Shown here: piece after piece, positions 1-48,747 of the stretch
How the letters are laid out: the number at the start of each line of letters is the position of its first letter
Numbering within the stretch: the first letter of the stretch is position 1
IMG/VR virus record: IMGVR_UViG_3300035070_002886
Coordinates: 1-48,747 of that record
Length of the DNA: 48,747 nt
Origin: a virus
Reading direction: 5' to 3' (one strand)
Translations under genes and position numbers: made by a program
Notes under the pieces: model-generated
Databases searched by the model: none
Told to the model about the DNA's origin: nothing
What the model saw: only the letters and a program-made list of their open reading frames with translations

Positions 1-77
1 ATTAAGTCTAAAAGATACGTGCTTTTACATTGTCGCTTCATCGGTACTTGATGGTGCTTTGGCAGGTAGTAATGCCT
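1..77. repeat. 77-bp terminal direct repeat, left copy
   Basis: Bases 1-77 are identical to 48671-48747. The repeat lies inside one coding sequence that stays in frame across the join, so this looks like the overlap left when a circular or circularly permuted molecule was linearised by an assembler, rather than a biological terminal repeat. The length 77 equals a common assembly k-mer size. Confidence 0.95.
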
Positions 78-239
78 ATTGTCACCATGACCAATTGCTT
101 GAACTGGTTGCCCGTATCGCTTCAACTCGGTTAAACCGTCTTTAATCTGAGTCAGTGTTAAGCCTGTTTGCTTTACCACCTCTTGACGCGTGACTGGCTG
201 CTCAATGGCGATCATGACTCTTGTTCTTACGAAGCTCAT
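1..239 (-). CDS. Double winged-helix DNA-binding protein, N-terminal part (gene split by the join)
   Basis: ATG at 239-237 starts MSFVRTRVMIAIEQPVTRQE and the frame is open to base 1. It then continues in the same frame at 48670 down to the stop at 48496, giving a 137-residue protein on the circle. Residues about 10-45 read as a helix-turn-helix (TRQEVVKQTGLTLTQIKDGL) followed by a wing-like RHYYLP. The C-terminal part looks like a second winged helix. This architecture suggests a small transcription or replication regulator; no named family is recognised. The start overlaps the stop of the preceding gene (ATGA), so the two are translationally coupled. Confidence 0.75.
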   Translation of the reverse strand, partial: MSFVRTRVMIAIEQPVTRQEVVKQTGLTLTQIKDGLTELKRYGQPVQAIGHGDNRHYYLPKHHQVPMKRQCKSTYLLDL

Positions 240-412
240 AAAATCGGCTCCAATATCAATTTGAATTCACCTTTTACCGATGGCTGACAACCAACAACCT
301 TGTAATACTGACCTTTCCACTTATGTCGGTAGTTGGCACCAAATCGCTCAACACCTACCGTTAACCAGTTGTGTGATGGGCTGTTTACTTTGATTGGGAT
401 GGTTATTTGCAT
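236..412 (-). CDS. Small hypothetical protein, 58 aa
   Basis: Runs from ATG (412-410), preceded by a clear GGAGG seven bases upstream, to a TGA that overlaps the ATG of the winged-helix gene. The sequence (MQITIPIKVNSPSHNWLTVG...) is beta-rich and basic, with no recognised domain. The tight ATGA overlap and strong ribosome-binding site make it a credible operon member. Confidence 0.6.
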   Translation of the reverse strand: MQITIPIKVNSPSHNWLTVGVERFGANYRHKWKGQYYKVVGCQPSVKGEFKLILEPIL

Positions 413-507
413 GACACACCTCCAATAATCTCAACACGATCATTCTGTCCAGTAGTTAATAGGTGCATGACTTTGTGGAACTGCTTTAGGGTTAGTTTGA
501 TTTTCAT
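403..507 (-). CDS. Very small hypothetical protein, 34 aa
   Basis: ATG at 507-505 overlaps the end of the 504-887 gene, and the stop at 403 lies past the start of the 236-412 gene. It fills the space between two real genes with short overlaps, the pattern seen throughout this operon. The sequence begins MKIKLTLKQFHKVMHLLTTG. No function is suggested. It could be a leader whose translation feeds the next ribosome-binding site, since GGAGG lies inside its last codons. Confidence 0.4.
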   Translation of the reverse strand: MKIKLTLKQFHKVMHLLTTGQNDRVEIIGGVSCK

Positions 508-887
508 AAATACAAACCACCCTTAATTGTTTGATTGAAAAGCTTGTGATACTCATTCCATCCAGATTCGTAGTGGTTACTCTTGTCTTCCAGCTTCGAG
601 CGCAATCTATCAACTTCTTTAATCAAAAGTCTATTACCTAGCTTTCTAATTTTCTCTTGTGAAAGCTCCAGCTGTGTCGAAGGTTCAACTCCGAAACGTT
701 TTGTTCCGTGATAGCCATTTTCAGTGAATCCATCAAATAGTTGATCTGTCACATGCTTAATTACTGCATCTTGGCAACTTAGTGACTCAGCAAGCTCTAT
801 CGACTTCTCATCACTAAGTGAGTCTAGAAATTCATAAATATCCACATTGAAAGATAGCGTGCCGTCTTCGTTAAGTTTCATTTCCAT
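504..887 (-). CDS. Hypothetical early protein, 127 aa
   Basis: First gene after the strong minus-strand promoter at 932-960, with an AGGA ribosome-binding site nine bases before the ATG at 887. The acidic N-terminus (MEMKLNEDGTLSFNVDIYEF) is followed by a charged helical region around residues 70-105 that could be a coiled coil. I do not recognise a family. Being promoter-proximal and early-type, a host-takeover or regulatory role is possible but unsupported by sequence. Confidence 0.65.
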   Translation of the reverse strand: MEMKLNEDGTLSFNVDIYEFLDSLSDEKSIELAESLSCQDAVIKHVTDQLFDGFTENGYHGTKRFGVEPSTQLELSQEKIRKLGNRLLIKEVDRLRSKLEDKSNHYESGWNEYHKLFNQTIKGGLYL

Positions 888-912
888 AATCTATCGTCCT
901 GTTGTTTAGTGC

Positions 913-926
913 GTTTCGTTTCGATA
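913..926 (-). promoter_or_regulatory. Shared leader element TATCGAAACGAAAC, copy 1
   Basis: Five bases downstream of the -10 box on the minus strand is TATCGAAACGAAAC, with an internal CGAAA tandem. The identical 14-mer occurs at 27859-27872 at the same distance from another -10. It lies at or just after the expected transcription start, so it could be an operator or an RNA leader element. Confidence 0.6.
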
Positions 927-931
927 AAGCA

Positions 932-960
932 ATAATAGACATTTAATTAATCATCGTCAA
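932..960 (-). promoter_or_regulatory. Strong sigma70-type promoter for the early minus operon
   Basis: On the minus strand, TTGACG (960-955), a 17-base spacer, then TATTAT (937-932): close to consensus with ideal spacing. It drives the operon that runs from 887 across the join to 46206. Confidence 0.8.
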
Positions 961-1000
961 CATATTTTATTTATTAACATGAATTTATTTAAGGCAGGCA

Positions 1001-1024
1001 ATAAAAACCCCTTACTGGAAGGGG
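1001..1024 (-). terminator. Rho-independent terminator of the replication operon
   Basis: Read on the minus strand, a CCCCTT/AAGGGG stem (1024-1019 with 1013-1008) and 5-base loop are followed by TTTTTAT. It lies directly after the VRR-NUC gene, the last gene of the 10.1-1.0 kb operon. Confidence 0.85.
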
Positions 1025-1030
1025 TGTGGG

Positions 1031-1447
1031 TTATTGGTTGTTTATGCGATGCCAATCTATAAATGCATCCTTAGCAGCATTGAGGCCGAAAGCAACACAA
1101 GCAAAGGCACCGTGTTCGTGAGCAATATTCAAATAGTCCTCTTGCCCTGTTTGCCAGTGGCACTTTGTTGGGTCGTCTTTTTTCAGCTCACATACAAAAG
1201 CAGGGTTGCCCGGTATGATTATGTCACTTGCTCCTTTTGTGATGCTCCCCATCTTTTTATCCATTGCAACTTGCTGCGGTGTGCGCTTGCCCTCATTTTT
1301 TGCATGAATAAGAAGCAAGCCTTCATCACTATGATGGTGTCTAATCCACGCCACAAAGGCAATGTGAACTGCATCCTCACTGATACACTTGCCTCTTGAT
1401 GATAGATCCCCATAAACTTTGTACTTACTACCTTTTGATATTTTCAT
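1031..1447 (-). CDS. VRR-NUC family nuclease
   Basis: 138 aa, small stand-alone VRR-NUC (PD-(D/E)xK) nuclease, a family known to act on branched or structured DNA. The signature is visible: E24 near the N-terminus, NEGKR at about 51-55, then GSITKGASD with D75 and the ELK triad member E87/K89. It lies 5 bases after the SF2 helicase gene, a pairing common in phage replication modules. A likely role is processing of replication or recombination junctions in the host cytoplasm. It is the last gene before the terminator. Confidence 0.85.
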   Translation of the reverse strand: MKISKGSKYKVYGDLSSRGKCISEDAVHIAFVAWIRHHHSDEGLLLIHAKNEGKRTPQQVAMDKKMGSITKGASDIIIPGNPAFVCELKKDDPTKCHWQTGQEDYLNIAHEHGAFACVAFGLNAAKDAFIDWHRINNQ

Positions 1448-1452
1448 TTAAA

Positions 1453-3144
1453 TTAAAATTCCTTCAACACGATCGAAAAATACTTGCTGCCAACCTGTTT
1501 ATTAATTAGCAGCGACTTAGGGCTTTTTATTAGGTGCTTACTTGCTAGTACCATATCCAAGCTGTGACCATCTAGATCTGGTGCATGTTTGGCGACAAAC
1601 TCGCGCTTAAATAAATGTAGTGGATAACCTTCACCGTCCGGGCTGAACCACTCGCTTAATGTGTCTGCGTTTCCGTCTGGTCGCTCATACATGTAATCAA
1701 CGCGCAATGTATCAACCTTTCCTTTCTTCTTATGCCTGGTGTATTCAGTGCCAATTAACTGCACTCTTACAGGCTCAACGCCAACGCGAAATGCCGCTTT
1801 TCTTGTTAACTTCTGGTTTGGATCAATTAACTCAAAATTACAGCAACGGCAGTTTTTAGCGGTAGCATCGTTTTTGGTTTCACATTTTTGACACTCATTA
1901 AAGCTAAAGAAAAAACCACATCTAACTTGGCCAACGAAACCAACACATCGACGCGCAAAGATAGTATTTAGCTCACCACACTCTGGACACGGAACCTCTT
2001 TTTCAACTTCAAGATCGCGAGTCTTAACCATCTCTGTGATCATTGGATTATCAACATCGCCAAGCCTGTCTAGGTTGTTCGCATAGTCAGAAACCAAACA
2101 ATGGTCTTTTCCTTCCAGTTGACGAACGCCACGCCCTGCAGCTTGAACCCATAATACCGCTGATTCAGTAGGGCGCATGAAAACAACGTGATCTATGATT
2201 GGAGCATTAAAGCCAGTAGTTAAAACCGATAAATTAACAATGTATTTAATCTCTCCGCTTTTTACTTTGCGCACGATATCTGCACGCTCTTTATCTGGTG
2301 TCTTGCCTGTGATGATCGCGCTAATACCAGTTGGCAATGACGATAATATTTCCTCACAGTGTGCAATGGTTGAGCCAAAGATAATCACGCCACCGCGATC
2401 TTGAGAGTTTTTTACTACTTCATTCACAATATCTGCAGTTAAACGGCCCTTGCCTTCACTTGCTTTTTCTAGATCGCTTGCGCGAAATTTGCCATTGCTC
2501 TGCAGTTTACAATCTGAAAAGTCATAATCAGCTGCCTCATGGTTGCCGTACTTAATAGGCACAACAAAATTATTTTCTGTTAGCCACTTTAGACTGATAT
2601 CTGCAGTCTTGTGTTTGAAAAACTTTTCATCACCAAGGATTGACGTACCTTTACCACGGAAAGGTGTTCCAGTTAGGCCCACAATACGGATACCTGGGTT
2701 TATCTCTTGATAGTGGCTAATGATCTTCATGTACGTGGTTTTATCGTCATTAGCATTTACGTTGTGACACTCATCGATTGTTATTAAAGAAAACTTCTTC
2801 TTTGCAATCTTATGGCCTTTCTTTATTGCGGCCCAAAGCGTTTGTGGTGTGGAAAATACCGCAGGTAGTCGCCAGTTCTTTTTACCCAATCCAGCGCAAA
2901 ATACTGAACACTTGTGAGCGTAGTCTGCGTACTCATCGGAGTTCTGCTCAATAAGCTCTGAGCTCATAGATAAGCATAAAGAGTTGCGGTTGTTATCTTC
3001 CATAGCTTTCATTAAAGCGGCAACGATCAGAGTTTTACCTGCTGATACGGACGCATCAATCAAACATGGCTCTGGTGACTTTTTAAGTTGAGCGATGGTA
3101 TTTGCCACCGCTTCAGCTTGGTACGGCCTTAGTATCTTTGGCAT
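1453..3144 (-). CDS. DEAD/DEAH-box superfamily 2 helicase with zinc ribbons
   Basis: 563 aa. N-terminal RecA-like domain: RPYQAEAV Q-motif-like start, Walker A ASVSAGKT (31-38), DECH box in LITIDECHN, and TGTPFRGKG motif III region. The C-terminal helicase domain ends in QAAGRGVRQ (motif VI arginines). Beyond that are clustered cysteines (CPECGEL, CQKCETK, CRCC) likely to bind zinc. The overall layout matches phage SF2 helicases of the UvsW/type III-restriction-like class that remodel forks or R-loops. Its start overlaps the Pif1-like gene by 16 bases. Confidence 0.85.
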   Translation of the reverse strand: MPKILRPYQAEAVANTIAQLKKSPEPCLIDASVSAGKTLIVAALMKAMEDNNRNSLCLSMSSELIEQNSDEYADYAHKCSVFCAGLGKKNWRLPAVFSTPQTLWAAIKKGHKIAKKKFSLITIDECHNVNANDDKTTYMKIISHYQEINPGIRIVGLTGTPFRGKGTSILGDEKFFKHKTADISLKWLTENNFVVPIKYGNHEAADYDFSDCKLQSNGKFRASDLEKASEGKGRLTADIVNEVVKNSQDRGGVIIFGSTIAHCEEILSSLPTGISAIITGKTPDKERADIVRKVKSGEIKYIVNLSVLTTGFNAPIIDHVVFMRPTESAVLWVQAAGRGVRQLEGKDHCLVSDYANNLDRLGDVDNPMITEMVKTRDLEVEKEVPCPECGELNTIFARRCVGFVGQVRCGFFFSFNECQKCETKNDATAKNCRCCNFELIDPNQKLTRKAAFRVGVEPVRVQLIGTEYTRHKKKGKVDTLRVDYMYERPDGNADTLSEWFSPDGEGYPLHLFKREFVAKHAPDLDGHSLDMVLASKHLIKSPKSLLINKQVGSKYFSIVLKEF

Positions 3145-4544
3145 GATAACTTATCCTCCCAATCTCCTAATCTCTTCAGCATTGCATTTAATTGGTTCTC
3201 GCTAGGGTTTAGTTCGATCACTTCTTTTAGCTTTTCGAATAGCCCGATTGAATACGCGGGGATCTCAATCGTTGTGACACCTAAGCTCATGGATAGCAAC
3301 GCGGTTCTAACACTCTCATCAACAACCAAATCATAAGCGCCCAGCTCGCGCTCAAGGCTAAGGTTGTTAATATCAGTACATCGAGACAATGCAACGTACA
3401 AAGCGCCATGAGGTCGAAAACTTCCGTCCATTTGCATGTGAACTCGGCCCTTTATAGTCTGACCTTGTGACTTATGTATCGTGATCGCCCACGCCAACTT
3501 AACCGGGTATTGCTGGTATGTACCGATCACATCATGTTCAATCTTTCCGGTTAGCTCATTTAGCTTTGGCTCTGTCACTTCCCAAGTGTTTTTATCCAGG
3601 CTTATGCTGTCATCGATAACAATAAAGTCACCATCAAAACCTGTTACATAGCCAGTGGTGCCGTTAACAAATCGCCCATCCTGATCGTTAACGCAAAATA
3701 TAACCTTTGCGCCTACCTTTAACTCAAGGTGCTCTGGTACTGGTTTTTCACTTTCTTTTACTGTTCCAGTAACTGAAGCGATAAATTCAACGGGTAGCGA
3801 TTCAATCTTTGCGAGTTCTTTTTTGTTGATCTGCTCCGCAACCTTATTGGTAAAGCACAAAGTGACAACGTCATTTTCCATTAGGTCGCCGTTAGCGTTA
3901 TGGTTTATGTAACCCAATGATTTGTTGCTGTGCGCGTTCTTCTCACGAACGGAGTTAAGCGCATCTACAAACTCAAGATCGCTTTGTCTCACCACTTCGT
4001 CTAGCTCAATCATTTTAAACTTGGCATCTTTCCACGCTTGGCATTCGAACGCGTAGCTTCCACCAAAGTGCGCCTTTAAATCTGCACGCTCTTCATTCTT
4101 AATGACAGGAGGCAATTGGTAAAAGTCACCGACCACAACGATTTGCTTACCACCGAAAGCTGAGCCACTTAGCACGGACTCTCTCATCTTGTATTCAACG
4201 TGTGAGAACGTATCAGCGCGTAGCATTGACACCTCATCAATTAATACAATGTCTGCAGCTTCAATAAGTGCTCTGCCTTCGTTTGATGAATATAGATGGC
4301 TGCTGTCTGATACGTAGTTGATAGGAAGCTTGAATGTCCTATGTATTGTTGCACCGCCTATATTTAGCGCAGCAATGCCAGTTGGCGCACAAATCAATAT
4401 GTTTTTTTCTTGCTCATTGGCCCACTCTGTAAATAGATCGGTAACAAATGATTTACCGGTGCCAGCTTTACCTGTTAGAAATACGTTAGCGCCCGTTTTC
4501 ATTAAACCTAGCGCTTCTTGCTGTTTTATTTTTAGGTTGATCAT
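3129..4544 (-). CDS. Pif1/Dda-like superfamily 1B DNA helicase
   Basis: 471 aa from the ATG at 4544, which overlaps the upstream stop (ATGA); an in-frame TTG two codons earlier is less likely. Motif I is GKAGTGKS near residue 27, motif Ia APTGIAALNIGG, motif II VLIDEVSML, motif III GDFYQLPP, and C-terminal motifs ITIHKSQGQT and YVALSRC. These are characteristic of Pif1/RecD-type 5'-to-3' helicases. Together with the PrimPol and SF2 helicase it probably serves fork progression or recombination. Confidence 0.88.
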   Translation of the reverse strand: MINLKIKQQEALGLMKTGANVFLTGKAGTGKSFVTDLFTEWANEQEKNILICAPTGIAALNIGGATIHRTFKLPINYVSDSSHLYSSNEGRALIEAADIVLIDEVSMLRADTFSHVEYKMRESVLSGSAFGGKQIVVVGDFYQLPPVIKNEERADLKAHFGGSYAFECQAWKDAKFKMIELDEVVRQSDLEFVDALNSVREKNAHSNKSLGYINHNANGDLMENDVVTLCFTNKVAEQINKKELAKIESLPVEFIASVTGTVKESEKPVPEHLELKVGAKVIFCVNDQDGRFVNGTTGYVTGFDGDFIVIDDSISLDKNTWEVTEPKLNELTGKIEHDVIGTYQQYPVKLAWAITIHKSQGQTIKGRVHMQMDGSFRPHGALYVALSRCTDINNLSLERELGAYDLVVDESVRTALLSMSLGVTTIEIPAYSIGLFEKLKEVIELNPSENQLNAMLKRLGDWEDKLSCQRY

Positions 4545-5608
4545 AACCAATCGACTCCCGCGTCAAATTTACCGGCGAACTCAAGGATAGTATCGATAAG
4601 CTCTTTGTCATCGTTCTGTAGGTAAAGCTCGTAAATCTCTTTACTGGTCAATACTGGCTTATCGCCAAACTTATCTTTATTTCGTGCTGGGGCGTTAACA
4701 ATCGCGTCATACTCCATAGCGCCATCATCCATGTGGTACTGGATTGGTATAAAATCATCCTCAAACACATTAGGGTTGTATATGTGCTCAGCGCATGGTG
4801 TAAGCTTGTAACCCTTTTCGCATCGCTCACCTTTAGCCGCTTTCTTCTGGCAGAATCCGCACAGTCTGCATGATGGCTCGGCTAACTCTTCCCCGTGGCA
4901 TATTTCTTTGTAATCACAAAATCGACACTTAAAGTTTTCTGGATCGTCACTGATTCGAACTGGCGGCTTTTCTGATTCAACAATCATGAATGCTCTAGCT
5001 CGCATTGCATCAAATAATTCTTGGTTAAACTTAATGGTCTCTGTTGCTATCTCGTGGTTGTCTTTGTTGAAAACAAAAATCATTGCATCACGAATTGGCT
5101 TTTTACCTAGCTGATCACTAAATCCCATGTAGCAAATAAGCTGCAGGTAATACTTAATATTCCAATCGAAAAGACCTTTTTTAACGAATTGGTTGAAACT
5201 GCTTTTGTTTGCTGTCTTGTAGTCAACCAAGTAAGCCGTGTCAGGTTCTACACCATAAAATTCAACATCACTTGGAGATACGGCCACACCATCAAGTGAG
5301 CCACTAAAAAACTTGTTATCTGGGTCTTGTACGTGGAATTGTTCACCGGTTGCCGGGTTATCAAGGTAAACACGAAAGCCAATGCTTTTTAATAGATCAG
5401 CAAAGCCTTGCTCCATATCGTGTCCAAATTGGAAAAGTCGAAGTAATCGACCGCTGTGTTGAACTGTTTTTGCCTTGTTGAATGAGTACCAGATTTGACG
5501 CTCACACTCTGCACCTATCTGGCTCATTCCCAAGTGTTTGCGGTCGCTGCCGTTCTTGTCCTGCTCATAGGCAAGATCAATAGCTTGTGCTATAGTTGTC
5601 TTAGACAT
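4541..5608 (-). CDS. RecB/Cas4-like PD-(D/E)xK exonuclease
   Basis: 355 aa. The PD-(D/E)xK core is visible: GSLDGVAV (metal-binding Asp), then LVDYKTANKSS (D-x-K). An early cysteine (GAECERQIW) and a later CRFCDYKEIC cluster resemble the iron-sulphur-type arrangement of Cas4/AddB nucleases, and a further CRLCGFCQKK follows. It lies between the DUF669 protein and Pif1-like helicase, fitting a DNA end-resection enzyme in a phage recombination pathway. A clear ATG start is present. Confidence 0.82.
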   Translation of the reverse strand: MSKTTIAQAIDLAYEQDKNGSDRKHLGMSQIGAECERQIWYSFNKAKTVQHSGRLLRLFQFGHDMEQGFADLLKSIGFRVYLDNPATGEQFHVQDPDNKFFSGSLDGVAVSPSDVEFYGVEPDTAYLVDYKTANKSSFNQFVKKGLFDWNIKYYLQLICYMGFSDQLGKKPIRDAMIFVFNKDNHEIATETIKFNQELFDAMRARAFMIVESEKPPVRISDDPENFKCRFCDYKEICHGEELAEPSCRLCGFCQKKAAKGERCEKGYKLTPCAEHIYNPNVFEDDFIPIQYHMDDGAMEYDAIVNAPARNKDKFGDKPVLTSKEIYELYLQNDDKELIDTILEFAGKFDAGVDWL

Positions 5609-5637
5609 TTGATTACCTCTCGTTTGACGATGTTATT

Positions 5638-5665
5638 AGGGCCGCTATTACGGCCCTATTTTTTT
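5638..5665 (+). terminator. Terminator-like hairpin oriented against the operon
   Basis: AGGGCCG/CGGCCCT (5638-5644 with 5651-5657, 6-base loop) is followed by ATTTTTTT only in the plus direction. It lies between two minus-strand genes, so as an intrinsic terminator it would stop antisense transcription. In the minus direction it is a plain hairpin ahead of the nuclease ribosome-binding site. Confidence 0.6.
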
Positions 5666-5674
5666 ATCTAGTTT

Positions 5675-6217
5675 TTACCAATCGTCATCACCAGATAGCT
5701 CAGGCTGTGTATCTGTACCGCCAGTGTTACCCGTTGGCATTTCAGTACCGTCTACACTTTCAAAACCCTTGCTCGGTTGAATCTCTGAGATCCAGTTACC
5801 GCTTTTTCCGTTCATTTCCCAAAGCTCAATTGAGATACCCGCCATCTTGCCAACCATTTGCGCAAAGTCTGCGTCCGTTGGTTCTGCATCAGGGATTGGT
5901 GCACCTGTTAGCATGAATAGACGCTTTAGAACGTTAGCAGCTCGGAATGCTTTCTTTTCGTCAGCTTCTTGCGTGCCGAACTTCTTAGCGAATAACTCAA
6001 CATTCTGGAATACAACGCGGCCTGTGAAAGTACCTGCAGCAATTTTCCATTGAGCCTTAACTTTGCGGTTGCCTTCGTACTCATCCCATTTAACGCTTTC
6101 AAGCATAGCAACTGCTTTGGTGCCACCTGGTACAATTGACGATGTTACTACTGTTGCGTTCTCTTCAGAGCCGTCTACTTTTTTGCCTTCATGTGCGAAC
6201 TGGTCGAAAAATCCCAT
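5675..6217 (-). CDS. DUF669-family single-stranded-DNA-binding-like protein
   Basis: 180 aa. The sequence resembles the DUF669 family, which sits beside RecA-like ATPases in phage replication modules and is thought to act as a single-strand binding protein. It starts MGFFDQFAHEGKKVDG, has a beta-rich middle (KAQWKIAAGTFTGRVVFQNV), and ends in the acidic tail SGDDDW, reminiscent of SSB tails that recruit partners. It is separated by one base from the ATPase gene upstream, so the two are likely co-translated. Confidence 0.72.
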   Translation of the reverse strand: MGFFDQFAHEGKKVDGSEENATVVTSSIVPGGTKAVAMLESVKWDEYEGNRKVKAQWKIAAGTFTGRVVFQNVELFAKKFGTQEADEKKAFRAANVLKRLFMLTGAPIPDAEPTDADFAQMVGKMAGISIELWEMNGKSGNWISEIQPSKGFESVDGTEMPTGNTGGTDTQPELSGDDDW

Positions 6218-6218
6218 A

Positions 6219-6998
6219 TTATTTACCTTCTTCTTGTTTAGTTACTGTTTTAGTAGTTAGTTGTTTGATAATGCCGTTGAATGGGTTAACACCTTCTTCA
6301 AACGGTAGATCTTCAGTGATTTTGTATCGGTTTTTACTTACGTGCGCTGCGCTTGGGTAGCATGTTAGGACCCGTGAACCGTCAGACTTAGCTTTACCAT
6401 CTACGACATAAGTCACCATCTTCATGAATGCCACAAGGTCACAGTTGTTTGTATAAACCTTTGAGCAATCAACCGACTTTGTTTTAGTTAACTGGATGTT
6501 GTATCGAGTGTAAGACTCCGCATCCGGCGGGTTCATCTCTTCAGTTTCAACGTGCGAGATAAACATAATGTTCATTCGCTTTTCATCACTAAGACGTTTG
6601 CAGCGATTTAAAAGCTTTTCATGCTCAGCGCGTACTGTGTGATACCCGCCACCAAAACCACCGTCGCACGCTGATAGGTTAGCCGTTTTGTTTCTAGTTT
6701 GTACGTCCAACACTGCTAGTGAATCAAAGGCCGTGGTTGAGTCCACAAGAAGCGTTTTAAAGTCGTGCTCTTCAGTTGCAAGCATTTTAATTTGCTCGTA
6801 CACATCATTGATGCTTTTTGCTACCGGGAACATTTGAACGTCCATTCCCTCAATAGCACTTGCACCATCTTCTGTGCGGATCATTACAGGCTTTGGCATT
6901 AGTGCGCCTAGTGATGTTTTACCTAGACCTTGCTCACCTGCGATAACTGCCATGACTGGCTGTTTGGTAGGTTGTGATAGTTTTTCAAATAAGCTCAT
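6219..6998 (-). CDS. RecA-like P-loop ATPase (AAA_24-type)
   Basis: 259 aa. Walker A is GEQGLGKTSL (21-30), the Walker B-like strand is KTLLVDSTTAFDS, and a conserved NIMFISHVETEE follows. This matches the phage ATPases annotated as ATP-binding or Sak4/RecA-like proteins paired with DUF669. The probable role is single-strand annealing or recombinase loading during replication. It is in one operon with the DUF669 partner and the recombination nuclease. Confidence 0.78.
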   Translation of the reverse strand: MSLFEKLSQPTKQPVMAVIAGEQGLGKTSLGALMPKPVMIRTEDGASAIEGMDVQMFPVAKSINDVYEQIKMLATEEHDFKTLLVDSTTAFDSLAVLDVQTRNKTANLSACDGGFGGGYHTVRAEHEKLLNRCKRLSDEKRMNIMFISHVETEEMNPPDAESYTRYNIQLTKTKSVDCSKVYTNNCDLVAFMKMVTYVVDGKAKSDGSRVLTCYPSAAHVSKNRYKITEDLPFEEGVNPFNGIIKQLTTKTVTKQEEGK

Positions 6999-7007
6999 AA
7001 TAGCGCC

Positions 7008-7529
7008 TTATACTTTCGTTCTAGCAAGTGTTGGCTTGCCTGTTTTGACTGTAATAAATTGAGAAGTGATTGCATCGACCTGTGATTTTTTTAGGCCCTG
7101 TTCTTTTAACAGTTTCTCCATCGCTGGGATGCCAATCAGCTTGCTGTCATACATCGCGTCACTGTCTACGTACTCAGTCATGGTGTTAACAGCTTTTCCT
7201 TGGTCCTTTGTAGCAATGCTACGTGTAATGCGACCTTCTTTTAACTCAAATCCGTGAACTTCTTTACCGTCGATTAGCTCGTTAATTGTTTTTGATTCGA
7301 GCTCTTTCTTTCTCTCAGACAGATCTTCAATTGCTGTCTCAATAAAATCTAGAGCCTCACGGAAACTATCATCACTAGAACATGAAAAAATAAATCCTAA
7401 CTTCTCAGTTGAGAGTTGCAGTTTAACCGCCTCCTCAAGAACACGATCGCGACTATTTTTATTTTGAAGCGATTCTAAAAGTGAATCTGAGCTACTTTCT
7501 AACTCTTTACTTAAATCAAATAAGCTCAT
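7008..7529 (-). CDS. Hypothetical coiled-coil protein, 173 aa
   Basis: I chose the ATG at 7529 (MSLFDLSKELESSSDSLLES) because AGGAG lies just upstream, while the frame extends further up into promoter-like sequence. The protein is acidic and helical (SERKKELESKTINELIDGKE), with a C-terminal EQGLKKSQVDAITSQF region that could be helix-turn-helix-like. No family is recognised. Lying between the PrimPol and the ATPase with its own apparent promoter, it may be a replication accessory factor. Confidence 0.65.
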   Translation of the reverse strand: MSLFDLSKELESSSDSLLESLQNKNSRDRVLEEAVKLQLSTEKLGFIFSCSSDDSFREALDFIETAIEDLSERKKELESKTINELIDGKEVHGFELKEGRITRSIATKDQGKAVNTMTEYVDSDAMYDSKLIGIPAMEKLLKEQGLKKSQVDAITSQFITVKTGKPTLARTKV

Positions 7530-7563
7530 CGGCCTATCTCCTATCTCGTTTAACTTGGTATTA

Positions 7564-7592
7564 AATATAAAACACAAAACAACACAATGCAA
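7564..7592 (-). promoter_or_regulatory. Internal promoter of the replication operon, with AATATAAAACACA repeat
   Basis: On the minus strand TTGCAT (7592-7587), a 17-base spacer and TATATT (7569-7564). The 13-mer AATATAAAACACA covering the -10 (7564-7576) is repeated exactly at 10177-10189, upstream of the first gene of the operon. Confidence 0.5.
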
Positions 7593-7595
7593 CAA

Positions 7596-9899
7596 CTAAA
7601 TGAAATTATTTTTAATTGTTTTAAATTTAACTGACTTTCTACCGCTCCAGTCTGACTCAACGCGACTGATCGCACCTAACTCCACTAATTTATTTAGTGA
7701 TGTTTTTACATCCGACTCTGAAAACTTCTTGGTTTTCTTTTTGATTACACTTGGTGATAGTCCGTCTTGCACATCACAGATTTGAACCAATCTAGCAGCT
7801 AGAGCGTCCCCCCTCTCCTCGTTGTCTGCGTCCTTGTTGTCAGCCATAGCTTGTAAGCACATGCCTGTCTTAGTGTTAATGTCAGACTTAATTAGAGCGA
7901 ATGCATACATCAAGTCTTCTTCAGTTATGATGCTGGTTTCTGCAGCCATAATGGATGCAATAACAGATGTCATTTGAAAGGCCCTAGCCCAAACAGGTTG
8001 CATGATTGGGTTTGACTTTTGAGCCCTAGAATCGAACCAAGCGCCGATCTTTTTAGATAGCTCTATGGCTGAGTCTGAAGCTGTCATTACTATTGGTTCG
8101 CCCCAAAACTCCAAGCCGTAATCTTCACGATAGGTCATGGTTTTATCTTGCGCCCTGCCTCGCTGAACGATGTTGTTGAACCTTCCGTGTATCGACTCTG
8201 GTATTGAGTGTCTTTTTATTGCACCAAATCCATAAGCTTTTGCTTTCGGGAAGTCCTCAAACTCACGCACTAACAACGTTCGCCCCATCAAGCCACTGGA
8301 CAGCGTATCTTCACTCACCATTCCGTCTAACTTACCTGGTGTCGATGTCGCGTAAAGGTTCATGAAAGGGTTGGTTATGCCACCGGACAAGTAGGACTCT
8401 TTGTTTTTAAGCCACTGGATTTTATTCTCTATAATAAATTCCTTGCCGATCTCAACGTCCTCTTTCTGCTTCTCAAGAATGGCGATTGACTTGTCTATAT
8501 GAGCCCTAAGCGGTTCAACCTCTTTGGCCCTAAGCGTTAATAGCCTTTCTGTTGATAGGTTTAGTATTGCCCCCTCTATTTGTTGTAGGTATGAGTTTGC
8601 GTTTTTATTCTGCATAGCCCCAAATATTTTATGCGCTTCATCTATTGCGTAGAATGCACACTGGTGGTCAATGATACTTTTGATCATGTCCTTATCGGAT
8701 GCCATCTCTGGGTAAAGCGCACAACCGTATCCGGCTTTTATCAATAATGATTTTGCCACTTGGTAAGGGTTATCCTTACCAGAGCCAGAAGCGGCTATAC
8801 CCATCACGATAATGCTCACCTTGGCACCGTCTGGGGTTAGATACATTCTGTTCATTGCTGAAGATACAGACCATAGCGCGGCACCTACAGCAATGCTCGG
8901 TCTATCACGGTAAGCTGTCTCATTCATGTAGCGAACAATGTCACCAACTAAACCATGAGGGTTAAGCACATCAATATGATCTGTGCATAACTCATCTTCT
9001 GGCGTATGGTCTGCAGGTATAATAACCTCCGTTCCACCTCTAGCTGGCAGCTTGTAACCATTCTCTAGCGCTTTTTTAATTAAGGTTGCAATGGTTACAC
9101 GGCTAGGGTTCTTGCCAAACGACTCCCATTTAACCAACATTTCAGCTTCATCAAACTTTGATGATTTAGAGGCCCACGCTTCCCATAGTGGGTAAGCATT
9201 TGGATCGGTGTCATGGATGGCCATGCCTATTTCAATGAAGTCGTCATAATGATCATCATTGTTTGGTATGTGCGCCACAACCTCAGTTAAATCACCATCA
9301 AAATCAGACTCAAAATCAGACTCACAAATCACCTTTTCAATGATTGCCAGTAGTTCAACCGGTGCATCATCAAGGTTAGTTAAATCATCATCATAACAAT
9401 GGTCAATCGTGTAGTATTTGCCGCTGTTATGCAGTGAGCCACCAGCAACAACAAAGCCTCCTTTGTGCTTGAAATCAATACCTGGATATTCTTTCATGCT
9501 TCCACGAACATCAAGATCTGCAGGTTTGTTGTAGTACAGGTGGAAGCCGCCGCCGCCAGTTTTAACACCAACGCCACACTCTTTTAGTTGTGGCACCTTT
9601 TCGCATAGTTTATCGAACGATTCAAAACCGCCGTTTTTTGGGTCCACATCCACAACCAAATGGTGGTCTTCCAATAACCAACCGAAGCCAGTGCACAGCA
9701 TGTTAAAATTATGATAGTTCTCAATAAGCTCAAATTGATTGCTCATTCCTATCATTATTTGCCAGTTGGAGTTTTGCGGGTGTTTACCTGCCATTTTGCA
9801 CTCAGGATTACCACACCCGCACTTACCATTTTCTATAGGATGCAAGTTGACTAGCGACAGTCCTGCATCATGGTATTTTTTTGCGCTCTCGTATATCAT
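7596..9899 (-). CDS. PrimPol / PriCT-2 / DUF3987 primase-helicase
   Basis: 767 aa and the main replication protein. The N-terminal bifunctional primase-polymerase domain starts with a cysteine cluster (CGCGNPEC) and has the catalytic acidic motif VVDVDPKNGG near residue 100. It is followed by a PriCT-2-like linker (about 205-290). The C-terminal half is DUF3987-like, with a P-loop GIAASGSGKDNPY and FYAIDEAHKIFG as Walker B. Such fusions prime and unwind at phage or plasmid origins. The gene faces away from the iteron region at 10.2-10.5 kb, which is its likely substrate. Confidence 0.85.
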   Translation of the reverse strand: MIYESAKKYHDAGLSLVNLHPIENGKCGCGNPECKMAGKHPQNSNWQIMIGMSNQFELIENYHNFNMLCTGFGWLLEDHHLVVDVDPKNGGFESFDKLCEKVPQLKECGVGVKTGGGGFHLYYNKPADLDVRGSMKEYPGIDFKHKGGFVVAGGSLHNSGKYYTIDHCYDDDLTNLDDAPVELLAIIEKVICESDFESDFDGDLTEVVAHIPNNDDHYDDFIEIGMAIHDTDPNAYPLWEAWASKSSKFDEAEMLVKWESFGKNPSRVTIATLIKKALENGYKLPARGGTEVIIPADHTPEDELCTDHIDVLNPHGLVGDIVRYMNETAYRDRPSIAVGAALWSVSSAMNRMYLTPDGAKVSIIVMGIAASGSGKDNPYQVAKSLLIKAGYGCALYPEMASDKDMIKSIIDHQCAFYAIDEAHKIFGAMQNKNANSYLQQIEGAILNLSTERLLTLRAKEVEPLRAHIDKSIAILEKQKEDVEIGKEFIIENKIQWLKNKESYLSGGITNPFMNLYATSTPGKLDGMVSEDTLSSGLMGRTLLVREFEDFPKAKAYGFGAIKRHSIPESIHGRFNNIVQRGRAQDKTMTYREDYGLEFWGEPIVMTASDSAIELSKKIGAWFDSRAQKSNPIMQPVWARAFQMTSVIASIMAAETSIITEEDLMYAFALIKSDINTKTGMCLQAMADNKDADNEERGDALAARLVQICDVQDGLSPSVIKKKTKKFSESDVKTSLNKLVELGAISRVESDWSGRKSVKFKTIKNNFI

Positions 9900-9910
9900 G
9901 ATTAACCTAT

Positions 9911-10135
9911 CTATTTAAGTCTAAACACCAATAGACCTTTATCGGTCGTTCTCATTGTAAATGTTCGAGTATCTCCATAGTGACGGTTAATGATGGTTCG
10001 GAATGTCTGGCGGCTGGTGGATTTGTCCAACTCTATATCTAGTCCCGCCTCACCAGGTTTTAGGTGGTCAATCATATCCACAAGTGTTTTGGTTTTAGTC
10101 TTTGCCATTTCAGCAGGTACGCTCTTTGCTTTCAT
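9911..10135 (-). CDS. Small basic hypothetical protein, 74 aa
   Basis: First gene of the leftward replication operon, 12 bases ahead of the primase gene and next to the putative origin. It is rich in Lys/Thr at the N-terminus (MKAKSVPAEMAKTKTKTLVD) and beta-rich after that (RQTFRTIINRHYGDTRTFTM). The position and charge suggest a DNA-binding accessory or autoregulator, but no motif proves it. Confidence 0.6.
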   Translation of the reverse strand: MKAKSVPAEMAKTKTKTLVDMIDHLKPGEAGLDIELDKSTSRQTFRTIINRHYGDTRTFTMRTTDKGLLVFRLK

Positions 10136-10176
10136 TTCTTTACGCCTTCATTGTTTGAAAAGTTATAAAACATTCT

Positions 10177-10189
10177 AATATAAAACACA
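10177..10189. repeat. AATATAAAACACA, second copy
   Basis: Exact 13-base match to 7564-7576, again 5' of a minus-strand replication gene (ATG at 10135). It contains a TATATT -10-like hexamer on the minus strand, though no good -35 is seen here. Confidence 0.45.
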
Positions 10190-10212
10190 CATCAACGCTA
10201 TAGCTGGTGGGG

Positions 10213-10298
10213 CATTTTTCCATTTTTCCAGTGGTAAAATGCATTTTTCCCTTTTAAGTGTTTGTTTTTACTTCATTTTTCCATTTTTCCATTTTTCC
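10213..10298 (+). repeat. CATTTTTCC iterons, forward cluster (six copies)
   Basis: Exact 9-mers start at 10213, 10221, 10242, 10274, 10282 and 10290. Adjacent copies share their terminal C, giving an 8-base period in a pair and in a triplet. Confidence 0.9.
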
Positions 10299-10341
10299 GC
10301 TTATAGAGATTGAAATACATGGTTATAAAAATACACCCCTA

Positions 10342-10361
10342 TACTGTAAATATATACAGAT
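10342..10361. promoter_or_regulatory. LexA/SOS-type box in the origin core
   Basis: TACTGTAAATATATACAGAT fits the gammaproteobacterial LexA pattern CTG-N10-CAG with an AT-alternating centre and differs little from the E. coli consensus. A TATACT -10-like hexamer (10340-10345) overlaps it. Confidence 0.6.
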
Positions 10362-10390
10362 ATAGATACAGACTATATATTAGTATGTAG

Positions 10391-10479
10391 GGAAAAATGC
10401 AAAATGCTCTGTAGCCATTGGTATGTAAGGGATAGAGCATTTTTCCACTTGAGAAAAATGCGAAATTTGAGGAAAAATG
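10391..10479. repeat. CATTTTTCC iterons, mixed-orientation cluster
   Basis: Inverted copies (GGAAAAATG) at 10391-10399 and 10471-10479, a direct copy at 10438-10446, and an 8-base inverted partial at 10453-10460. Several are extended by a flanking GC (GGAAAAATGC). Confidence 0.88.
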
Positions 10480-10488
10480 CAAGGTTTA

Positions 10489-10517
10489 TTGACGGTTGTT
10501 ATGTTTTGTTTTAATAT
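10489..10517 (+). promoter_or_regulatory. Rightward promoter for the 10551 gene
   Basis: TTGACG (10489-10494), 17-base spacer, TAATAT (10512-10517). The A/C-rich leader that follows loosely resembles the leader element seen at 913 and 27859. Confidence 0.65.
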
Positions 10518-10550
10518 TCAAACACACAAACAAAACAGGACTAAACAGCA

Positions 10551-11033
10551 ATGACTAAAAAACTAATACCAGCAGGTAAGCTGAAAAACCTAAACGACTT
10601 GGTGGTCGGTACGTCGGTTTTATTATCCAATGGTAATGTTGGCCATGTAACGAGTGTTACTGATGTAGTGACCTTTAGTCATGGTGATATTGCAGAGGCA
10701 CGATTGTGGATTGACTTGCCTCAAGCTGGCTCAATGATGCATACACACCGAAGAGACGGACGAAGCCATCATGATGCGTATGGGGATATCGTGAGCATTT
10801 GCCGACCTGAAGATTCTAAGGTGAAATCAATCAAGGTGTGGAGCAATCAACCGCTTGATGTTGAGTTGTTGAAAGCGGGTAATGAACTCGGCTTGGTTTG
10901 TAAGTTGTTCATCGACACAAACAAGAACGGTAAGGAATGGACAGGCAATACTAAACCGACTGAGTTGAATGGTGTTAAAGGGATTTGCAAACTTGGTAAG
11001 TCAGGAATGTTGAGCGTTAAGGTTTGGCGGTAG
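10551..11033 (+). CDS. Hypothetical protein, 160 aa, monocistronic
   Basis: The only gene transcribed rightward from the origin region, with its own promoter, an ACAGGA ribosome-binding site and a terminator. It is beta-rich (VVGTSVLLSNGNVGHVTSV) with a His-rich loop HTHRRDGRSHHD near residues 63-74 that might bind metal or nucleic acid. I do not recognise the family. Being isolated between origin and packaging genes and promoter-driven, it may be a regulator of the early-late switch, which is inference only. Confidence 0.65.
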   Translation: MTKKLIPAGKLKNLNDLVVGTSVLLSNGNVGHVTSVTDVVTFSHGDIAEARLWIDLPQAGSMMHTHRRDGRSHHDAYGDIVSICRPEDSKVKSIKVWSNQPLDVELLKAGNELGLVCKLFIDTNKNGKEWTGNTKPTELNGVKGICKLGKSGMLSVKVWR

Positions 11034-11056
11034 TTATTTTGGTCACATGCTAAACT

Positions 11057-11086
11057 AGCCCTATCACACGATAGGGCTTTTTATTT
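11057..11086 (+). terminator. Rho-independent terminator
   Basis: Perfect 9-bp stem AGCCCTATC/GATAGGGCT (11057-11065 with 11070-11078), 4-base loop, then TTTTATTT. It separates the 10551 gene from the next gene. Confidence 0.92.
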
Positions 11087-11095
11087 GGAGCTAGC

Positions 11096-11809
11096 ATGGA
11101 AATAGATACTAAACAATTACGACAATACGAATTAAAGCTCCTGAGAGCCAATAAGACGGGCTTTAAGATCGCAACCGAGCAAACACTCAATGACTTAGCT
11201 TTCGAAGCGCGTACGCAAGCACGGGAGCAAATAGAGCGTAGTATGACTGTGAGGAACAAATGGACTCTTGCACCAAGGAATAATCCGATTGATAAAGCCA
11301 AGCGAGGAAAGCCGTTTGCTGAGTTTGGATCGACGTTGGGGTATATGGCTAAACAGGAAGAGGGTTTTATATCGCAGCCTGATAGATTTACTGGAGCAGT
11401 GGCTATACCGACACCAGTGGCATCAGGTGAACGTAAAGGTGGTGCACAAGGTAAGACGATTAGACGCAAGCCAGTACGCAAGCCCAACCGCAGGAATATG
11501 CTCAAGATGCCTAGTAAGCGCATGAAAGAATTGCCAAGGCGTGAGCGTAACGCGGCGTTGATCCAAGAGGCTATTAAATCAAAAAGAAGATTTATTGAGC
11601 TTGAGCGTAACGGTGAGACAAACATATTCAGAGTGAAGGGAAACAAGAAGCGATACCAGTTGGATAGGTTATACAAGACAGAGCACAGAGCTGTGATATC
11701 AAAGCCTAAGCCATGGCTAGCACCAGCGACTAAGAAAGCCTATGAACAGGCGCCAAGATTTTATATGAATAGATTGGATTACCAGATTAAAAGGATGATG
11801 CGTAAGTGA
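11096..11809 (+). CDS. Basic protein resembling minor tail protein Z / tail-completion proteins
   Basis: 237 aa, very Arg/Lys-rich. The N-terminal FKIATEQTLNDLAFEARTQA followed by REQIERSMTVR..., and the C-terminal LDYQIKRMMRK, resemble the layout of lambda gpZ-type minor tail proteins, which help complete the tail top. This is resemblance by eye only. Its position before the terminase genes is unusual, as such genes normally follow the capsid genes. GGAG lies nine bases before the ATG. An alternative is a nucleic-acid-binding protein, given the basic segment at about 112-150. Confidence 0.5.
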   Translation: MEIDTKQLRQYELKLLRANKTGFKIATEQTLNDLAFEARTQAREQIERSMTVRNKWTLAPRNNPIDKAKRGKPFAEFGSTLGYMAKQEEGFISQPDRFTGAVAIPTPVASGERKGGAQGKTIRRKPVRKPNRRNMLKMPSKRMKELPRRERNAALIQEAIKSKRRFIELERNGETNIFRVKGNKKRYQLDRLYKTEHRAVISKPKPWLAPATKKAYEQAPRFYMNRLDYQIKRMMRK

Positions 11810-12042
11810 TGGTGGATTGTAAGTTATTGAAAACGTTTAGGTACTACAGATTATCTGGGAAAATCACCGGCGTTTGAATCTGCCGAGGCTTGCTCGCGAT
11901 ATCAAAAATTTTTCATTACCGTAAACCGTCACACCGTAACGTCCAGTTCATAAAACCCAAACCAACCTAGAAAAGACAAGTCTTAGCGGTGTTTCCGGAA
12001 ACTGTGATATAGTTTCCGGAAACCTTTCAAGGCAATCAGGAC
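11810..12042 (+). other. Non-coding segment before terS: candidate cos/packaging site
   Basis: 233 bases with no credible gene, lying directly upstream of the small terminase gene, which is where lambda-type phages keep cos. It contains TACCGTAAACCGTCACACCGTAACG-like repeated CCGT units (around 11930-11950) and two perfect palindromes at 11991-12023. The cleavage position cannot be read from sequence. Confidence 0.45.
11991..12023. promoter_or_regulatory. Tandem GTTTCCGGAAAC palindromes
   Basis: Two identical perfect 12-bp palindromes at 11991-12002 and 12012-12023, centres 21 bases apart (two helical turns), with a -10-like TGATAT between them. They end 19 bases before the terS ATG. They fit either a dimeric operator controlling packaging genes or terminase small-subunit binding sites. 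Confidence 0.7.
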
Positions 12043-12759
12043 ATGAGCAGTAGACTTTATTCAGCCAACAAGATCAGTGAGGCATTGGGCCTCAGCAGAC
12101 AATATGTGAACAAGTATTGTACGAAGCATTGCAATGACGCTCGCGTTGGTTCTGGTAAGGGTGCCAGAATAGACATAAACCATCCGGCAATGATTGCGCT
12201 ATTTGAGTCAAAAGGCGTAGATCATTCATCCGACATAAAGCCAGCACCAGAGAGGGCGGACCCGCAAGCAACAAAACCAGTTAGCCAGTCGGAAAGTAAA
12301 TCAGCAATGGCGAAAGCCAGAGCAAGCAGTAGCACTAAGGAGAAACCAAAAGATAAAAAAGTTATCAACGGCAGGGAAAACCTAGAAGCTATCGACATCA
12401 CAGAGCATGGTAAGTTGACCATTGATGAGATCGCAGCATTCTTTGGTTCGGCTCCAGACTATCGAGATTGGCTAGACGCCAAGAAGAAGCAAGTTGAAGT
12501 TATCGAAAAGGAAACCAAGATAAAAATCACACTTGGTGAGTACATTAGAAAAGATGTGGTGGATACTTCATTTATCGGTGTGGTGGATGCGTTCAATAGC
12601 AGATTGTTAACTGACTTCTGTAAGTCAGCTCCGATCGACTTAAGGCCGGCATTCGAAAGTGGCAAAGATGATATACAAATCGAGTCACTTATCAGGACCA
12701 TGCTGGAAAAAGAAATTGTCACGATAGTTAAAGCGCAAGCGAGGTTTGCAGATGATTGA
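12043..12759 (+). CDS. Terminase small subunit
   Basis: 238 aa. The N-terminal 45 residues form a helix-turn-helix (ANKISEALGLSRQYVNKYC), then a Lys/Ala/Ser-rich linker (about 65-110), then a helical C-terminal domain. It directly precedes and overlaps the large subunit gene, as in Nu1/GpA pairs. Family assignment is by layout and neighbour rather than by a diagnostic motif. It probably recognises the packaging site, possibly the palindromes just upstream, and recruits the large subunit. Confidence 0.75.
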   Translation: MSSRLYSANKISEALGLSRQYVNKYCTKHCNDARVGSGKGARIDINHPAMIALFESKGVDHSSDIKPAPERADPQATKPVSQSESKSAMAKARASSSTKEKPKDKKVINGRENLEAIDITEHGKLTIDEIAAFFGSAPDYRDWLDAKKKQVEVIEKETKIKITLGEYIRKDVVDTSFIGVVDAFNSRLLTDFCKSAPIDLRPAFESGKDDIQIESLIRTMLEKEIVTIVKAQARFADD

Positions 12760-14749
12760 TGTGGCTATCATTGAGCAGCAGCAGAACAACTGGCTAGCTG
12801 AAAAAATACTAAGCGTTAAAACATCGCACAAGGTAAAACTGGTTAGCGATTGGGCCTCAACCACTCGATACTTACCAAGAACCGTAACAAGCAAACCTGG
12901 CATGTATGACTATGGCGCATTTCCATACCTGCGAGAAATTGCCGACTGCATGAGCTCAGAATCTCCGGTACGTGAGATAGACGTTATTAAAGGAGCCCAG
13001 ATCGGTGCTACTGTTGGCTTGCTGGAGAACTCGATAGGTTACTACGCTGAACATGAAAAAGGCGTGCCAATGCTTTTTGTTTCAGCGGATAAAGAGCTCG
13101 CGGATCTTAGAATTGACAACTACATCACCCCGATGTTCGAACAATCAGGCCTTAGCCACCTAATTAAATCCAGCGATACGTTATCAAGAAACAAGAGCGG
13201 CAAAACTAAGGACCAATTATCTTTTGCTGGTGGCGGGTTTTTAATCCCGTTCGGGGCAAATTCAGCTAACAAATTAAGATCGGTATCCATGAAAATCTTG
13301 TTGCTCGATGAGATTGATGGCTTTAAGGCTCGTGTTGGTAAGGATGGCGACCCAATACAACTTGCTAAGACAAGGACCAATGGCTTTGAATACTCGCGCA
13401 AGATATTAAAGCTATCAACGCCAACCGTTAAAGGCCACTCCAACATTGAAAAGCATCACGCTATGGGCGATTGCAGGGTCTACAAGGTTCCTTGTAAACA
13501 TTGCGGCCACAAGCAAGAGTTGAAGTTTTCCGGTGTTAAGGAAGAGACTGGCGAATTGTACGGCTTGGTTTTTGAAACTAACGACGGAGTATTGATCCCA
13601 GAGTCGGTTAAGTATCTTTGCGAGGAGTGCGGTGGCGCACACGTAGAGTCTGACAAGGTGGATATGCTGAGAGAGAAAGCCGACGACTATCCCGAGGGTG
13701 CGGAATGGGTGCCAACTAAAATACCAACAGAAAAGAACCGCAGAAGCTACAGCATACCCGGATTGCTTAGCCCATACGGATTCAAGTCATGGGCCTCGTG
13801 CGTAATGGACTGGCTCAACGCATGGGACATAGAGAACAACAAAGCAAAGGACATTGAAGAGCTTTCTGTCTTTTACAACAATGTCTTAGGACAGCCGTTT
13901 AGAGCGCATACGGACAAACTTGAACTTAATAAAATGTGGGGACATAGACGCGAGAATTATTCATACGGCGAAATACCAAACCGCATTACTAACATGGCTT
14001 GTGATGGAGATGTATTATTGCTGACATGTGCAGTCGATGTTCACGGCGATAACTTGGCGGTAGCTGTTTATGGTTGGACCGAAAAGCATAGATCATTCTT
14101 AATCGACTACATGCGAATCAAAGGCGACTGTGAAGATATCAATGATAAATGCTGGCAAGAGTTGGAGGATCTGATCTACAAGAAAGTGTATCAGGATCAC
14201 CAAGGCAAAAAGTACATGATACAAGCAGCCGGAATTGATACCGGTTACTTCAACGATACTGTTATGGACTTTTGCTCTAGGACTGATCGAACTGTACCGC
14301 TTAAAGGTCAACCTGATATTGTAAAAGGTGCAGCGCTGGTTGAATTCTCAACTCGTGAAACTCGTTACGGTATTACGGCATTCAACGTCAACGTTAACTA
14401 CTACAAAGAGCGCTGGTATAAATCACTTAAAAGACCGTGGGCTGGATATGGTGAGCAGCGCATGTACTGTTACAACTTGCCAAGCGATGTAACCAAGGTC
14501 CAACTGAAAGAACTGACAGCAGAAACTAGGGTTCCAGATGAAAACGCAACGGGATACTTAAAGGGCTACAAATACGAGCGTAAAGGAAATAACGAGATGT
14601 GGGACCTTTTGGTGTACAACAACTTCGTTTTGGACTTTATCGCGTGGGAGTTATTCAGAACTAACGAGCGCGAGCAGATCAACCTTGTTGAATTTTGGGA
14701 GTATTGCAAGACTGGAGATAATGGCTTACCAGTGTTTTATGAGGAATAG
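12752..14749 (+). CDS. Terminase large subunit, lambda GpA family
   Basis: 665 aa from the ATG at 12752 (GCGAGG seven bases upstream); a TTG two codons earlier is possible. The ATPase domain has Walker A KGAQIGATVG (about 75-84) and Walker B ILLLDEID (about 185). Zinc-type pairs CKHCGHK and CEECGG follow. The nuclease domain includes LTCAVDVHGDNLAVAVYGW with the metal-binding Asp. This is the packaging motor and cos/pac-cutting enzyme. Length and order match GpA-type terminases. Confidence 0.93.
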   Translation: MIDVAIIEQQQNNWLAEKILSVKTSHKVKLVSDWASTTRYLPRTVTSKPGMYDYGAFPYLREIADCMSSESPVREIDVIKGAQIGATVGLLENSIGYYAEHEKGVPMLFVSADKELADLRIDNYITPMFEQSGLSHLIKSSDTLSRNKSGKTKDQLSFAGGGFLIPFGANSANKLRSVSMKILLLDEIDGFKARVGKDGDPIQLAKTRTNGFEYSRKILKLSTPTVKGHSNIEKHHAMGDCRVYKVPCKHCGHKQELKFSGVKEETGELYGLVFETNDGVLIPESVKYLCEECGGAHVESDKVDMLREKADDYPEGAEWVPTKIPTEKNRRSYSIPGLLSPYGFKSWASCVMDWLNAWDIENNKAKDIEELSVFYNNVLGQPFRAHTDKLELNKMWGHRRENYSYGEIPNRITNMACDGDVLLLTCAVDVHGDNLAVAVYGWTEKHRSFLIDYMRIKGDCEDINDKCWQELEDLIYKKVYQDHQGKKYMIQAAGIDTGYFNDTVMDFCSRTDRTVPLKGQPDIVKGAALVEFSTRETRYGITAFNVNVNYYKERWYKSLKRPWAGYGEQRMYCYNLPSDVTKVQLKELTAETRVPDENATGYLKGYKYERKGNNEMWDLLVYNNFVLDFIAWELFRTNEREQINLVEFWEYCKTGDNGLPVFYEE

Positions 14750-14751
14750 TT

Positions 14752-14760
14752 TGCTATAAT
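14752..14760 (+). promoter_or_regulatory. Extended -10 promoter before the HNH gene
   Basis: TGC-TATAAT: a perfect -10 with an extended TGn motif right after the terL stop. The -35 is weak. About 100 bases of leader separate it from the HNH start. Confidence 0.5.
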
Positions 14761-14860
14761 GTAGGAATGCGAAAGCTAGAGGATAGGGCGGCCACCCGAC
14801 AAGTCAGTATCGTGACTGATTTCCTCGACCCTCAATCACGAATAACTACACGAGGTTATT

Positions 14861-15523
14861 ATGAAAATCATTTCAAAATCAGAAGCAAAAGAACTTGGAT
14901 TAAAGAGATACTTCACAGGCAAGCCATGCAAGCATGGTCACATTGCAGAAAGAAAAGTCTCAAAGTCAACTTGCGTTGAGTGCTCTAGGCTTGTTTACCA
15001 CACGAACAAAGATCATTACTCTGAAAAAGCAAAATTGCGATATCAAGACAACAGAGAAAGAATATCCAAAAAGAACAAAGCAAACAGGGCTGAAAGAAGC
15101 GAATACCAGCGCAAGTACATAGAAGACAATAGGCAATCGCTGCTTAATAAAAGAAGAAAGTACACAGAAGAGAACCGGGAAGTTATCAGAGAGCAGAGAA
15201 GGAGATACAGAAAGAAATCTCCCATGAATGAATTTATGAGAAACTCTTTAAACAGAATATTAACCAACTGGAAAGGTAAAAGGGAAGATGCAGAAATAGA
15301 GAATGGATACACTTGCAAGGAATTGCGGAAGCATATCGAATCTCAATTCAAAGACGGTATGTCTTGGGACAACAGAGGTGAATGGCATATAGATCACATA
15401 AAGCCTATATCACTATTTCTCAAGGAGGGAGAAAAAGATCCCAAGATAATAAACGCACTTTCAAATCTTCAGCCGCTGTGGGCACTAGACAATCAATCAA
15501 AGAGTTGCAAGTACGAAGAATAG
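14861..15523 (+). CDS. Free-standing HNH endonuclease
   Basis: 220 aa. An N-terminal zinc-like pair (CKHGH ... CVEC, about 27-46) is followed by a long, highly charged Lys/Arg/Glu helix region (55-125) and a C-terminal HNH core WHIDHIKPIS ... ALSNLQPLWALDNQSK. HNH proteins beside terminases can assist cos cleavage, while others are homing endonucleases. The gene is richer in A than its neighbours, has its own promoter-like element and splits terL from the head genes, which favours a mobile insertion. Confidence 0.85.
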   Translation: MKIISKSEAKELGLKRYFTGKPCKHGHIAERKVSKSTCVECSRLVYHTNKDHYSEKAKLRYQDNRERISKKNKANRAERSEYQRKYIEDNRQSLLNKRRKYTEENREVIREQRRRYRKKSPMNEFMRNSLNRILTNWKGKREDAEIENGYTCKELRKHIESQFKDGMSWDNRGEWHIDHIKPISLFLKEGEKDPKIINALSNLQPLWALDNQSKSCKYEE

Positions 15524-15580
15524 GATTTATAGGTTGTGTTATTATTGTGAGAACGTAATTAATTTTTTAAGTGGTGATTT

Positions 15581-15838
15581 ATGTCAGACCCATTCCTTTG
15601 CAACCTAATCTCAGGTATTGAAGCTCAAATTCTAGCAGCTATGACAGCTATGGAAGAGTATTCTGGCGATGGTATTCTTTCCTACAACTATAATACTGGT
15701 CAAACAAACCAGTCTGTAACTAAGAACTCCATTAAAGATATGCAAGCTCACCTAGATAGCCTTCTAAGTCGCAGAGATACGCTCAGAGTGCGATGCGGAC
15801 TTGACAGCTCATCTTTCAACGCAGGACCCGCGTACTAA
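15581..15838 (+). CDS. gpW-like head-tail joining protein
   Basis: 85 aa between terL/HNH and the portal gene, the position of lambda gpW. It is helical, with NSIKDMQAHLDSLLSRRDTL matching the pattern in which gpW family proteins end. It would bind the portal complex to prepare the head for tail joining. Its stop overlaps the portal ATG (TAATG). Confidence 0.7.
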   Translation: MSDPFLCNLISGIEAQILAAMTAMEEYSGDGILSYNYNTGQTNQSVTKNSIKDMQAHLDSLLSRRDTLRVRCGLDSSSFNAGPAY

Positions 15839-17478
15839 TGTTTGATTTTATTGGTAAGTTAAACCCATTCAAGACTAAGGATTCAGGAGTTCCAGTTATC
15901 GGTGTGGATCAACTTCCATCGGCCGCAGCTGGAAATTACTCACCACAATCTGAGTACGCCACTCTTTCAGGCGACAAATTCGTCAACGGGTACGGAAATA
16001 CTCAGTTGTTGATGATTGACTACTGGACACTAAGAAACAGGTCTATTGCTCTCTATGCGGAAAATATTTACGCATCGGGCCTAATCAACCGCTTCATAAC
16101 CAACATTGTGAACACTGGCTTAACACTGGAGGCAAAACCGGTAGCAAGCATCTTGGGTGTCGATCAAGAAACGTTAAACACTTGGACGGACGATGTAGAA
16201 GCTCGTTTTACCATGTACTGCAATAATCCGCAGTTAGTGGACTATTACGGCGAGCAAACACTGTCACAATTGCAAGTTCAACGTGAATTACAGGCATTGG
16301 TTGAAGGTGATGTGTTGGTGGTTCACCACTTTGACACGAAAACCAACCTACCTAAGATCCAATTGATAAGCTCTAACTGCGTTCAATCACCTTTAGACGG
16401 TGATGGCGGTGTGGCTGATGGTCATTACGTTGAGCATGGTGTTGAGTTTGACTCAAAAGGCCGTGAAGTGGCTTACCATGTACTAAAAGACGATGGTAAA
16501 TACTCACGATTCCCGCGTGTAGGGGCTAAATCTGGCCGTGTTGTGGCTAATTTATACCGCCCTGGCAAGCGTTTAATGGGTCAATCCAGAGGAATGCCGT
16601 TAATTGGCAATGTATTACAATCATTGCGTGAAATAGACCGTTACCGTGATTCTGTGCAGCGTAAAGCGCTAACAACGTCATTCTTGGCTCTAGCAGTGGA
16701 AAAGGACGCAGATACCATCGGGGCGAAGCCATTAGCAAGTGCAGCGAGTCGATCTGCTAACATTTCTAGCAATGACGGCAAATACAAGCTAAACATGAAA
16801 GACTTTAACCCGGGCGTTTTCATTGACGACATGCCAGCGGGTCATAAAATTAAACTCATGGGTAGTGATGGCACTGATTTGTCGTTTGGTGACTTTGAAG
16901 CGTCGATCATAAACGCGGTCGCATGGTCCAAAGGTATGCCGCCAGAAATCTTGAAGATGTCGTTTGGTTCAAACTACGCAGCATCTAAGCAAGCTACGGC
17001 TGAGTTTAATATGTTCTTGGATTCAGAGCGCACAGCAACCACCACAACCAACGACCAACCGCTTTACAAAGAGTGGTTATATGTTGAGACGGTGAAAGGC
17101 AACATCAAAGCACCGGGCATGGTTGAAGCATGGAACGATCCAAACAAATACGCTTTGGTTGGCGCGTGGACTCAATCGGATTGGTCTGGCTCTGTTAAAC
17201 TGAATGCTGACTTTGTGAAAGAGGTTCAAGGCTGGAAGTTAGCGGTTGAAGAAACGTTTGCGACCAATGAAATGGCGTGTAAAGCTCTGTTTGGTAAGAA
17301 GCATAACCTTATCGTTAAACAGCTAGAGCATGAAAATGCTAAAGTAGCAGAAGCCAACAAGGCTTTGGGTGAATTTGCAGAAAAGCGCACGCAAAGTATA
17401 ATAACTACAAATGCTGACGATCCCAACGACACTGGCGGCGGGAATGATGCTCAGGACAATAACGAGGATTCAGAATAA
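15838..17478 (+). CDS. Portal protein, lambda family
   Basis: 546 aa, the usual size for the lambda-type portal (Phage_portal_2). Recognisable segments are the N-terminal TLRNRSIALYAENIYASGLINRF region, a basic LYRPGKRLMGQSRGMP stretch and WSKGMPPEILKMSFGSNYAASKQA near the C-terminus. A Gly/Asp-rich tail ends the protein. It forms the dodecameric DNA channel at the head vertex. Its stop overlaps the start of the protease gene (TAATG), so the two are coupled. Confidence 0.92.
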   Translation: MFDFIGKLNPFKTKDSGVPVIGVDQLPSAAAGNYSPQSEYATLSGDKFVNGYGNTQLLMIDYWTLRNRSIALYAENIYASGLINRFITNIVNTGLTLEAKPVASILGVDQETLNTWTDDVEARFTMYCNNPQLVDYYGEQTLSQLQVQRELQALVEGDVLVVHHFDTKTNLPKIQLISSNCVQSPLDGDGGVADGHYVEHGVEFDSKGREVAYHVLKDDGKYSRFPRVGAKSGRVVANLYRPGKRLMGQSRGMPLIGNVLQSLREIDRYRDSVQRKALTTSFLALAVEKDADTIGAKPLASAASRSANISSNDGKYKLNMKDFNPGVFIDDMPAGHKIKLMGSDGTDLSFGDFEASIINAVAWSKGMPPEILKMSFGSNYAASKQATAEFNMFLDSERTATTTTNDQPLYKEWLYVETVKGNIKAPGMVEAWNDPNKYALVGAWTQSDWSGSVKLNADFVKEVQGWKLAVEETFATNEMACKALFGKKHNLIVKQLEHENAKVAEANKALGEFAEKRTQSIITTNADDPNDTGGGNDAQDNNEDSE

Positions 17479-18659
17479 TGTATCTAGCGAGTAATGACGT
17501 AATTAGGCAGGTTCGATCATTCGATATGAATGCGATATCTGCCGACATGCGCACGAAATACGAAGCGGGCATTGCTCAAGACGGTCAAGCCAATAGCCGC
17601 ATTCTATCTGTGAGTGGCAATGTAGCAACGATTGCAGTCGCAGGCGTGCTAACTCACTCATACGGTTTTATGACATGGTTAATGGGCGGCACAGCTTACA
17701 CGGATATCATGGCGGCGATGCAAATGGCTGAGCTCGATCCAGAAATCACCGACATTCGAGTTAAAATGAACTCGGGCGGTGGTCAAGTGTCTGGTCTGTT
17801 TGATTTGATCGCCCAAATGCAATCAATGAAAACACCAATGGTGTGTGAAGTGTCGGGCATGTGTTGCAGTGCGGCTTATGCCATTGCTTCACAGTGTGAC
17901 AGCATCATTACCGCTTCTGAAGGTGAGGGTATTGGTTCAATTGGTATTGTGGTCGAGGCTTATATTGACGAAAACGTTAAAAGCATCACTTCTACTAACG
18001 CGCCAAACAAGCGCCCGGACGCATCAACAGAAGAAGGCGTGGCACAAATCCGCGCTGAACTGGATGCTTATGAAGACCTGTTTATGGAAGCAATTGCAAG
18101 CGGTCGTAACACAACAACAGATGACATTAAAAAGAACTACGGGCAAGGTTCAGTAACCACTGCACGCAACGCTTTAAAATCTGGTATGATTGATTCAATC
18201 GCGTCACAAAGTGGCACTGCATTAGCAGGTTCACAAACAAATTTAACCGCTCAGGGCGAAACTGAGCACAAACTAACTGCTAACAGTGAGGAAATCATGA
18301 ATAAAGCAGAACTACAAGCTAAGCACCCTGAGCTATATGCTGAAATCAAAAACGAAGGCATTCAAGCGGGTAAAACTCAAGAGCAAGAGCGTGTAAGTGC
18401 CTTTGCTGAGATTGGTGAAGCGTCTGGCGCTATGGAATTAGCAATGGCTTGCATTAAAGATGGCTCTGAGCCTAGCAATGCACTAACCATGAAATTCTCA
18501 GCAGCAGCAATGAAAAACCAATCACTAAGCGCTCTAGCGGCTGACAATGTTGATACTGATGGTGTTAAACCAGAAGCTCCAGAAGCTAAGACTGACGACG
18601 AAAAGCTTGATGAAGAAACTATCAAGGCGTTTGGTGCGCAAAAAATGGAGACTTTCTAA
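17478..18659 (+). CDS. S49-family head maturation protease with scaffold domain
   Basis: 393 aa, equivalent to lambda gpC. The protease part shows KMNSGGGQVSGLFDLIAQM, the nucleophile region SGMCCSAAYAIASQ and GEGIGSIGIVVEAY. From about residue 273 the character changes to a charged, helical scaffold-like tail rich in Ala, Glu and Lys. It would cleave scaffold and portal during prohead maturation. A second start inside the gene (18297) likely makes the tail alone. Confidence 0.9.
   Translation: MYLASNDVIRQVRSFDMNAISADMRTKYEAGIAQDGQANSRILSVSGNVATIAVAGVLTHSYGFMTWLMGGTAYTDIMAAMQMAELDPEITDIRVKMNSGGGQVSGLFDLIAQMQSMKTPMVCEVSGMCCSAAYAIASQCDSIITASEGEGIGSIGIVVEAYIDENVKSITSTNAPNKRPDASTEEGVAQIRAELDAYEDLFMEAIASGRNTTTDDIKKNYGQGSVTTARNALKSGMIDSIASQSGTALAGSQTNLTAQGETEHKLTANSEEIMNKAELQAKHPELYAEIKNEGIQAGKTQEQERVSAFAEIGEASGAMELAMACIKDGSEPSNALTMKFSAAAMKNQSLSALAADNVDTDGVKPEAPEAKTDDEKLDEETIKAFGAQKMETF
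18297..18659 (+). CDS. Nested scaffolding protein (Nu3-like)
   Basis: In-frame ATG at 18297 within the protease gene, preceded by GTGAGG at a good distance, would give 120 aa (MNKAELQAKHPELYAEIKNE...). Lambda Nu3 is made in the same way from inside gene C. The product is helical and charged, as expected for a scaffold. This is an inferred product; expression cannot be seen from sequence. Confidence 0.6.
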   Translation: MNKAELQAKHPELYAEIKNEGIQAGKTQEQERVSAFAEIGEASGAMELAMACIKDGSEPSNALTMKFSAAAMKNQSLSALAADNVDTDGVKPEAPEAKTDDEKLDEETIKAFGAQKMETF

Positions 18660-19057
18660 TGAGCATGACTGTTACCAACATTAATTTGCATGGCGTGACC
18701 ATTGATTGCGCTAACGCTGAGACGCTAACACTAGCGGTTACAGCAGCAGAAACACTGACTGAAGGCCTTATCCTTGGCGAAGTTACAGCAACGGGCGCAG
18801 GTGGTTTCTACACTCGCGGCGATGCAACTGGTCTTGAAATTTCTCGTTACGTTCTTCTTTCTGACACAGTAGTGACAGCGGCAGACGTTACGGCGGGAAC
18901 TAAAAACGTTCGCGTGATGCAGGGCGGTAAAGTGCGTCAAGACAAGCTTATTATCAAAGCTGGCGGCACCGTTGACTATCGTGAAGTGTCTGGCCTTAAA
19001 GACAATTCAATCCTTGCACTAAACACCACTGATTACTCAGTGCTAGACAATCAATAG
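18659..19057 (+). CDS. Head decoration protein, lambda gpD-like
   Basis: 132 aa. It shows the usual features of this family: LTEGLILGEVTATG, a GDATGLEISRYVLLSDTVVTA segment and KVRQDKLIIK. It lies between the protease and capsid genes as in lambda. Trimers would stabilise the expanded capsid. The start overlaps the protease stop. Confidence 0.88.
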   Translation: MSMTVTNINLHGVTIDCANAETLTLAVTAAETLTEGLILGEVTATGAGGFYTRGDATGLEISRYVLLSDTVVTAADVTAGTKNVRVMQGGKVRQDKLIIKAGGTVDYREVSGLKDNSILALNTTDYSVLDNQ

Positions 19058-19070
19058 GAGCTAGCAGACT

Positions 19071-20150
19071 ATGACTAACGCAGTTACTAAACACATGGCT
19101 CGAACTTACGTGCAAGAAGCTCCGGCTCCGGGCGTTCTATCAAGTAAGTTCAGCACTTCGCCTGATAACTACTACTCATCTGAAACAATCGAGTTTGATA
19201 TCGAGCGTGAAGGCGAAGAAGTAGCACCAGTCCTTACCGACATAAAAGACGGTTACACAAAATTTGCACTGGACGAGTTCACGAACAAAGAATTTAAAGC
19301 CCCAGTAATGAAGGAAGGCTTCTCGATTAATGCTTTCGACATGATGAAGCGCCAAGCTGGTCAAATCTCATTTACTGATCCAAATTTCCGCGCTAACGCA
19401 ATGACTCAGTTCATGAAGCACATGCGCTACGGTGGTAAACGTCAGCGTCGTACTATTGAGTTAATGGCTTCGCAAATCCTTCAAACTGGTACTGTGACTC
19501 TAAAGGATGACAAGGGCGATGATTCTTATATCATTGACTTTAAGCCAAAGGCTACTCACTTCCCAACTTTCGCTACAGCATGGACTGATCACGCTAACGC
19601 AACACCAATCGCGAACATTAAAGCGCTTTGTGATGTGATTAACACTGACGGTCAATCTAAGCCTAAAGAGGTTTGGCTTGGTGATGGTGCGTATGACAAC
19701 ATGCTTCAGTGTGATGAGTTCATTAAGTACACAGACACTCAGCACGTTAAAATCATCAACATTGAGCCTAAAGATCTCCCAGATGGCGCGACATACATGG
19801 GCACACTGGCTGCAACTGGCTACCGCCTAGATCTATTTACTTACCGTGGTGAGTATAAAGACGTTAAAGCTGGTAGCAATGCACGTTACCTAAACGACGC
19901 ATCTGTGGTTATTATCGCTGAAGGTGCGCGTTTTGATGCTACGTTTGGTGCAATCCCTCAAATCGTACCGCCAGAATCACGAGCTATGTCTTTCTTGTCT
20001 GGTCGTATGCCGATGTCCTCCGTTGGTATGGACTTCACAACTAACGCATGGGTAGCGCAAGACGGTGAATCAATTACTGGTACGCTAGGCTCTCGCCCGT
20101 TACTTATCCCAACATCCATTGACCGTTACGGTTGTGGTAAGGCATTCTAA
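19071..20150 (+). CDS. Major capsid protein E
   Basis: 359 aa, lambda gpE-like fold (Phage_cap_E). It shows the N-terminal PDNYYSSETIEFDIEREGEE, the central GKRQRRTIELMASQIL and the C-terminal IVPPESRAMSFLSGRMPMSS. AGGAG lies before the start. It forms the capsid shell with the decoration protein. Confidence 0.93.
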   Translation: MTNAVTKHMARTYVQEAPAPGVLSSKFSTSPDNYYSSETIEFDIEREGEEVAPVLTDIKDGYTKFALDEFTNKEFKAPVMKEGFSINAFDMMKRQAGQISFTDPNFRANAMTQFMKHMRYGGKRQRRTIELMASQILQTGTVTLKDDKGDDSYIIDFKPKATHFPTFATAWTDHANATPIANIKALCDVINTDGQSKPKEVWLGDGAYDNMLQCDEFIKYTDTQHVKIINIEPKDLPDGATYMGTLAATGYRLDLFTYRGEYKDVKAGSNARYLNDASVVIIAEGARFDATFGAIPQIVPPESRAMSFLSGRMPMSSVGMDFTTNAWVAQDGESITGTLGSRPLLIPTSIDRYGCGKAF

Positions 20151-20151
20151 A

Positions 20152-20505
20152 ATGAAAGTTCAAGATTTAGTTAAACTGAATCTTGACGAACTAGAAACTG
20201 AGCTCGCGAAGGGCTCTTTTTCTAAGTCGTTTTTAGATTCACTGCTTAAGGCTGAAAAGTCGGATAAATCACCACGCAAAGGGGCGCTTGAGTTGATCGA
20301 AGGTGCTATTGCTGCGCTTGACGGTGAGCAAGATGTGCCAGTGGCTAAAACTAGCGGTTACGCTGTAGCCAAAGGTCAATCAATCGGTTTCCGCGCTGGC
20401 ATTAAGACAGCGGGTGATATGGTTGATGTTAATTGGCCTGAGTTTAAGTCTAACGATAAGCTTTTAGCGTCAATGCTAGAGCGCGGTTTAGTGGTTAAAC
20501 AATAA
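20152..20505 (+). CDS. Head completion/packaging accessory protein (FI-position)
   Basis: 117 aa from the ATG at 20152, the first codons after the capsid stop; longer in-frame starts overlap the capsid gene. It occupies the position of lambda FI. The N-terminal half is acidic and helical (LVKLNLDELETELAKGSFSK). The C-terminal half (SIGFRAGIKTAGDMVDV, then LASMLERGLVV) resembles the small FluMu-type domain of Mu-like phages. Function is inferred from position only. Confidence 0.6.
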   Translation: MKVQDLVKLNLDELETELAKGSFSKSFLDSLLKAEKSDKSPRKGALELIEGAIAALDGEQDVPVAKTSGYAVAKGQSIGFRAGIKTAGDMVDVNWPEFKSNDKLLASMLERGLVVKQ

Positions 20506-20888
20506 TGAGTTTACTTCAGCGGCTACAAAAAGACTCACAGCGGATCATGAACTCTTCAAAGTTTGGGTTTAGTACGGACATTGTCCTAATTGATCCCAAT
20601 GATGTTGAGTATCCGTTGAAGTCTGTTCTGACTGTTATCCACAATCTAATCGATCCAGATACGGGTCAACCTGTATCTGGTTATCTTGCTACTGCGTCCA
20701 TTAACCGTCTAGACCTTAATGAGTTAGGTATCACCTTACCAGAAGGCGTTTCTGACGAGTTACAAAGACCGTGGACAGTACGCGAGACCAATATTGATGG
20801 CGTAGTAGTGACTTATAAAATCACCCGAGCTGCGCCCGATGAGGCTAACGGCAACATACTTTGTGATTTGGGGTCTTATGGCTACTAG
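20505..20888 (+). CDS. Probable head-tail connector, 127 aa
   Basis: Follows the FI-position gene with a start/stop overlap and precedes the tail genes, where lambda FII-type or similar connectors lie. It is beta-rich (FGFSTDIVLIDPNDVEYPLKS) with no diagnostic motif. It could be the head-tail attachment protein. The end overlaps the start of the next gene by 11 bases. Confidence 0.55.
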   Translation: MSLLQRLQKDSQRIMNSSKFGFSTDIVLIDPNDVEYPLKSVLTVIHNLIDPDTGQPVSGYLATASINRLDLNELGITLPEGVSDELQRPWTVRETNIDGVVVTYKITRAAPDEANGNILCDLGSYGY

Positions 20889-21549
20889 TGTTATTCCAGG
20901 TTTGATTGACCTTAGTGAGAACACAATTCAGATTGTGATTGATAAGGTTGGCGAGATACTGATCAACGAGTCAGCGAATCAGCAAGCGTTAGCATTGGCC
21001 GGTGGTGAAGATCCAGAATTGTACAAGTTGCGCGTGTTCGCCGATAGGTTTAATCCTTTCGACAACATGAAGGACAACACAACGCCCGTCATTAGCATTA
21101 AGGAATCTGATGATTCTAAGCAGATGGGTGTGAGTGCAAACCACGGCAAGCAACAAAAGCTACTGACTCTTAATATTGATTGTTTTGGTATTGGTAGAGC
21201 AAAGGAAACGCCAGAAGGGCACATTCCAGATGACTTAGACGCATCTCAAGTTTGTCGCCGTGTTGCTAACCTAGTCAATAAGATTTTAAAAGCCGACATT
21301 AACAACAATTTGCAGCTCGATCGCAAGTTGGTAAATTCTGTTAATATTACAGGTGAGCAGTATTTCGAACCTGACTTTGATTCGCGTCAATTGGGCCCTG
21401 TCGTTGTAAAGCGCATTTCTTTGCAGTGCAACGTGATCGACACACCAGTCATAAACAACGGTGTAGAGCTAGAGGGCATTGTAATTGATGTAGAGCGAGG
21501 CGATAGCGGCGAGATTTACACAACGTGCGAATACGATTACACATCATAA
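20878..21549 (+). CDS. Probable tail terminator/completion protein
   Basis: 223 aa from the ATG at 20878 (MATSVIPGLIDLSENTIQIV). It sits directly before the sheath gene, the place of Mu gp37 or P2 gpR-type tail completion proteins, which cap the tube and sheath. It has mixed alpha/beta content with no diagnostic motif visible. Confidence rests on gene order. Confidence 0.55.
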   Translation: MATSVIPGLIDLSENTIQIVIDKVGEILINESANQQALALAGGEDPELYKLRVFADRFNPFDNMKDNTTPVISIKESDDSKQMGVSANHGKQQKLLTLNIDCFGIGRAKETPEGHIPDDLDASQVCRRVANLVNKILKADINNNLQLDRKLVNSVNITGEQYFEPDFDSRQLGPVVVKRISLQCNVIDTPVINNGVELEGIVIDVERGDSGEIYTTCEYDYTS

Positions 21550-21560
21550 CGAGGTAAAAC

Positions 21561-23021
21561 ATGGGATTACCAAATTCATTGCGAGCAAGTGCCGTTGGCA
21601 TTGATACGCAATACAAAAACTTTAACGTCGGCGCGGTTTACCTTCTGCAACAGCGAATTGCTATTTTTGCACAGGGCAGTGACGCGGCGACATACTCAAC
21701 AGATAAATTTGAAATCACATCATCACTAGATGTTGCTGAGGCGATGGGTTTTGGCTCTCCGGCTCACTTGATTGCAAAACAGATTTTCCCTGACAGTGGT
21801 GAAGGCGCTCTTGGTGCTGGCGTTACTGTTTACCCGCTACCAAATGAAGCGTCTGGCGTTGCAGCTTCGGCAGACATTACACCGACAGGTACGCAAACGG
21901 TCGCGGCTCAATATACCGTCCGTGTAGGTGGTGTGGAATCTAATGCGTTTACCGCGCTAAAAGATGAAACGCCGACTGAAATCGTACCAAAGATGATCAC
22001 CGCTATTAACGGCAATCTTGATATGCCTGTTATCGCGACTGATGGTACTGGCAAGGTAACACTGACAGCGAAGCATACCGGCACTACTGGTAATGACTTA
22101 GTGGTTGAGCTTATCGGCACACCGCAAGGCGTAACGTTCGCAGTTGGTACAATGACTGGTGGCTTAGTCGATCCATCAACAGCAGTTGCTACAGCGCAAA
22201 TGGGTAACGTATGGGAAACCATCATTGTTAACCAACTTGGTACAGTCGCACACGATGAACTGAGCGCGTTTAACGAGGGGCGTTGGGGTCAACTAGTACG
22301 TAAGCCGTTATTTGCCTTGTACGGCACTAACGAGACTGACGAAACGGTTTTAAAAGCTTACACAGAAAACCGCAAGTTAGACCGCACCAATGCAGTTATC
22401 CCTTGTCCTGGCACACCTACCGCACCATGGATTATTGCAGGTCGTGCAGCGGCTCGAATCGCATCACAAGCGAATGAAGATCCAGCAACTGAATACCGTG
22501 GTATGACACTTGACACTGTTGTTAACGGTGCAGATGGCGCACAGTGGAACTACGATGAGCGCGATTTAGCTTGGAAGGCGGGTGTTTCTTCAACGATTAT
22601 AGAAGATGGCGCAATTAAGTTAGACAATACGCTGACTTTCTATCATCCAGATGGCAAGCCCGATCCAGAATACGGCAAGGTTATTTACATCGTTAAGTTG
22701 CAAAACATCATCTACAACTTGGATTTGATTTTTAATCAACCAGAATGGAAGAAAGCGCCGCTTATTCCTGACTTCCAAGTAAGCACTAACCCTAACGCTC
22801 GTAAGCCGAGTGACGCAGTGGCAGCGCTTGCAGTGTTAACGGATAACTTGGCAAATCAGGCGATCATTTCAGACCCTGACTTTACCAAAGCAAACACGGT
22901 GGCGGCGATTGATGGCTCGAATCCAAACCGAGTTAACACAACGTACCCTGTTAAGCTGTCGGGCAACTGGGACATTCACAGCCTAGACTTGTTGTTTGGC
23001 TTTTACTTAGGAGGCGCATAA
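21561..23021 (+). CDS. Tail sheath protein, Mu gpL-like
   Basis: 486 aa. The start MGLPNSLRASAVGIDTQYKN and the region NRKLDRTNAVIPCPGTPTAP followed by RAAARIASQANEDPATEYRG are typical of Mu-type sheath proteins. A beta-sandwich insert (about 95-200, VRVGGVESNAF ... TLTAKHTGTTGNDLVVEL) resembles the Ig-like outer domain. It defines the tail as contractile. GAGG precedes the ATG, and the tube gene follows after one base. Confidence 0.88.
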   Translation: MGLPNSLRASAVGIDTQYKNFNVGAVYLLQQRIAIFAQGSDAATYSTDKFEITSSLDVAEAMGFGSPAHLIAKQIFPDSGEGALGAGVTVYPLPNEASGVAASADITPTGTQTVAAQYTVRVGGVESNAFTALKDETPTEIVPKMITAINGNLDMPVIATDGTGKVTLTAKHTGTTGNDLVVELIGTPQGVTFAVGTMTGGLVDPSTAVATAQMGNVWETIIVNQLGTVAHDELSAFNEGRWGQLVRKPLFALYGTNETDETVLKAYTENRKLDRTNAVIPCPGTPTAPWIIAGRAAARIASQANEDPATEYRGMTLDTVVNGADGAQWNYDERDLAWKAGVSSTIIEDGAIKLDNTLTFYHPDGKPDPEYGKVIYIVKLQNIIYNLDLIFNQPEWKKAPLIPDFQVSTNPNARKPSDAVAALAVLTDNLANQAIISDPDFTKANTVAAIDGSNPNRVNTTYPVKLSGNWDIHSLDLLFGFYLGGA

Positions 23022-23022
23022 T

Positions 23023-23400
23023 ATGCCGGGTTCATTAGTAGAATTTGCGATCAATGGTCGCAGCTTTAAATGCGCAGCCGATGCAGACGGTAACACGATG
23101 TTAGGCGGTAAGAGTAACGAGTTTAGCGCGAACGGTGACGGCATTAGCGGTCGATTAATCCAAACGGTTACTGGTTGGAAGTTTAGTGGCGTTAACTTTG
23201 CCATTGATGATGACAACGATGATTTGGAGTTCATTCAAAACATTGCAGACGCGGGGCGATTTGTGCCAATGAAAGCGGTTTATTCAGATGGTACGGTTCG
23301 AGCAGGTCAAGGTAACATTACGGGCGATATTGAAGTTAGCTCGATGAATGGTACTGCGCCATTGACGCTTGAAGGGCCCGGGAAGTTTCAGCAACAATAG
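23023..23400 (+). CDS. Tail tube protein, Mu gpM-like
   Basis: 125 aa, the length and position expected for the tube protein paired with a Mu-type sheath. The beta-rich sequence (GSLVEFAINGRSFKCAADAD ... KFSGVNFAIDDDNDDLEFIQ) fits. It polymerises as the inner tube. A terminator follows immediately, so this is the last gene of the first late block. Confidence 0.82.
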   Translation: MPGSLVEFAINGRSFKCAADADGNTMLGGKSNEFSANGDGISGRLIQTVTGWKFSGVNFAIDDDNDDLEFIQNIADAGRFVPMKAVYSDGTVRAGQGNITGDIEVSSMNGTAPLTLEGPGKFQQQ

Positions 23401-23412
23401 TAGAAAAATATA

Positions 23413-23437
23413 AACCCCTCGACTGAGGGGTTTTTTG
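23413..23437. terminator. Bidirectional-looking terminator after the tube gene
   Basis: AACCCCTC/GAGGGGTT stem (23413-23420 with 23425-23432) followed by TTTT in the plus direction, and by TTTATATTTTTC in the minus direction. It separates the head/tail block from the convergent minus-strand cassette. Confidence 0.88.
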
Positions 23438-23442
23438 TTAGT

Positions 23443-23736
23443 TTAACAGTAACTAGAAAGTATCTGCGAGCAATCTTCTTTCTCGCCATAAGCCCACGAC
23501 ACAATCGGCTGTACTCCTTTTTCGCTGCAAAACCCATTCTTCCACATAAACTTCACTGGTTTTTTAATTAGCCCGTACTGCCCTTCTGGAAAGTCTGGAT
23601 CTGGATATCCATACTCACCTACAAGATGATCCTCCGACTTGGCTAAGAATATTTCAGAGTCCTCGCCGAACCAGCATAGGTTTCTATCTTTTCTAACACA
23701 GTCGAATATCATTTGTTTTGCCTGTTTATTTCTCAT
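23443..23736 (-). CDS. Hypothetical accessory protein, 97 aa
   Basis: Last gene of the minus-strand cassette inserted in the tail region. It begins MRNKQAKQMIFDCVRKDRNL and contains several cysteines and Trp/Tyr residues. No domain is recognised. It overlaps the upstream gene by 4 bases (ATGA), consistent with one operon reading 24702 to 23443. Confidence 0.6.
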   Translation of the reverse strand: MRNKQAKQMIFDCVRKDRNLCWFGEDSEIFLAKSEDHLVGEYGYPDPDFPEGQYGLIKKPVKFMWKNGFCSEKGVQPIVSWAYGEKEDCSQILSSYC

Positions 23737-23927
23737 CTTCTCGCTTCCTGTTTTAGTTTCTCGTAAAACCCCACCAAACCATCTCTAATTTCTTTAGTGA
23801 CTTGCGAGGCTCTGATTTTCTCGTTAACGATAACCGGATTGCCGGCGCACACATCACACAGACCTAGATAGTCGGTTTGCGCAGGTGTCCAGCAATCGCG
23901 GCACTTGTTTATTTTTGGTCTTGGCAT
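23733..23927 (-). CDS. Small zinc-ribbon-like protein, 64 aa
   Basis: Starts MPRPKINKCRDCWTPAQTDY, with a second pair in LCDVC. Two CxxC knuckles about 15 residues apart suggest a zinc ribbon. I chose the ATG at 23927; a GTG four codons earlier is possible. Small zinc-binding proteins in phage accessory operons are often regulators, but nothing more can be said. Confidence 0.6.
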   Translation of the reverse strand: MPRPKINKCRDCWTPAQTDYLGLCDVCAGNPVIVNEKIRASQVTKEIRDGLVGFYEKLKQEARR

Positions 23928-24064
23928 TTGGATTCCCACTGAGCCAAAACGAAGTCTTCGTATGTATCGGCAGTGATTGGCGCTTCATCTAGAAATCCAA
24001 CCTCCCACGCTTCGATTAGTCGCTCTTTGTTTTGGTTGATCCACTTGTCGTATTGATTAAACAT
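23909..24064 (-). CDS. Small hypothetical protein, 51 aa
   Basis: ATG at 24064 overlaps the preceding gene by 8 bases, and the stop overlaps the next gene's start. Acidic, Trp-rich peptide (MFNQYDKWINQNKERLIEAW). It fills the gap between two credible genes in the same operon, so it is probably real. No family is recognised. Confidence 0.5.
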   Translation of the reverse strand: MFNQYDKWINQNKERLIEAWEVGFLDEAPITADTYEDFVLAQWESKCQDQK

Positions 24065-24242
24065 CCCATTCCTCCACAAATCTTTTACAGTTATGACAGC
24101 GACACTCAGCCCAATGGCGTTGTTTCTCTGTGCATTCGCTTCTAGCGGCTTTATTCCAGTAGACCGCTGCCATAGGGTAGTCTCTAACTCGCTCTGCCTG
24201 TGCGGCCTTGTGTGCGTTCCTTGCGTACTCTGGTGTTTGCAT
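24057..24242 (-). CDS. ANR-family transcriptional regulator
   Basis: 61 aa. The pattern MQTPEYARNAHKAAQAERVR, then DYPMAAVYWNKAA, then WAECRCHNC matches the short ANR (AraC negative regulator/Aar-like) family: an A..AAQAE..DY..AA..W..A helix pair followed by a W..R..C block. ANR proteins bind and inhibit AraC-type activators in enteric pathogens and vibrios. GGAG precedes the ATG at 24242. A phage copy could reprogram host regulators. Confidence 0.6.
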   Translation of the reverse strand: MQTPEYARNAHKAAQAERVRDYPMAAVYWNKAARSECTEKQRHWAECRCHNCKRFVEEWDV

Positions 24243-24244
24243 GG

Positions 24245-24484
24245 TTAGTCTCCGCACAAGCATTTGGTTGATGGCTCGCAGTAGGCCTTAACCTTGCTTG
24301 ATGATTCCCACTGCCTGTTTGCTTTCTCTTCTGTCGAGAAGTAGGCAAAGTAATCATTACAACCGGAGCAGCACCAGTAGTTATAAATTTCAGATCGACC
24401 AAATGAAACATCAAGCTCAACATCGCTAGAGAAATCCACCTTTTTTGGTGGTGTTCCCATTCCAACCTTCCAAATTTTACCCAT
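24245..24484 (-). CDS. Small cysteine-rich hypothetical protein, 79 aa
   Basis: ATG at 24484, overlapping the upstream TGA, with AAGGAG upstream. Cysteines in YWCCSGC and in the C-terminal YCEPSTKCLCGD suggest a zinc site. No family is recognised. It is part of the same minus-strand operon. Confidence 0.55.
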   Translation of the reverse strand: MGKIWKVGMGTPPKKVDFSSDVELDVSFGRSEIYNYWCCSGCNDYFAYFSTEEKANRQWESSSKVKAYCEPSTKCLCGD

Positions 24485-24702
24485 CACTTACTCTCCTTCT
24501 TATAACTACCCTGACGGCGGTCAGCCACAAAAGGGACAAGCTTCCCGTCAATTTCAACTAGTAAGACTTTATCTTTCTTGGCGATGTAGTTACGCAGTGT
24601 GCCACGGTTAATACCAATCTTGAGCGCAGCTTGTGAAATGTTGCCACGAGTGCTAATTAACACTTCATCAATGGTGGTGGTTGGTGTGTCTGTAAATTTC
24701 AT
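24484..24702 (-). CDS. NinH/Fis-like helix-turn-helix protein
   Basis: 72 aa, first gene of the cassette. VLISTRGNISQAALKIGINR is a helix-turn-helix, continuing GTLRNYIAKKDK, then DGKLVPF. This is the layout of lambda NinH, a small Fis-like DNA-binding protein. It probably regulates the divergent promoters directly upstream (24732-24794) or acts as a nucleoid-type factor. Confidence 0.65.
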   Translation of the reverse strand: MKFTDTPTTTIDEVLISTRGNISQAALKIGINRGTLRNYIAKKDKVLLVEIDGKLVPFVADRRQGSYKKESK

Positions 24703-24731
24703 TTAATCATCCTGTTTGTTAAGTTGAATTA

Positions 24732-24760
24732 ATCTTAATCAGCATATTGAATAAAATCAA
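24732..24760 (-). promoter_or_regulatory. Promoter of the NinH/ANR cassette
   Basis: Minus strand TTGATT (24760-24755), 17-base spacer, TAAGAT (24737-24732). It is back to back with the rightward promoter at 24766. Confidence 0.5.
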
Positions 24761-24765
24761 GTCAT

Positions 24766-24794
24766 TTGTTTAATTATTTTTAAGTGGTTATACT
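24766..24794 (+). promoter_or_regulatory. Rightward promoter restarting tail-gene transcription
   Basis: TTGTTT, 17-base spacer, TATACT (24789-24794). The -10 region TATACTTAAC recurs at 34502-34511 before the gp46-like gene, suggesting a shared late-promoter type. Confidence 0.55.
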
Positions 24795-24799
24795 TAACG

Positions 24800-24846
24800 T
24801 GCTCCCCGGCTCTGTCCTGTGCCTTTAGCCATTGTGGTGGGGAGCA
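24800..24846 (+). promoter_or_regulatory. Leader hairpin, 8-bp perfect stem
   Basis: TGCTCCCC (24800-24807) pairs with GGGGAGCA (24839-24846) across a 31-base loop. It starts at the expected 5' end of the mRNA made from the promoter at 24766. No T-run follows, so it is not a terminator; it may protect or regulate the tail mRNA. Confidence 0.45.
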
Positions 24847-24866
24847 TTAAATTCAGGACTTTTAAA

Positions 24867-25442
24867 ATGATTGTATTTATAGATGTGAAGAAAGATTGCA
24901 CCGAATTCCATCCGATTGACGGGCTTATTTTTAAGGCGCCTCAAGTAACAGATCGTGACAATTTCAAATTATTTCTAGCTACTCAATCTAGCGAGGCAGC
25001 TAGCCACGACTTACATCCTAACTTCTTCATTGATGCGGGTTATTTAACTCAAGAAGTTATTAATTTTGTCGAAACTTGCGGTATCCCTAACATTTACGCT
25101 GTTAAGTTAATGCAAGACGAAGTAAGAATCATAGCTACAAGCGGCAAGCAACAACGCGCAGCAGGCAAAGTCACCGACAGCAATACGCTAACAATGCGAC
25201 TAATTCAGCACAGCATTAAACTTAATGGATCTAAATCGGAGCGCAGTATTAAGCGAGCGCAAGATGAGCTAGCGCACTCTGAAGTTACCGACCGAATTAA
25301 TGCGCTTGCAAAAGCACTTGATGGACTATCACCGTTGAGAACAATAATTCACCGTAGCAACTCTGAAACCGAAAAAGACCCAATCAACAAAGCCATTGAG
25401 AACATCGCAAAAGAGCTTTCATCACTTACACAACAGGACTAA
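24867..25442 (+). CDS. Hypothetical tail-region protein, 191 aa
   Basis: ATG at 24867 with AGGAC upstream; a longer upstream frame would run through the leader hairpin and is unlikely. The protein starts MIVFIDVKKDCTEFHPIDGL and ends in a helical basic/acidic segment. It precedes the tail assembly chaperone gene by six bases, so it is probably a tail assembly factor. No family is recognised. Confidence 0.6.
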   Translation: MIVFIDVKKDCTEFHPIDGLIFKAPQVTDRDNFKLFLATQSSEAASHDLHPNFFIDAGYLTQEVINFVETCGIPNIYAVKLMQDEVRIIATSGKQQRAAGKVTDSNTLTMRLIQHSIKLNGSKSERSIKRAQDELAHSEVTDRINALAKALDGLSPLRTIIHRSNSETEKDPINKAIENIAKELSSLTQQD

Positions 25443-25447
25443 CACCC

Positions 25448-25867
25448 ATGACTAAATCAAACGTACAAATCCCACTAGAAGCCGCAGAGGCTGAACTCAT
25501 TACCCTATTTGAAGCAATGGACATCGACACAGACGTTGATTCAATGCTTGAAGATGACGCGAAAGACTTCAAAGACAAGCTTCGTACGCTCGCTAAGCCT
25601 ATTTCACTAGGTCGCGCTATTGTTGATGGTGATAGCTACGTGCTAACGCTTAAAAAACCAATCAGCGAAAATGAGAAAGTCATTACCATTAAAGAGCCAG
25701 GCGGACTAGCTTGGGAGATGATGGACAAGGGCGGCAAGAATCAAGACATGAAAAAGCTGATGATGTTCATTAGCGGCATGGTTGGCGTACCATACGTTCA
25801 AATCTGTAAGCTTCCAAACTCAGATCTAAAAATCCTTAAAGAGTTTGCATTGCTTTTTTTGGCCTAA
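25448..25867 (+). CDS. Tail assembly chaperone (Mu gp41-like)
   Basis: 139 aa. It lies between tube and tape measure as required for the G or gp41 class of chaperone. The sequence has an acidic helical N-terminus and a beta-rich YVLTLKKPI segment followed by EKVITIKEPG, seen in Mu/P2-type E/41/14 chaperones. The end of the gene contains the slippery heptamer T_TTT_TTG. It would coat the tape measure protein before tube assembly. Confidence 0.75.
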   Translation: MTKSNVQIPLEAAEAELITLFEAMDIDTDVDSMLEDDAKDFKDKLRTLAKPISLGRAIVDGDSYVLTLKKPISENEKVITIKEPGGLAWEMMDKGGKNQDMKKLMMFISGMVGVPYVQICKLPNSDLKILKEFALLFLA

Positions 25868-26100
25868 CCACGGTTAGAGTCGTCAACGGTGGGGAGCTTC
25901 AAAGGCTCCCTATTCGTTTGCACTTCGGTAAATACGTCGACCCCAACACCCGTGCTAATATATACACAACAATGTATGCACAAGTGGCTAGGGATTTTGC
26001 AAACACACCTAGACCGACTGAAATAACCGTTCAAGAATTGCGCTTCTACTACGATCTACTTGTGCCAGAATTAATGAGCTTTCAAAAACGAAAGGAATAA
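25448..26100 (+). CDS. Frameshifted tail chaperone (gp41-gp42-like fusion)
   Basis: A -1 shift at 25855-25861 joins the 139-aa chaperone frame to an open frame running to 26100, giving 217 aa. The extension begins GLTTVRVVNGGELQRLPIR and continues HFGKYVDPNTRANIYTTMYA. No good independent start or ribosome-binding site precedes the second frame, which supports frameshifting over separate translation. This is the known strategy for lambda G/GT and Mu 41/42, where the fusion binds the tape measure. The next gene begins 4 bases after the stop. Confidence 0.75.
25855..25892 (+). promoter_or_regulatory. Programmed -1 frameshift site with downstream stem
   Basis: Heptamer T_TTT_TTG at 25855-25861 lies in the correct phase. 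Six bases later CCACGGTT (25868-25875) pairs with AACGGTGG (25885-25892) with one mismatch. A second stem GGGAGC/GCTCCC follows at 25892-25910. Confidence 0.78.
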
Positions 26101-26103
26101 GTA

Positions 26104-27720
26104 ATGGCCTCGAAGTATACGATCAGCACGGTGTTCCGTGGCATTGATAATATGACAAAGCCTGTCCGAAAAATGACAGGCTCCATCAAAGACCTAACGG
26201 TATCAATAAAAAAATCAGCAAAAGAATTTAACCAGCTTCCACTTACTGAGAAATTTGAAAGTGCTGAGTTAGGTCTCCGCAAAATTGACGCAGCAACCTC
26301 TAAAGTAACTGAATCCATGTTTGGCGTTGGTAAAAAAGCCGCACAAGGTATCGCAGCATTAAGCACAGCTTTAGTGGTCGGTGCTGGAGCCGTTAACCAA
26401 ATGAAACTTGAGTCTGATAATATGACTCGATCTATGGGTGCTAGCGTAGAAACTGTGGAAGCGGTCACAAATGGCATTAAAGGCATTGGGTTAAATGCGG
26501 AGAATGTCACAGATTTGTATGAGGAAATGAATAATAAACTTGGTGAGTCGGCAGGTATCGAAGAAATAACCGCCGTTACCGAATCGCTTGGTATCCTTGG
26601 CTTGCAGTTTAATGAGATAAAAAAACTATCACCAGACGAACAATTCAAAGCCATCACTGACGCAGCGCTCAAGATGGAAGACGCCACACAAGCAGCCGCA
26701 GCCGCTGATATATTGATGGGCGGCGAAGCCAACAAAATCATTTCCACACTTCGCCTGCAAGGTAAGTCGATGGAAGACATCACCAAAAACTACCAAATGC
26801 TAAACTTCAGAACCGACCAATCACGCAAGGGCGCGGAAGATATGGCGAAAGCCCAATCTAAAACCGCCAAGATAATTGGATCTCTCACACAAGAGGTATC
26901 TGGCTTGATTGGTAAAGCGTTGGCACCAATGATTGACAAGTTCAACGATTGGATGATTAACAATAAAGAGTTGATCAGCCAGAACCTAGATAAACTATTT
27001 AACTCTATTGGTAATTCCATTGGCGACGTAGGTCAGCACATGGAAACGCTGATCGGTTGGATTGGTGATTTGGGTGCCAACTTTAGTGAGTTTGTGAAGT
27101 GGGCGAAGTGGGTTGGTGGATTTATAGTGGCGCTAACTGGATTATCAGTAGTGCTAAAAACTATAACCGTACTTGTTACGGCGTTTAACTTAGCAATGGC
27201 AGCTAACCCTATAGTGTGGGTAATTGCTGGTATCACGGCCGCTGTTGTTGGTCTAGGTTTCGCAGTTAAATACATATACGACAACTGGGGAAATATTAGC
27301 GATTGGTTTAGTAACATGTGGGACTCAATTAAAACCACTTTTAACATCGGTGTGCAAATGGTTAAGTCAATGTTCGATTGGTCGCCTATGGAGTTAATAA
27401 GCGCTCAATGGGATGGCGTTACCAATTACTTTAGCAATCTGTTTGGCGGTATCGCTTCTCTTTATGAGTCAACCGTTGGGAGCGTTATGGGCAAAGTCAA
27501 CGCAGCTAAAGACTTCTTTGGTTTCGGTGGTGATGACGAAGACATCAAGCGTTCAATGAGCATTGATGCTAATGCAGTGGTTACACCTCAAGAGAGAATT
27601 AGCCGATCTATCAGCGAGAATAAAGAAACGTTTGATATTAATGTGACTGGTCAGAATGGCGCTCAGGTATCAAGCCCTATGCAATCACCAAGGTTGAATC
27701 TGATAAACACTGGAAATTAA
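26104..27720 (+). CDS. Tail tape measure protein
   Basis: 538 aa, directly after the chaperone pair. The N-terminal region is coiled-coil-like (MASKYTISTVFRGIDNMTKP ...), the middle has long helices, and residues about 335-400 are hydrophobic (VALTGLSVVLKTITVLVTAF, then WVIAGITAAVVGLGFAV), as usual for tape measures that enter the host membrane. Its length sets the tail length. It is short for a myovirus, implying a fairly short tail. Confidence 0.88.
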   Translation: MASKYTISTVFRGIDNMTKPVRKMTGSIKDLTVSIKKSAKEFNQLPLTEKFESAELGLRKIDAATSKVTESMFGVGKKAAQGIAALSTALVVGAGAVNQMKLESDNMTRSMGASVETVEAVTNGIKGIGLNAENVTDLYEEMNNKLGESAGIEEITAVTESLGILGLQFNEIKKLSPDEQFKAITDAALKMEDATQAAAAADILMGGEANKIISTLRLQGKSMEDITKNYQMLNFRTDQSRKGAEDMAKAQSKTAKIIGSLTQEVSGLIGKALAPMIDKFNDWMINNKELISQNLDKLFNSIGNSIGDVGQHMETLIGWIGDLGANFSEFVKWAKWVGGFIVALTGLSVVLKTITVLVTAFNLAMAANPIVWVIAGITAAVVGLGFAVKYIYDNWGNISDWFSNMWDSIKTTFNIGVQMVKSMFDWSPMELISAQWDGVTNYFSNLFGGIASLYESTVGSVMGKVNAAKDFFGFGGDDEDIKRSMSIDANAVVTPQERISRSISENKETFDINVTGQNGAQVSSPMQSPRLNLINTGN

Positions 27721-27760
27721 TCGAAAATTTCAGTCACTCAATCTGAGTAACCGTAAAACA

Positions 27761-27782
27761 AAGAGGCTTCGGCCTCTTTTTT
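27761..27782 (+). terminator. Rho-independent terminator after the tape measure
   Basis: AAGAGGC-TTCG-GCCTCTT tetraloop hairpin (27761-27778) followed by TTTT. It isolates the accessory cassette at 27893 from the tail operon. Confidence 0.92.
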
Positions 27783-27824
27783 ATTGCCTGTCGAAAATAA
27801 ATTAAAATAACTGTCCAACTTTAC

Positions 27825-27853
27825 TAGACACAAGTCCAGCATATTGATACTAT
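27825..27853 (+). promoter_or_regulatory. Promoter of the small-protein cassette
   Basis: TAGACA (27825-27830), 17-base spacer, TACTAT (27848-27853). Five bases later comes the shared leader element, exactly as at the 932-960 promoter. Confidence 0.75.
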
Positions 27854-27858
27854 AGCTC

Positions 27859-27872
27859 TATCGAAACGAAAC
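27859..27872 (+). promoter_or_regulatory. Shared leader element TATCGAAACGAAAC, copy 2
   Basis: Identical to 913-926 (minus strand), with the same 5-base gap to the -10 and similar flanks (GCT in the gap, AC two bases after). The conserved register suggests a common regulator or RNA signal. Confidence 0.65.
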
Positions 27873-27892
27873 ATACAAACGGAATCAACATC

Positions 27893-28099
27893 ATGGAAAT
27901 TATCAACAAAACATTCAAAATTCAAAAGCGCGACGAAATGGGCGTTGCAAAAAAAGTTTACACGGTTTTTGTTTACGCTGTTAATGATGCAGTTCGCTGC
28001 GTAAAGGTTGTAAATGGAAAGAAAACAGCAAAATGCGAAAACTTTTCAATTAATGATTTTAACTCTGGAATTCGACTGGGTTCGGTAGTGGAGGCTTAA
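27893..28099 (+). CDS. Hypothetical accessory protein, 68 aa
   Basis: First gene of the small-protein cassette, 20 bases after the leader element. Lys-rich, beta-strand-rich (FKIQKRDEMGVAKKVYTVFV). No family is recognised. It is followed at one base by a zinc-ribbon-like gene. The promoter type suggests early expression, unlike the surrounding tail genes. Confidence 0.6.
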   Translation: MEIINKTFKIQKRDEMGVAKKVYTVFVYAVNDAVRCVKVVNGKKTAKCENFSINDFNSGIRLGSVVEA

Positions 28100-28100
28100 A

Positions 28101-28319
28101 TTGAGCAAGATTGCAAAGGTTAGGGTTTGCGCATCCTGTGAATGGATTTTTAGAGGATGTTTAGATTGCCCAAAATGCGGATTTGGTAGCTACGGGGCTA
28201 GATTCGTATACGGGCCAAAGGCTTACGAGTATGAAAAGACTCAAAAGCCTTGGTTAGATAAAAAAATCACAGCTTACGCATTGAAAATATCAAAGGAGAT
28301 TGAAATTGGAAAAGTATAA
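28101..28319 (+). CDS. Small zinc-ribbon-like protein, 72 aa
   Basis: TTG start after GTGGAGG. Two cysteine pairs (VCASCEW and CLDCPKCGFG) predict a zinc ribbon, followed by a basic/aromatic C-terminus. Zinc ribbons of this size often bind nucleic acid or RNA polymerase, but no specific family is recognised. Its end overlaps the next gene. Confidence 0.6.
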   Translation: MSKIAKVRVCASCEWIFRGCLDCPKCGFGSYGARFVYGPKAYEYEKTQKPWLDKKITAYALKISKEIEIGKV

Positions 28320-28449
28320 CGGCTTACCAAAAGCAACTTACTACCGCCGACTTAAAGAGTGGACACTAACTCTTTACGACAAGGACGGTAACGAGTATCA
28401 CGCAAGCCCTAAACACGTAATGAAAAAAGGACAAAGCAATGAAAAATAA
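28306..28449 (+). CDS. Very small basic protein, 47 aa
   Basis: TTG at 28306, eight bases after GGAG. MEKYNGLPKATYYRRLKEWT is Arg/Lys/Tyr-rich and could form a short helix-turn-helix-like unit (LPKATYYRRLKEW). It overlaps both neighbours, like the rest of the cassette. No family is recognised. Confidence 0.5.
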   Translation: MEKYNGLPKATYYRRLKEWTLTLYDKDGNEYHASPKHVMKKGQSNEK

Positions 28450-28654
28450 AATCACATTTAAAAAAATCGCAATGCAAGCTGTAATCACATTCCTTTTATT
28501 GGTGCCAGTGCCTTTCATATTTGAAGAATCTGCATTATTTACTGGTGTGTACCTTGCATTCTTCGTTATTGCTCTAGGTTTAGCGGCTAGATTGATATTT
28601 GGTCAGCAGTCGGTATTAATTCAAACTGTGGTTGTGGAGGCAGACGACAAATGA
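28439..28654 (+). CDS. Small membrane protein, two predicted segments, 71 aa
   Basis: Basic N-terminus (MKNKITFKKIAMQ), then hydrophobic segments AVITFLLLVPVPFIF and GVYLAFFVIALGLAA, then a short polar tail. It would sit in the inner membrane with two helices. Small two-helix proteins can be holins, superinfection-exclusion or host-membrane modifiers. The cassette's early-type promoter argues against a holin. Confidence 0.6.
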   Translation: MKNKITFKKIAMQAVITFLLLVPVPFIFEESALFTGVYLAFFVIALGLAARLIFGQQSVLIQTVVVEADDK

Positions 28655-28752
28655 AAACCCATAACAGAAATTACATAAGCCCTTGGATCGTCGGGCTAAC
28701 GACGCCGGTTATTGTTTTGGTTTTGATGTTGGTGGGGTGGGTTTATGAATAA
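28651..28752 (+). CDS. Tiny membrane peptide, 33 aa
   Basis: ATG overlaps the previous stop (ATGA), with GGAGG upstream. One hydrophobic segment (TTPVIVLVLMLVGWVY) follows a short polar N-terminus. Overlapping starts and stops on both sides support translation. Function unknown. Confidence 0.5.
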   Translation: MKTHNRNYISPWIVGLTTPVIVLVLMLVGWVYE

Positions 28753-28834
28753 GCACCAAATCATAGCGTTAATAGTGGTCGCCATAGCTTGGCTAATAAC
28801 AATTAACTTTGTACCTTGGCATGGAGTTAGCTAA
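28745..28834 (+). CDS. Tiny membrane peptide, 29 aa
   Basis: Starts at an ATG inside the end of the previous gene, after GGTGGGG. MNKHQIIALIVVAIAWLITI is a single transmembrane helix. Its last base is the first base of the next ATG (TAATG). Confidence 0.45.
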   Translation: MNKHQIIALIVVAIAWLITINFVPWHGVS

Positions 28835-28929
28835 TGATATCTAAAAAGAAATTCTTTGCCATCGTGCTAACAGGCGTGGCGCTTTGGTCTTATGTTGTTT
28901 ATCGTGCGGTTAGTGAGGGGTGGATGTGA
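28834..28929 (+). CDS. Tiny membrane peptide, 31 aa
   Basis: Third in a row of single-helix peptides: MISKKKFFAIVLTGVALWSY. A Lys-rich start suggests N-in topology. The stop touches the next ATG. Confidence 0.45.
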   Translation: MISKKKFFAIVLTGVALWSYVVYRAVSEGWM

Positions 28930-29327
28930 TGGGAAAGCCTAATGTAGAGGTTAGATTAAAGCTATCAGAGTACGAATCCATATTGAATGAGATTAAGTCG
29001 CTTAAGGATGAAAACTCAAAGTTGAAAGGTGGCGCTCCAGTGGTGGAAAGAATCGTGTTTAATCACATCTCTGTCGGTAATTTCTTACACCAAAGCCCAG
29101 TGAGCAACGCTATAGCAGCTAATAAACTAATAGAGGTTGGAGGTCGATTTGTTGGGGAGGCTTCCGACCGTGGCGTTGAATTTGAAGGGGTTGACGTCCT
29201 AATTGACTCGCTAAGTCGACAGGTAGATAAAATAGCGGTAATAAACAACTCTGAGCGATTGGCAACAAACAAGCTTAAAGAAGTTATGAATCGCAATCTA
29301 TGGCGTAGAATTTTAAACAAGCAATAG
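28929..29327 (+). CDS. Hypothetical protein with N-terminal coiled coil, 132 aa
   Basis: ATG at 28929 with GAGGGG nine bases upstream; an in-frame GTG earlier overlaps the previous peptide. Residues 10-35 form a short coiled coil (LSEYESILNEIKSLKDENSK). The rest is mixed. It is the last gene of the cassette, before a terminator. No family is recognised. Confidence 0.6.
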   Translation: MGKPNVEVRLKLSEYESILNEIKSLKDENSKLKGGAPVVERIVFNHISVGNFLHQSPVSNAIAANKLIEVGGRFVGEASDRGVEFEGVDVLIDSLSRQVDKIAVINNSERLATNKLKEVMNRNLWRRILNKQ

Positions 29328-29340
29328 CCAATAAAACCCT

Positions 29341-29368
29341 AACCCCTCACCAGAGGGGTTTTCCTTTC
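29341..29368 (+). terminator. Rho-independent terminator closing the cassette
   Basis: AACCCCTC-ACCA-GAGGGGTT (29341-29360) followed by TTCCTTTC. The stem is identical in sequence to the one at 23413-23432. Confidence 0.85.
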
Positions 29369-29369
29369 A

Positions 29370-29378
29370 TGCTACAAT
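29370..29378 (+). promoter_or_regulatory. Extended -10 promoter for the gpN-like gene
   Basis: TGC-TACAAT right after the terminator, with no clear -35. It would restart transcription of the baseplate genes. Confidence 0.4.
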
Positions 29379-29412
29379 ATTGGCATAAACAGCAATTAAA
29401 GAGGCTTCTTAA

Positions 29413-30663
29413 ATGGCATGGCAAGATAGGTTAGTACCATGCACCTACACCTCACCAAGTGGCGCAGAATTTACGCTGCAATATGAGGATGTAAGGCGCA
29501 AGATTAAAAAGAAAACAACCGTATTTGAGTTTGTCTCAAGCGAAGATGTGTATGTGCAGGATAACTTTGCTGGTGCGAAAACTATCCCAATGACGATTTA
29601 TTTCTCAGGGGAAGACCACGACACGCAAGCAAATGAGTTTTTCGAAGCGCTATCAGAGCAAGGGGCAGGAAAGCTACAGCACCCAATCTACGGGCTGTTA
29701 ACGGTTAACGCTACTGATGATATAGAGCAGGTCGATAGATTGAAAACTGGTGCTAACCAGAGCGCTTTCACTATCACTTTCATTGAGACAATTACCGACC
29801 TATATCCAAGCGCACAGACAAACCGCAATGAGTCAGCGCAAGCGGCAAGCACTAACTTTGATAATGTGAAAAGTGAAGAGTTTGCCGATGGGATTAACCT
29901 GGAGTCTGTCGCTGAAGAACAATCGCTGATTAATGAGATCAATGATTTTGTTGGCACTGTTGAAGAAGAGCTAAAACCGCTAGTTGAAGGCGTCGCGGAT
30001 GCTGAAGAGTTTATAAATGATGTGTCCAACTCAATCACTAACGGAATTGATACGCTAATCGGCACGCCGCTTACACTGGCTTTTCAATGTACGCAGTTAG
30101 TTAAATCAGCTACCAACACAGCAACATTGATAAGCGCCAAGCTTGACGCTTATGGTGATTTGCTTGATGACATTATTGGACCCGATAACACAACCACCAC
30201 ACCGACATACAACAACGTCGGTCAAAACTCAGTACAAACACAAGATCTGTTTGCATCAACCAACGTTTCTGCAACGGCTGATAGCATTCTGGCAACTGAT
30301 TTTGAAACGCGAGATGAAGCGCTAACCGCAGCTATATCGATTCAAGATTCATTCTTTGAATACGTAGAGTGGAAAGAGCGCAATTATGCTTCAGTGTCTA
30401 TTGAAGATGAGGGCGCAGGTTATGAGGCGCTACTTGACCACGTAACAAAGACTGTTGATAGTGTAATTGACTCAGCTTCGACACTACAGCGTTACAGAAA
30501 TGTGGTACTAGAGCGAGACATGCTAGTGCTAGATTTTGCTTATCAGTATTTTGGAACCAGTGATAGCGATACAGTGGAAAGGGTTATTTTGCTAAACGGT
30601 TTGGATAACTCGGATATTTGGACGATACCTAAAGGGCGCTTGATGCGTTATTTAGTACAATAA
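29413..30663 (+). CDS. DNA circularisation/tail protein, Mu gpN-like
   Basis: 416 aa. The N-terminal DNA_circ_N-type domain (about 1-140) shows RLVPCTYTSPSGAEFTLQYE followed later by TIYFSGEDHDTQANEFFEAL and KLQHPIYGLL. In Mu, gpN is a baseplate/tail hub component, and the circularisation name is historical (phage SfV/Mu). It lies between tape measure and gp44-like genes as in Mu, apart from inserted accessory genes. Confidence 0.85.
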   Translation: MAWQDRLVPCTYTSPSGAEFTLQYEDVRRKIKKKTTVFEFVSSEDVYVQDNFAGAKTIPMTIYFSGEDHDTQANEFFEALSEQGAGKLQHPIYGLLTVNATDDIEQVDRLKTGANQSAFTITFIETITDLYPSAQTNRNESAQAASTNFDNVKSEEFADGINLESVAEEQSLINEINDFVGTVEEELKPLVEGVADAEEFINDVSNSITNGIDTLIGTPLTLAFQCTQLVKSATNTATLISAKLDAYGDLLDDIIGPDNTTTTPTYNNVGQNSVQTQDLFASTNVSATADSILATDFETRDEALTAAISIQDSFFEYVEWKERNYASVSIEDEGAGYEALLDHVTKTVDSVIDSASTLQRYRNVVLERDMLVLDFAYQYFGTSDSDTVERVILLNGLDNSDIWTIPKGRLMRYLVQ

Positions 30664-30686
30664 ACAATGAAACAGGACAGAGAAAG

Positions 30687-31403
30687 ATGAAATACATGGG
30701 AAGCAAAGCAAGAATAGCAAAGCATATTTTGCCAATTATTTTAAAAAACCGTAAAGAGGGTCAGTGTTACGTTGAGCCATTTGTCGGTGGCGCAAATATG
30801 ATTGATAAAGTTGACGGGTGGCGTATTGGTGCGGATAGTAACGAACATTTGATTTTAGCTTTAAGTATGATTAGAGATAACCCAGAGGTGATACCAAGTA
30901 ACTCGAGTGAATATACAAAAGAAATGCGACAAGTGGCAATTAAACAAGACTCAATGGATCCGGTGGATTGCCTAATGTATTTTGCTTGTTCATTTGCTGC
31001 CAGATTTAAAAACACATGGGCTAAAGGCAATAAATATGACGACTTTGTGAGAGCTGCAAGAAGTAGCGCGATGAAGCAATCGCCAAAGTTAAATGGAGTT
31101 AAGCTGATGCACTCGAGGTATGATGATTTATCAATACCGCCAAAAAGTATTATTTATTGCGATCCGCCATACGCAAACAAATCAGGCTATGGTGCTATGT
31201 TTTGCAGCGATACATTCTGGGATTGGTGCAGAGCGAGAACAAAAGAAGGACACCATGTGTTTGTAAGTGAATACAATGCCCCAGATGATTTTGTTTGCGT
31301 GTGGCATCATGACCTAAAGGCGCTATCATCTCGGGATGGCAAGCCAAGAAAGGCAACGGAAAAGCTATTTATTCACAAGTCGCAGTATGAGGACAAGCAA
31401 TGA
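30687..31403 (+). CDS. D12-class DNA adenine methyltransferase
   Basis: 238 aa. It shows the FxGxxN-type start MKYMGSKARIAKHILP, EPFVGGANMIDKV (SAM binding) and catalytic DPPY in SIIYCDPPYANKSGYG. It methylates adenine N6, which protects phage DNA from restriction or resets Dam-type control. It is inserted between two baseplate genes and overlaps the gp44-like start by 4 bases. Its leader (ACAGGACA ... GAAAGATGAAA) resembles that of the 33339 gene. Confidence 0.88.
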   Translation: MKYMGSKARIAKHILPIILKNRKEGQCYVEPFVGGANMIDKVDGWRIGADSNEHLILALSMIRDNPEVIPSNSSEYTKEMRQVAIKQDSMDPVDCLMYFACSFAARFKNTWAKGNKYDDFVRAARSSAMKQSPKLNGVKLMHSRYDDLSIPPKSIIYCDPPYANKSGYGAMFCSDTFWDWCRARTKEGHHVFVSEYNAPDDFVCVWHHDLKALSSRDGKPRKATEKLFIHKSQYEDKQ

Positions 31404-32611
31404 CAACCTACACCACCAAACAAGGCGAAACCTTTGAAGACGTAAGCCGCAAGGAATACGGCACAGAAGAAAGCACATCCACACTGCGCAAGGCTAACCC
31501 GTCAGCGGGTGCAGAGCTTGACGCGGGCACGAAGTTATTTATTCCTAAAACACCAACTAAGACGAAGATTAACCCAACCCTTGATGAAGTGACGGTGTTG
31601 ATTGGCTCGACTGAGTTTAAAAACTTTCTAGAGGTGGTGATTAGTCAGCGTTTTGACAGCTTTGATACGTGCGACATTATCGTGCCATTCGAGCCAGAAA
31701 ATACGCAGTTCAGAGATCTATTCAAGCCGTTTAGTTATCAATCAATAGAGGTGTTTATTGGTGAAGAGTTGGTTTTTAGTGGGACGCAGATGGGCGTTAA
31801 CCCGTCCGTTACGGCGCAAAGTCGCACTGTCACTTTGTCGGGGTATTCTCGCTGTGCTGTGATTAATGATACTTGCGTACCTATCTCGGCTTATCCTGTC
31901 GAAGTGAGAGGCTTTAAGCTTGATCGCATTGCCAAGACTATCACGGAGGTATTTCCTTTTGATGTTGTGGTTGAAGCTGATGTGGGCGCATCGTTTAACG
32001 TGGCTACCATCAAGCCTGACAAGCGAGTGGCACCTTATCTTACTGAGCTAGCCAAGCAGCGCGATATTGTTATCACTAACAACCTAGAGGGTAACTTGCT
32101 TTTAACCAAGGCGAGTGAATCCGAAAGCGTGGCATTCCTTAAGGATAATCAACCGCCATTGTTATCAGTGGTGCCGCAATTCAGTGAGCAGAGCTATTAC
32201 AGTGATTACACGGCGATATTGCCAGTTATCATTCGCCAGAATCCAACCAGTTACACAGCCAAGAATCGTAAGCTTACGAACTCATTACGCGTTGATAACT
32301 ACATGGCGACCGACTCATTTAACGGTGATGAAAAAACCGTTGCTGTAAGTCGCAGGGCTAGAGGCTTGGCCAATTCGATTCGTTACTCGTGCGAGCTGGC
32401 GACACTACGCGATCCACAAGGTGACTTGTATGCGGTAAATACGTTCGTGAACATTCAAGCGCCAACCGCGATGGTTTATCGTGACACTAAAATGTTTGTG
32501 CGAGGCGTTACAATGTCACTAACACCAAATTCAAGAACGTGTGCTTTAGAGTTAACGCTACCAGAGGCTTACAATGGTGAAGATGTGGAGGTTTTACCGT
32601 GGGAAGAATAA
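31400..32611 (+). CDS. Baseplate hub protein, Mu gp44/gpP-like, with LysM-like N-terminus
   Basis: 403 aa. The main part (about 60-395) matches Mu gpP/T4 gp27-type hubs, with EVTVLIGSTEFKNFLEVVIS, FVRGVTMSLTPNSRTCALEL and similar strands. The first 50 residues (TTKQGETFEDVSRKEYGTEE ... GTKLFIP) read as a LysM or gpX-like module, which Mu gpP lacks as far as I recall. It forms the trimeric ring under the tube that holds the spike. Confidence 0.8.
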   Translation: MTTYTTKQGETFEDVSRKEYGTEESTSTLRKANPSAGAELDAGTKLFIPKTPTKTKINPTLDEVTVLIGSTEFKNFLEVVISQRFDSFDTCDIIVPFEPENTQFRDLFKPFSYQSIEVFIGEELVFSGTQMGVNPSVTAQSRTVTLSGYSRCAVINDTCVPISAYPVEVRGFKLDRIAKTITEVFPFDVVVEADVGASFNVATIKPDKRVAPYLTELAKQRDIVITNNLEGNLLLTKASESESVAFLKDNQPPLLSVVPQFSEQSYYSDYTAILPVIIRQNPTSYTAKNRKLTNSLRVDNYMATDSFNGDEKTVAVSRRARGLANSIRYSCELATLRDPQGDLYAVNTFVNIQAPTAMVYRDTKMFVRGVTMSLTPNSRTCALELTLPEAYNGEDVEVLPWEE

Positions 32612-33255
32612 CACGCGCACTTAGCGCAATTGGCGACCGAATAAAGGCCGTGATTGATGCTAGTGACATAAACGAAATGGAACACCTACAACCACTAGGC
32701 GACGATTCAAAACCACTACCACAAGATGACGGATGGAGCGATCGCACTAGCGAGAATGGCAATGATGTTTACTTTGGTGCGTTTGACTACGACAACAAGA
32801 TTGCAGTTGCAGGGGAGAAGCGCACGTATGCGCGTGATGCTGATGGAAATCCAGTTAACCACGTCTATTTAAAGAAAGACGGCACAATCATCATTGCCAA
32901 TGACAGCTACAGCAAAACGATTAATCCAGATGGTTCATTCGTTGAGACTAACGGCAGTTATTCGAAAAGCGTTAACGCGGATGGATCATGGTCTGAAACC
33001 AATGGGGCTTACACCAAGACGGTTGAAGCTAGTGGGGCGATGACTGAGACGGGCGGTGTATTTAACCTAAACGGATTCATTATCAATCCTGACGGCTCGG
33101 CAACATCTCCAGTTAGTGTGGGCGCTCCTACTGTCAATGGTACAGCCTCACTTACTGTTGCAGGTAAAGAGCAGAATGGACACGTACACGCTGCTGGTAG
33201 TTACTTAGACGCAGAAGGCAGGCCAATTACTGGCAATAGTGGCTCACAACCTTAA
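32599..33255 (+). CDS. Baseplate spike, Mu gp45/gpV-like
   Basis: 218 aa, GTG start overlapping the hub gene. An OB-like N-terminal domain is followed by a triple beta-helix built of short repeats (NPDGSFVETNGSYSKSVN, then ADGSWSETNGAYTKTVE). The tip motif GHVHAAGSY has the HxH that binds iron at the apex of Mu and P2 spikes. It pierces the outer membrane on contraction. Confidence 0.88.
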   Translation: MGRITRALSAIGDRIKAVIDASDINEMEHLQPLGDDSKPLPQDDGWSDRTSENGNDVYFGAFDYDNKIAVAGEKRTYARDADGNPVNHVYLKKDGTIIIANDSYSKTINPDGSFVETNGSYSKSVNADGSWSETNGAYTKTVEASGAMTETGGVFNLNGFIINPDGSATSPVSVGAPTVNGTASLTVAGKEQNGHVHAAGSYLDAEGRPITGNSGSQP

Positions 33256-33278
33256 ATAAAATAAATGCAATAACTGAC

Positions 33279-33307
33279 TTGATTTTACTCATTAGGTCGG
33301 TTATTGT
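33279..33307 (+). promoter_or_regulatory. Promoter of the 33339 accessory cassette
   Basis: TTGATT, 17-base spacer, TATTGT (33302-33307). The same bases can form an imperfect AATAACTGAC/GTCGGTTATT hairpin, which may weakly terminate upstream mRNA. Confidence 0.5.
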
Positions 33308-33338
33308 GTCTGTAGGTTAATAAACAGGACAATGAAAG

Positions 33339-34127
33339 ATGAAAACATATAATACGTACCAAGAAGCTAAGATTGCCAATCCAGAATCATTAATCTGCAA
33401 GTTTGGCGATAAGTTCACTATCGATGCGAGTCGATATGGGCAAGCGCTTCAGCCATGCAACCCTGCTGACTACTGTATGAGCGCTGATGAATTTAGAGGT
33501 CGTGGGCATGCTTTTGTTGATGATGATTTGGTTGTTAATATTAACGGAATGGTGCAAAGCGTTAAGGCTGACTTCTTAAACACAGTCGATAGCCCGTTAA
33601 ACTTGTGTATTTTCGTACTCCGCGCCGCAGCATTGGAAAACCAAATGAACATCGACAACCTAGCAACACAAACACCAGAAGAGAAAGAAGCACTTGACCT
33701 AATCGACACCACTCCGCATCAATATGAGATGAGTAAGTTTAGTGGTAATGAATGGAATGGCGAAGGCTTACCGCCTGTTGGCTCACTATGCAAGGTTAAT
33801 CGCGACTCGTTCACTTATCGCGTCATGTACTCAAGTGAATATGTGGTTATTGTCCAAAATCTTGATAACGACAACACCACAGCGCACGGCATGGATATCA
33901 TTCTTGATTTGCACAAAGGCAATTACACCTTTAGCAAACCAGAATCCCCACAACAACGCGAAGGGCGCGAGCGATTGGAAGCGGCTTATGATTTGTATTG
34001 CGCATGGGTAGGCGATCGAGTTGGTTATCATGCGATTGATTTTGACAAGTGGAAAGTAGAGCCTGACTTTTTAAATAAATGGCTTCGAATCGTAGACAAA
34101 ACAAACTACCGCAAGGAGTCGAACTAA
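33339..34127 (+). CDS. Hypothetical accessory protein, 262 aa
   Basis: Inserted between the spike and the gp46-like gene, with its own promoter upstream and a terminator after its two partners. Acidic, mixed alpha/beta, beginning MKTYNTYQEAKIANPESLIC, with a central LRAAALENQMNIDNLATQTP helix region. No domain is recognised. The position and expression signals mark it as a moron rather than a structural gene. Confidence 0.62.
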   Translation: MKTYNTYQEAKIANPESLICKFGDKFTIDASRYGQALQPCNPADYCMSADEFRGRGHAFVDDDLVVNINGMVQSVKADFLNTVDSPLNLCIFVLRAAALENQMNIDNLATQTPEEKEALDLIDTTPHQYEMSKFSGNEWNGEGLPPVGSLCKVNRDSFTYRVMYSSEYVVIVQNLDNDNTTAHGMDIILDLHKGNYTFSKPESPQQREGRERLEAAYDLYCAWVGDRVGYHAIDFDKWKVEPDFLNKWLRIVDKTNYRKESN

Positions 34128-34315
34128 TGAACCGACAAGACATACTCCAACAAGAAACAATGAAGCGCTTTCAATCCGTACCGAAAGCAAAAACGGACGT
34201 TAAGCCATCGCAAAAGATGATAAAGACAATGCAACTTCGAAAGCGTATTGAAGTGATGGAAGAGGCGAAAGCGTTAGGGTGTAGTGTTGATGAATTGTAT
34301 ATGGGTGGTGTGTGA
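34127..34315 (+). CDS. Small basic hypothetical protein, 62 aa
   Basis: ATG at 34127 overlaps the previous stop (TAATG) after AAGGAG. MNRQDILQQETMKRFQSVPK is followed by a Lys-rich helix ending SVDELYMGG. Probably one helical hairpin; no family is recognised. Confidence 0.55.
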   Translation: MNRQDILQQETMKRFQSVPKAKTDVKPSQKMIKTMQLRKRIEVMEEAKALGCSVDELYMGGV

Positions 34316-34449
34316 TGGAAAGTTCAATGAGTCTACATGCGTTATCTCACCTTTCAACAGAATTTTTGTATGAGATAATTAATGGTAGTGAATACGACAG
34401 TGAAACGAAATCACTAGCTAGAAGGGTTATAAATTCAAGGGAGTGTTAA
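34315..34449 (+). CDS. Very small hypothetical protein, 44 aa
   Basis: ATG overlaps the upstream TGA (GTGATGG) after GGTGG. MESSMSLHALSHLSTEFLYE is followed by a short acidic/basic tail. Last gene of the cassette before the terminator at 34456. Confidence 0.5.
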   Translation: MESSMSLHALSHLSTEFLYEIINGSEYDSETKSLARRVINSREC

Positions 34450-34455
34450 ACACCA

Positions 34456-34480
34456 AAGCCCCTCACCACAGGGGCTTTTT
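34456..34480 (+). terminator. Rho-independent terminator closing the 33339 cassette
   Basis: AAGCCCCT/AGGGGCTT (34456-34463 with 34470-34477), 6-base loop, then TTT. Confidence 0.9.
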
Positions 34481-34507
34481 CATACCCCAGAGCCTTTAGT
34501 GTATACT
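34479..34507 (+). promoter_or_regulatory. Promoter for the gp46-gp48 baseplate genes
   Basis: TTCATA, 17-base spacer, TATACT (34502-34507). TATACTTAAC is shared with the promoter at 24789. Confidence 0.55.
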
Positions 34508-34537
34508 TAACCCATTACACAACAACAAGGCGCTAAC

Positions 34538-34951
34538 ATGGCAAACCAAGACGGTGACGTTTTACTTTTCCAAACGCTAAACGATGGCAATATCAACATT
34601 CAAAACGGCCTTGTCCAAATGACTGATGGGCTAGAAACGGCGGTTTATATGTCGCTATTCTCGCCTGATGATTGGTTTGGCAATGAAGCTGTCGATACGC
34701 CAGAGGAAAAGTTATCCTCACAAACTGAGCAAGTGATAAACAATAAGCCTCAGTCCTCAAAAAACTATCAGCTGCTAGTGCAAGCGGTCGAAGCAGATCT
34801 AAAGTGGCTTGTCAGTAATGGCAACGCTAACAGCATCGATGTGTCTGTTACTTCTGGTGGTCTAAACCGTGTTATGATTAGCATAACTATTGAGCAGGAT
34901 TCTAGCTCAAATAACATCACTTTACCTGTTGAGTGGGGAGCTAATGGCTAG
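34538..34951 (+). CDS. Baseplate wedge protein, Mu gp46-like
   Basis: 137 aa, of the GP46/gp25-like family. It shows LQNGLVQMTDG-type sequence (NIQNGLVQMTDGLETAVYMS) and DDWFGNEAVDTPEEKLSS, typical of this group. It forms the wedge that nucleates the sheath. It is followed by the gp47-like gene with an 8-base overlap. Confidence 0.82.
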   Translation: MANQDGDVLLFQTLNDGNINIQNGLVQMTDGLETAVYMSLFSPDDWFGNEAVDTPEEKLSSQTEQVINNKPQSSKNYQLLVQAVEADLKWLVSNGNANSIDVSVTSGGLNRVMISITIEQDSSSNNITLPVEWGANG

Positions 34952-36137
34952 AACAATCAAAGAAATATCTAACAGCATTATTGCGCAGTTAGAATCCGTA
35001 CTAAACCAAAAAATACCACTGTTGCAAAAGTCATTTATGCGAGCGCACAGCCAAGCTACGGCAAGTGTTTTTGTGATGCTTGAGCACTATTCCACATTCA
35101 TGCTTAAACAGTGGTTCGTGTCTACGTGCTCCAGTGAAGATATCAAGGTGCTTGGCCTAACGGTGAACCCGCTAAACTTCTGGGGTAACTTGATTGGTCT
35201 TGATGGCAGAAAGGCAGGACAACGCGCAGAGCACACAATTAGCGTCACAGTGGAGCAGTTAGGCGGCACGCTTGATGCTGGTACACAATTGCAGTCTTCA
35301 CAGAATGGTTTTACTTACATCACTACGCAAGCTTACATCCTAACCACCAACCCGATTCAGATAACGATCAAAGCCGCTGACGATCCGACTTTTAATAATG
35401 GTATCGGTGCAAACGGTAACTTAGCCGATGGTGCTGAAGTGTCGTTTGTTAACCCATTGGCGGAAGTTGGCAAGATAGCAACCGTGACAGGGCAACTTGT
35501 GACAGGTGCAGACCCAGAAACAACCGCGTCATATCGTAAGCGCGTACAGAAAGCATTTAGACGACGCAAGCAGGGTGGCGCATATATTGACTATCAATTG
35601 TGGGCGCTTGAGGTTAATGGTATATCTGGAGCGTATATTTACACTGGCGCACCAATGGAAGTGGACGTTTACGCAGAAGCTACCGTTGCAAGCAGTGGTG
35701 ATCCAGATGGGATACCAACACCAACACAACTTCAAGAAGTGTACGACTCGATTGAGTTTGATAGTAACGGCAAAGCATCACGCCGACCTGTAGGTGTGTT
35801 TGTGAATGTATTTCCAATTACTCGCACTGGCTTTACTGTTGCTGTATCTGGCTTATCTGTGAGCAATCAAGCGCAGATACAAGCGGATATTGAGGAGGGT
35901 TTAACGGATTACTTCCTAGATGCTGAACCGTTCATTACTGGCTTATCAGTACCGCCGCGTACCGACTTAATATCTAAGATTGCGGTCGAAGGTGTGATCA
36001 ACGATATCGTGAGAGCGAACAACGGCACATTCATTGGCGCAAGTGTTTACCTATACCAAACGGGTGCAGGTGTCGATCCAAGCTATCAACTAGGTACAGG
36101 CGAGAAAGCAAAGCTTGTTTCTATCTCGTTTGTGTAG
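34944..36137 (+). CDS. Baseplate J-like protein, Mu gp47-like
   Basis: 397 aa from ATG 34944 (GGGGAG upstream). Baseplate_J features: TAGTQLQSSQNGFTYIT-like strand (LDAGTQLQSSQNGFTYITTQ), TGADPETTASYRKRVQKAFR and GGAYIDYQLWALEVNGISGA. It builds the wedge ring with the gp46- and gp48-like proteins. Confidence 0.9.
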   Translation: MARTIKEISNSIIAQLESVLNQKIPLLQKSFMRAHSQATASVFVMLEHYSTFMLKQWFVSTCSSEDIKVLGLTVNPLNFWGNLIGLDGRKAGQRAEHTISVTVEQLGGTLDAGTQLQSSQNGFTYITTQAYILTTNPIQITIKAADDPTFNNGIGANGNLADGAEVSFVNPLAEVGKIATVTGQLVTGADPETTASYRKRVQKAFRRRKQGGAYIDYQLWALEVNGISGAYIYTGAPMEVDVYAEATVASSGDPDGIPTPTQLQEVYDSIEFDSNGKASRRPVGVFVNVFPITRTGFTVAVSGLSVSNQAQIQADIEEGLTDYFLDAEPFITGLSVPPRTDLISKIAVEGVINDIVRANNGTFIGASVYLYQTGAGVDPSYQLGTGEKAKLVSISFV

Positions 36138-36146
36138 GGTGATGAT

Positions 36147-36437
36147 ATGAATATCGAATACCTTAGAAAGTTCCATAAAAATTCGTTAGCTCAGTGCGAC
36201 AGGTGCGGAATTTTAGATATGCCACATAACATCGTTGAGCTAAAAGGCGCTTACAAAAAGGAAGATTTAACGCAACTATGCAAGGACTGCGGAGACGCCG
36301 CCAACTCTTTTGTTAACTACTACGGAGAGAAGAGCGATAAGGATGTCGGTTTACTTAATAATTATTTGGTTAGTGGAGATAAGCAGGTCGGCATATTCAA
36401 CGCAAAAATGAACGGCGGTTACGGGGTGATGATATGA
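36147..36437 (+). CDS. Small zinc-finger-like accessory protein, 96 aa
   Basis: Inserted between the gp47- and gp48-like genes, which are adjacent in Mu. Two cysteine pairs (QCDRCGIL and LCKDCGDA, 30 residues apart) suggest a treble-clef or zinc-ribbon site. No family is recognised. Its stop overlaps the gp48-like ATG by 4 bases. Confidence 0.62.
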   Translation: MNIEYLRKFHKNSLAQCDRCGILDMPHNIVELKGAYKKEDLTQLCKDCGDAANSFVNYYGEKSDKDVGLLNNYLVSGDKQVGIFNAKMNGGYGVMI

Positions 36438-37201
36438 GCCTAAACCTATGGAAAGCGGCGCTGCCACAAAGCCGCATGTTCAGTTTGATTATCACCAAGA
36501 CATTGCGATTGTTTTATCAGGGTCTAACGTATCCGCAATATTACCGTGACTTGTTTGACAAGACATACAAACAGTTGGACCCGCAAGTGACAGACAACTT
36601 GTTGAGATGGGAAGACCAGTTTTACTTGCCATCATCGGGACTGACAGAGCAAGAGCGCAGAGATAGACTTGAAGCTACCTGGAAGATGACGGGTGGACAA
36701 AGTCCGGCATACTTACAGTCAATACTACGCGGATATGGCTTTGATGTTTACGTCCATGATTGGTGGATGCCAGATGAGCAAATACTCGATCTAACCATGG
36801 GTAGTGACGATGCTTTCATGGGTGGCGAAAATGCCTTTATGGGAGCACAGACGGTTGAATACCCTGTGCTGTGGAACCCGAATGACTTGTTAGTGTCGCC
36901 ATACTATCCGCTAGTTAATCGCGTGTCAGCTGTCAGATTCCAACCGCTCACTATGGGTGGCGAGAATGCCCACATGGGCGGTGATGATGCGTTTATGGGT
37001 AATCTAGTCGAGATTGACGACCCAGAATTTTATCCAATCCCTGCCGATCCAGTTAAGTGGCGCGGGTTTGTTTACGTTGCAGGTGAAATCATGCCAAACA
37101 CGGCAACGGTGCCACTAGCAAGGCAGGACGAATTTGAAGAGTTAATTTTGTCAATCTTTCCCACTGACAAATGGGTCGGTGTGTTGGTTGATTTTGTTTA
37201 G
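36434..37201 (+). CDS. Baseplate/tail-tip protein, Mu gp48-like (DUF2313/YmfQ)
   Basis: 255 aa. It shows LLRWEDQFYLPSSGLTEQERR followed by RLEATWKMTGGQSPAYLQS, typical of YmfQ/gp48. It contains a curious repeated unit, DDAFMGGENAFMG near 118-130 and GGENAHMGGDDAFMG near 175-190. It connects the wedge to tail fibres. Confidence 0.82.
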   Translation: MSLNLWKAALPQSRMFSLIITKTLRLFYQGLTYPQYYRDLFDKTYKQLDPQVTDNLLRWEDQFYLPSSGLTEQERRDRLEATWKMTGGQSPAYLQSILRGYGFDVYVHDWWMPDEQILDLTMGSDDAFMGGENAFMGAQTVEYPVLWNPNDLLVSPYYPLVNRVSAVRFQPLTMGGENAHMGGDDAFMGNLVEIDDPEFYPIPADPVKWRGFVYVAGEIMPNTATVPLARQDEFEELILSIFPTDKWVGVLVDFV

Positions 37202-37221
37202 TAAAAGTAGGAGAAGGAAAG

Positions 37222-38070
37222 ATGGCAGACGCAATTCAATTCACTGTGCCTGATGACGATTTTATTGAGCTAGCAGATGCTGGCGCTAGTGGCTCGGTGC
37301 TGCATCAAGGGTCTGTTGGTTCAGCAAGTTCAATCATCATTGTTGACGCAGCCGTAAAGCCCACTTTAGATGCTGAGAGCTCAAAGCGGTTTCAAGAGAA
37401 TCCCGCAACGATTTACTTAAAGACGGGTGAGCACGAGCAGTACAACACTGAAGGTAAGTTGTGGGCGGTTTCTCAATCTGGTGAGCAATTGCTTTCCATG
37501 ACGTCTGCGCCTGTTGCGGGCTCTAGCGGTGAGCCCGCGCCTAGTGGCTTGTATGAAGGCGTTCGAGCAATGACCGTTCAAGGTTATGTTGAGGCTAACG
37601 TTAAGCTTGGTGTTCAGTTTGAGGGATCGGCTTTATTTAATATCGGAGCAGGCGGGACAAGTGATACGGTTTTCTTGACTGGTAGCAAACCTGTATCACT
37701 GAAAGGTCGTAAAATTTCATACGATGGCGCAGGTGTTACAGCGTCTATTTTTGAGACTCCAACCTACACGGGCGGGTCGTCTGCTGCATATCAGAATGCA
37801 AATGCAATCAACCCTGCTGTTGGTGAGTCGCAGATCATCGTAGGCGCAACGATTAGTGCTGATGGTGATTTAATATTCTCTCCAGTTCATTCACTTGGTA
37901 GTACCAGCTTCTTTGGTGGTGATGCTCAGATATCACAAATCGAAGCTGAGCACATCTTGCAGCCAAACACGGCGTATTTGTTAAGACTGGAATCGCTAGA
38001 TGGTGCAGCGCAACGTGTTGCTTCTCACTTGAGTTGGTATGAGGGTGATTTAGATTTGCCGAGACCATAA
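37222..38070 (+). CDS. Probable tail-fibre or fibre-adaptor protein, 282 aa
   Basis: Follows the gp48-like gene, where fibre genes start in Mu-type phages, and is followed by a terminator. It is beta-rich with Gly/Ser/Ala turns (ALFNIGAGGTSDTVFLTGSK; a C-terminal jelly-roll-like AYLLRLESLDGAAQRVASHL). No catalytic motif is seen. No matching fibre-assembly chaperone was found nearby. Role inferred from position. Confidence 0.6.
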   Translation: MADAIQFTVPDDDFIELADAGASGSVLHQGSVGSASSIIIVDAAVKPTLDAESSKRFQENPATIYLKTGEHEQYNTEGKLWAVSQSGEQLLSMTSAPVAGSSGEPAPSGLYEGVRAMTVQGYVEANVKLGVQFEGSALFNIGAGGTSDTVFLTGSKPVSLKGRKISYDGAGVTASIFETPTYTGGSSAAYQNANAINPAVGESQIIVGATISADGDLIFSPVHSLGSTSFFGGDAQISQIEAEHILQPNTAYLLRLESLDGAAQRVASHLSWYEGDLDLPRP

Positions 38071-38072
38071 GA

Positions 38073-38100
38073 AAAGCCCCTTGATTGGGGCTTTGTTTTT
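38073..38100 (+). terminator. Rho-independent terminator of the tail operon
   Basis: AAAGCCCC/GGGGCTTT (38073-38080 with 38087-38094), then GTTTTTA. It ends the plus-strand block just before the convergent minus operon. Confidence 0.92.
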
Positions 38101-38422
38101 ATTTGTAATCAGGGTAAAAGGTTGCACTTATTGGTGGTGAAGAAATATCAAACGTAAACACGTTACTACGAATTTTATTATTAACCCTAGAGCTGTCAAT
38201 GCAGCAATTTGGCTGAAACTCAAACCCCTTAACGAGCCTCTTGTTCTTCTTGGTGTTGCAATACTTAATACTAGGGATGCATATCGCAGAGCCTTCAGTT
38301 ATTGGGTAGATTGTATTTCCAATAATCTCAACATCACAGCCAAACTTAGCTAGATGTTGAGACCTCTTCTCTATGGCTCTGAGAAACCTTTTAGGAACAA
38401 TGCTTCCTTTCTTCTTAATCAT
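38099..38422 (-). CDS. Hypothetical protein, 107 aa
   Basis: Last gene of the DenV-led minus operon. Basic N-terminus (MIKKKGSIVPKRFLRAIEKR) and several scattered cysteines. AGGTGG precedes the ATG. No domain is recognised. Confidence 0.6.
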   Translation of the reverse strand: MIKKKGSIVPKRFLRAIEKRSQHLAKFGCDVEIIGNTIYPITEGSAICIPSIKYCNTKKNKRLVKGFEFQPNCCIDSSRVNNKIRSNVFTFDISSPPISATFYPDYK

Positions 38423-38433
38423 AATAACACCAC

Positions 38434-38679
38434 CTATTTAGCTTCAACTTTACCGTAAACATTATCTATAGCGCCCTGAAGCTTCAAGTTTAACCTATAC
38501 TCCTGAACGTGAATGCACTGCTTTATGAGTGGGTGAGCCAGTTGATACATAGTGCTATTAGTTCTTGATAGGTGCTTAAGCAGTAAATTGCACCAACTTA
38601 CAGCCCTATGCAACTGGTCAGTTGATTTGCATCGGTATATAACCGCCTGAATTTTATTGCTCATTTCCTTGTACTCCAT
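38434..38679 (-). CDS. Hypothetical helical protein, 81 aa
   Basis: ATG at 38679 overlaps the preceding TGA. Helical, with paired Cys/His residues (CKSTDQLHRAVSWCNLLLKH). No family is recognised. Confidence 0.58.
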   Translation of the reverse strand: MEYKEMSNKIQAVIYRCKSTDQLHRAVSWCNLLLKHLSRTNSTMYQLAHPLIKQCIHVQEYRLNLKLQGAIDNVYGKVEAK

Positions 38680-38786
38680 CACTCACCTTCCTTACTTCTC
38701 AACTTATTCGCCAACTCAAGGTAATTTAAATCACCTGTCTCAACCCATTTTCTTTCGTAAAGCTCAGCCATTGTTTCTGTTGTCAT
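38679..38786 (-). CDS. Very small acidic protein, 35 aa
   Basis: ATG at 38786 (MTTETMAELYERKWVETGDL), with GGGGAGG upstream; a longer in-frame start would overlap the membrane peptide gene antiphase and is unlikely. A single helix is predicted. Confidence 0.5.
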   Translation of the reverse strand: MTTETMAELYERKWVETGDLNYLELANKLRSKEGE

Positions 38787-38788
38787 TA

Positions 38789-38920
38789 CTAAAACACCTC
38801 CCCAACCATCAACACCAAAGCGGGTGCAAACATCACCACGCCGAATAAAGCACACCACACAGCAAAGCATACTAATGCGAATGTTGTGGTGCAGGTTATT
38901 GCTATTAGTTTATTTATCAT
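38789..38920 (-). CDS. Tiny membrane protein, 43 aa
   Basis: AGGAG five to six bases before ATG 38920. Two close hydrophobic stretches (LIAITCTTTFALVCFAVWCA and VVMFAPALVLMV) suggest one or two membrane helices. It lies between two soluble small genes of the same operon. Confidence 0.55.
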   Translation of the reverse strand: MINKLIAITCTTTFALVCFAVWCALFGVVMFAPALVLMVGEVF

Positions 38921-38929
38921 GTTTACTCC

Positions 38930-39280
38930 TTAGCTTTTTATAAGTCGCATTACTTCTTGTTTATCTGTAATGTCCCTGCCTATTTTTGCTTCAACTGCGA
39001 TTACGCACTCGATCATTCTAATTCTTAGTTCATGCTCAGCCATGTATCCGTAAGCTACTCTTGCGCTGTAAGCTATAAGCCTGCCGATAGTTCTATCTAA
39101 GTCCCCATAAGAACCCATGGATAACTCGCTTTGCGTGACACCCTTGTCTATTAGTGCTTCTTGTTCAATCTGGCTATTGATAAGGCTTTTAAATAAATCA
39201 TCAAGCTCCTTTTCATGCTTTTTAATTCTACGCAGCATTAGGTGTTTATATTTACTTAATATCCAGTTAAAAAACTTCAC
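38930..39280 (-). CDS. Hypothetical helical protein, 116 aa
   Basis: GTG start overlapping the upstream TGA. Basic helix at the N-terminus (MKFFNWILSKYKHLMLRRIK) and long helices after. It may be membrane-associated through the amphipathic start. No family is recognised. Confidence 0.6.
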   Translation of the reverse strand: MKFFNWILSKYKHLMLRRIKKHEKELDDLFKSLINSQIEQEALIDKGVTQSELSMGSYGDLDRTIGRLIAYSARVAYGYMAEHELRIRMIECVIAVEAKIGRDITDKQEVMRLIKS

Positions 39281-39453
39281 CCCTCACCCTCCAAAACCAT
39301 ATTAATCTTAGCCACAAAAAACGCTGTACCATCGTAGGATTCGAGTTTATTTGAAGCCCTTACAAGCATTCGCTCAAGTTCAGCGATGCGATCGGCTTGT
39401 CGTCTACATAGAGCCCGTTTCTCTACGAGCTCACACATTTGGTTGTTTGTCAT
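39277..39453 (-). CDS. Small coiled-coil protein, 58 aa
   Basis: ATG at 39453 lies just at the end of the DenV-like gene. RALCRRQADRIAELERMLVR is a short coiled coil. It overlaps the next gene's GTG start by 4 bases. No function is suggested. Confidence 0.55.
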   Translation of the reverse strand: MTNNQMCELVEKRALCRRQADRIAELERMLVRASNKLESYDGTAFFVAKINMVLEGEG

Positions 39454-39842
39454 TATCGCGTCCCATTATCAATCATGCGTTGAACGTTCATATCAATGGC
39501 TGCTGCTGTCGGTACGTAATCACCCCACCATGCTAATGGAATGGAAGACTCAACATCATCGATTATGTTGTTGAACATTTCTAGGTTTGGTTTGTATCCA
39601 CGGTTAAGCATCTCACCACACAGCTCGGTGTATCGATTTACTAGATACTGAACGCGAGTAAAGAAGAACATAACGTGGCCAGCACCAAGAACATACTCAG
39701 AAGGCTGTTTAATGTCAGAAGGTGATTGACCCTTGTTAATGCGAGCTTTGATGAGTGTGAATGTGCGAGGTAATTCTTTCCACTCGCCGCCAAGTTCTTT
39801 TTGGTTTAGTTCGCTTGCTGGCACTACATTGATGCGTGTCAT
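39453..39842 (-). CDS. denV-like: Pyrimidine-dimer DNA glycosylase, T4 DenV-like
   Basis: 129 aa. It aligns by eye along its length with T4 endonuclease V: MTRINVVPASEL at the start, then EWKELPR, then YVLGAGHVMFFFTRVQYL, then WWGDYVPTAAAI. The catalytic Thr2 (free amino group after Met removal) and Glu23 are both present, as are Arg3 and Arg26. The enzyme flips bases and cuts at UV-induced cyclobutane dimers. First gene of its operon, with a near-consensus promoter. Confidence 0.92.
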   Translation of the reverse strand: MTRINVVPASELNQKELGGEWKELPRTFTLIKARINKGQSPSDIKQPSEYVLGAGHVMFFFTRVQYLVNRYTELCGEMLNRGYKPNLEMFNNIIDDVESSIPLAWWGDYVPTAAAIDMNVQRMIDNGTR

Positions 39843-39872
39843 TTTAATTTGTCCCGTTTGTTTTGATGATTC

Positions 39873-39901
39873 ATTATTGGCTTGTTATTGGTGGTTGTCA
39901 A
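39873..39901 (-). promoter_or_regulatory. Strong promoter of the DenV-like operon
   Basis: TTGACA (39901-39896), 17-base spacer, AATAAT (39878-39873) on the minus strand. Five bases later ATCAAAACAAAC (39867-39856) is a degenerate, one-base-shifted version of the leader element at 913 and 27859. Confidence 0.78.
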
Positions 39902-39975
39902 CAGAATATATTTATTTGTATTTATTTTTATGTAGTGCTATTGTGTATTCACAAACCCAAAGACAGGAATTAAAA

Positions 39976-40167
39976 ATGGCAATTGAAAAGACAACAGAAA
40001 AGCGCGTAATGATTGGTGTTAAAGAAACAACCAAGGAGCGATTCGAATATCTGGTTAAGAAGATCAACCATGACAACTTAATAGCTAATGGTGAGAAAGC
40101 TCGCAAGATAACGCACGATGATGTGCTTAATGAATTGGTAACGGCTTATATGAAGGTGGGTGTGTGA
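39976..40167 (+). CDS. Small DNA-binding-like protein, 63 aa
   Basis: ATG at 39976 after ACAGGAA; longer frames upstream run through the DenV promoter and are not credible. MAIEKTTEKRVMIGVKETTK, then ERFEYLVKKINHDN and DVLNELVTAYMKVGV, has the beta-helix-helix look of a ribbon-helix-helix regulator (VMIGVKETTKERF). It is divergent from the DenV operon and may control it. Confidence 0.55.
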   Translation: MAIEKTTEKRVMIGVKETTKERFEYLVKKINHDNLIANGEKARKITHDDVLNELVTAYMKVGV

Positions 40168-40340
40168 TGAAATCAATTGATAGAATGGTTACATTTAAAA
40201 GAAAAGGTAAGGTTGTGAAAATGACAGTAGGCGGATTTACTGAAGACCCCGCTGATGATTTGGCTAGATTCAAGCGCTCGGAGTTAGAGTCTATGCTTAA
40301 CTGCGACAAAAACTCACCAATAATGATTAAGGTCAAGTAA
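40167..40340 (+). CDS. Small basic hypothetical protein, 57 aa
   Basis: ATG overlaps the upstream TGA (GTGATGA) after GGTGGG. MKSIDRMVTFKRKGKVVKMT, then an acidic helix and IMIKVK at the end. No family is recognised. Confidence 0.5.
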   Translation: MKSIDRMVTFKRKGKVVKMTVGGFTEDPADDLARFKRSELESMLNCDKNSPIMIKVK

Positions 40341-40399
40341 AACCAATCGCCCTGTTTTTGATATACTGAAACCATTCAATCAAATCAGGGCTTTAAAAC

Positions 40400-40741
40400 A
40401 TGTCTACCCCACTACAACAAGTAGCCATTGCTGTCGTCACTGCTGGATGCGTGAGCTTTGCCAGCGCCGCATTCTACGCAGGGCAGCAAGATAAACAGAT
40501 ACAAAGTAATACCAGTGATATTGAGAAAATGCAGCCACAAGTTGCCAAGATTCCCATTATCGAAAACAACCAAGCAGCAATGGAAAGGCGCTTAGATACC
40601 TACGAGAAATTAGTGATCGAAGGCCAGAAAGAAATTCTAAAAGAGATATCAGCCATTCGCATCGATTCAGCCAAGCAGTCCACAAAGATTGGCGCAATCG
40701 AGGTTGATATTAAAGAGATTAACGCGAAGATTAACAATTAA
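40400..40741 (+). CDS. Membrane-anchored coiled-coil protein, 113 aa
   Basis: One N-terminal hydrophobic segment (VAIAVVTAGCVSFASAAFYA) followed by a long coiled coil (IEKMQPQVAKIPIIENNQAA ... EIDIKEINAKINN-like end). This is the layout of inner-membrane spanins or tail-proximal exclusion proteins. It is 11 bases ahead of a secreted protein, a pairing that could be a spanin couple, though the partner lacks a lipobox. TATACT with an upstream TGA lies about 35 bases before the start. Confidence 0.6.
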   Translation: MSTPLQQVAIAVVTAGCVSFASAAFYAGQQDKQIQSNTSDIEKMQPQVAKIPIIENNQAAMERRLDTYEKLVIEGQKEILKEISAIRIDSAKQSTKIGAIEVDIKEINAKINN

Positions 40742-40752
40742 CAGGACAAGTT

Positions 40753-41097
40753 ATGAATCACTTTAAAAAGGCCGCGCTAACCGCGCTATTACTTAGTGTT
40801 GGCACATGCGCTATTGCCGCCCCAAACATGCACCTAGCACCAAACTCCGTAGCATGTAAAACACTTACTACCCTCAACTATGCAGAGCGAATGCTAATCA
40901 ATGAGCCAGTGCTCGAAGTGCAGCGCGCAGAGGTCAATAATTCATGCACCACTACGCAAGAATTGAAAGCTGTGACCGCCTTTGATATCGGTGTCACCGC
41001 TAAGGTTGAGTTTTTCGCCCTCGGTCAACTTGATGTATACTATGTGAATACACGCGATCTTGTATCGCCATATCAAGACGAACCGTCAACGGAATAG
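40753..41097 (+). CDS. Secreted/periplasmic protein, 114 aa
   Basis: Sec signal peptide: basic start (MNHFKKAALTALLLSVGTCA) and an Ala-x-Ala cut near residue 23 (IAAPN). The mature part has two cysteines likely to form a disulphide, and strands around TAKVEFFALGQLDVYYVN. It may act in the periplasm during entry or lysis. No family is recognised. Confidence 0.6.
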   Translation: MNHFKKAALTALLLSVGTCAIAAPNMHLAPNSVACKTLTTLNYAERMLINEPVLEVQRAEVNNSCTTTQELKAVTAFDIGVTAKVEFFALGQLDVYYVNTRDLVSPYQDEPSTE

Positions 41098-41106
41098 CGC
41101 TCTCAC

Positions 41107-41137
41107 TGCTATTCCTTGGCTAAACTGAGGAATAGCA
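41107..41137 (+). promoter_or_regulatory. Hairpin sequestering the tailspike ribosome-binding site
   Basis: TGCTATTCCT (41107-41116) pairs perfectly with AGGAATAGCA (41128-41137), 11-base loop. The 3' arm contains the AGGA ribosome-binding site and abuts the ATG at 41138, so the folded RNA would block initiation. Confidence 0.78.
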
Positions 41138-43465
41138 ATGTCTTTGTCACCGAATGAGAAGTACCCAGGCGCAACTGAGGCCGATCCGAATTACAAGGAT
41201 AGTAAGTTCAAGGATAACAATCCTTCGACAACCAACAACGGATCGCCACTTAAAGCGCTAGACCGAAATGAGCAACTTGCATTGCAAGAAGCCATGATGA
41301 ACGCTGCCGGTTTTGATTACAACGGCGTTGTCGACACTCCGCAAAACTCCCAAATGTTTAATGCTTACAAAGCAGCGCTAAGTAATGGCGCGAACCTGCT
41401 ATCTAACCATAATTTTATTATTGCATCGCCTGACGATAGTCAACCTGCACCTAGCGCAACTCCAACCAGTTACCCGCCGGGTTATGAGATTTTCTCGGGT
41501 GTATTTGCCAATGAAACTACAGGCATTCTAAACCTAACCTACATTGACGGCCGCGTCTCGTTTAGCGGTGGCGATTTTTACATGGCCGTTCCAAATACTG
41601 GCGCATTAGAAAACATAACTGAATTTGTTGCTAGCGTGGCTGACTTTGACGGTAAGCCCCGCACGCGTGGCGTGTCTTATGCTCTGGTGGGTGATGAATA
41701 TCGAGTGACGGTTGGTGTTGATGCGCTTGAAGATGAGAGTGCTAACGAGACGCCGCTTGGGTCTGTTAAGTTTGAGCAGGGTAGTGTGGCGACGGGGCAT
41801 GAGGTTAACAAATCAATTACTGGCCTGAATATCATCTCTGGCTTACCAGTAAATGTCATTGATTTTGGTGCTGATTTTTCTGGCGCGGAGATTAATGACG
41901 ATGTATTGCAAGATTGCCTAAAGTACAGCACTGACATAGTAATTCCAAAAGGTGTGGTATTGCGAGTCTCAGATATACCACAATCAATAACCTCGTTATC
42001 TGGTGGAGGGCGCTTAATTTGGGATAATGACGCAGTTGGTCCCGATCCTATTGTTTATACAATGCCTGATGGTTTTTCAATTGATGACTTGAGAATTGAA
42101 ACTATATACAGAAACAGATTAGCCATTAGAGCTAACGACTTGCAACTTAACCTGGTTAAAGAATTTCAATCAGACGCAAGAACAGATCAGGCTAGATATA
42201 ACGCTGTTGAATGGCAGTCTGAGACGAGTATTTCTGTAAGTAAGCATGTAACCTACAATACGGGTGCTAGGTTTATTGCCGTAGGGAATGATTGCTCTCT
42301 TGATGTTAATGGAATCGTGACTCGCGTTGATCATGTTGGAGAAGGCCCAGACGGAAGTAACCACGGAGTTGATGGGATAAAGGTATCATCTGATGATGGA
42401 TTTTCAATGCGAAGTCAGAATATTAGCAATCATAAGTGCTTTGGTACAAGTAGAGACATTATTGACACGTTCACTGGTGGGGGGGAGTGTAACATCTCAA
42501 ACGTTTGGGCTGATGGATTTTACTTTAATCAAGTTGAAATTAAATCTGAAGGTGATTTAGCATCTGGAGAAAATGACACTCCACACGATATCAATATCAC
42601 TAACGTAAACTGTAGGGCTGGCGGTTTAGGTGATAATGATACATTTGCTGCTATATTAATCGTAAACCAGAATGAAGGCGAACTAGCTAAATCCCCAAGG
42701 CGAATTAACATCACGAATTACAACACCAGAAAAATAGGCCTATTGGCTGGTGGTGCGTATTACGGGGTTCGTGCGCTAGGTGCTTTTAATTTAAACTTAT
42801 CAAACACAAACATACTTCAAGCAAAAGACCATGGTGCAAACTTAACTAGGTGTCAAAACGTCAAGTTTACAAACTCAAACGTACATGGAGTTTCAAGAGG
42901 CTTTAGCATGACAGACACCTCCAGAGTATCCCTGTCTAATTCTACAATAGGATATGATGAGGAGACAAATGCCAGGTCTAACGCGGGTATTGTTGCTTCT
43001 GGCGTGTGTGATGAAGTGAACATTTCATCTGGCTCGAAGGTTTTAGGGACATCAAAGTCCATTACCGCAGAAGGCGCTACAATAAACAATATGAAAGCAG
43101 ACAGCTCATTTTTAACTGGCCCCGTTAGAATTGATACATTTACTAACGTAGAGTTTAACAATACAGACATAGACGCACTTTCAACTCCTGCGGGAAGTAT
43201 AGACGCGTTCTTATCCAGCGCTGCTGTCCCTGCTGCTGAGCTAACATTTATCGGTGGTAAAATTAAGAATGCCAGACGAGGCATTAATGAACAATCACTA
43301 ACTCAATACCAGTGCATAGGTACTAGGTTTGAAAACACGTCATCACCAATGGGTGGGGTTAGCTCTGATAATAGACGTGTAATACTTGGGTGCATATCTA
43401 ATGGTGGTGGATCATTCCCAACCCCGTCAGGACAAGACCAGATAGAAAACAATATAGAGATATAA
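41138..43465 (+). CDS. Tailspike / receptor-binding protein with beta-helix
   Basis: 775 aa. The N-terminal virion-attachment part (1-240) includes a jelly-roll-like region (about 125-220). At about 240 comes NVIDFGADFSGAEINDDVLQ, the entry motif of pectate-lyase-type right-handed beta-helices, followed by many strands of the form INITNYNTRKIGLLAGG. Such spikes bind or degrade surface polysaccharides. Catalytic residues cannot be assigned by eye. The gene is last of its block and is followed by a strong terminator. Confidence 0.82.
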   Translation: MSLSPNEKYPGATEADPNYKDSKFKDNNPSTTNNGSPLKALDRNEQLALQEAMMNAAGFDYNGVVDTPQNSQMFNAYKAALSNGANLLSNHNFIIASPDDSQPAPSATPTSYPPGYEIFSGVFANETTGILNLTYIDGRVSFSGGDFYMAVPNTGALENITEFVASVADFDGKPRTRGVSYALVGDEYRVTVGVDALEDESANETPLGSVKFEQGSVATGHEVNKSITGLNIISGLPVNVIDFGADFSGAEINDDVLQDCLKYSTDIVIPKGVVLRVSDIPQSITSLSGGGRLIWDNDAVGPDPIVYTMPDGFSIDDLRIETIYRNRLAIRANDLQLNLVKEFQSDARTDQARYNAVEWQSETSISVSKHVTYNTGARFIAVGNDCSLDVNGIVTRVDHVGEGPDGSNHGVDGIKVSSDDGFSMRSQNISNHKCFGTSRDIIDTFTGGGECNISNVWADGFYFNQVEIKSEGDLASGENDTPHDINITNVNCRAGGLGDNDTFAAILIVNQNEGELAKSPRRINITNYNTRKIGLLAGGAYYGVRALGAFNLNLSNTNILQAKDHGANLTRCQNVKFTNSNVHGVSRGFSMTDTSRVSLSNSTIGYDEETNARSNAGIVASGVCDEVNISSGSKVLGTSKSITAEGATINNMKADSSFLTGPVRIDTFTNVEFNNTDIDALSTPAGSIDAFLSSAAVPAAELTFIGGKIKNARRGINEQSLTQYQCIGTRFENTSSPMGGVSSDNRRVILGCISNGGGSFPTPSGQDQIENNIEI

Positions 43466-43469
43466 AACA

Positions 43470-43496
43470 AAACCCCCAATCAGCAATTGGGGGTTT
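43470..43496. terminator. Bidirectional terminator between spike and lipoprotein genes
   Basis: 11-bp stem AAACCCCCAAT/ATTGGGGGTTT (43470-43480 with 43486-43496), followed by ATTT on the plus strand and TGTTTTAT on the minus strand. It serves the convergent spike and lysis/lipoprotein operons. Confidence 0.9.
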
Positions 43497-43500
43497 ATTT

Positions 43501-44154
43501 CTAATCTATCTTAACGCCAAACGCACTAACACCATTAACCCAAACCCTAGTTTCAATCACGCTATACCCATAATACGCCGCTTGCATATCCTCAAGCGGC
43601 AGGGATTGGCGAGTATCTGACCATAAACAAAATGGCTTAGCATAACCAAAGCCACCTTTCTTCCATGAATAACGAGCGCAAAGTGTTTCGGCTCCGTTGG
43701 TGATCAAGACTTCTATCATGGGTTCATATCGATACGTTACCTTCCACTCTGGAAGTTCAAACTTATCCATTGTTGTGGCCGATTGGTTGTATCGCAAATA
43801 AGTATCACCACCTTTTACGATGGATCCGCTATACGGTTGCTGCGTGATTGTGTTGATGCCTTCGCCTATGAAGATGGGAAGGGTCGGCTGTTGTGGCACT
43901 GGAGTGGGATCGGTAGGGGTGACAACTGGCACTGATGGCGTTAGCTCTACAGTTGGCAGCTCCACAATAGGTAGCTCTATAGTAGGCGCATCTGCTTGCG
44001 GAACATCCACAGCTGGAACTTCAACATGTGGCGTTGCTTGCGCTAACTCAACTTCACCTTTATAGCTCTGCGTTTCAGATTTGCAACCAACTAGACCTGC
44101 TGCTATGATTAGACCTATCGCGGTTGCCTGTCGCGTTTGTTTTATATTTTTCAT
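43501..44154 (-). CDS. Lipoprotein with Pro-rich stalk, 217 aa
   Basis: Signal peptide with lipobox LVGC (Cys24), then a Pro/Val/Glu/Thr-rich stalk (about 40-95: repeated EVP, DVP, ELP and TPV units), then a compact C-terminal domain (about 95-217) with two or three cysteines. It is expected in the outer membrane inner leaflet. Phage lipoproteins of this kind can be superinfection-exclusion factors (Cor/Llp-like) or outer-membrane spanins; its length is large for a spanin. No family is recognised. Confidence 0.68.
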   Translation of the reverse strand: MKNIKQTRQATAIGLIIAAGLVGCKSETQSYKGEVELAQATPHVEVPAVDVPQADAPTIELPIVELPTVELTPSVPVVTPTDPTPVPQQPTLPIFIGEGINTITQQPYSGSIVKGGDTYLRYNQSATTMDKFELPEWKVTYRYEPMIEVLITNGAETLCARYSWKKGGFGYAKPFCLWSDTRQSLPLEDMQAAYYGYSVIETRVWVNGVSAFGVKID

Positions 44155-44190
44155 TGTTACATCCTGTTGTTAATTTGATAGTAGTTTGGA

Positions 44191-44216
44191 AGCCCCTTTG
44201 TCGAGGGGCTTTTTTG
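44191..44216 (+). terminator. Terminator oriented antisense to the lysis operon
   Basis: AGCCCCT/AGGGGCT (44191-44197 with 44204-44210) followed by TTTTTT in the plus direction only. The only nearby plus transcripts would be antisense to the lipoprotein gene. Confidence 0.7.
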
Positions 44217-44222
44217 TGGGTG

Positions 44223-44351
44223 TTATCCGAAACAAATGTTATTGCCTACAATCATAAAAGTAATAGCAAGCATGGCTGTCGGGCTTGTCTTTTGAGTTAG
44301 TACAAATGCACCTGCAATATAAATTATTAGACCAATAATATTCGCATCCAT
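44223..44351 (-). CDS. Small membrane protein, 42 aa
   Basis: ATG at 44351 shares its first base with the upstream stop. Two hydrophobic segments (IIGLIIYIAGAFVLT and AMLAITFMIVGNNI) with a short polar turn between them. In a lysis operon this fits a small holin or antiholin. No family is recognised. Confidence 0.58.
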   Translation of the reverse strand: MDANIIGLIIYIAGAFVLTQKTSPTAMLAITFMIVGNNICFG

Positions 44352-44860
44352 CACCTAACCCCCTTAATGCTCATTTGCTTTTCAGCACTTCCACGGCTTG
44401 ACCCTAACCAGTACGTCACGCCCGCAGCCATAAATCCAGACACTTGACCTGCCATAAAGACAAGTATGTCTTTGTTTTCAGTTGGAATTGCGTATTTCAT
44501 CAATCCATAAGCCATAGCGCTAAATAGTAAAAACATTAGCAGTGGTAATAACCAAGTCATCCAATGACCTTTGTGTTGCTTTCTAGCGTCCTGCGTGTCT
44601 ACTCGCTGGTTGGCTAGCTCTGCGTTTTGCAACTCCAACTTCTTAACAATAAAATCATTGTTCGCCTGTTTAAGTTTCAATAGTTGATCTGGTGTTGCAC
44701 CATTCACAGCCTTTTCAACCAAATCAATATTGTCCGTTTCTACGCCTGTTAGCTCCTTACTGATAATGCGAAGCGCTGTAGCTGGCAACGTAGCGCCACC
44801 CGACACAATCGCACCGACAATATCAGGCGCGTAACCTGCTATCTTTTTTAGCCATTCCAT
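44351..44860 (-). CDS. 3-TM-type holin/holin-like protein
   Basis: 169 aa from ATG 44860 (GGAGAG eight bases upstream); a GTG start ten codons earlier is also open. It begins MEWLKKIAGYAPDIVGAIVS, a weakly hydrophobic helix, then a charged helix (about 55-100), then two strong membrane segments (WMTWLLPLLMFLLFSAMAYG and ILVFMAGQVSGFMAAGVTYWL). This is the layout of the 3TM holin family first described in gene-transfer agents. The likely job is to release the endolysin. Confidence 0.72.
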   Translation of the reverse strand: MEWLKKIAGYAPDIVGAIVSGGATLPATALRIISKELTGVETDNIDLVEKAVNGATPDQLLKLKQANNDFIVKKLELQNAELANQRVDTQDARKQHKGHWMTWLLPLLMFLLFSAMAYGLMKYAIPTENKDILVFMAGQVSGFMAAGVTYWLGSSRGSAEKQMSIKGVR

Positions 44861-45042
44861 GTGGTCGCTCTCCATGTGATAACTTGGCACACACCGATAA
44901 CCACCGCGCCCGCTGCCATAATGTATGGTGTATATTCCGCAGGCACAAACTGAGGATAGAAAACCATGGTGGAAGCCAATACACCGCTGATTAAGTTAGC
45001 GTAGGTGGAGGCTCGTTTTAGGAGCTCTTTGTTTAGTTGCAT
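44848..45042 (-). CDS. Two-helix holin candidate, 64 aa
   Basis: Two hydrophobic segments (LISGVLASTMVFYPQFVPAE region and YIMAAGAVVIGVCQVI) with a basic N-terminus (MQLNKELLKRASTYANLISG). It overlaps the endolysin gene upstream and the 3TM gene downstream. Its size and context match small class II holins or holin partners. Confidence 0.62.
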   Translation of the reverse strand: MQLNKELLKRASTYANLISGVLASTMVFYPQFVPAEYTPYIMAAGAVVIGVCQVITWRATTWNG

Positions 45043-45506
45043 GTCAGTAAATCTCCAAGCTTTTTGTAAAATTTAACCGCGTCATTTTCACGATATAGAT
45101 AAACTCGCTTGCCGCTTTCGGTGTAGCACAACCAAACCAGGCGATTAGGGCGTTTATCAATATGAATGAGAGGTGTGTTTGTATCAAAGTAAATACCAAT
45201 TCCTCCTATGGCTGGAATTTGCTCTGCCGTCAACATAGCTGCAATCATTCGTCCGATGCTTGATACGTGCAAATCAGTGGCGTCTGACAGCCGTGTTTTC
45301 CCTTTGGTGCTATGACGACTCCCACTATCATCATGACGCACATGGGCGCCATACAGTGAGCTAGGCGTCATTGGTATTCCAGATTCATGTCTGAGTGCAA
45401 ATACACAATCTGTAAATAGATGTGCATCCATGTGATCGAGCGTACCCGCTGGCCATTCGTGCGGCTTCATGTTGCTAGGCCACATTGTTAATTCTGATGC
45501 TTTCAT
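45033..45506 (-). CDS. Endolysin, peptidase M15-like
   Basis: 157 aa. It shows the zinc-peptidase pattern of M15A-type enzymes: SRHSTKGKTRLSDATDLHV gives a His and an Asp ligand, and GIGIYFDTNTPLIHIDKR gives the final His. These enzymes cut peptidoglycan peptide cross-links. There is no signal peptide, so it would need a holin for release, and two candidates follow directly. Its start overlaps the stop of the small membrane protein upstream. Confidence 0.8.
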   Translation of the reverse strand: MKASELTMWPSNMKPHEWPAGTLDHMDAHLFTDCVFALRHESGIPMTPSSLYGAHVRHDDSGSRHSTKGKTRLSDATDLHVSSIGRMIAAMLTAEQIPAIGGIGIYFDTNTPLIHIDKRPNRLVWLCYTESGKRVYLYRENDAVKFYKKLGDLLTCN

Positions 45507-45676
45507 AAAACCCCCATTACCGCGCCAACAATAACCAGTAACACACCGACCGCCATTAATGCCTTATCGCCCGTGGTTAGTGGTTTGTCGTCCCAATGAT
45601 GGCTTTTGCGGTGACACTGTCGTTTGCCTGCGCTTTGGTTGTACGCAAACTCTTCTGTGTTTTCGTAGTAGTGCAT
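45503..45676 (-). CDS. Small C-tail membrane protein, 57 aa
   Basis: Polar His/Lys/Arg-rich N-terminal half (MHYYENTEEFAYNQSAGKRQ ...), then a C-terminal hydrophobic helix (ALMAVGVLLVIVGAVMGVL). ATGA overlap with the endolysin gene. It could be a holin regulator or other lysis accessory. Confidence 0.55.
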   Translation of the reverse strand: MHYYENTEEFAYNQSAGKRQCHRKSHHWDDKPLTTGDKALMAVGVLLVIVGAVMGVL

Positions 45677-45960
45677 TATTTCTCACCTCGCGCTTTTGCT
45701 AGTAGCATTTTAAATGCAATGTTGCTGTTATTCATGTATTCATCAAGTTCGCCACCGTCGCTATCCTGCCATCTAACGATTTGCTCTATAACTCGGTACA
45801 TCTCCGGAGCTGATGCAATTAGGTGGGCGTTGGCTTTTGCTTCATTAAATATTTGGCATGTAGCTATATTAAAAAATCCATCACCAAACGATACTTCGAC
45901 CCCGACGCGATAACCGTCACTGATTTTCCAATCACCCTTTGTAAATTTAGCTTCACTCAT
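45676..45960 (-). CDS. Conserved-type phage hypothetical protein, 94 aa
   Basis: The pattern FTKGDWKISDG ... NAHLIASAPEMYRVIEQIV is a common form among phage hypothetical proteins whose role is unknown. ATG 45960 follows AGAGGATG; a GTG one codon earlier is open. Its end shares a base with the next ATG. It lies at the head of the lysis operon, but nothing links it to lysis. Confidence 0.62.
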   Translation of the reverse strand: MSEAKFTKGDWKISDGYRVGVEVSFGDGFFNIATCQIFNEAKANAHLIASAPEMYRVIEQIVRWQDSDGGELDEYMNNSNIAFKMLLAKARGEK

Positions 45961-46100
45961 CACTTAACATCCTCTTTAATTGCAATAACTTTAAATTTCC
46001 AGCCGTAGAAATTACGGTGCGTAAACACTAGCGGCTGCTTGTGGTGAATTAGGTTGTGGAGGTTATCCACAATGCTATCTCTGAAGTTTTTGAAGATCAT
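45960..46100 (-). CDS. Very small basic protein, 46 aa
   Basis: First gene of the lysis operon, 30 bases after the -10. It starts MIFKNFRDSIVDNLHNLIHH and is rich in His, Lys and aromatics. GAGAGG precedes the ATG and its TGA touches the next start. No family is recognised. Confidence 0.55.
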   Translation of the reverse strand: MIFKNFRDSIVDNLHNLIHHKQPLVFTHRNFYGWKFKVIAIKEDVK

Positions 46101-46121
46101 TTTTTGCCTCTCGTTTAAGTA

Positions 46122-46159
46122 ACTAAGTGAATCCTACTCCACTTACGGCACTTAGTAAA
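46122..46159 (-). promoter_or_regulatory. Promoter and inverted-repeat operator of the lysis operon
   Basis: Minus strand TTTACT (46159-46154), 17-base spacer, TAGGAT (46136-46131). An exact inverted repeat ACTAAGTG/CACTTAGT (46122-46129 with 46149-46156) flanks the -10 and overlaps the -35, and another CACTTA lies between. This suggests repressor binding. Confidence 0.55.
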
Positions 46160-46166
46160 CATGGAA

Positions 46167-46200
46167 AAAGCGATTAACATTGTGCGTATTAATCGCTTTT
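46167..46200. terminator. Bidirectional terminator after the early minus operon
   Basis: 12-bp perfect stem AAAAGCGATTAA/TTAATCGCTTTT (46167-46178 with 46189-46200). On the minus strand it is followed by TCC after the T-run within the stem. It ends the operon that starts at 887 across the join. Confidence 0.82.
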
Positions 46201-46205
46201 ATCTA

Positions 46206-46637
46206 TTAAATAAACTTACCCAATTCCGGTGGCGTGTAGTGCTTGCCCTTGGTTATCTTGCCGTTAGCGTCAAACACTGGCTTGCCATCTTCGAATTTAG
46301 AGAAGTTAGATCGGTTAACTTCTGCAAGTGCGCCCTCTATGCCCATTCCTAGCATGTGACCAATACCGGTACTTGTGACTTGTTGATCAACCAAGGAGTC
46401 CAATAATTCCACTCGGTTAATCTCCGTCATGACATCCATAGCCACCTCCCCGCTTTCTTTGAAAAAGTCTGCAAGCTCGTGAGTGCTCTTGGCCCATAGC
46501 TTCATTGCTGGTCCCATAGCATCAAACATTTCTGCTACTTCTTCGATGTGCACGCCCATCTGGACGCACTTTTGCTTATCTGTCGGCTCTGGTATCGCTT
46601 GCTCAAACCATGCCTTTGTGTTTTTTAGTTCGTTCAT
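46206..46637 (-). CDS. MazG-like nucleotide pyrophosphohydrolase
   Basis: 143 aa. Helical all-alpha NTP-PPase pattern: HIEEVAEMFDAMG (EExxE-type metal site) and VELLDSLVDQQVTSTGIGHM (ExxD). The C-terminal tail VNRSNFSKFEDGKPVFDANG ending KGKHYTPPEL is typical of phage MazG-like proteins acting on dNTPs or ppGpp. It may adjust the nucleotide pool or host stringent state. Last gene of the early operon. Confidence 0.85.
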   Translation of the reverse strand: MNELKNTKAWFEQAIPEPTDKQKCVQMGVHIEEVAEMFDAMGPAMKLWAKSTHELADFFKESGEVAMDVMTEINRVELLDSLVDQQVTSTGIGHMLGMGIEGALAEVNRSNFSKFEDGKPVFDANGKITKGKHYTPPELGKFI

Positions 46638-46855
46638 TTACTTCTACCCTTTTCTAATTTGATTGCTCTATCCGCTGACGCTTTGATGTCTAACAGGTCT
46701 GTCATTGTGTCTTTATGCCCACGCAAACCGGCGCACAGCGCTTTTTTCGCTAAGTGTTGCAATGCAGGGCATGTAACGTTAAACGCTTCTAAAACGTCGT
46801 ATACGTCCACTGTGCCGTTGTCGCTTACTTGTATCTTTCTGTCGTATTTGCTCAT
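46634..46855 (-). CDS. Small conserved-type phage protein, 73 aa
   Basis: MSKYDRKIQVSDNGTVDVYD, then VLEAFNVTCPALQHLAKKAL and CAGLRGHKDTMTDLLDIKAS: a form seen in many phages next to nucleotide or methylase genes, function unknown. It has 4-base overlaps on the MazG side and touches the methylase gene. Confidence 0.62.
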   Translation of the reverse strand: MSKYDRKIQVSDNGTVDVYDVLEAFNVTCPALQHLAKKALCAGLRGHKDTMTDLLDIKASADRAIKLEKGRSK

Positions 46856-47353
46856 TTACTTCCCCATAATCTCATCGCGCTCAAGTAAACATACTTGGCT
46901 TTTAAATGGTGATTCAGGGTCGAAGATAAACACAACCGATCCCTTATTGTTACCACTTACTGGCTTTTGTGTTTCTGCATTGATAAATGAAATTCGCCCA
47001 GAAATAAAGTGGCACTCTGAGCAGTTTTCGAATGCTGCTTTAAACCATTTTACCGATGTGTCTGCTGGGATTAGCATTACTGTTAAGCATCCGTCGTCCA
47101 TCTCCTCTATTGCCTTGTTAACCCATGGCATAATGTCGCTGTATGGAGGGTTGCACCAATTTACATTCCACCAAGCGCAATCAAGGGCGTTATCTTCCTC
47201 GCTAAAATACATATCGCAAAGCTTGTTTTTGCTGCTGGCTGCAACATCCATATTAAAGTGGAATCGGCGGTGGTAGTGGTTAAACAGCGCCTGTGGCGTC
47301 TGCCACAAGTCGCGTATCTCTGTCGGTGTGTTGCTTTTATGCTCTGTGTTCAT
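46856..47353 (-). CDS. Phage DNA N-6-adenine methyltransferase (Dam, PF05869-type)
   Basis: 165 aa. It starts with RDLWQTPQALFNHYHRRFHF, then DVAASSKNKLCDMYFSEEDN and catalytic NWCNPPYSDIMPWVNKA (NPPY). This order is diagnostic of the small phage Dam family, unrelated in layout to the D12 enzyme at 30687. It probably methylates adenine in a short site such as GATC, protecting phage DNA. Its start overlaps the next gene by 4 bases. Confidence 0.88.
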   Translation of the reverse strand: MNTEHKSNTPTEIRDLWQTPQALFNHYHRRFHFNMDVAASSKNKLCDMYFSEEDNALDCAWWNVNWCNPPYSDIMPWVNKAIEEMDDGCLTVMLIPADTSVKWFKAAFENCSECHFISGRISFINAETQKPVSGNNKGSVVFIFDPESPFKSQVCLLERDEIMGK

Positions 47354-47871
47354 TTATCCATCTCCAATTCTTCCCTATCACTCGGCAAACCCCAAGCGCC
47401 CACATTGTTAAACAGCGTCCAAGCCTCTTCTAGAGTTGGTGACTTCTCAGTATTAGCCACCCAGCCAGCGGTAATAAAATCAGGCGCTTTGCGTGATGCT
47501 TTGAACTCGTCGATCATATCCATATGGAAGTTAGCCGCCAAACCGCTAATCTCGTTATGCTTGCAAGGTGTGTTGATTTTTAACACTTCCTCGGTGATAT
47601 GGTGCTTGCCGTTAGACTCACGCGAAATGATGTAGCAAGTAATTACCCATTTCAACTCTGTACGACCTAGCAACTCTGCAAACTCACGGCCAATTCTGCA
47701 TGGCTCAAGTGTTTTAGTGGTGTATGGGATCACTGAGTTCATTGTTTGTGGCTCCCATAAAAACCACTTGGTACGCATTTGCTTTCGCACCTTCTCAAAC
47801 TGCAAGCGCATGAGTCGAGCGCGGGCTTTAGGTGGTACTTGTGCTGGTATGCGTGCGGTTGTTATTAGCAT
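47350..47871 (-). CDS. Hypothetical protein, 173 aa
   Basis: Basic N-terminal third (MLITTARIPAQVPPKARARL, then MRLQFEKVRKQMRTKW), acidic C-terminus. Mixed alpha/beta middle (LKWVITCYIISRESNGKHHI). No domain is recognised. It overlaps both neighbours by 1 to 4 bases in the early operon. Confidence 0.6.
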   Translation of the reverse strand: MLITTARIPAQVPPKARARLMRLQFEKVRKQMRTKWFLWEPQTMNSVIPYTTKTLEPCRIGREFAELLGRTELKWVITCYIISRESNGKHHITEEVLKINTPCKHNEISGLAANFHMDMIDEFKASRKAPDFITAGWVANTEKSPTLEEAWTLFNNVGAWGLPSDREELEMDK

Positions 47872-48266
47872 TATTCCTTACCCCCAATCAAACCTAAAAC
47901 CAAATCGCCAAACTCACTTTGTGCAGTATCACTGTCTAGCAGTTTCTGGCACATGTCTTTAATTCTAACTCTAAAGTCCACCACATACGCACGTGTAAGC
48001 TCCTCTCGCGCTTCTGGGTATTCTGTGAAGTAATCAGCCGCGTTAGTGTCTTTTACGCTACCTACCGTGTGCTGAAGCATGAAATTTAGGTGTTGAGTTG
48101 ATACGCCTAACTCTTTTGCTAAAACATGAACCTTGACCATGTGCGTGAATCGCTCTGGATCGATTTTGTTAACTTGCACCAAGTGTGCATCGTGTACGTC
48201 ATAAGCTCGCGCCACTTCTGATAGTGTTTTTGCGCCTAGCTGCTTTGCTATTTGTGATGGTTTCAT
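47871..48266 (-). CDS. Hypothetical helical, HTH-like protein, 131 aa
   Basis: MKPSQIAKQLGAKTLSEVAR, then AYDVHDAHLVQVNKIDPERF, looks like a helix-turn-helix, and a second one may lie at ELGVSTQHLNFML. The C-terminal half is acidic and helical. Possibly a regulator; no family is recognised. Confidence 0.58.
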   Translation of the reverse strand: MKPSQIAKQLGAKTLSEVARAYDVHDAHLVQVNKIDPERFTHMVKVHVLAKELGVSTQHLNFMLQHTVGSVKDTNAADYFTEYPEAREELTRAYVVDFRVRIKDMCQKLLDSDTAQSEFGDLVLGLIGGKE

Positions 48267-48499
48267 TTTTCCGCCCCAAAGCTGTAAGTGTGATTTCCGT
48301 CAATTGATACGGCTTTAACCCATAACTTTCCGTTTGTGTATGAGGTGATGAAGTGACGATCGGTGTTATTGGTGTAAACTTCCCCAAGTTGCCAGTTACC
48401 AATATTTGCAGCGCTCATTTGTTTCACTTGATTGAATAGCAACACCGTTGCCACATACGCGTCATCTTTGTTGTCGCTAGTTGTTGTTACTGTTTTCAT
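48263..48499 (-). CDS. Small beta-rich hypothetical protein, 78 aa
   Basis: MKTVTTTSDNKDDAYVATVL, then strands around WQLGEVYTNNTDRHFITSYT and LWVKAVSIDGNHTYSFGAE. Four-base overlaps with both neighbours. No function is suggested. Confidence 0.58.
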   Translation of the reverse strand: MKTVTTTSDNKDDAYVATVLLFNQVKQMSAANIGNWQLGEVYTNNTDRHFITSYTNGKLWVKAVSIDGNHTYSFGAEK

Positions 48500-48711
48500 A
48501 TCCCCGCCTTACCTGTAACCTTATACTCATGCATTCGCATTCCGCGCTTGCTTTGTCTTGTGCTAATCTCCCACCCCTTACGGCGCAGACTCTTGATGTA
48601 GTTTTTCATTTGATAATATTCAATATCGAGTGTTGCGATTAACTCCTCACCCGGCACCCAATTTTTAGTAATTAAGTCTAAAAGATACGTGCTTTTACAT
48701 TGTCGCTTCAT
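48496..48711 (-). CDS. Double winged-helix DNA-binding protein, C-terminal part (gene split by the join)
   Basis: A 71-residue frame can be read from the ATG at 48711-48709, but that codon lies in the terminal repeat (equivalent to 41-39) and is internal to the longer gene starting at 239. The true product is the 137-residue fusion of both pieces. This half carries EELIATLDIEYYQMKNYIKS, a second helix-turn-helix-like unit, then a basic wing (STRQSKRGMRMHEYKV). Its stop overlaps the next gene's ATG by 4 bases, as in the rest of this operon. Confidence 0.75.
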   Translation of the reverse strand: MKRQCKSTYLLDLITKNWVPGEELIATLDIEYYQMKNYIKSLRRKGWEISTRQSKRGMRMHEYKVTGKAGI

Positions 48712-48747
48712 CGGTACTTGATGGTGCTTTGGCAGGTAGTAATGCCT
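48671..48747. repeat. 77-bp terminal direct repeat, right copy
   Basis: Exact second copy of bases 1-77. Removing one copy leaves a 48,670-bp circle. Confidence 0.95.

Follow-up and report, generated by a model that had tools for sequence, protein, structure and literature searches.

The DNA analysed here (the window) is a whole virus record of 48,747 bases, related to Vibrio phages MAG7, PS15B, 1.087.A and H188 and bounded by a 77-base direct terminal repeat at positions 1-77 and 48671-48747. Near its left end, a leftward promoter on the minus strand consists of a -35 box, TTGACG (955-960), and a -10 box, TATTAT (932-937), with a 17-base spacer in between. A five-base gap, TGCTT, leads from the -10 box (932) to the leader 14-mer TATCGAAACGAAAC (913-926, minus), in which transcription is predicted to start at the A at 925, with a conserved core at 925-916; this register comes from comparison with other phages. 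Within the conserved block before this promoter lies a terminator-like hairpin (1007-1025, minus), 3' of the upstream leftward operon. The first open reading frame (ORF) behind the leader (504-887, minus; 127 aa) belongs to phrog_32847, of unknown function, and an unrelated protein occupies this place in five of five relatives. Because the similarity to MAG7 continues over the record ends, the leftward operon that begins at 913 runs on there. The leftward gene set also includes a predicted transcriptional regulator and a nucleotide pyrophosphohydrolase (47871-48266 and 46206-46637, both minus).

The second copy is on the plus strand, between a tape-measure-like gene and a DNA-circularisation/baseplate hub gene. 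A terminator-like hairpin, AGAGGC-TTCG-GCCTCT followed by a T-run (27762-27777, read from the sequence), begins a terminator-promoter-leader cassette that is common to other phages. It is followed by a -35 box, TAGACA (27825-27830), a 17-base spacer, a -10 box, TACTAT (27848-27853), the gap AGCTC after 27853, and the same 14-mer TATCGAAACGAAAC (27859-27872), with a predicted start at the A at 27860. The first ORF after this copy (27893-28099, plus; 68 aa) has no family found. A third, degenerate copy precedes a denV-like pyrimidine dimer glycosylase gene (39453-39842, minus). Here the -35 box TTGACA (39896-39901), a 17-base spacer, the -10 box AATAAT (39873-39878) and the gap GAATC lead into ATCAAAACAAAC (39856-39867), all on the minus strand, and the A lies one base nearer the -10 box than in the pair.

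These coordinates agree with the preliminary description of this DNA, which had placed sigma70-type promoters at 960-932 (minus) and 27825-27853 (plus) with the same 14-mer five bases past each -10 box, GCT common to both gaps, AC common to the flanks, and a weaker form shifted by one base at the denV promoter. All three sites have the 17-base spacing that falls within the 16-18 bases expected of sigma70 promoters. The description had also supposed that the element switches on all accessory operons, which is broader than what the window holds: two sites plus the degenerate denV site, with no further site within one mismatch of the 14-mer in a scan of the whole window. Among 78 sigma70-like sites in the window, the leaders of the pair match at 14 of 14 positions, and the next best pairs at 9 of 14. 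With random window 14-mers, full agreement (14 of 14) came up in 8 of 200 trials, under a null in which identical or overlapping places could be drawn. This chance estimate from the window alone is suggestive, and the reality of the element is thus decided by relatives and by distant phages.

MAG7, PS15B-5, 1.087.A, H188 and an IMG/VR contig (L153) all carry the identical 14-mer at the 913 site, and the alignment shows that terminator, promoter and leader are almost invariant across the same five relatives. The first protein behind this site, by contrast with the constant front end, is unrelated in every pairing of the six phages (blastp, E 1e-3). The denV site has similarity in 41 records, five of which were aligned; the promoter is not present in one of these, 1222 g2, and the leaders of the other four read ATCGAAACGAAAC in PS15B-5, ATCAAAACGAAAC in 1.017.O, ATCGAAATGAAAC in 1.100.O and ATCAAAACAAAC in 1.087.A. 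These leaders make the third site a member of the same class. Conservation in relatives, which the preliminary description had made the test of its proposal, therefore stands for the 913 site (five of five aligned) and, with variation, for the denV site (four of five), but not for the 27.86-kb site in the closest relatives, since the 22 records with a match to it include none of MAG7, PS15B, 1.087.A and H188. The 27.86-kb element is found at the same place in the more distant 1.225.O and, whole or in part, elsewhere in phages of V. breoganii, V. lentus and V. cyclitrophicus and in Pectobacterium phage POP12. Eleven of the 22 records were inspected; nine carry the 14-mer, and two (L131, L132) only the terminator part. 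The first proteins at sites of this type form eight clusters among ten carriers, namely the window, eight Vibrio phages and POP12, the last scored from a neighbouring copy of the element. As judged from these alignments, promoter and leader are constant in the Vibrio phages and the first gene is swapped; the 913 and 27.86-kb sites are possibly hot spots for accessory or counter-defence genes.

Beyond these relatives, the pattern TANNAT-N5-TATCGAAACGAAAC (T form) was found at 30 IMG/VR places in 26 distinct contexts, and the form with C in place of the first T (C form) at 99 places in 47 groups at 85% identity. The largest C-form group comprises 44 of 103 contexts and has 46 to 152 bases in common with phi80, HK639 and others in the region of their leftward promoter. 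The spacing to the -10 box is specific: in IMG/VR, a gap of 3 gave no places, a gap of 7 (C form) none, and a gap of 8 three, two of which (contigs L005 and L046) show a -10-like hexamer at gap 5 as well; no place was found with a dinucleotide-matched scramble. For the 92 nonredundant 14-mer contexts among the matches listed, TANNNT stands at gap 5 in at least 11, and no other gap between 0 and 29 has it in more than 5. In KVP40, the core with up to one mismatch occurs six bases after a -10 box at 20 places, versus 0-4 at ten other gaps, and in RB16 the same register holds 9 places versus 0-3. When 178 exact copies were grouped at 75% identity, 64 groups resulted, 59 with an ATG shortly downstream; a -35 box matching at least four of six positions is present in 38 of the 64, relative to a background of 12.3%.

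To compare genomes, matches were counted against those of a reversed control. With up to three mismatches, the counts (match/control) in examples with several copies were 15/1 in KVP40, 15/0 in G011, 12/0 in RB16, 11/0 in PX29, 10/1 in G002, 9/2 in G001 and 8/0 in POP12, in a survey in which all 26 records matched and 24 had been picked for carrying the motif. With up to two mismatches, in 17 records, they were 27/1 in RB49, 27/5 in Aeh1, 9/1 in NBD2, 6/1 in Rtp, 4/1 in T1, 3/1 in MAG7, 3/0 in PS15B-5, 3/1 in 1.087.A, and 1/0 in each of H188, G315, N4 and P2; the jumbo phage G316 had 19 matches but 10 in the control. At this threshold there was no excess in T4 (4/4), T5 (1/5), lambda (0/0) or T7 (0/0). 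Eight of the 17 records (T1, T4, T5, T7, N4, P2, lambda and RB49) had been picked by name and not for the motif, and of these RB49 alone has a large excess, with a small one in T1. As most sampled phages came in via the motif or its site, the counts are not frequencies among all phages. A count of 664 records obtained at a permissive E of 10 was kept out of the evidence. The motif is common in some phage groups and absent in others. Its carriers span phages of Vibrio, Escherichia, Aeromonas, Pectobacterium, Enterobacter and Klebsiella, and KVP40, RB16, RB49 and Aeh1 have many copies, mostly on one strand. A promoter search blind to the leader found the core with up to two mismatches at 11 of 88 candidates in KVP40, 6 of 70 in RB16 and 1 of 16 in the window, numbers that are too loose for a fraction, the 27860 promoter itself having fallen outside the TTG filter of the search.

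The motif is rare in the searched host genomes. Among 295 genomes from the same order as an Escherichia genome, TANNAT-N5-YATCGAAACGA has 14 matches, versus 7 for its mirror, and thus there is no clear host regulon. A longer pattern was found at 15 places in a 257-Gb genome collection. Seven of these (L187, L189, L190, L191, L194-L196) are one Clostridia promoter, TTGACA-17-TATCAT-N5-TATCGAAACGAAAC with small variations, which lies on contigs of the Clostridia themselves, has the same register as in phages, and is seen to precede a conserved 113-aa protein at six of the seven places. Two are one Spirochaetes promoter, one is a phi80-type leader in an Escherichia genome, and one, in Enterobacterales (L198), is promoter-like; by eye, the remaining four (L188, L192, L199, L200) are without a clear -35 box. 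The element is mainly viral, but the Clostridia promoter hints at use by a chromosome as well.

The shape of the element was assessed by a leave-one-out calculation on 60 promoters from KVP40, RB16, RB49, Aeh1 and NBD2, a sample of near-consensus sites in which each core position was scored on sites picked by the other positions. The information is 1.31 bits at -1 and 1.15-1.79 bits from +1 to +8, followed by 0.68 at +9, 1.38 at +10, 0.53 at +11, 0.81 at +12 and 0.13 at +13; the A at +14 (0.83 bits) is taken as part of an A-rich leader. The conserved stretch thus extends from -1 to +10 of the predicted transcript, with little conservation left at +13. Because the -35 box is partly blurred by variable spacing, and because 34 of 89 motif sites in five genomes are without a -35 box of 4/6, the higher information of the core than of the -35 is not to be over-read. 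The distance from motif to start codon varies from 17 to 54 bases (13-60 were allowed in the search), whereas that to the -10 box is fixed. This fixed distance implies that the element acts at initiation or as an RNA 5' end. As a separate observation on the upstream side, the -35 box in RB16 (L220-L228) and KVP40 (L207-L219) often lies inside a terminator-like stem, the T-run of which is the spacer (GCCCCTTGC..AGGGGCTTTTGTTATATT); for the region from -42 to -13, a folding energy under -5 kcal/mol was obtained in 35 of the 89 motif promoters, a count that has no shuffle control.

The genes behind the motif are diverse. The 62 groups gave 53 first proteins (nine gave no ORF), which fall into 50 clusters, so that no single gene family explains the motif, and a tie to one family is ruled out. 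Few of the 53 first ORFs behind nonredundant copies match a family of named function. They match 36 PHROGs families, and the named ones, among the 25 of 36 listed, are two DNA methyltransferase families, a DNA invertase, an integrase and PagP, with one member each; seven Pfam families and three PADLOC methyltransferase models, the latter also with one member each, were matched as well.

Based on these comparisons, our preferred reading, held with modest confidence, is that the 14-mer is an initial-transcribed-sequence element of a class of phage sigma70 promoters, one that is probably adapted to promoter escape. The predicted RNA start is the A of (C/T)ATCGAAACGA. The core, which is about as long as the first RNA-DNA hybrid, would act while the host RNA polymerase makes the first ten nucleotides, favoring productive escape over abortive cycling, so that the promoters would fire strongly and early in infection. 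The A/C-rich, little-structured rest of the leader would then expose the ribosome-binding site. In the Vibrio phages, the terminator-promoter-leader block stays constant and different small accessory genes are exchanged behind it. In the window, early and strong expression would apply to denV, to the leftward operon of small genes and to the genes inserted in the tail module. The preliminary description had taken these promoters to be separate from late genes, which finds support in KVP40, RB16, RB49 and Aeh1, where the core is present at none of 35 late-type TATAAATA sites that have a start codon behind them.

We favor promoter escape because of precedent. The initial transcribed sequence shifts promoter output more than 10-fold, and purine-rich sequences favor productive RNA; that of T7 A1, starting ATCGAGAGG, gives easy escape (PMC12464699, PMC10911233). 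The initial transcribed sequences of T7 A1 and T5 N25 are likewise purine-rich, belong to early sigma70 phage promoters and occupy the same place (+1 to about +20), and a downstream sequence region of strong phage promoters has been described (Kammerer 1986, as cited in PMC10911233). The present element has the position of an initial transcribed sequence, with a fixed distance to the -10 box and a predicted RNA start, and ATCGAAACGAAAC has 9 purines among 13 bases, in keeping with the purine-rich character of efficient ones. The core also contains C-G steps at +3/+4 and +8/+9, and these count against escape, since pyrimidine-G steps are linked to initiation pauses, an effect that matters mainly at low NTP (PMC10911233). 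The lack of excess in T4, lambda, T7 and T5 implies in addition that a strong early promoter can do without the element. The annotated starts of T7 A1 (ATCGAGAGGG) and A3 (ATGAAACGAC) are similar to the motif and that of A2 (GCTAGG) is dissimilar; each T7 promoter has its own sequence, whereas here one 10-base core recurs in unrelated phages in one register.

A wider interpretation, which we put forward only tentatively, is that (C/T)ATCGAAACGA at -1 to +10 is an unrecognised promoter element that unrelated phages have reached repeatedly, and that either a site of the host RNA polymerase reads it while the first bases are transcribed or it is read as a 5' mark that early phage RNA carries. Since hosts hardly use the motif, the advantage would in this case be phage-specific and tied to takeover, and the element would be a tag for early accessory genes.

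The preliminary description had deduced from the fixed register either a regulator or an RNA 5' signal. The part that stands is a signal tied to the RNA start, and a signal acting in the RNA itself, whereby the mRNA 5' end AUCGAAACGA matters, for example for decay resistance or for the loading of ribosomes or an RNA chaperone, is the alternative to promoter escape that best survives, though we consider it rather unlikely. A fixed register fixes the RNA 5' end as well, 89 transcripts are, over their first 40 bases, less folded than dinucleotide shuffles of them (mean difference +0.76 kcal/mol), and the window leaders, of 33 and 38 bases, fold to only -0.7 and 0.0 kcal/mol. Strong conservation, however, stops at about +10, and an unstructured leader alone needs no exact sequence; the absence of the core from the late-type sites likewise speaks against an RNA signal. 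Pairing with rRNA was rejected, as complements to E. coli 16S (6 bases) and 23S rRNA (7) and to one tRNA (5) do not surpass what shuffled 13-mers give, and E. coli 5S rRNA has no complement of 5 or more bases. A known structured RNA was rejected too, because no Rfam family reaches gathering scores in the window or in four carrier loci.

It is quite improbable that the motif is a mere product of descent and recombination, i.e., a short homologous joint, functionless by itself, that spread with early promoters. Up to about 160 bases around the motif are indeed common to otherwise different Vibrio phages, and the gene behind it changes, with six unrelated proteins in six phages at the 913 site and eight clusters among ten carriers at the other. 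But the T1-like, phi80-like and T4-like carriers differ upstream and by eye share only about -10 to +13; past +12, the bases vary among the 89 sites with up to two mismatches of the core in five genomes, sites that were core-selected; and the Clostridia have the motif behind the promoter of a gene family on contigs of their own.

Least of all do we credit an operator, at which one phage or host DNA-binding regulator would recognise the 14-mer and switch the promoters together: several identical copies in one genome speak for it, and a repressor could well act from a site over the start, but the element is common to phages of six host genera, operators do not require an exact distance to the -10 box, no host regulon is apparent, and the two helix-turn-helix candidates searched, the protein encoded at 24484-24702 and the 39976 protein, are found in only 5 and 3 of 19 carrier records, each from the phage group to which the window itself belongs, and not in the other 14 and 16. 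Both candidates were rejected as the shared regulator, and the single dedicated regulator of the preliminary description is unlikely.

Returning to the initial-transcribed-sequence reading, three known systems bear on its novelty. Early promoters of the T4-like phages RB49, RB43 and Aeh1 have been compiled (Nolan 2006, PMC1524935), and RB49 and Aeh1, like KVP40 and RB16, carry multiple copies of the motif; the accessible text of that study describes the -35 and -10 boxes, an A-rich -40 region and preferences at -3 to -1, and does not mention a post-start motif. The start-associated sequences of cluster K mycobacteriophages (PMC3203893) are likewise short repeats before many unrelated genes and rare in the host. 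As described in the accessible part of that paper, they read GGGATAGGAGCCC, stand beside the start codon and pair in part with 16S rRNA; the present motif, in contrast, is fixed to the -10 box and not to the start codon or Shine-Dalgarno sequence, and its rRNA pairing is not beyond chance. Lastly, among the leftward promoters of the lambdoid phages phi80 and HK639, the predicted transcript of phi80 pL starts with ATCGAAACGAAAC, adjoining the annotated O-L region. This group has operator-like repeats and a longer leader, which in HK639 is annotated as putL-like RNA, whereas neither operator-like repeats nor a longer leader is seen at the window promoters, whose leaders have almost no structure. 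Searches of open-licence full text turned up no description of the motif, which may be in print in the RB49 or KVP40 genome papers; a match to its letters in the accessible text of a T5 paper (PMC7472727) is a primer. What is known, then, is that the initial transcribed sequences of phage promoters matter; what is new is one core that recurs across unrelated phages.

Control of transcription by the initial bases is known from single promoters, and which sequence is naturally preferred is unsettled; the ten-base core, common to phages of several families, would be a natural answer, and one that is directly testable in purified transcription. The motif may also be a practical marker of candidate early genes, and in the Vibrio phages it exposes sites at which accessory genes are swapped behind a constant promoter.

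Some further observations were made along the way. Other leaders recur as well, namely CACTCAACGCCTAAC, twice in KVP40, and CGTAGACAA, three times in RB16, and these may mark other promoter classes. The record MG592531.1 (Vibrio phage 1.164.O) annotates a CRISPR_spacer_1 within a region resembling the replication genes of the window. In the IMG/VR contig L049 (1236-1300), GAAAC is repeated about ten times after a normal start of the motif.

Follow-up and report, generated by a model that had tools for sequence, protein, structure and literature searches.

A gene-exchange slot between the tape-measure and gpN genes of Vibrio phages, and a candidate superinfection-exclusion protein that co-varies with a tape-measure transmembrane hairpin

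What are eight very small, overlapping ORFs doing between the gene for the tail tape-measure protein (TMP) and a gpN-like gene of a phage? The window (the whole stretch of DNA analysed, 48,747 nt) is a single virus record (IMGVR_UViG_3300035070_002886) with a 77-bp terminal direct repeat, and the original prediction, which took the eight ORFs as one coupled cassette, had suggested membrane remodelling, superinfection exclusion or a toxin-like system. All eight frames (g1 to g8, Table 1) are present on the plus strand at 27893–29327, bracketed by terminator-like hairpins as predicted, and are joined by ATGA, TAATGA or short overlaps, with a Shine-Dalgarno-like stretch before most of the eight starts. 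The plus-strand ORF chain spans 1434 of the 1435 nt, compared with 258 on the reverse strand, while 500 dinucleotide shuffles average 269 and never exceed 1027, so this tiling exceeds chance by far.

Table 1. Features of the TMP–gpN interval and its flanks in the window
Feature	Coordinates	Strand	Evidence
TMP, tail tape-measure protein, 538 aa	26104..27720	+	ORF; relatives' orthologues 59–85% identical, same place; MAG7 orthologue annotated tail tape measure
TMP transmembrane hairpin, residues 337–393, beta-type allele in window	27112..27282	+	segment alignment, DNA identity
Terminator-like hairpin 3' of TMP	27760..27779	+	hairpin scan
Promoter/leader common to left-arm operon and other Vibrio phages	27778..27892	+	-35/-10-like 27825–27853; ATCGAAACGAAAC at 27860
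g1, 68 aa, first gene after early-type leader	27893..28099	+	ORF; no match in phage tblastn
g2, 72 aa, TTG start, CxxC...CxxC protein	28101..28319	+	ORF; 28122–28267 DNA resembles two Escherichia phages
g3, 47 aa basic peptide, TTG start, early-operon type	28306..28449	+	75–90% identical copies elsewhere
g4, 71 aa, two-TM membrane protein, constant core	28439..28654	+	clade-wide presence, dN/dS, co-variation with TMP TM segment
g5, 33 aa, single-TM peptide, one backbone group only	28651..28752	+	88–91% identical in 6 relatives
g6, 29 aa, single-TM peptide, 89-bp insertion	28745..28834	+	junction comparison
g7, 31 aa, single-TM peptide, constant core, left border of cargo slot	28834..28929	+	tblastn; cargo joints; low pS
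g8, 132 aa cargo gene, N-terminal heptad-like repeat	28929..29327	+	no phage match; unrelated genes replace g8 in relatives
Terminator-like hairpin closing slot	29341..29360	+	hairpin scan; relatives compared
Extended -10-like TGCTACAAT 5' of gpN	29370..29378	+	kept in most relatives
gpN-like DNA circulation / baseplate hub protein, right flank	29413..30663	+	relatives annotated DNA circulation (IPR009826)

A search with the surrounding 5 kb retrieved 27 Vibrio phages with the same TMP–gpN neighbourhood, and 25 loci formed the comparison set (20 GenBank loci were fetched; the Nahant collection dominates). Across these relatives the interval varies from 0.65 to 2.15 kb and differs in gene content; only g4 and g7 are constant, being found in every clade locus with a complete interval, while the other genes are swapped, absent or unique. 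In distant Mu-like phages (31–37% gpN identity) TMP mostly abuts gpN directly, and one such phage, like one 57% relative, has a short interval without g4 or g7. Sequence comparison shows that slot genes are gained or lost at joints where the stop of the upstream ORF overlaps the start of the downstream ORF; g6 represents 89 bp inserted into the ATGA overlap by which g5 and g7 are joined in the relatives, and its derivation from g7 or g5 was rejected, as 7–14% of shuffled scores reach the observed one. When sought in close relatives, g4, g5 and g7 are intact, as the original prediction required, and g5 shows very low synonymous divergence there. A tblastn search of 50,697 phage records gave no match to g6 at a cutoff of E 10, or to g1 and g8 at E 0.1. 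No relative was found among the genome contigs searched for prophage copies, and a plasmid search likewise gave no match. With a terminator and a predicted promoter of its own, and with genes extra to related gene orders, the region from the TMP gene to gpN is by these comparisons a moron-like gene-exchange slot of a Vibrio phage clade.

Several further genes were observed in the slots of relatives. L016 and L027 share a gene of 91–95 aa between g4 and g7; the g7 joined to it is of type II in L016 but of type I in L027, showing recombination at that joint. A peptide of 45–49 aa with CxCGC...DYC motifs (KQCKCGCGRTFLGT...) recurs directly 5' of g4 in L003, L006, L011, L015, L018 and L028, and could be another mobile mini-gene. 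L020 and L021 carry DUF723-type or similar genes of ~300 aa at the start of the interval before g4; these perhaps encode homing-endonuclease-like proteins, by which exchange could be driven. In the record of phage 1.030.O (L009, 1–1633) the TMP is split into two ORFs (frameshift or sequencing error).

The left end of the slot carries a leader whose two blocks (27778–27803 and 27848–27879) repeat, inverted and in the same register, at 1007–906, as had been predicted for an element in common with the early operon. This second terminator-promoter leader copy lies on the minus strand ahead of the left-arm gene at 504–887, and further copies, present in L004, L022, L023 and L024, include ones in early regions of other, unrelated Vibrio phages. 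Copies of g3 (75–90% identical) are found in the replication/early regions of the unrelated Vibrio phages L022, L023 and L024 and also in L004, and g1 to g3 accompany the early-operon leader. The leader repeat is real, and we infer early expression from the leader together with a weak promoter match (9/12; 3 found versus 4.3 expected by chance). A terminator hairpin with an early promoter that recurs at several loci, twice in the window and again in other Vibrio phages, is the arrangement described for PeSL cassettes; the mosaic gene pattern fits PeSL-like shuffling between leader copies, among which no recombinants were observed.

The second constant gene, g7, encodes a peptide of 27–34 aa with one TM helix across the clade. 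In tblastn with the 31-residue sequence against the 50,697 phage records, exactly 27 records were matched, all of this clade and all at this place. It is annotated in only 3 of the 20 GenBank loci fetched, which agrees with the expectation that small membrane genes here would mostly be missed by annotation. Directly 3' of the g7 stop in 22 loci lie cargo genes of 19 unrelated families, starting from -4 to +2 nt relative to the stop, and two loci are empty; L055 adds a further family, a methyltransferase behind g7. A DNA methyltransferase is also encoded in the window at 30687–31403, between gpN and gpP, whereas in L055 it starts at 9509 behind g7, the same cargo thus occupying two slots. The two methyltransferase copies are identical at 155/180 positions from the ATG versus 24/80 before it, and the phosphoesterase of MAG7 and its copy in phage 1.003 at 150/180 versus 17/80, so that in both comparable foreign cargo genes similarity begins at the ATG. 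These joints mark the stop codon of g7 as a fixed border on the left side of the cargo position. A Shine-Dalgarno for the cargo gene can be provided by the closing codons of g7 (GAGGGGTGG), and both g4 and g7 start with ATGNNNNCTAA-like sequences in which the ORF before them terminates in a different frame.

Within backbone groups the DNA of g7 is nearly invariant (pS ~0.07 versus ~0.45 in gpN), while between groups pN and pS are nearly the same (0.35 and 0.32). Strong selection on the peptide was rejected on the latter ground, and the two values together indicate conservation at the DNA level, which by itself is no proof of peptide function. RNA structure as the cause was also rejected, as none of 9 predicted pairs is compensatory. 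An integron-like site was considered; g7 has no RNA fold with compensatory changes, and no integrase was noticed among the window ORFs of at least 90 aa. Near-invariance within groups is best explained, on these substitution patterns, by repeated recombination or a DNA-level constraint.

The first constant gene, g4, encodes a protein of 53–78 aa with two hydrophobic helices across the clade, as judged by hydropathy and helix pattern. This pattern fits a small phage-encoded membrane protein, the structure model being poor (pLDDT 66, alignment of 5 sequences). The mean protein difference of g4 is 61% versus 14% for gpN, and dN/dS values of 0.10–0.27 indicate that it is under purifying selection within types.

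The TMP of these phages contains a transmembrane hairpin that is exchanged as a ~153-bp block inside an otherwise similar gene and occurs as about five alleles in the clade. Between TMPs with different alleles, DNA identity of the segment is 0.51–0.62, compared with 0.90–0.95 upstream for most pairs and mostly 0.75–0.96 downstream. The distance between g4 proteins tracks the distance between TMPs, and the signal was located in one part of TMP by scanning 10 TMP and 5 gpN windows, after which the hydrophobic segment was put to a fresh test by 20,000 permutations and by one locus examined later. The Mantel correlation between g4 and the TMP segment is 0.596, a value reached by 0/20,000 permutations, also when stratified by backbone group, and the partial correlation given the rest of TMP is 0.58. 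Correlations of g4 elsewhere are 0.11 for TMP upstream of the segment, 0.20 for TMP between the segment and g4, and 0.13 for gpN.

In terms of types, the alpha segment is paired with g4 A and B, beta with C, gamma with D and E, and delta with F, while the outlier L033 has a pair of its own. This table is consistent in 24 of the 25 loci (typing by sequence identity), the one clear mismatch being the window itself, which combines a beta segment with an A-type g4; A-type g4 is thus found with both alpha and beta segments. Of the 204 pairs whose TMP segments differ, just 2 have the same type of g4, and the window is a member of each. Mapped on the gpN tree, the TMP segment changes 12 times (12.6 with random labels), g4 changes 15 times, and the two taken together also need 15 changes; since the combined count is only 15, almost every segment switch was accompanied by a g4 switch, and relatedness is not the explanation of the match. 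For L055 the TMP was examined once the rule had been formed, and g4 type B is there combined with an alpha segment as predicted, a single out-of-sample case. Within the 25 loci, g4 alleles are shown by sequence comparison to switch together with the TMP transmembrane hairpin and not with the rest of TMP or gpN, and g4 is probably a partner of this membrane segment. The co-variation is the new result here, and it lies partly outside the segment on which the original prediction, now partly supported, had been made.

The best reading of g4 is superinfection exclusion. According to this model, g4 would sit in the inner membrane as a hairpin with both ends cytoplasmic and would bind a TMP membrane segment of matching type. 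It would most likely be made soon after infection, because in this phage the slot lies behind a terminator and has an early-type leader of its own. If another phage then arrived with that same segment, its TMP would be unable to open its DNA channel. That the exchange slot with g4 serves exclusion specific for TMP type is a proposal which, in our judgement, has about an even chance of being correct. The broader version is somewhat more tentative: a self-recognition pair of a lytic clade, in which the TMP hairpin (key) and g4 (lock) diversify in about five matched types, each phage excluding its own TMP type, with the 31-codon ORF beside g4 as a fixed docking border. Against exclusion, g4 has no significant match to an exclusion protein in Pfam, PHROGs, NCBIfam or PADLOC, the window is mismatched with A-type g4 occurring beside both segments, and the clade seems lytic (its member MAG7 is reported as lytic and without an integrase; PMC10179652), while the best-known TMP-targeting exclusion proteins are prophage-borne.

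A further point against exclusion is that the same matching would be predicted if g4 were a dedicated partner or chaperone of its own TMP, shielding or orienting the hairpin in tail assembly or aiding its release at injection. This main rival agrees as well with the constant presence of g4, its intactness in all loci and its gene order beside TMP. It is nevertheless rather unlikely, because terminator-like hairpins and swapped genes stand, in most loci, between the TMP operon and g4, which would be odd if g4 and TMP had to be made together, and because the related Mu-like tails (31–37% gpN identity) have no g4 at this place; the mismatch in the window would also be costly for a chaperone. Improbable, by comparison, is that the TMP segment and g4 have both adapted to some third component, for example one host inner-membrane protein used in DNA entry. 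Segment types do recur across phages, and HK97-type entry is tied to an inner-membrane protein and TMP, going by the title of a study cited in PMC10883804, but hosts are mixed within each allele class, and more than one class is represented among the phages of V. lentus, V. splendidus and F13 strains.

Slightly less probable again is a second holin or holin regulator, with g5 to g7 as accessory peptides. A row of small TM genes would suit such a role, and in size and two-helix hairpin topology g4 is presumably like class II holins. It differs from them in lacking a meaningful family score, the best among 19 g4 members being that of a single one (E 0.018 to Phage_holin_3_6), which does not place g4 in a holin family, and its co-variation with the TMP segment would be unexpected and without reason in a holin. 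The probable lysis genes of the window lie elsewhere, at 43501–45506 on the minus strand, where a lipoprotein, a C-terminal two-helix protein (holin-like by eye) and an endolysin-like protein without a Pfam match are encoded.

Mere co-transfer of a long DNA block carrying both the segment and g4 has still less in its favour: the two are ~0.5–2 kb apart in a region of frequent recombination, but the TMP sequence between them, although physically closer to g4, co-varies far less (0.20 vs 0.60), and the intervening genes differ. In L003 and L007 this C-terminal stretch of TMP is 96% identical, yet the TMP segment and g4 both differ. The single membrane-remodelling or toxin-like system of the original prediction is very improbable, as tight coupling of the eight frames is outweighed by the absence or replacement of g1 to g3, g5, g6 and g8 in relatives. 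Type I toxin, defence and holin families were rejected for the slot genes, the family libraries giving no convincing match; of the functions first suggested, exclusion is the best reading for g4, whereas the toxin-type reading found no match.

The passage of TMP across the inner membrane and its recognition by exclusion proteins are poorly known. Natural matched pairs, in which a TMP segment of 50–60 residues and a membrane protein of 53–78 aa change together in otherwise similar phages, point to contact and supply ready-made swaps for testing it. If the exclusion reading is true, a lytic phage group would sort itself into exclusion types. The slot also shows tiny overlapping genes accumulating one ORF at a time, among them g7, which annotation overlooks though every member carries it.

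Exclusion by HK97 gp15 is escaped by exchange of the tail tube and TMP genes, and that by Ltp of TP-J34 is overcome by TMP changes (PMC10883804). Like these, g4 is a small accessory protein; gp15 is predicted to be located in the inner membrane, and the specificity of these known proteins is determined by the tail tube/TMP genes (PMC10883804). Unlike them, g4 has no known-family match in the libraries searched, belongs to a lytic clade, is present in every member, and has several allele types that change together with a single short segment of TMP. The PeSL cassettes of T4-like phages, as far as they are outlined where PMC4503421 cites Arbiol 2010 and Comeau 2014, have a terminator hairpin and an early-type promoter at the borders of swapped genes, common to operons and phages as here; by the same outline the PeSL borders are non-coding repeats, whereas there is one tail-region slot here, with short ORFs (g4 and g7) and start/stop joints as inner borders. 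Finally, g7 is similar to the start-associated sequences of cluster K mycobacteriophages (PMC3203893), which are conserved just 5' of the starts of unrelated genes and have a possible role in translation initiation; those are 13-bp repeats in many copies, while g7 is a single ORF of 81–96 nt, and the Shine-Dalgarno of the cargo gene lies at its 3' end.
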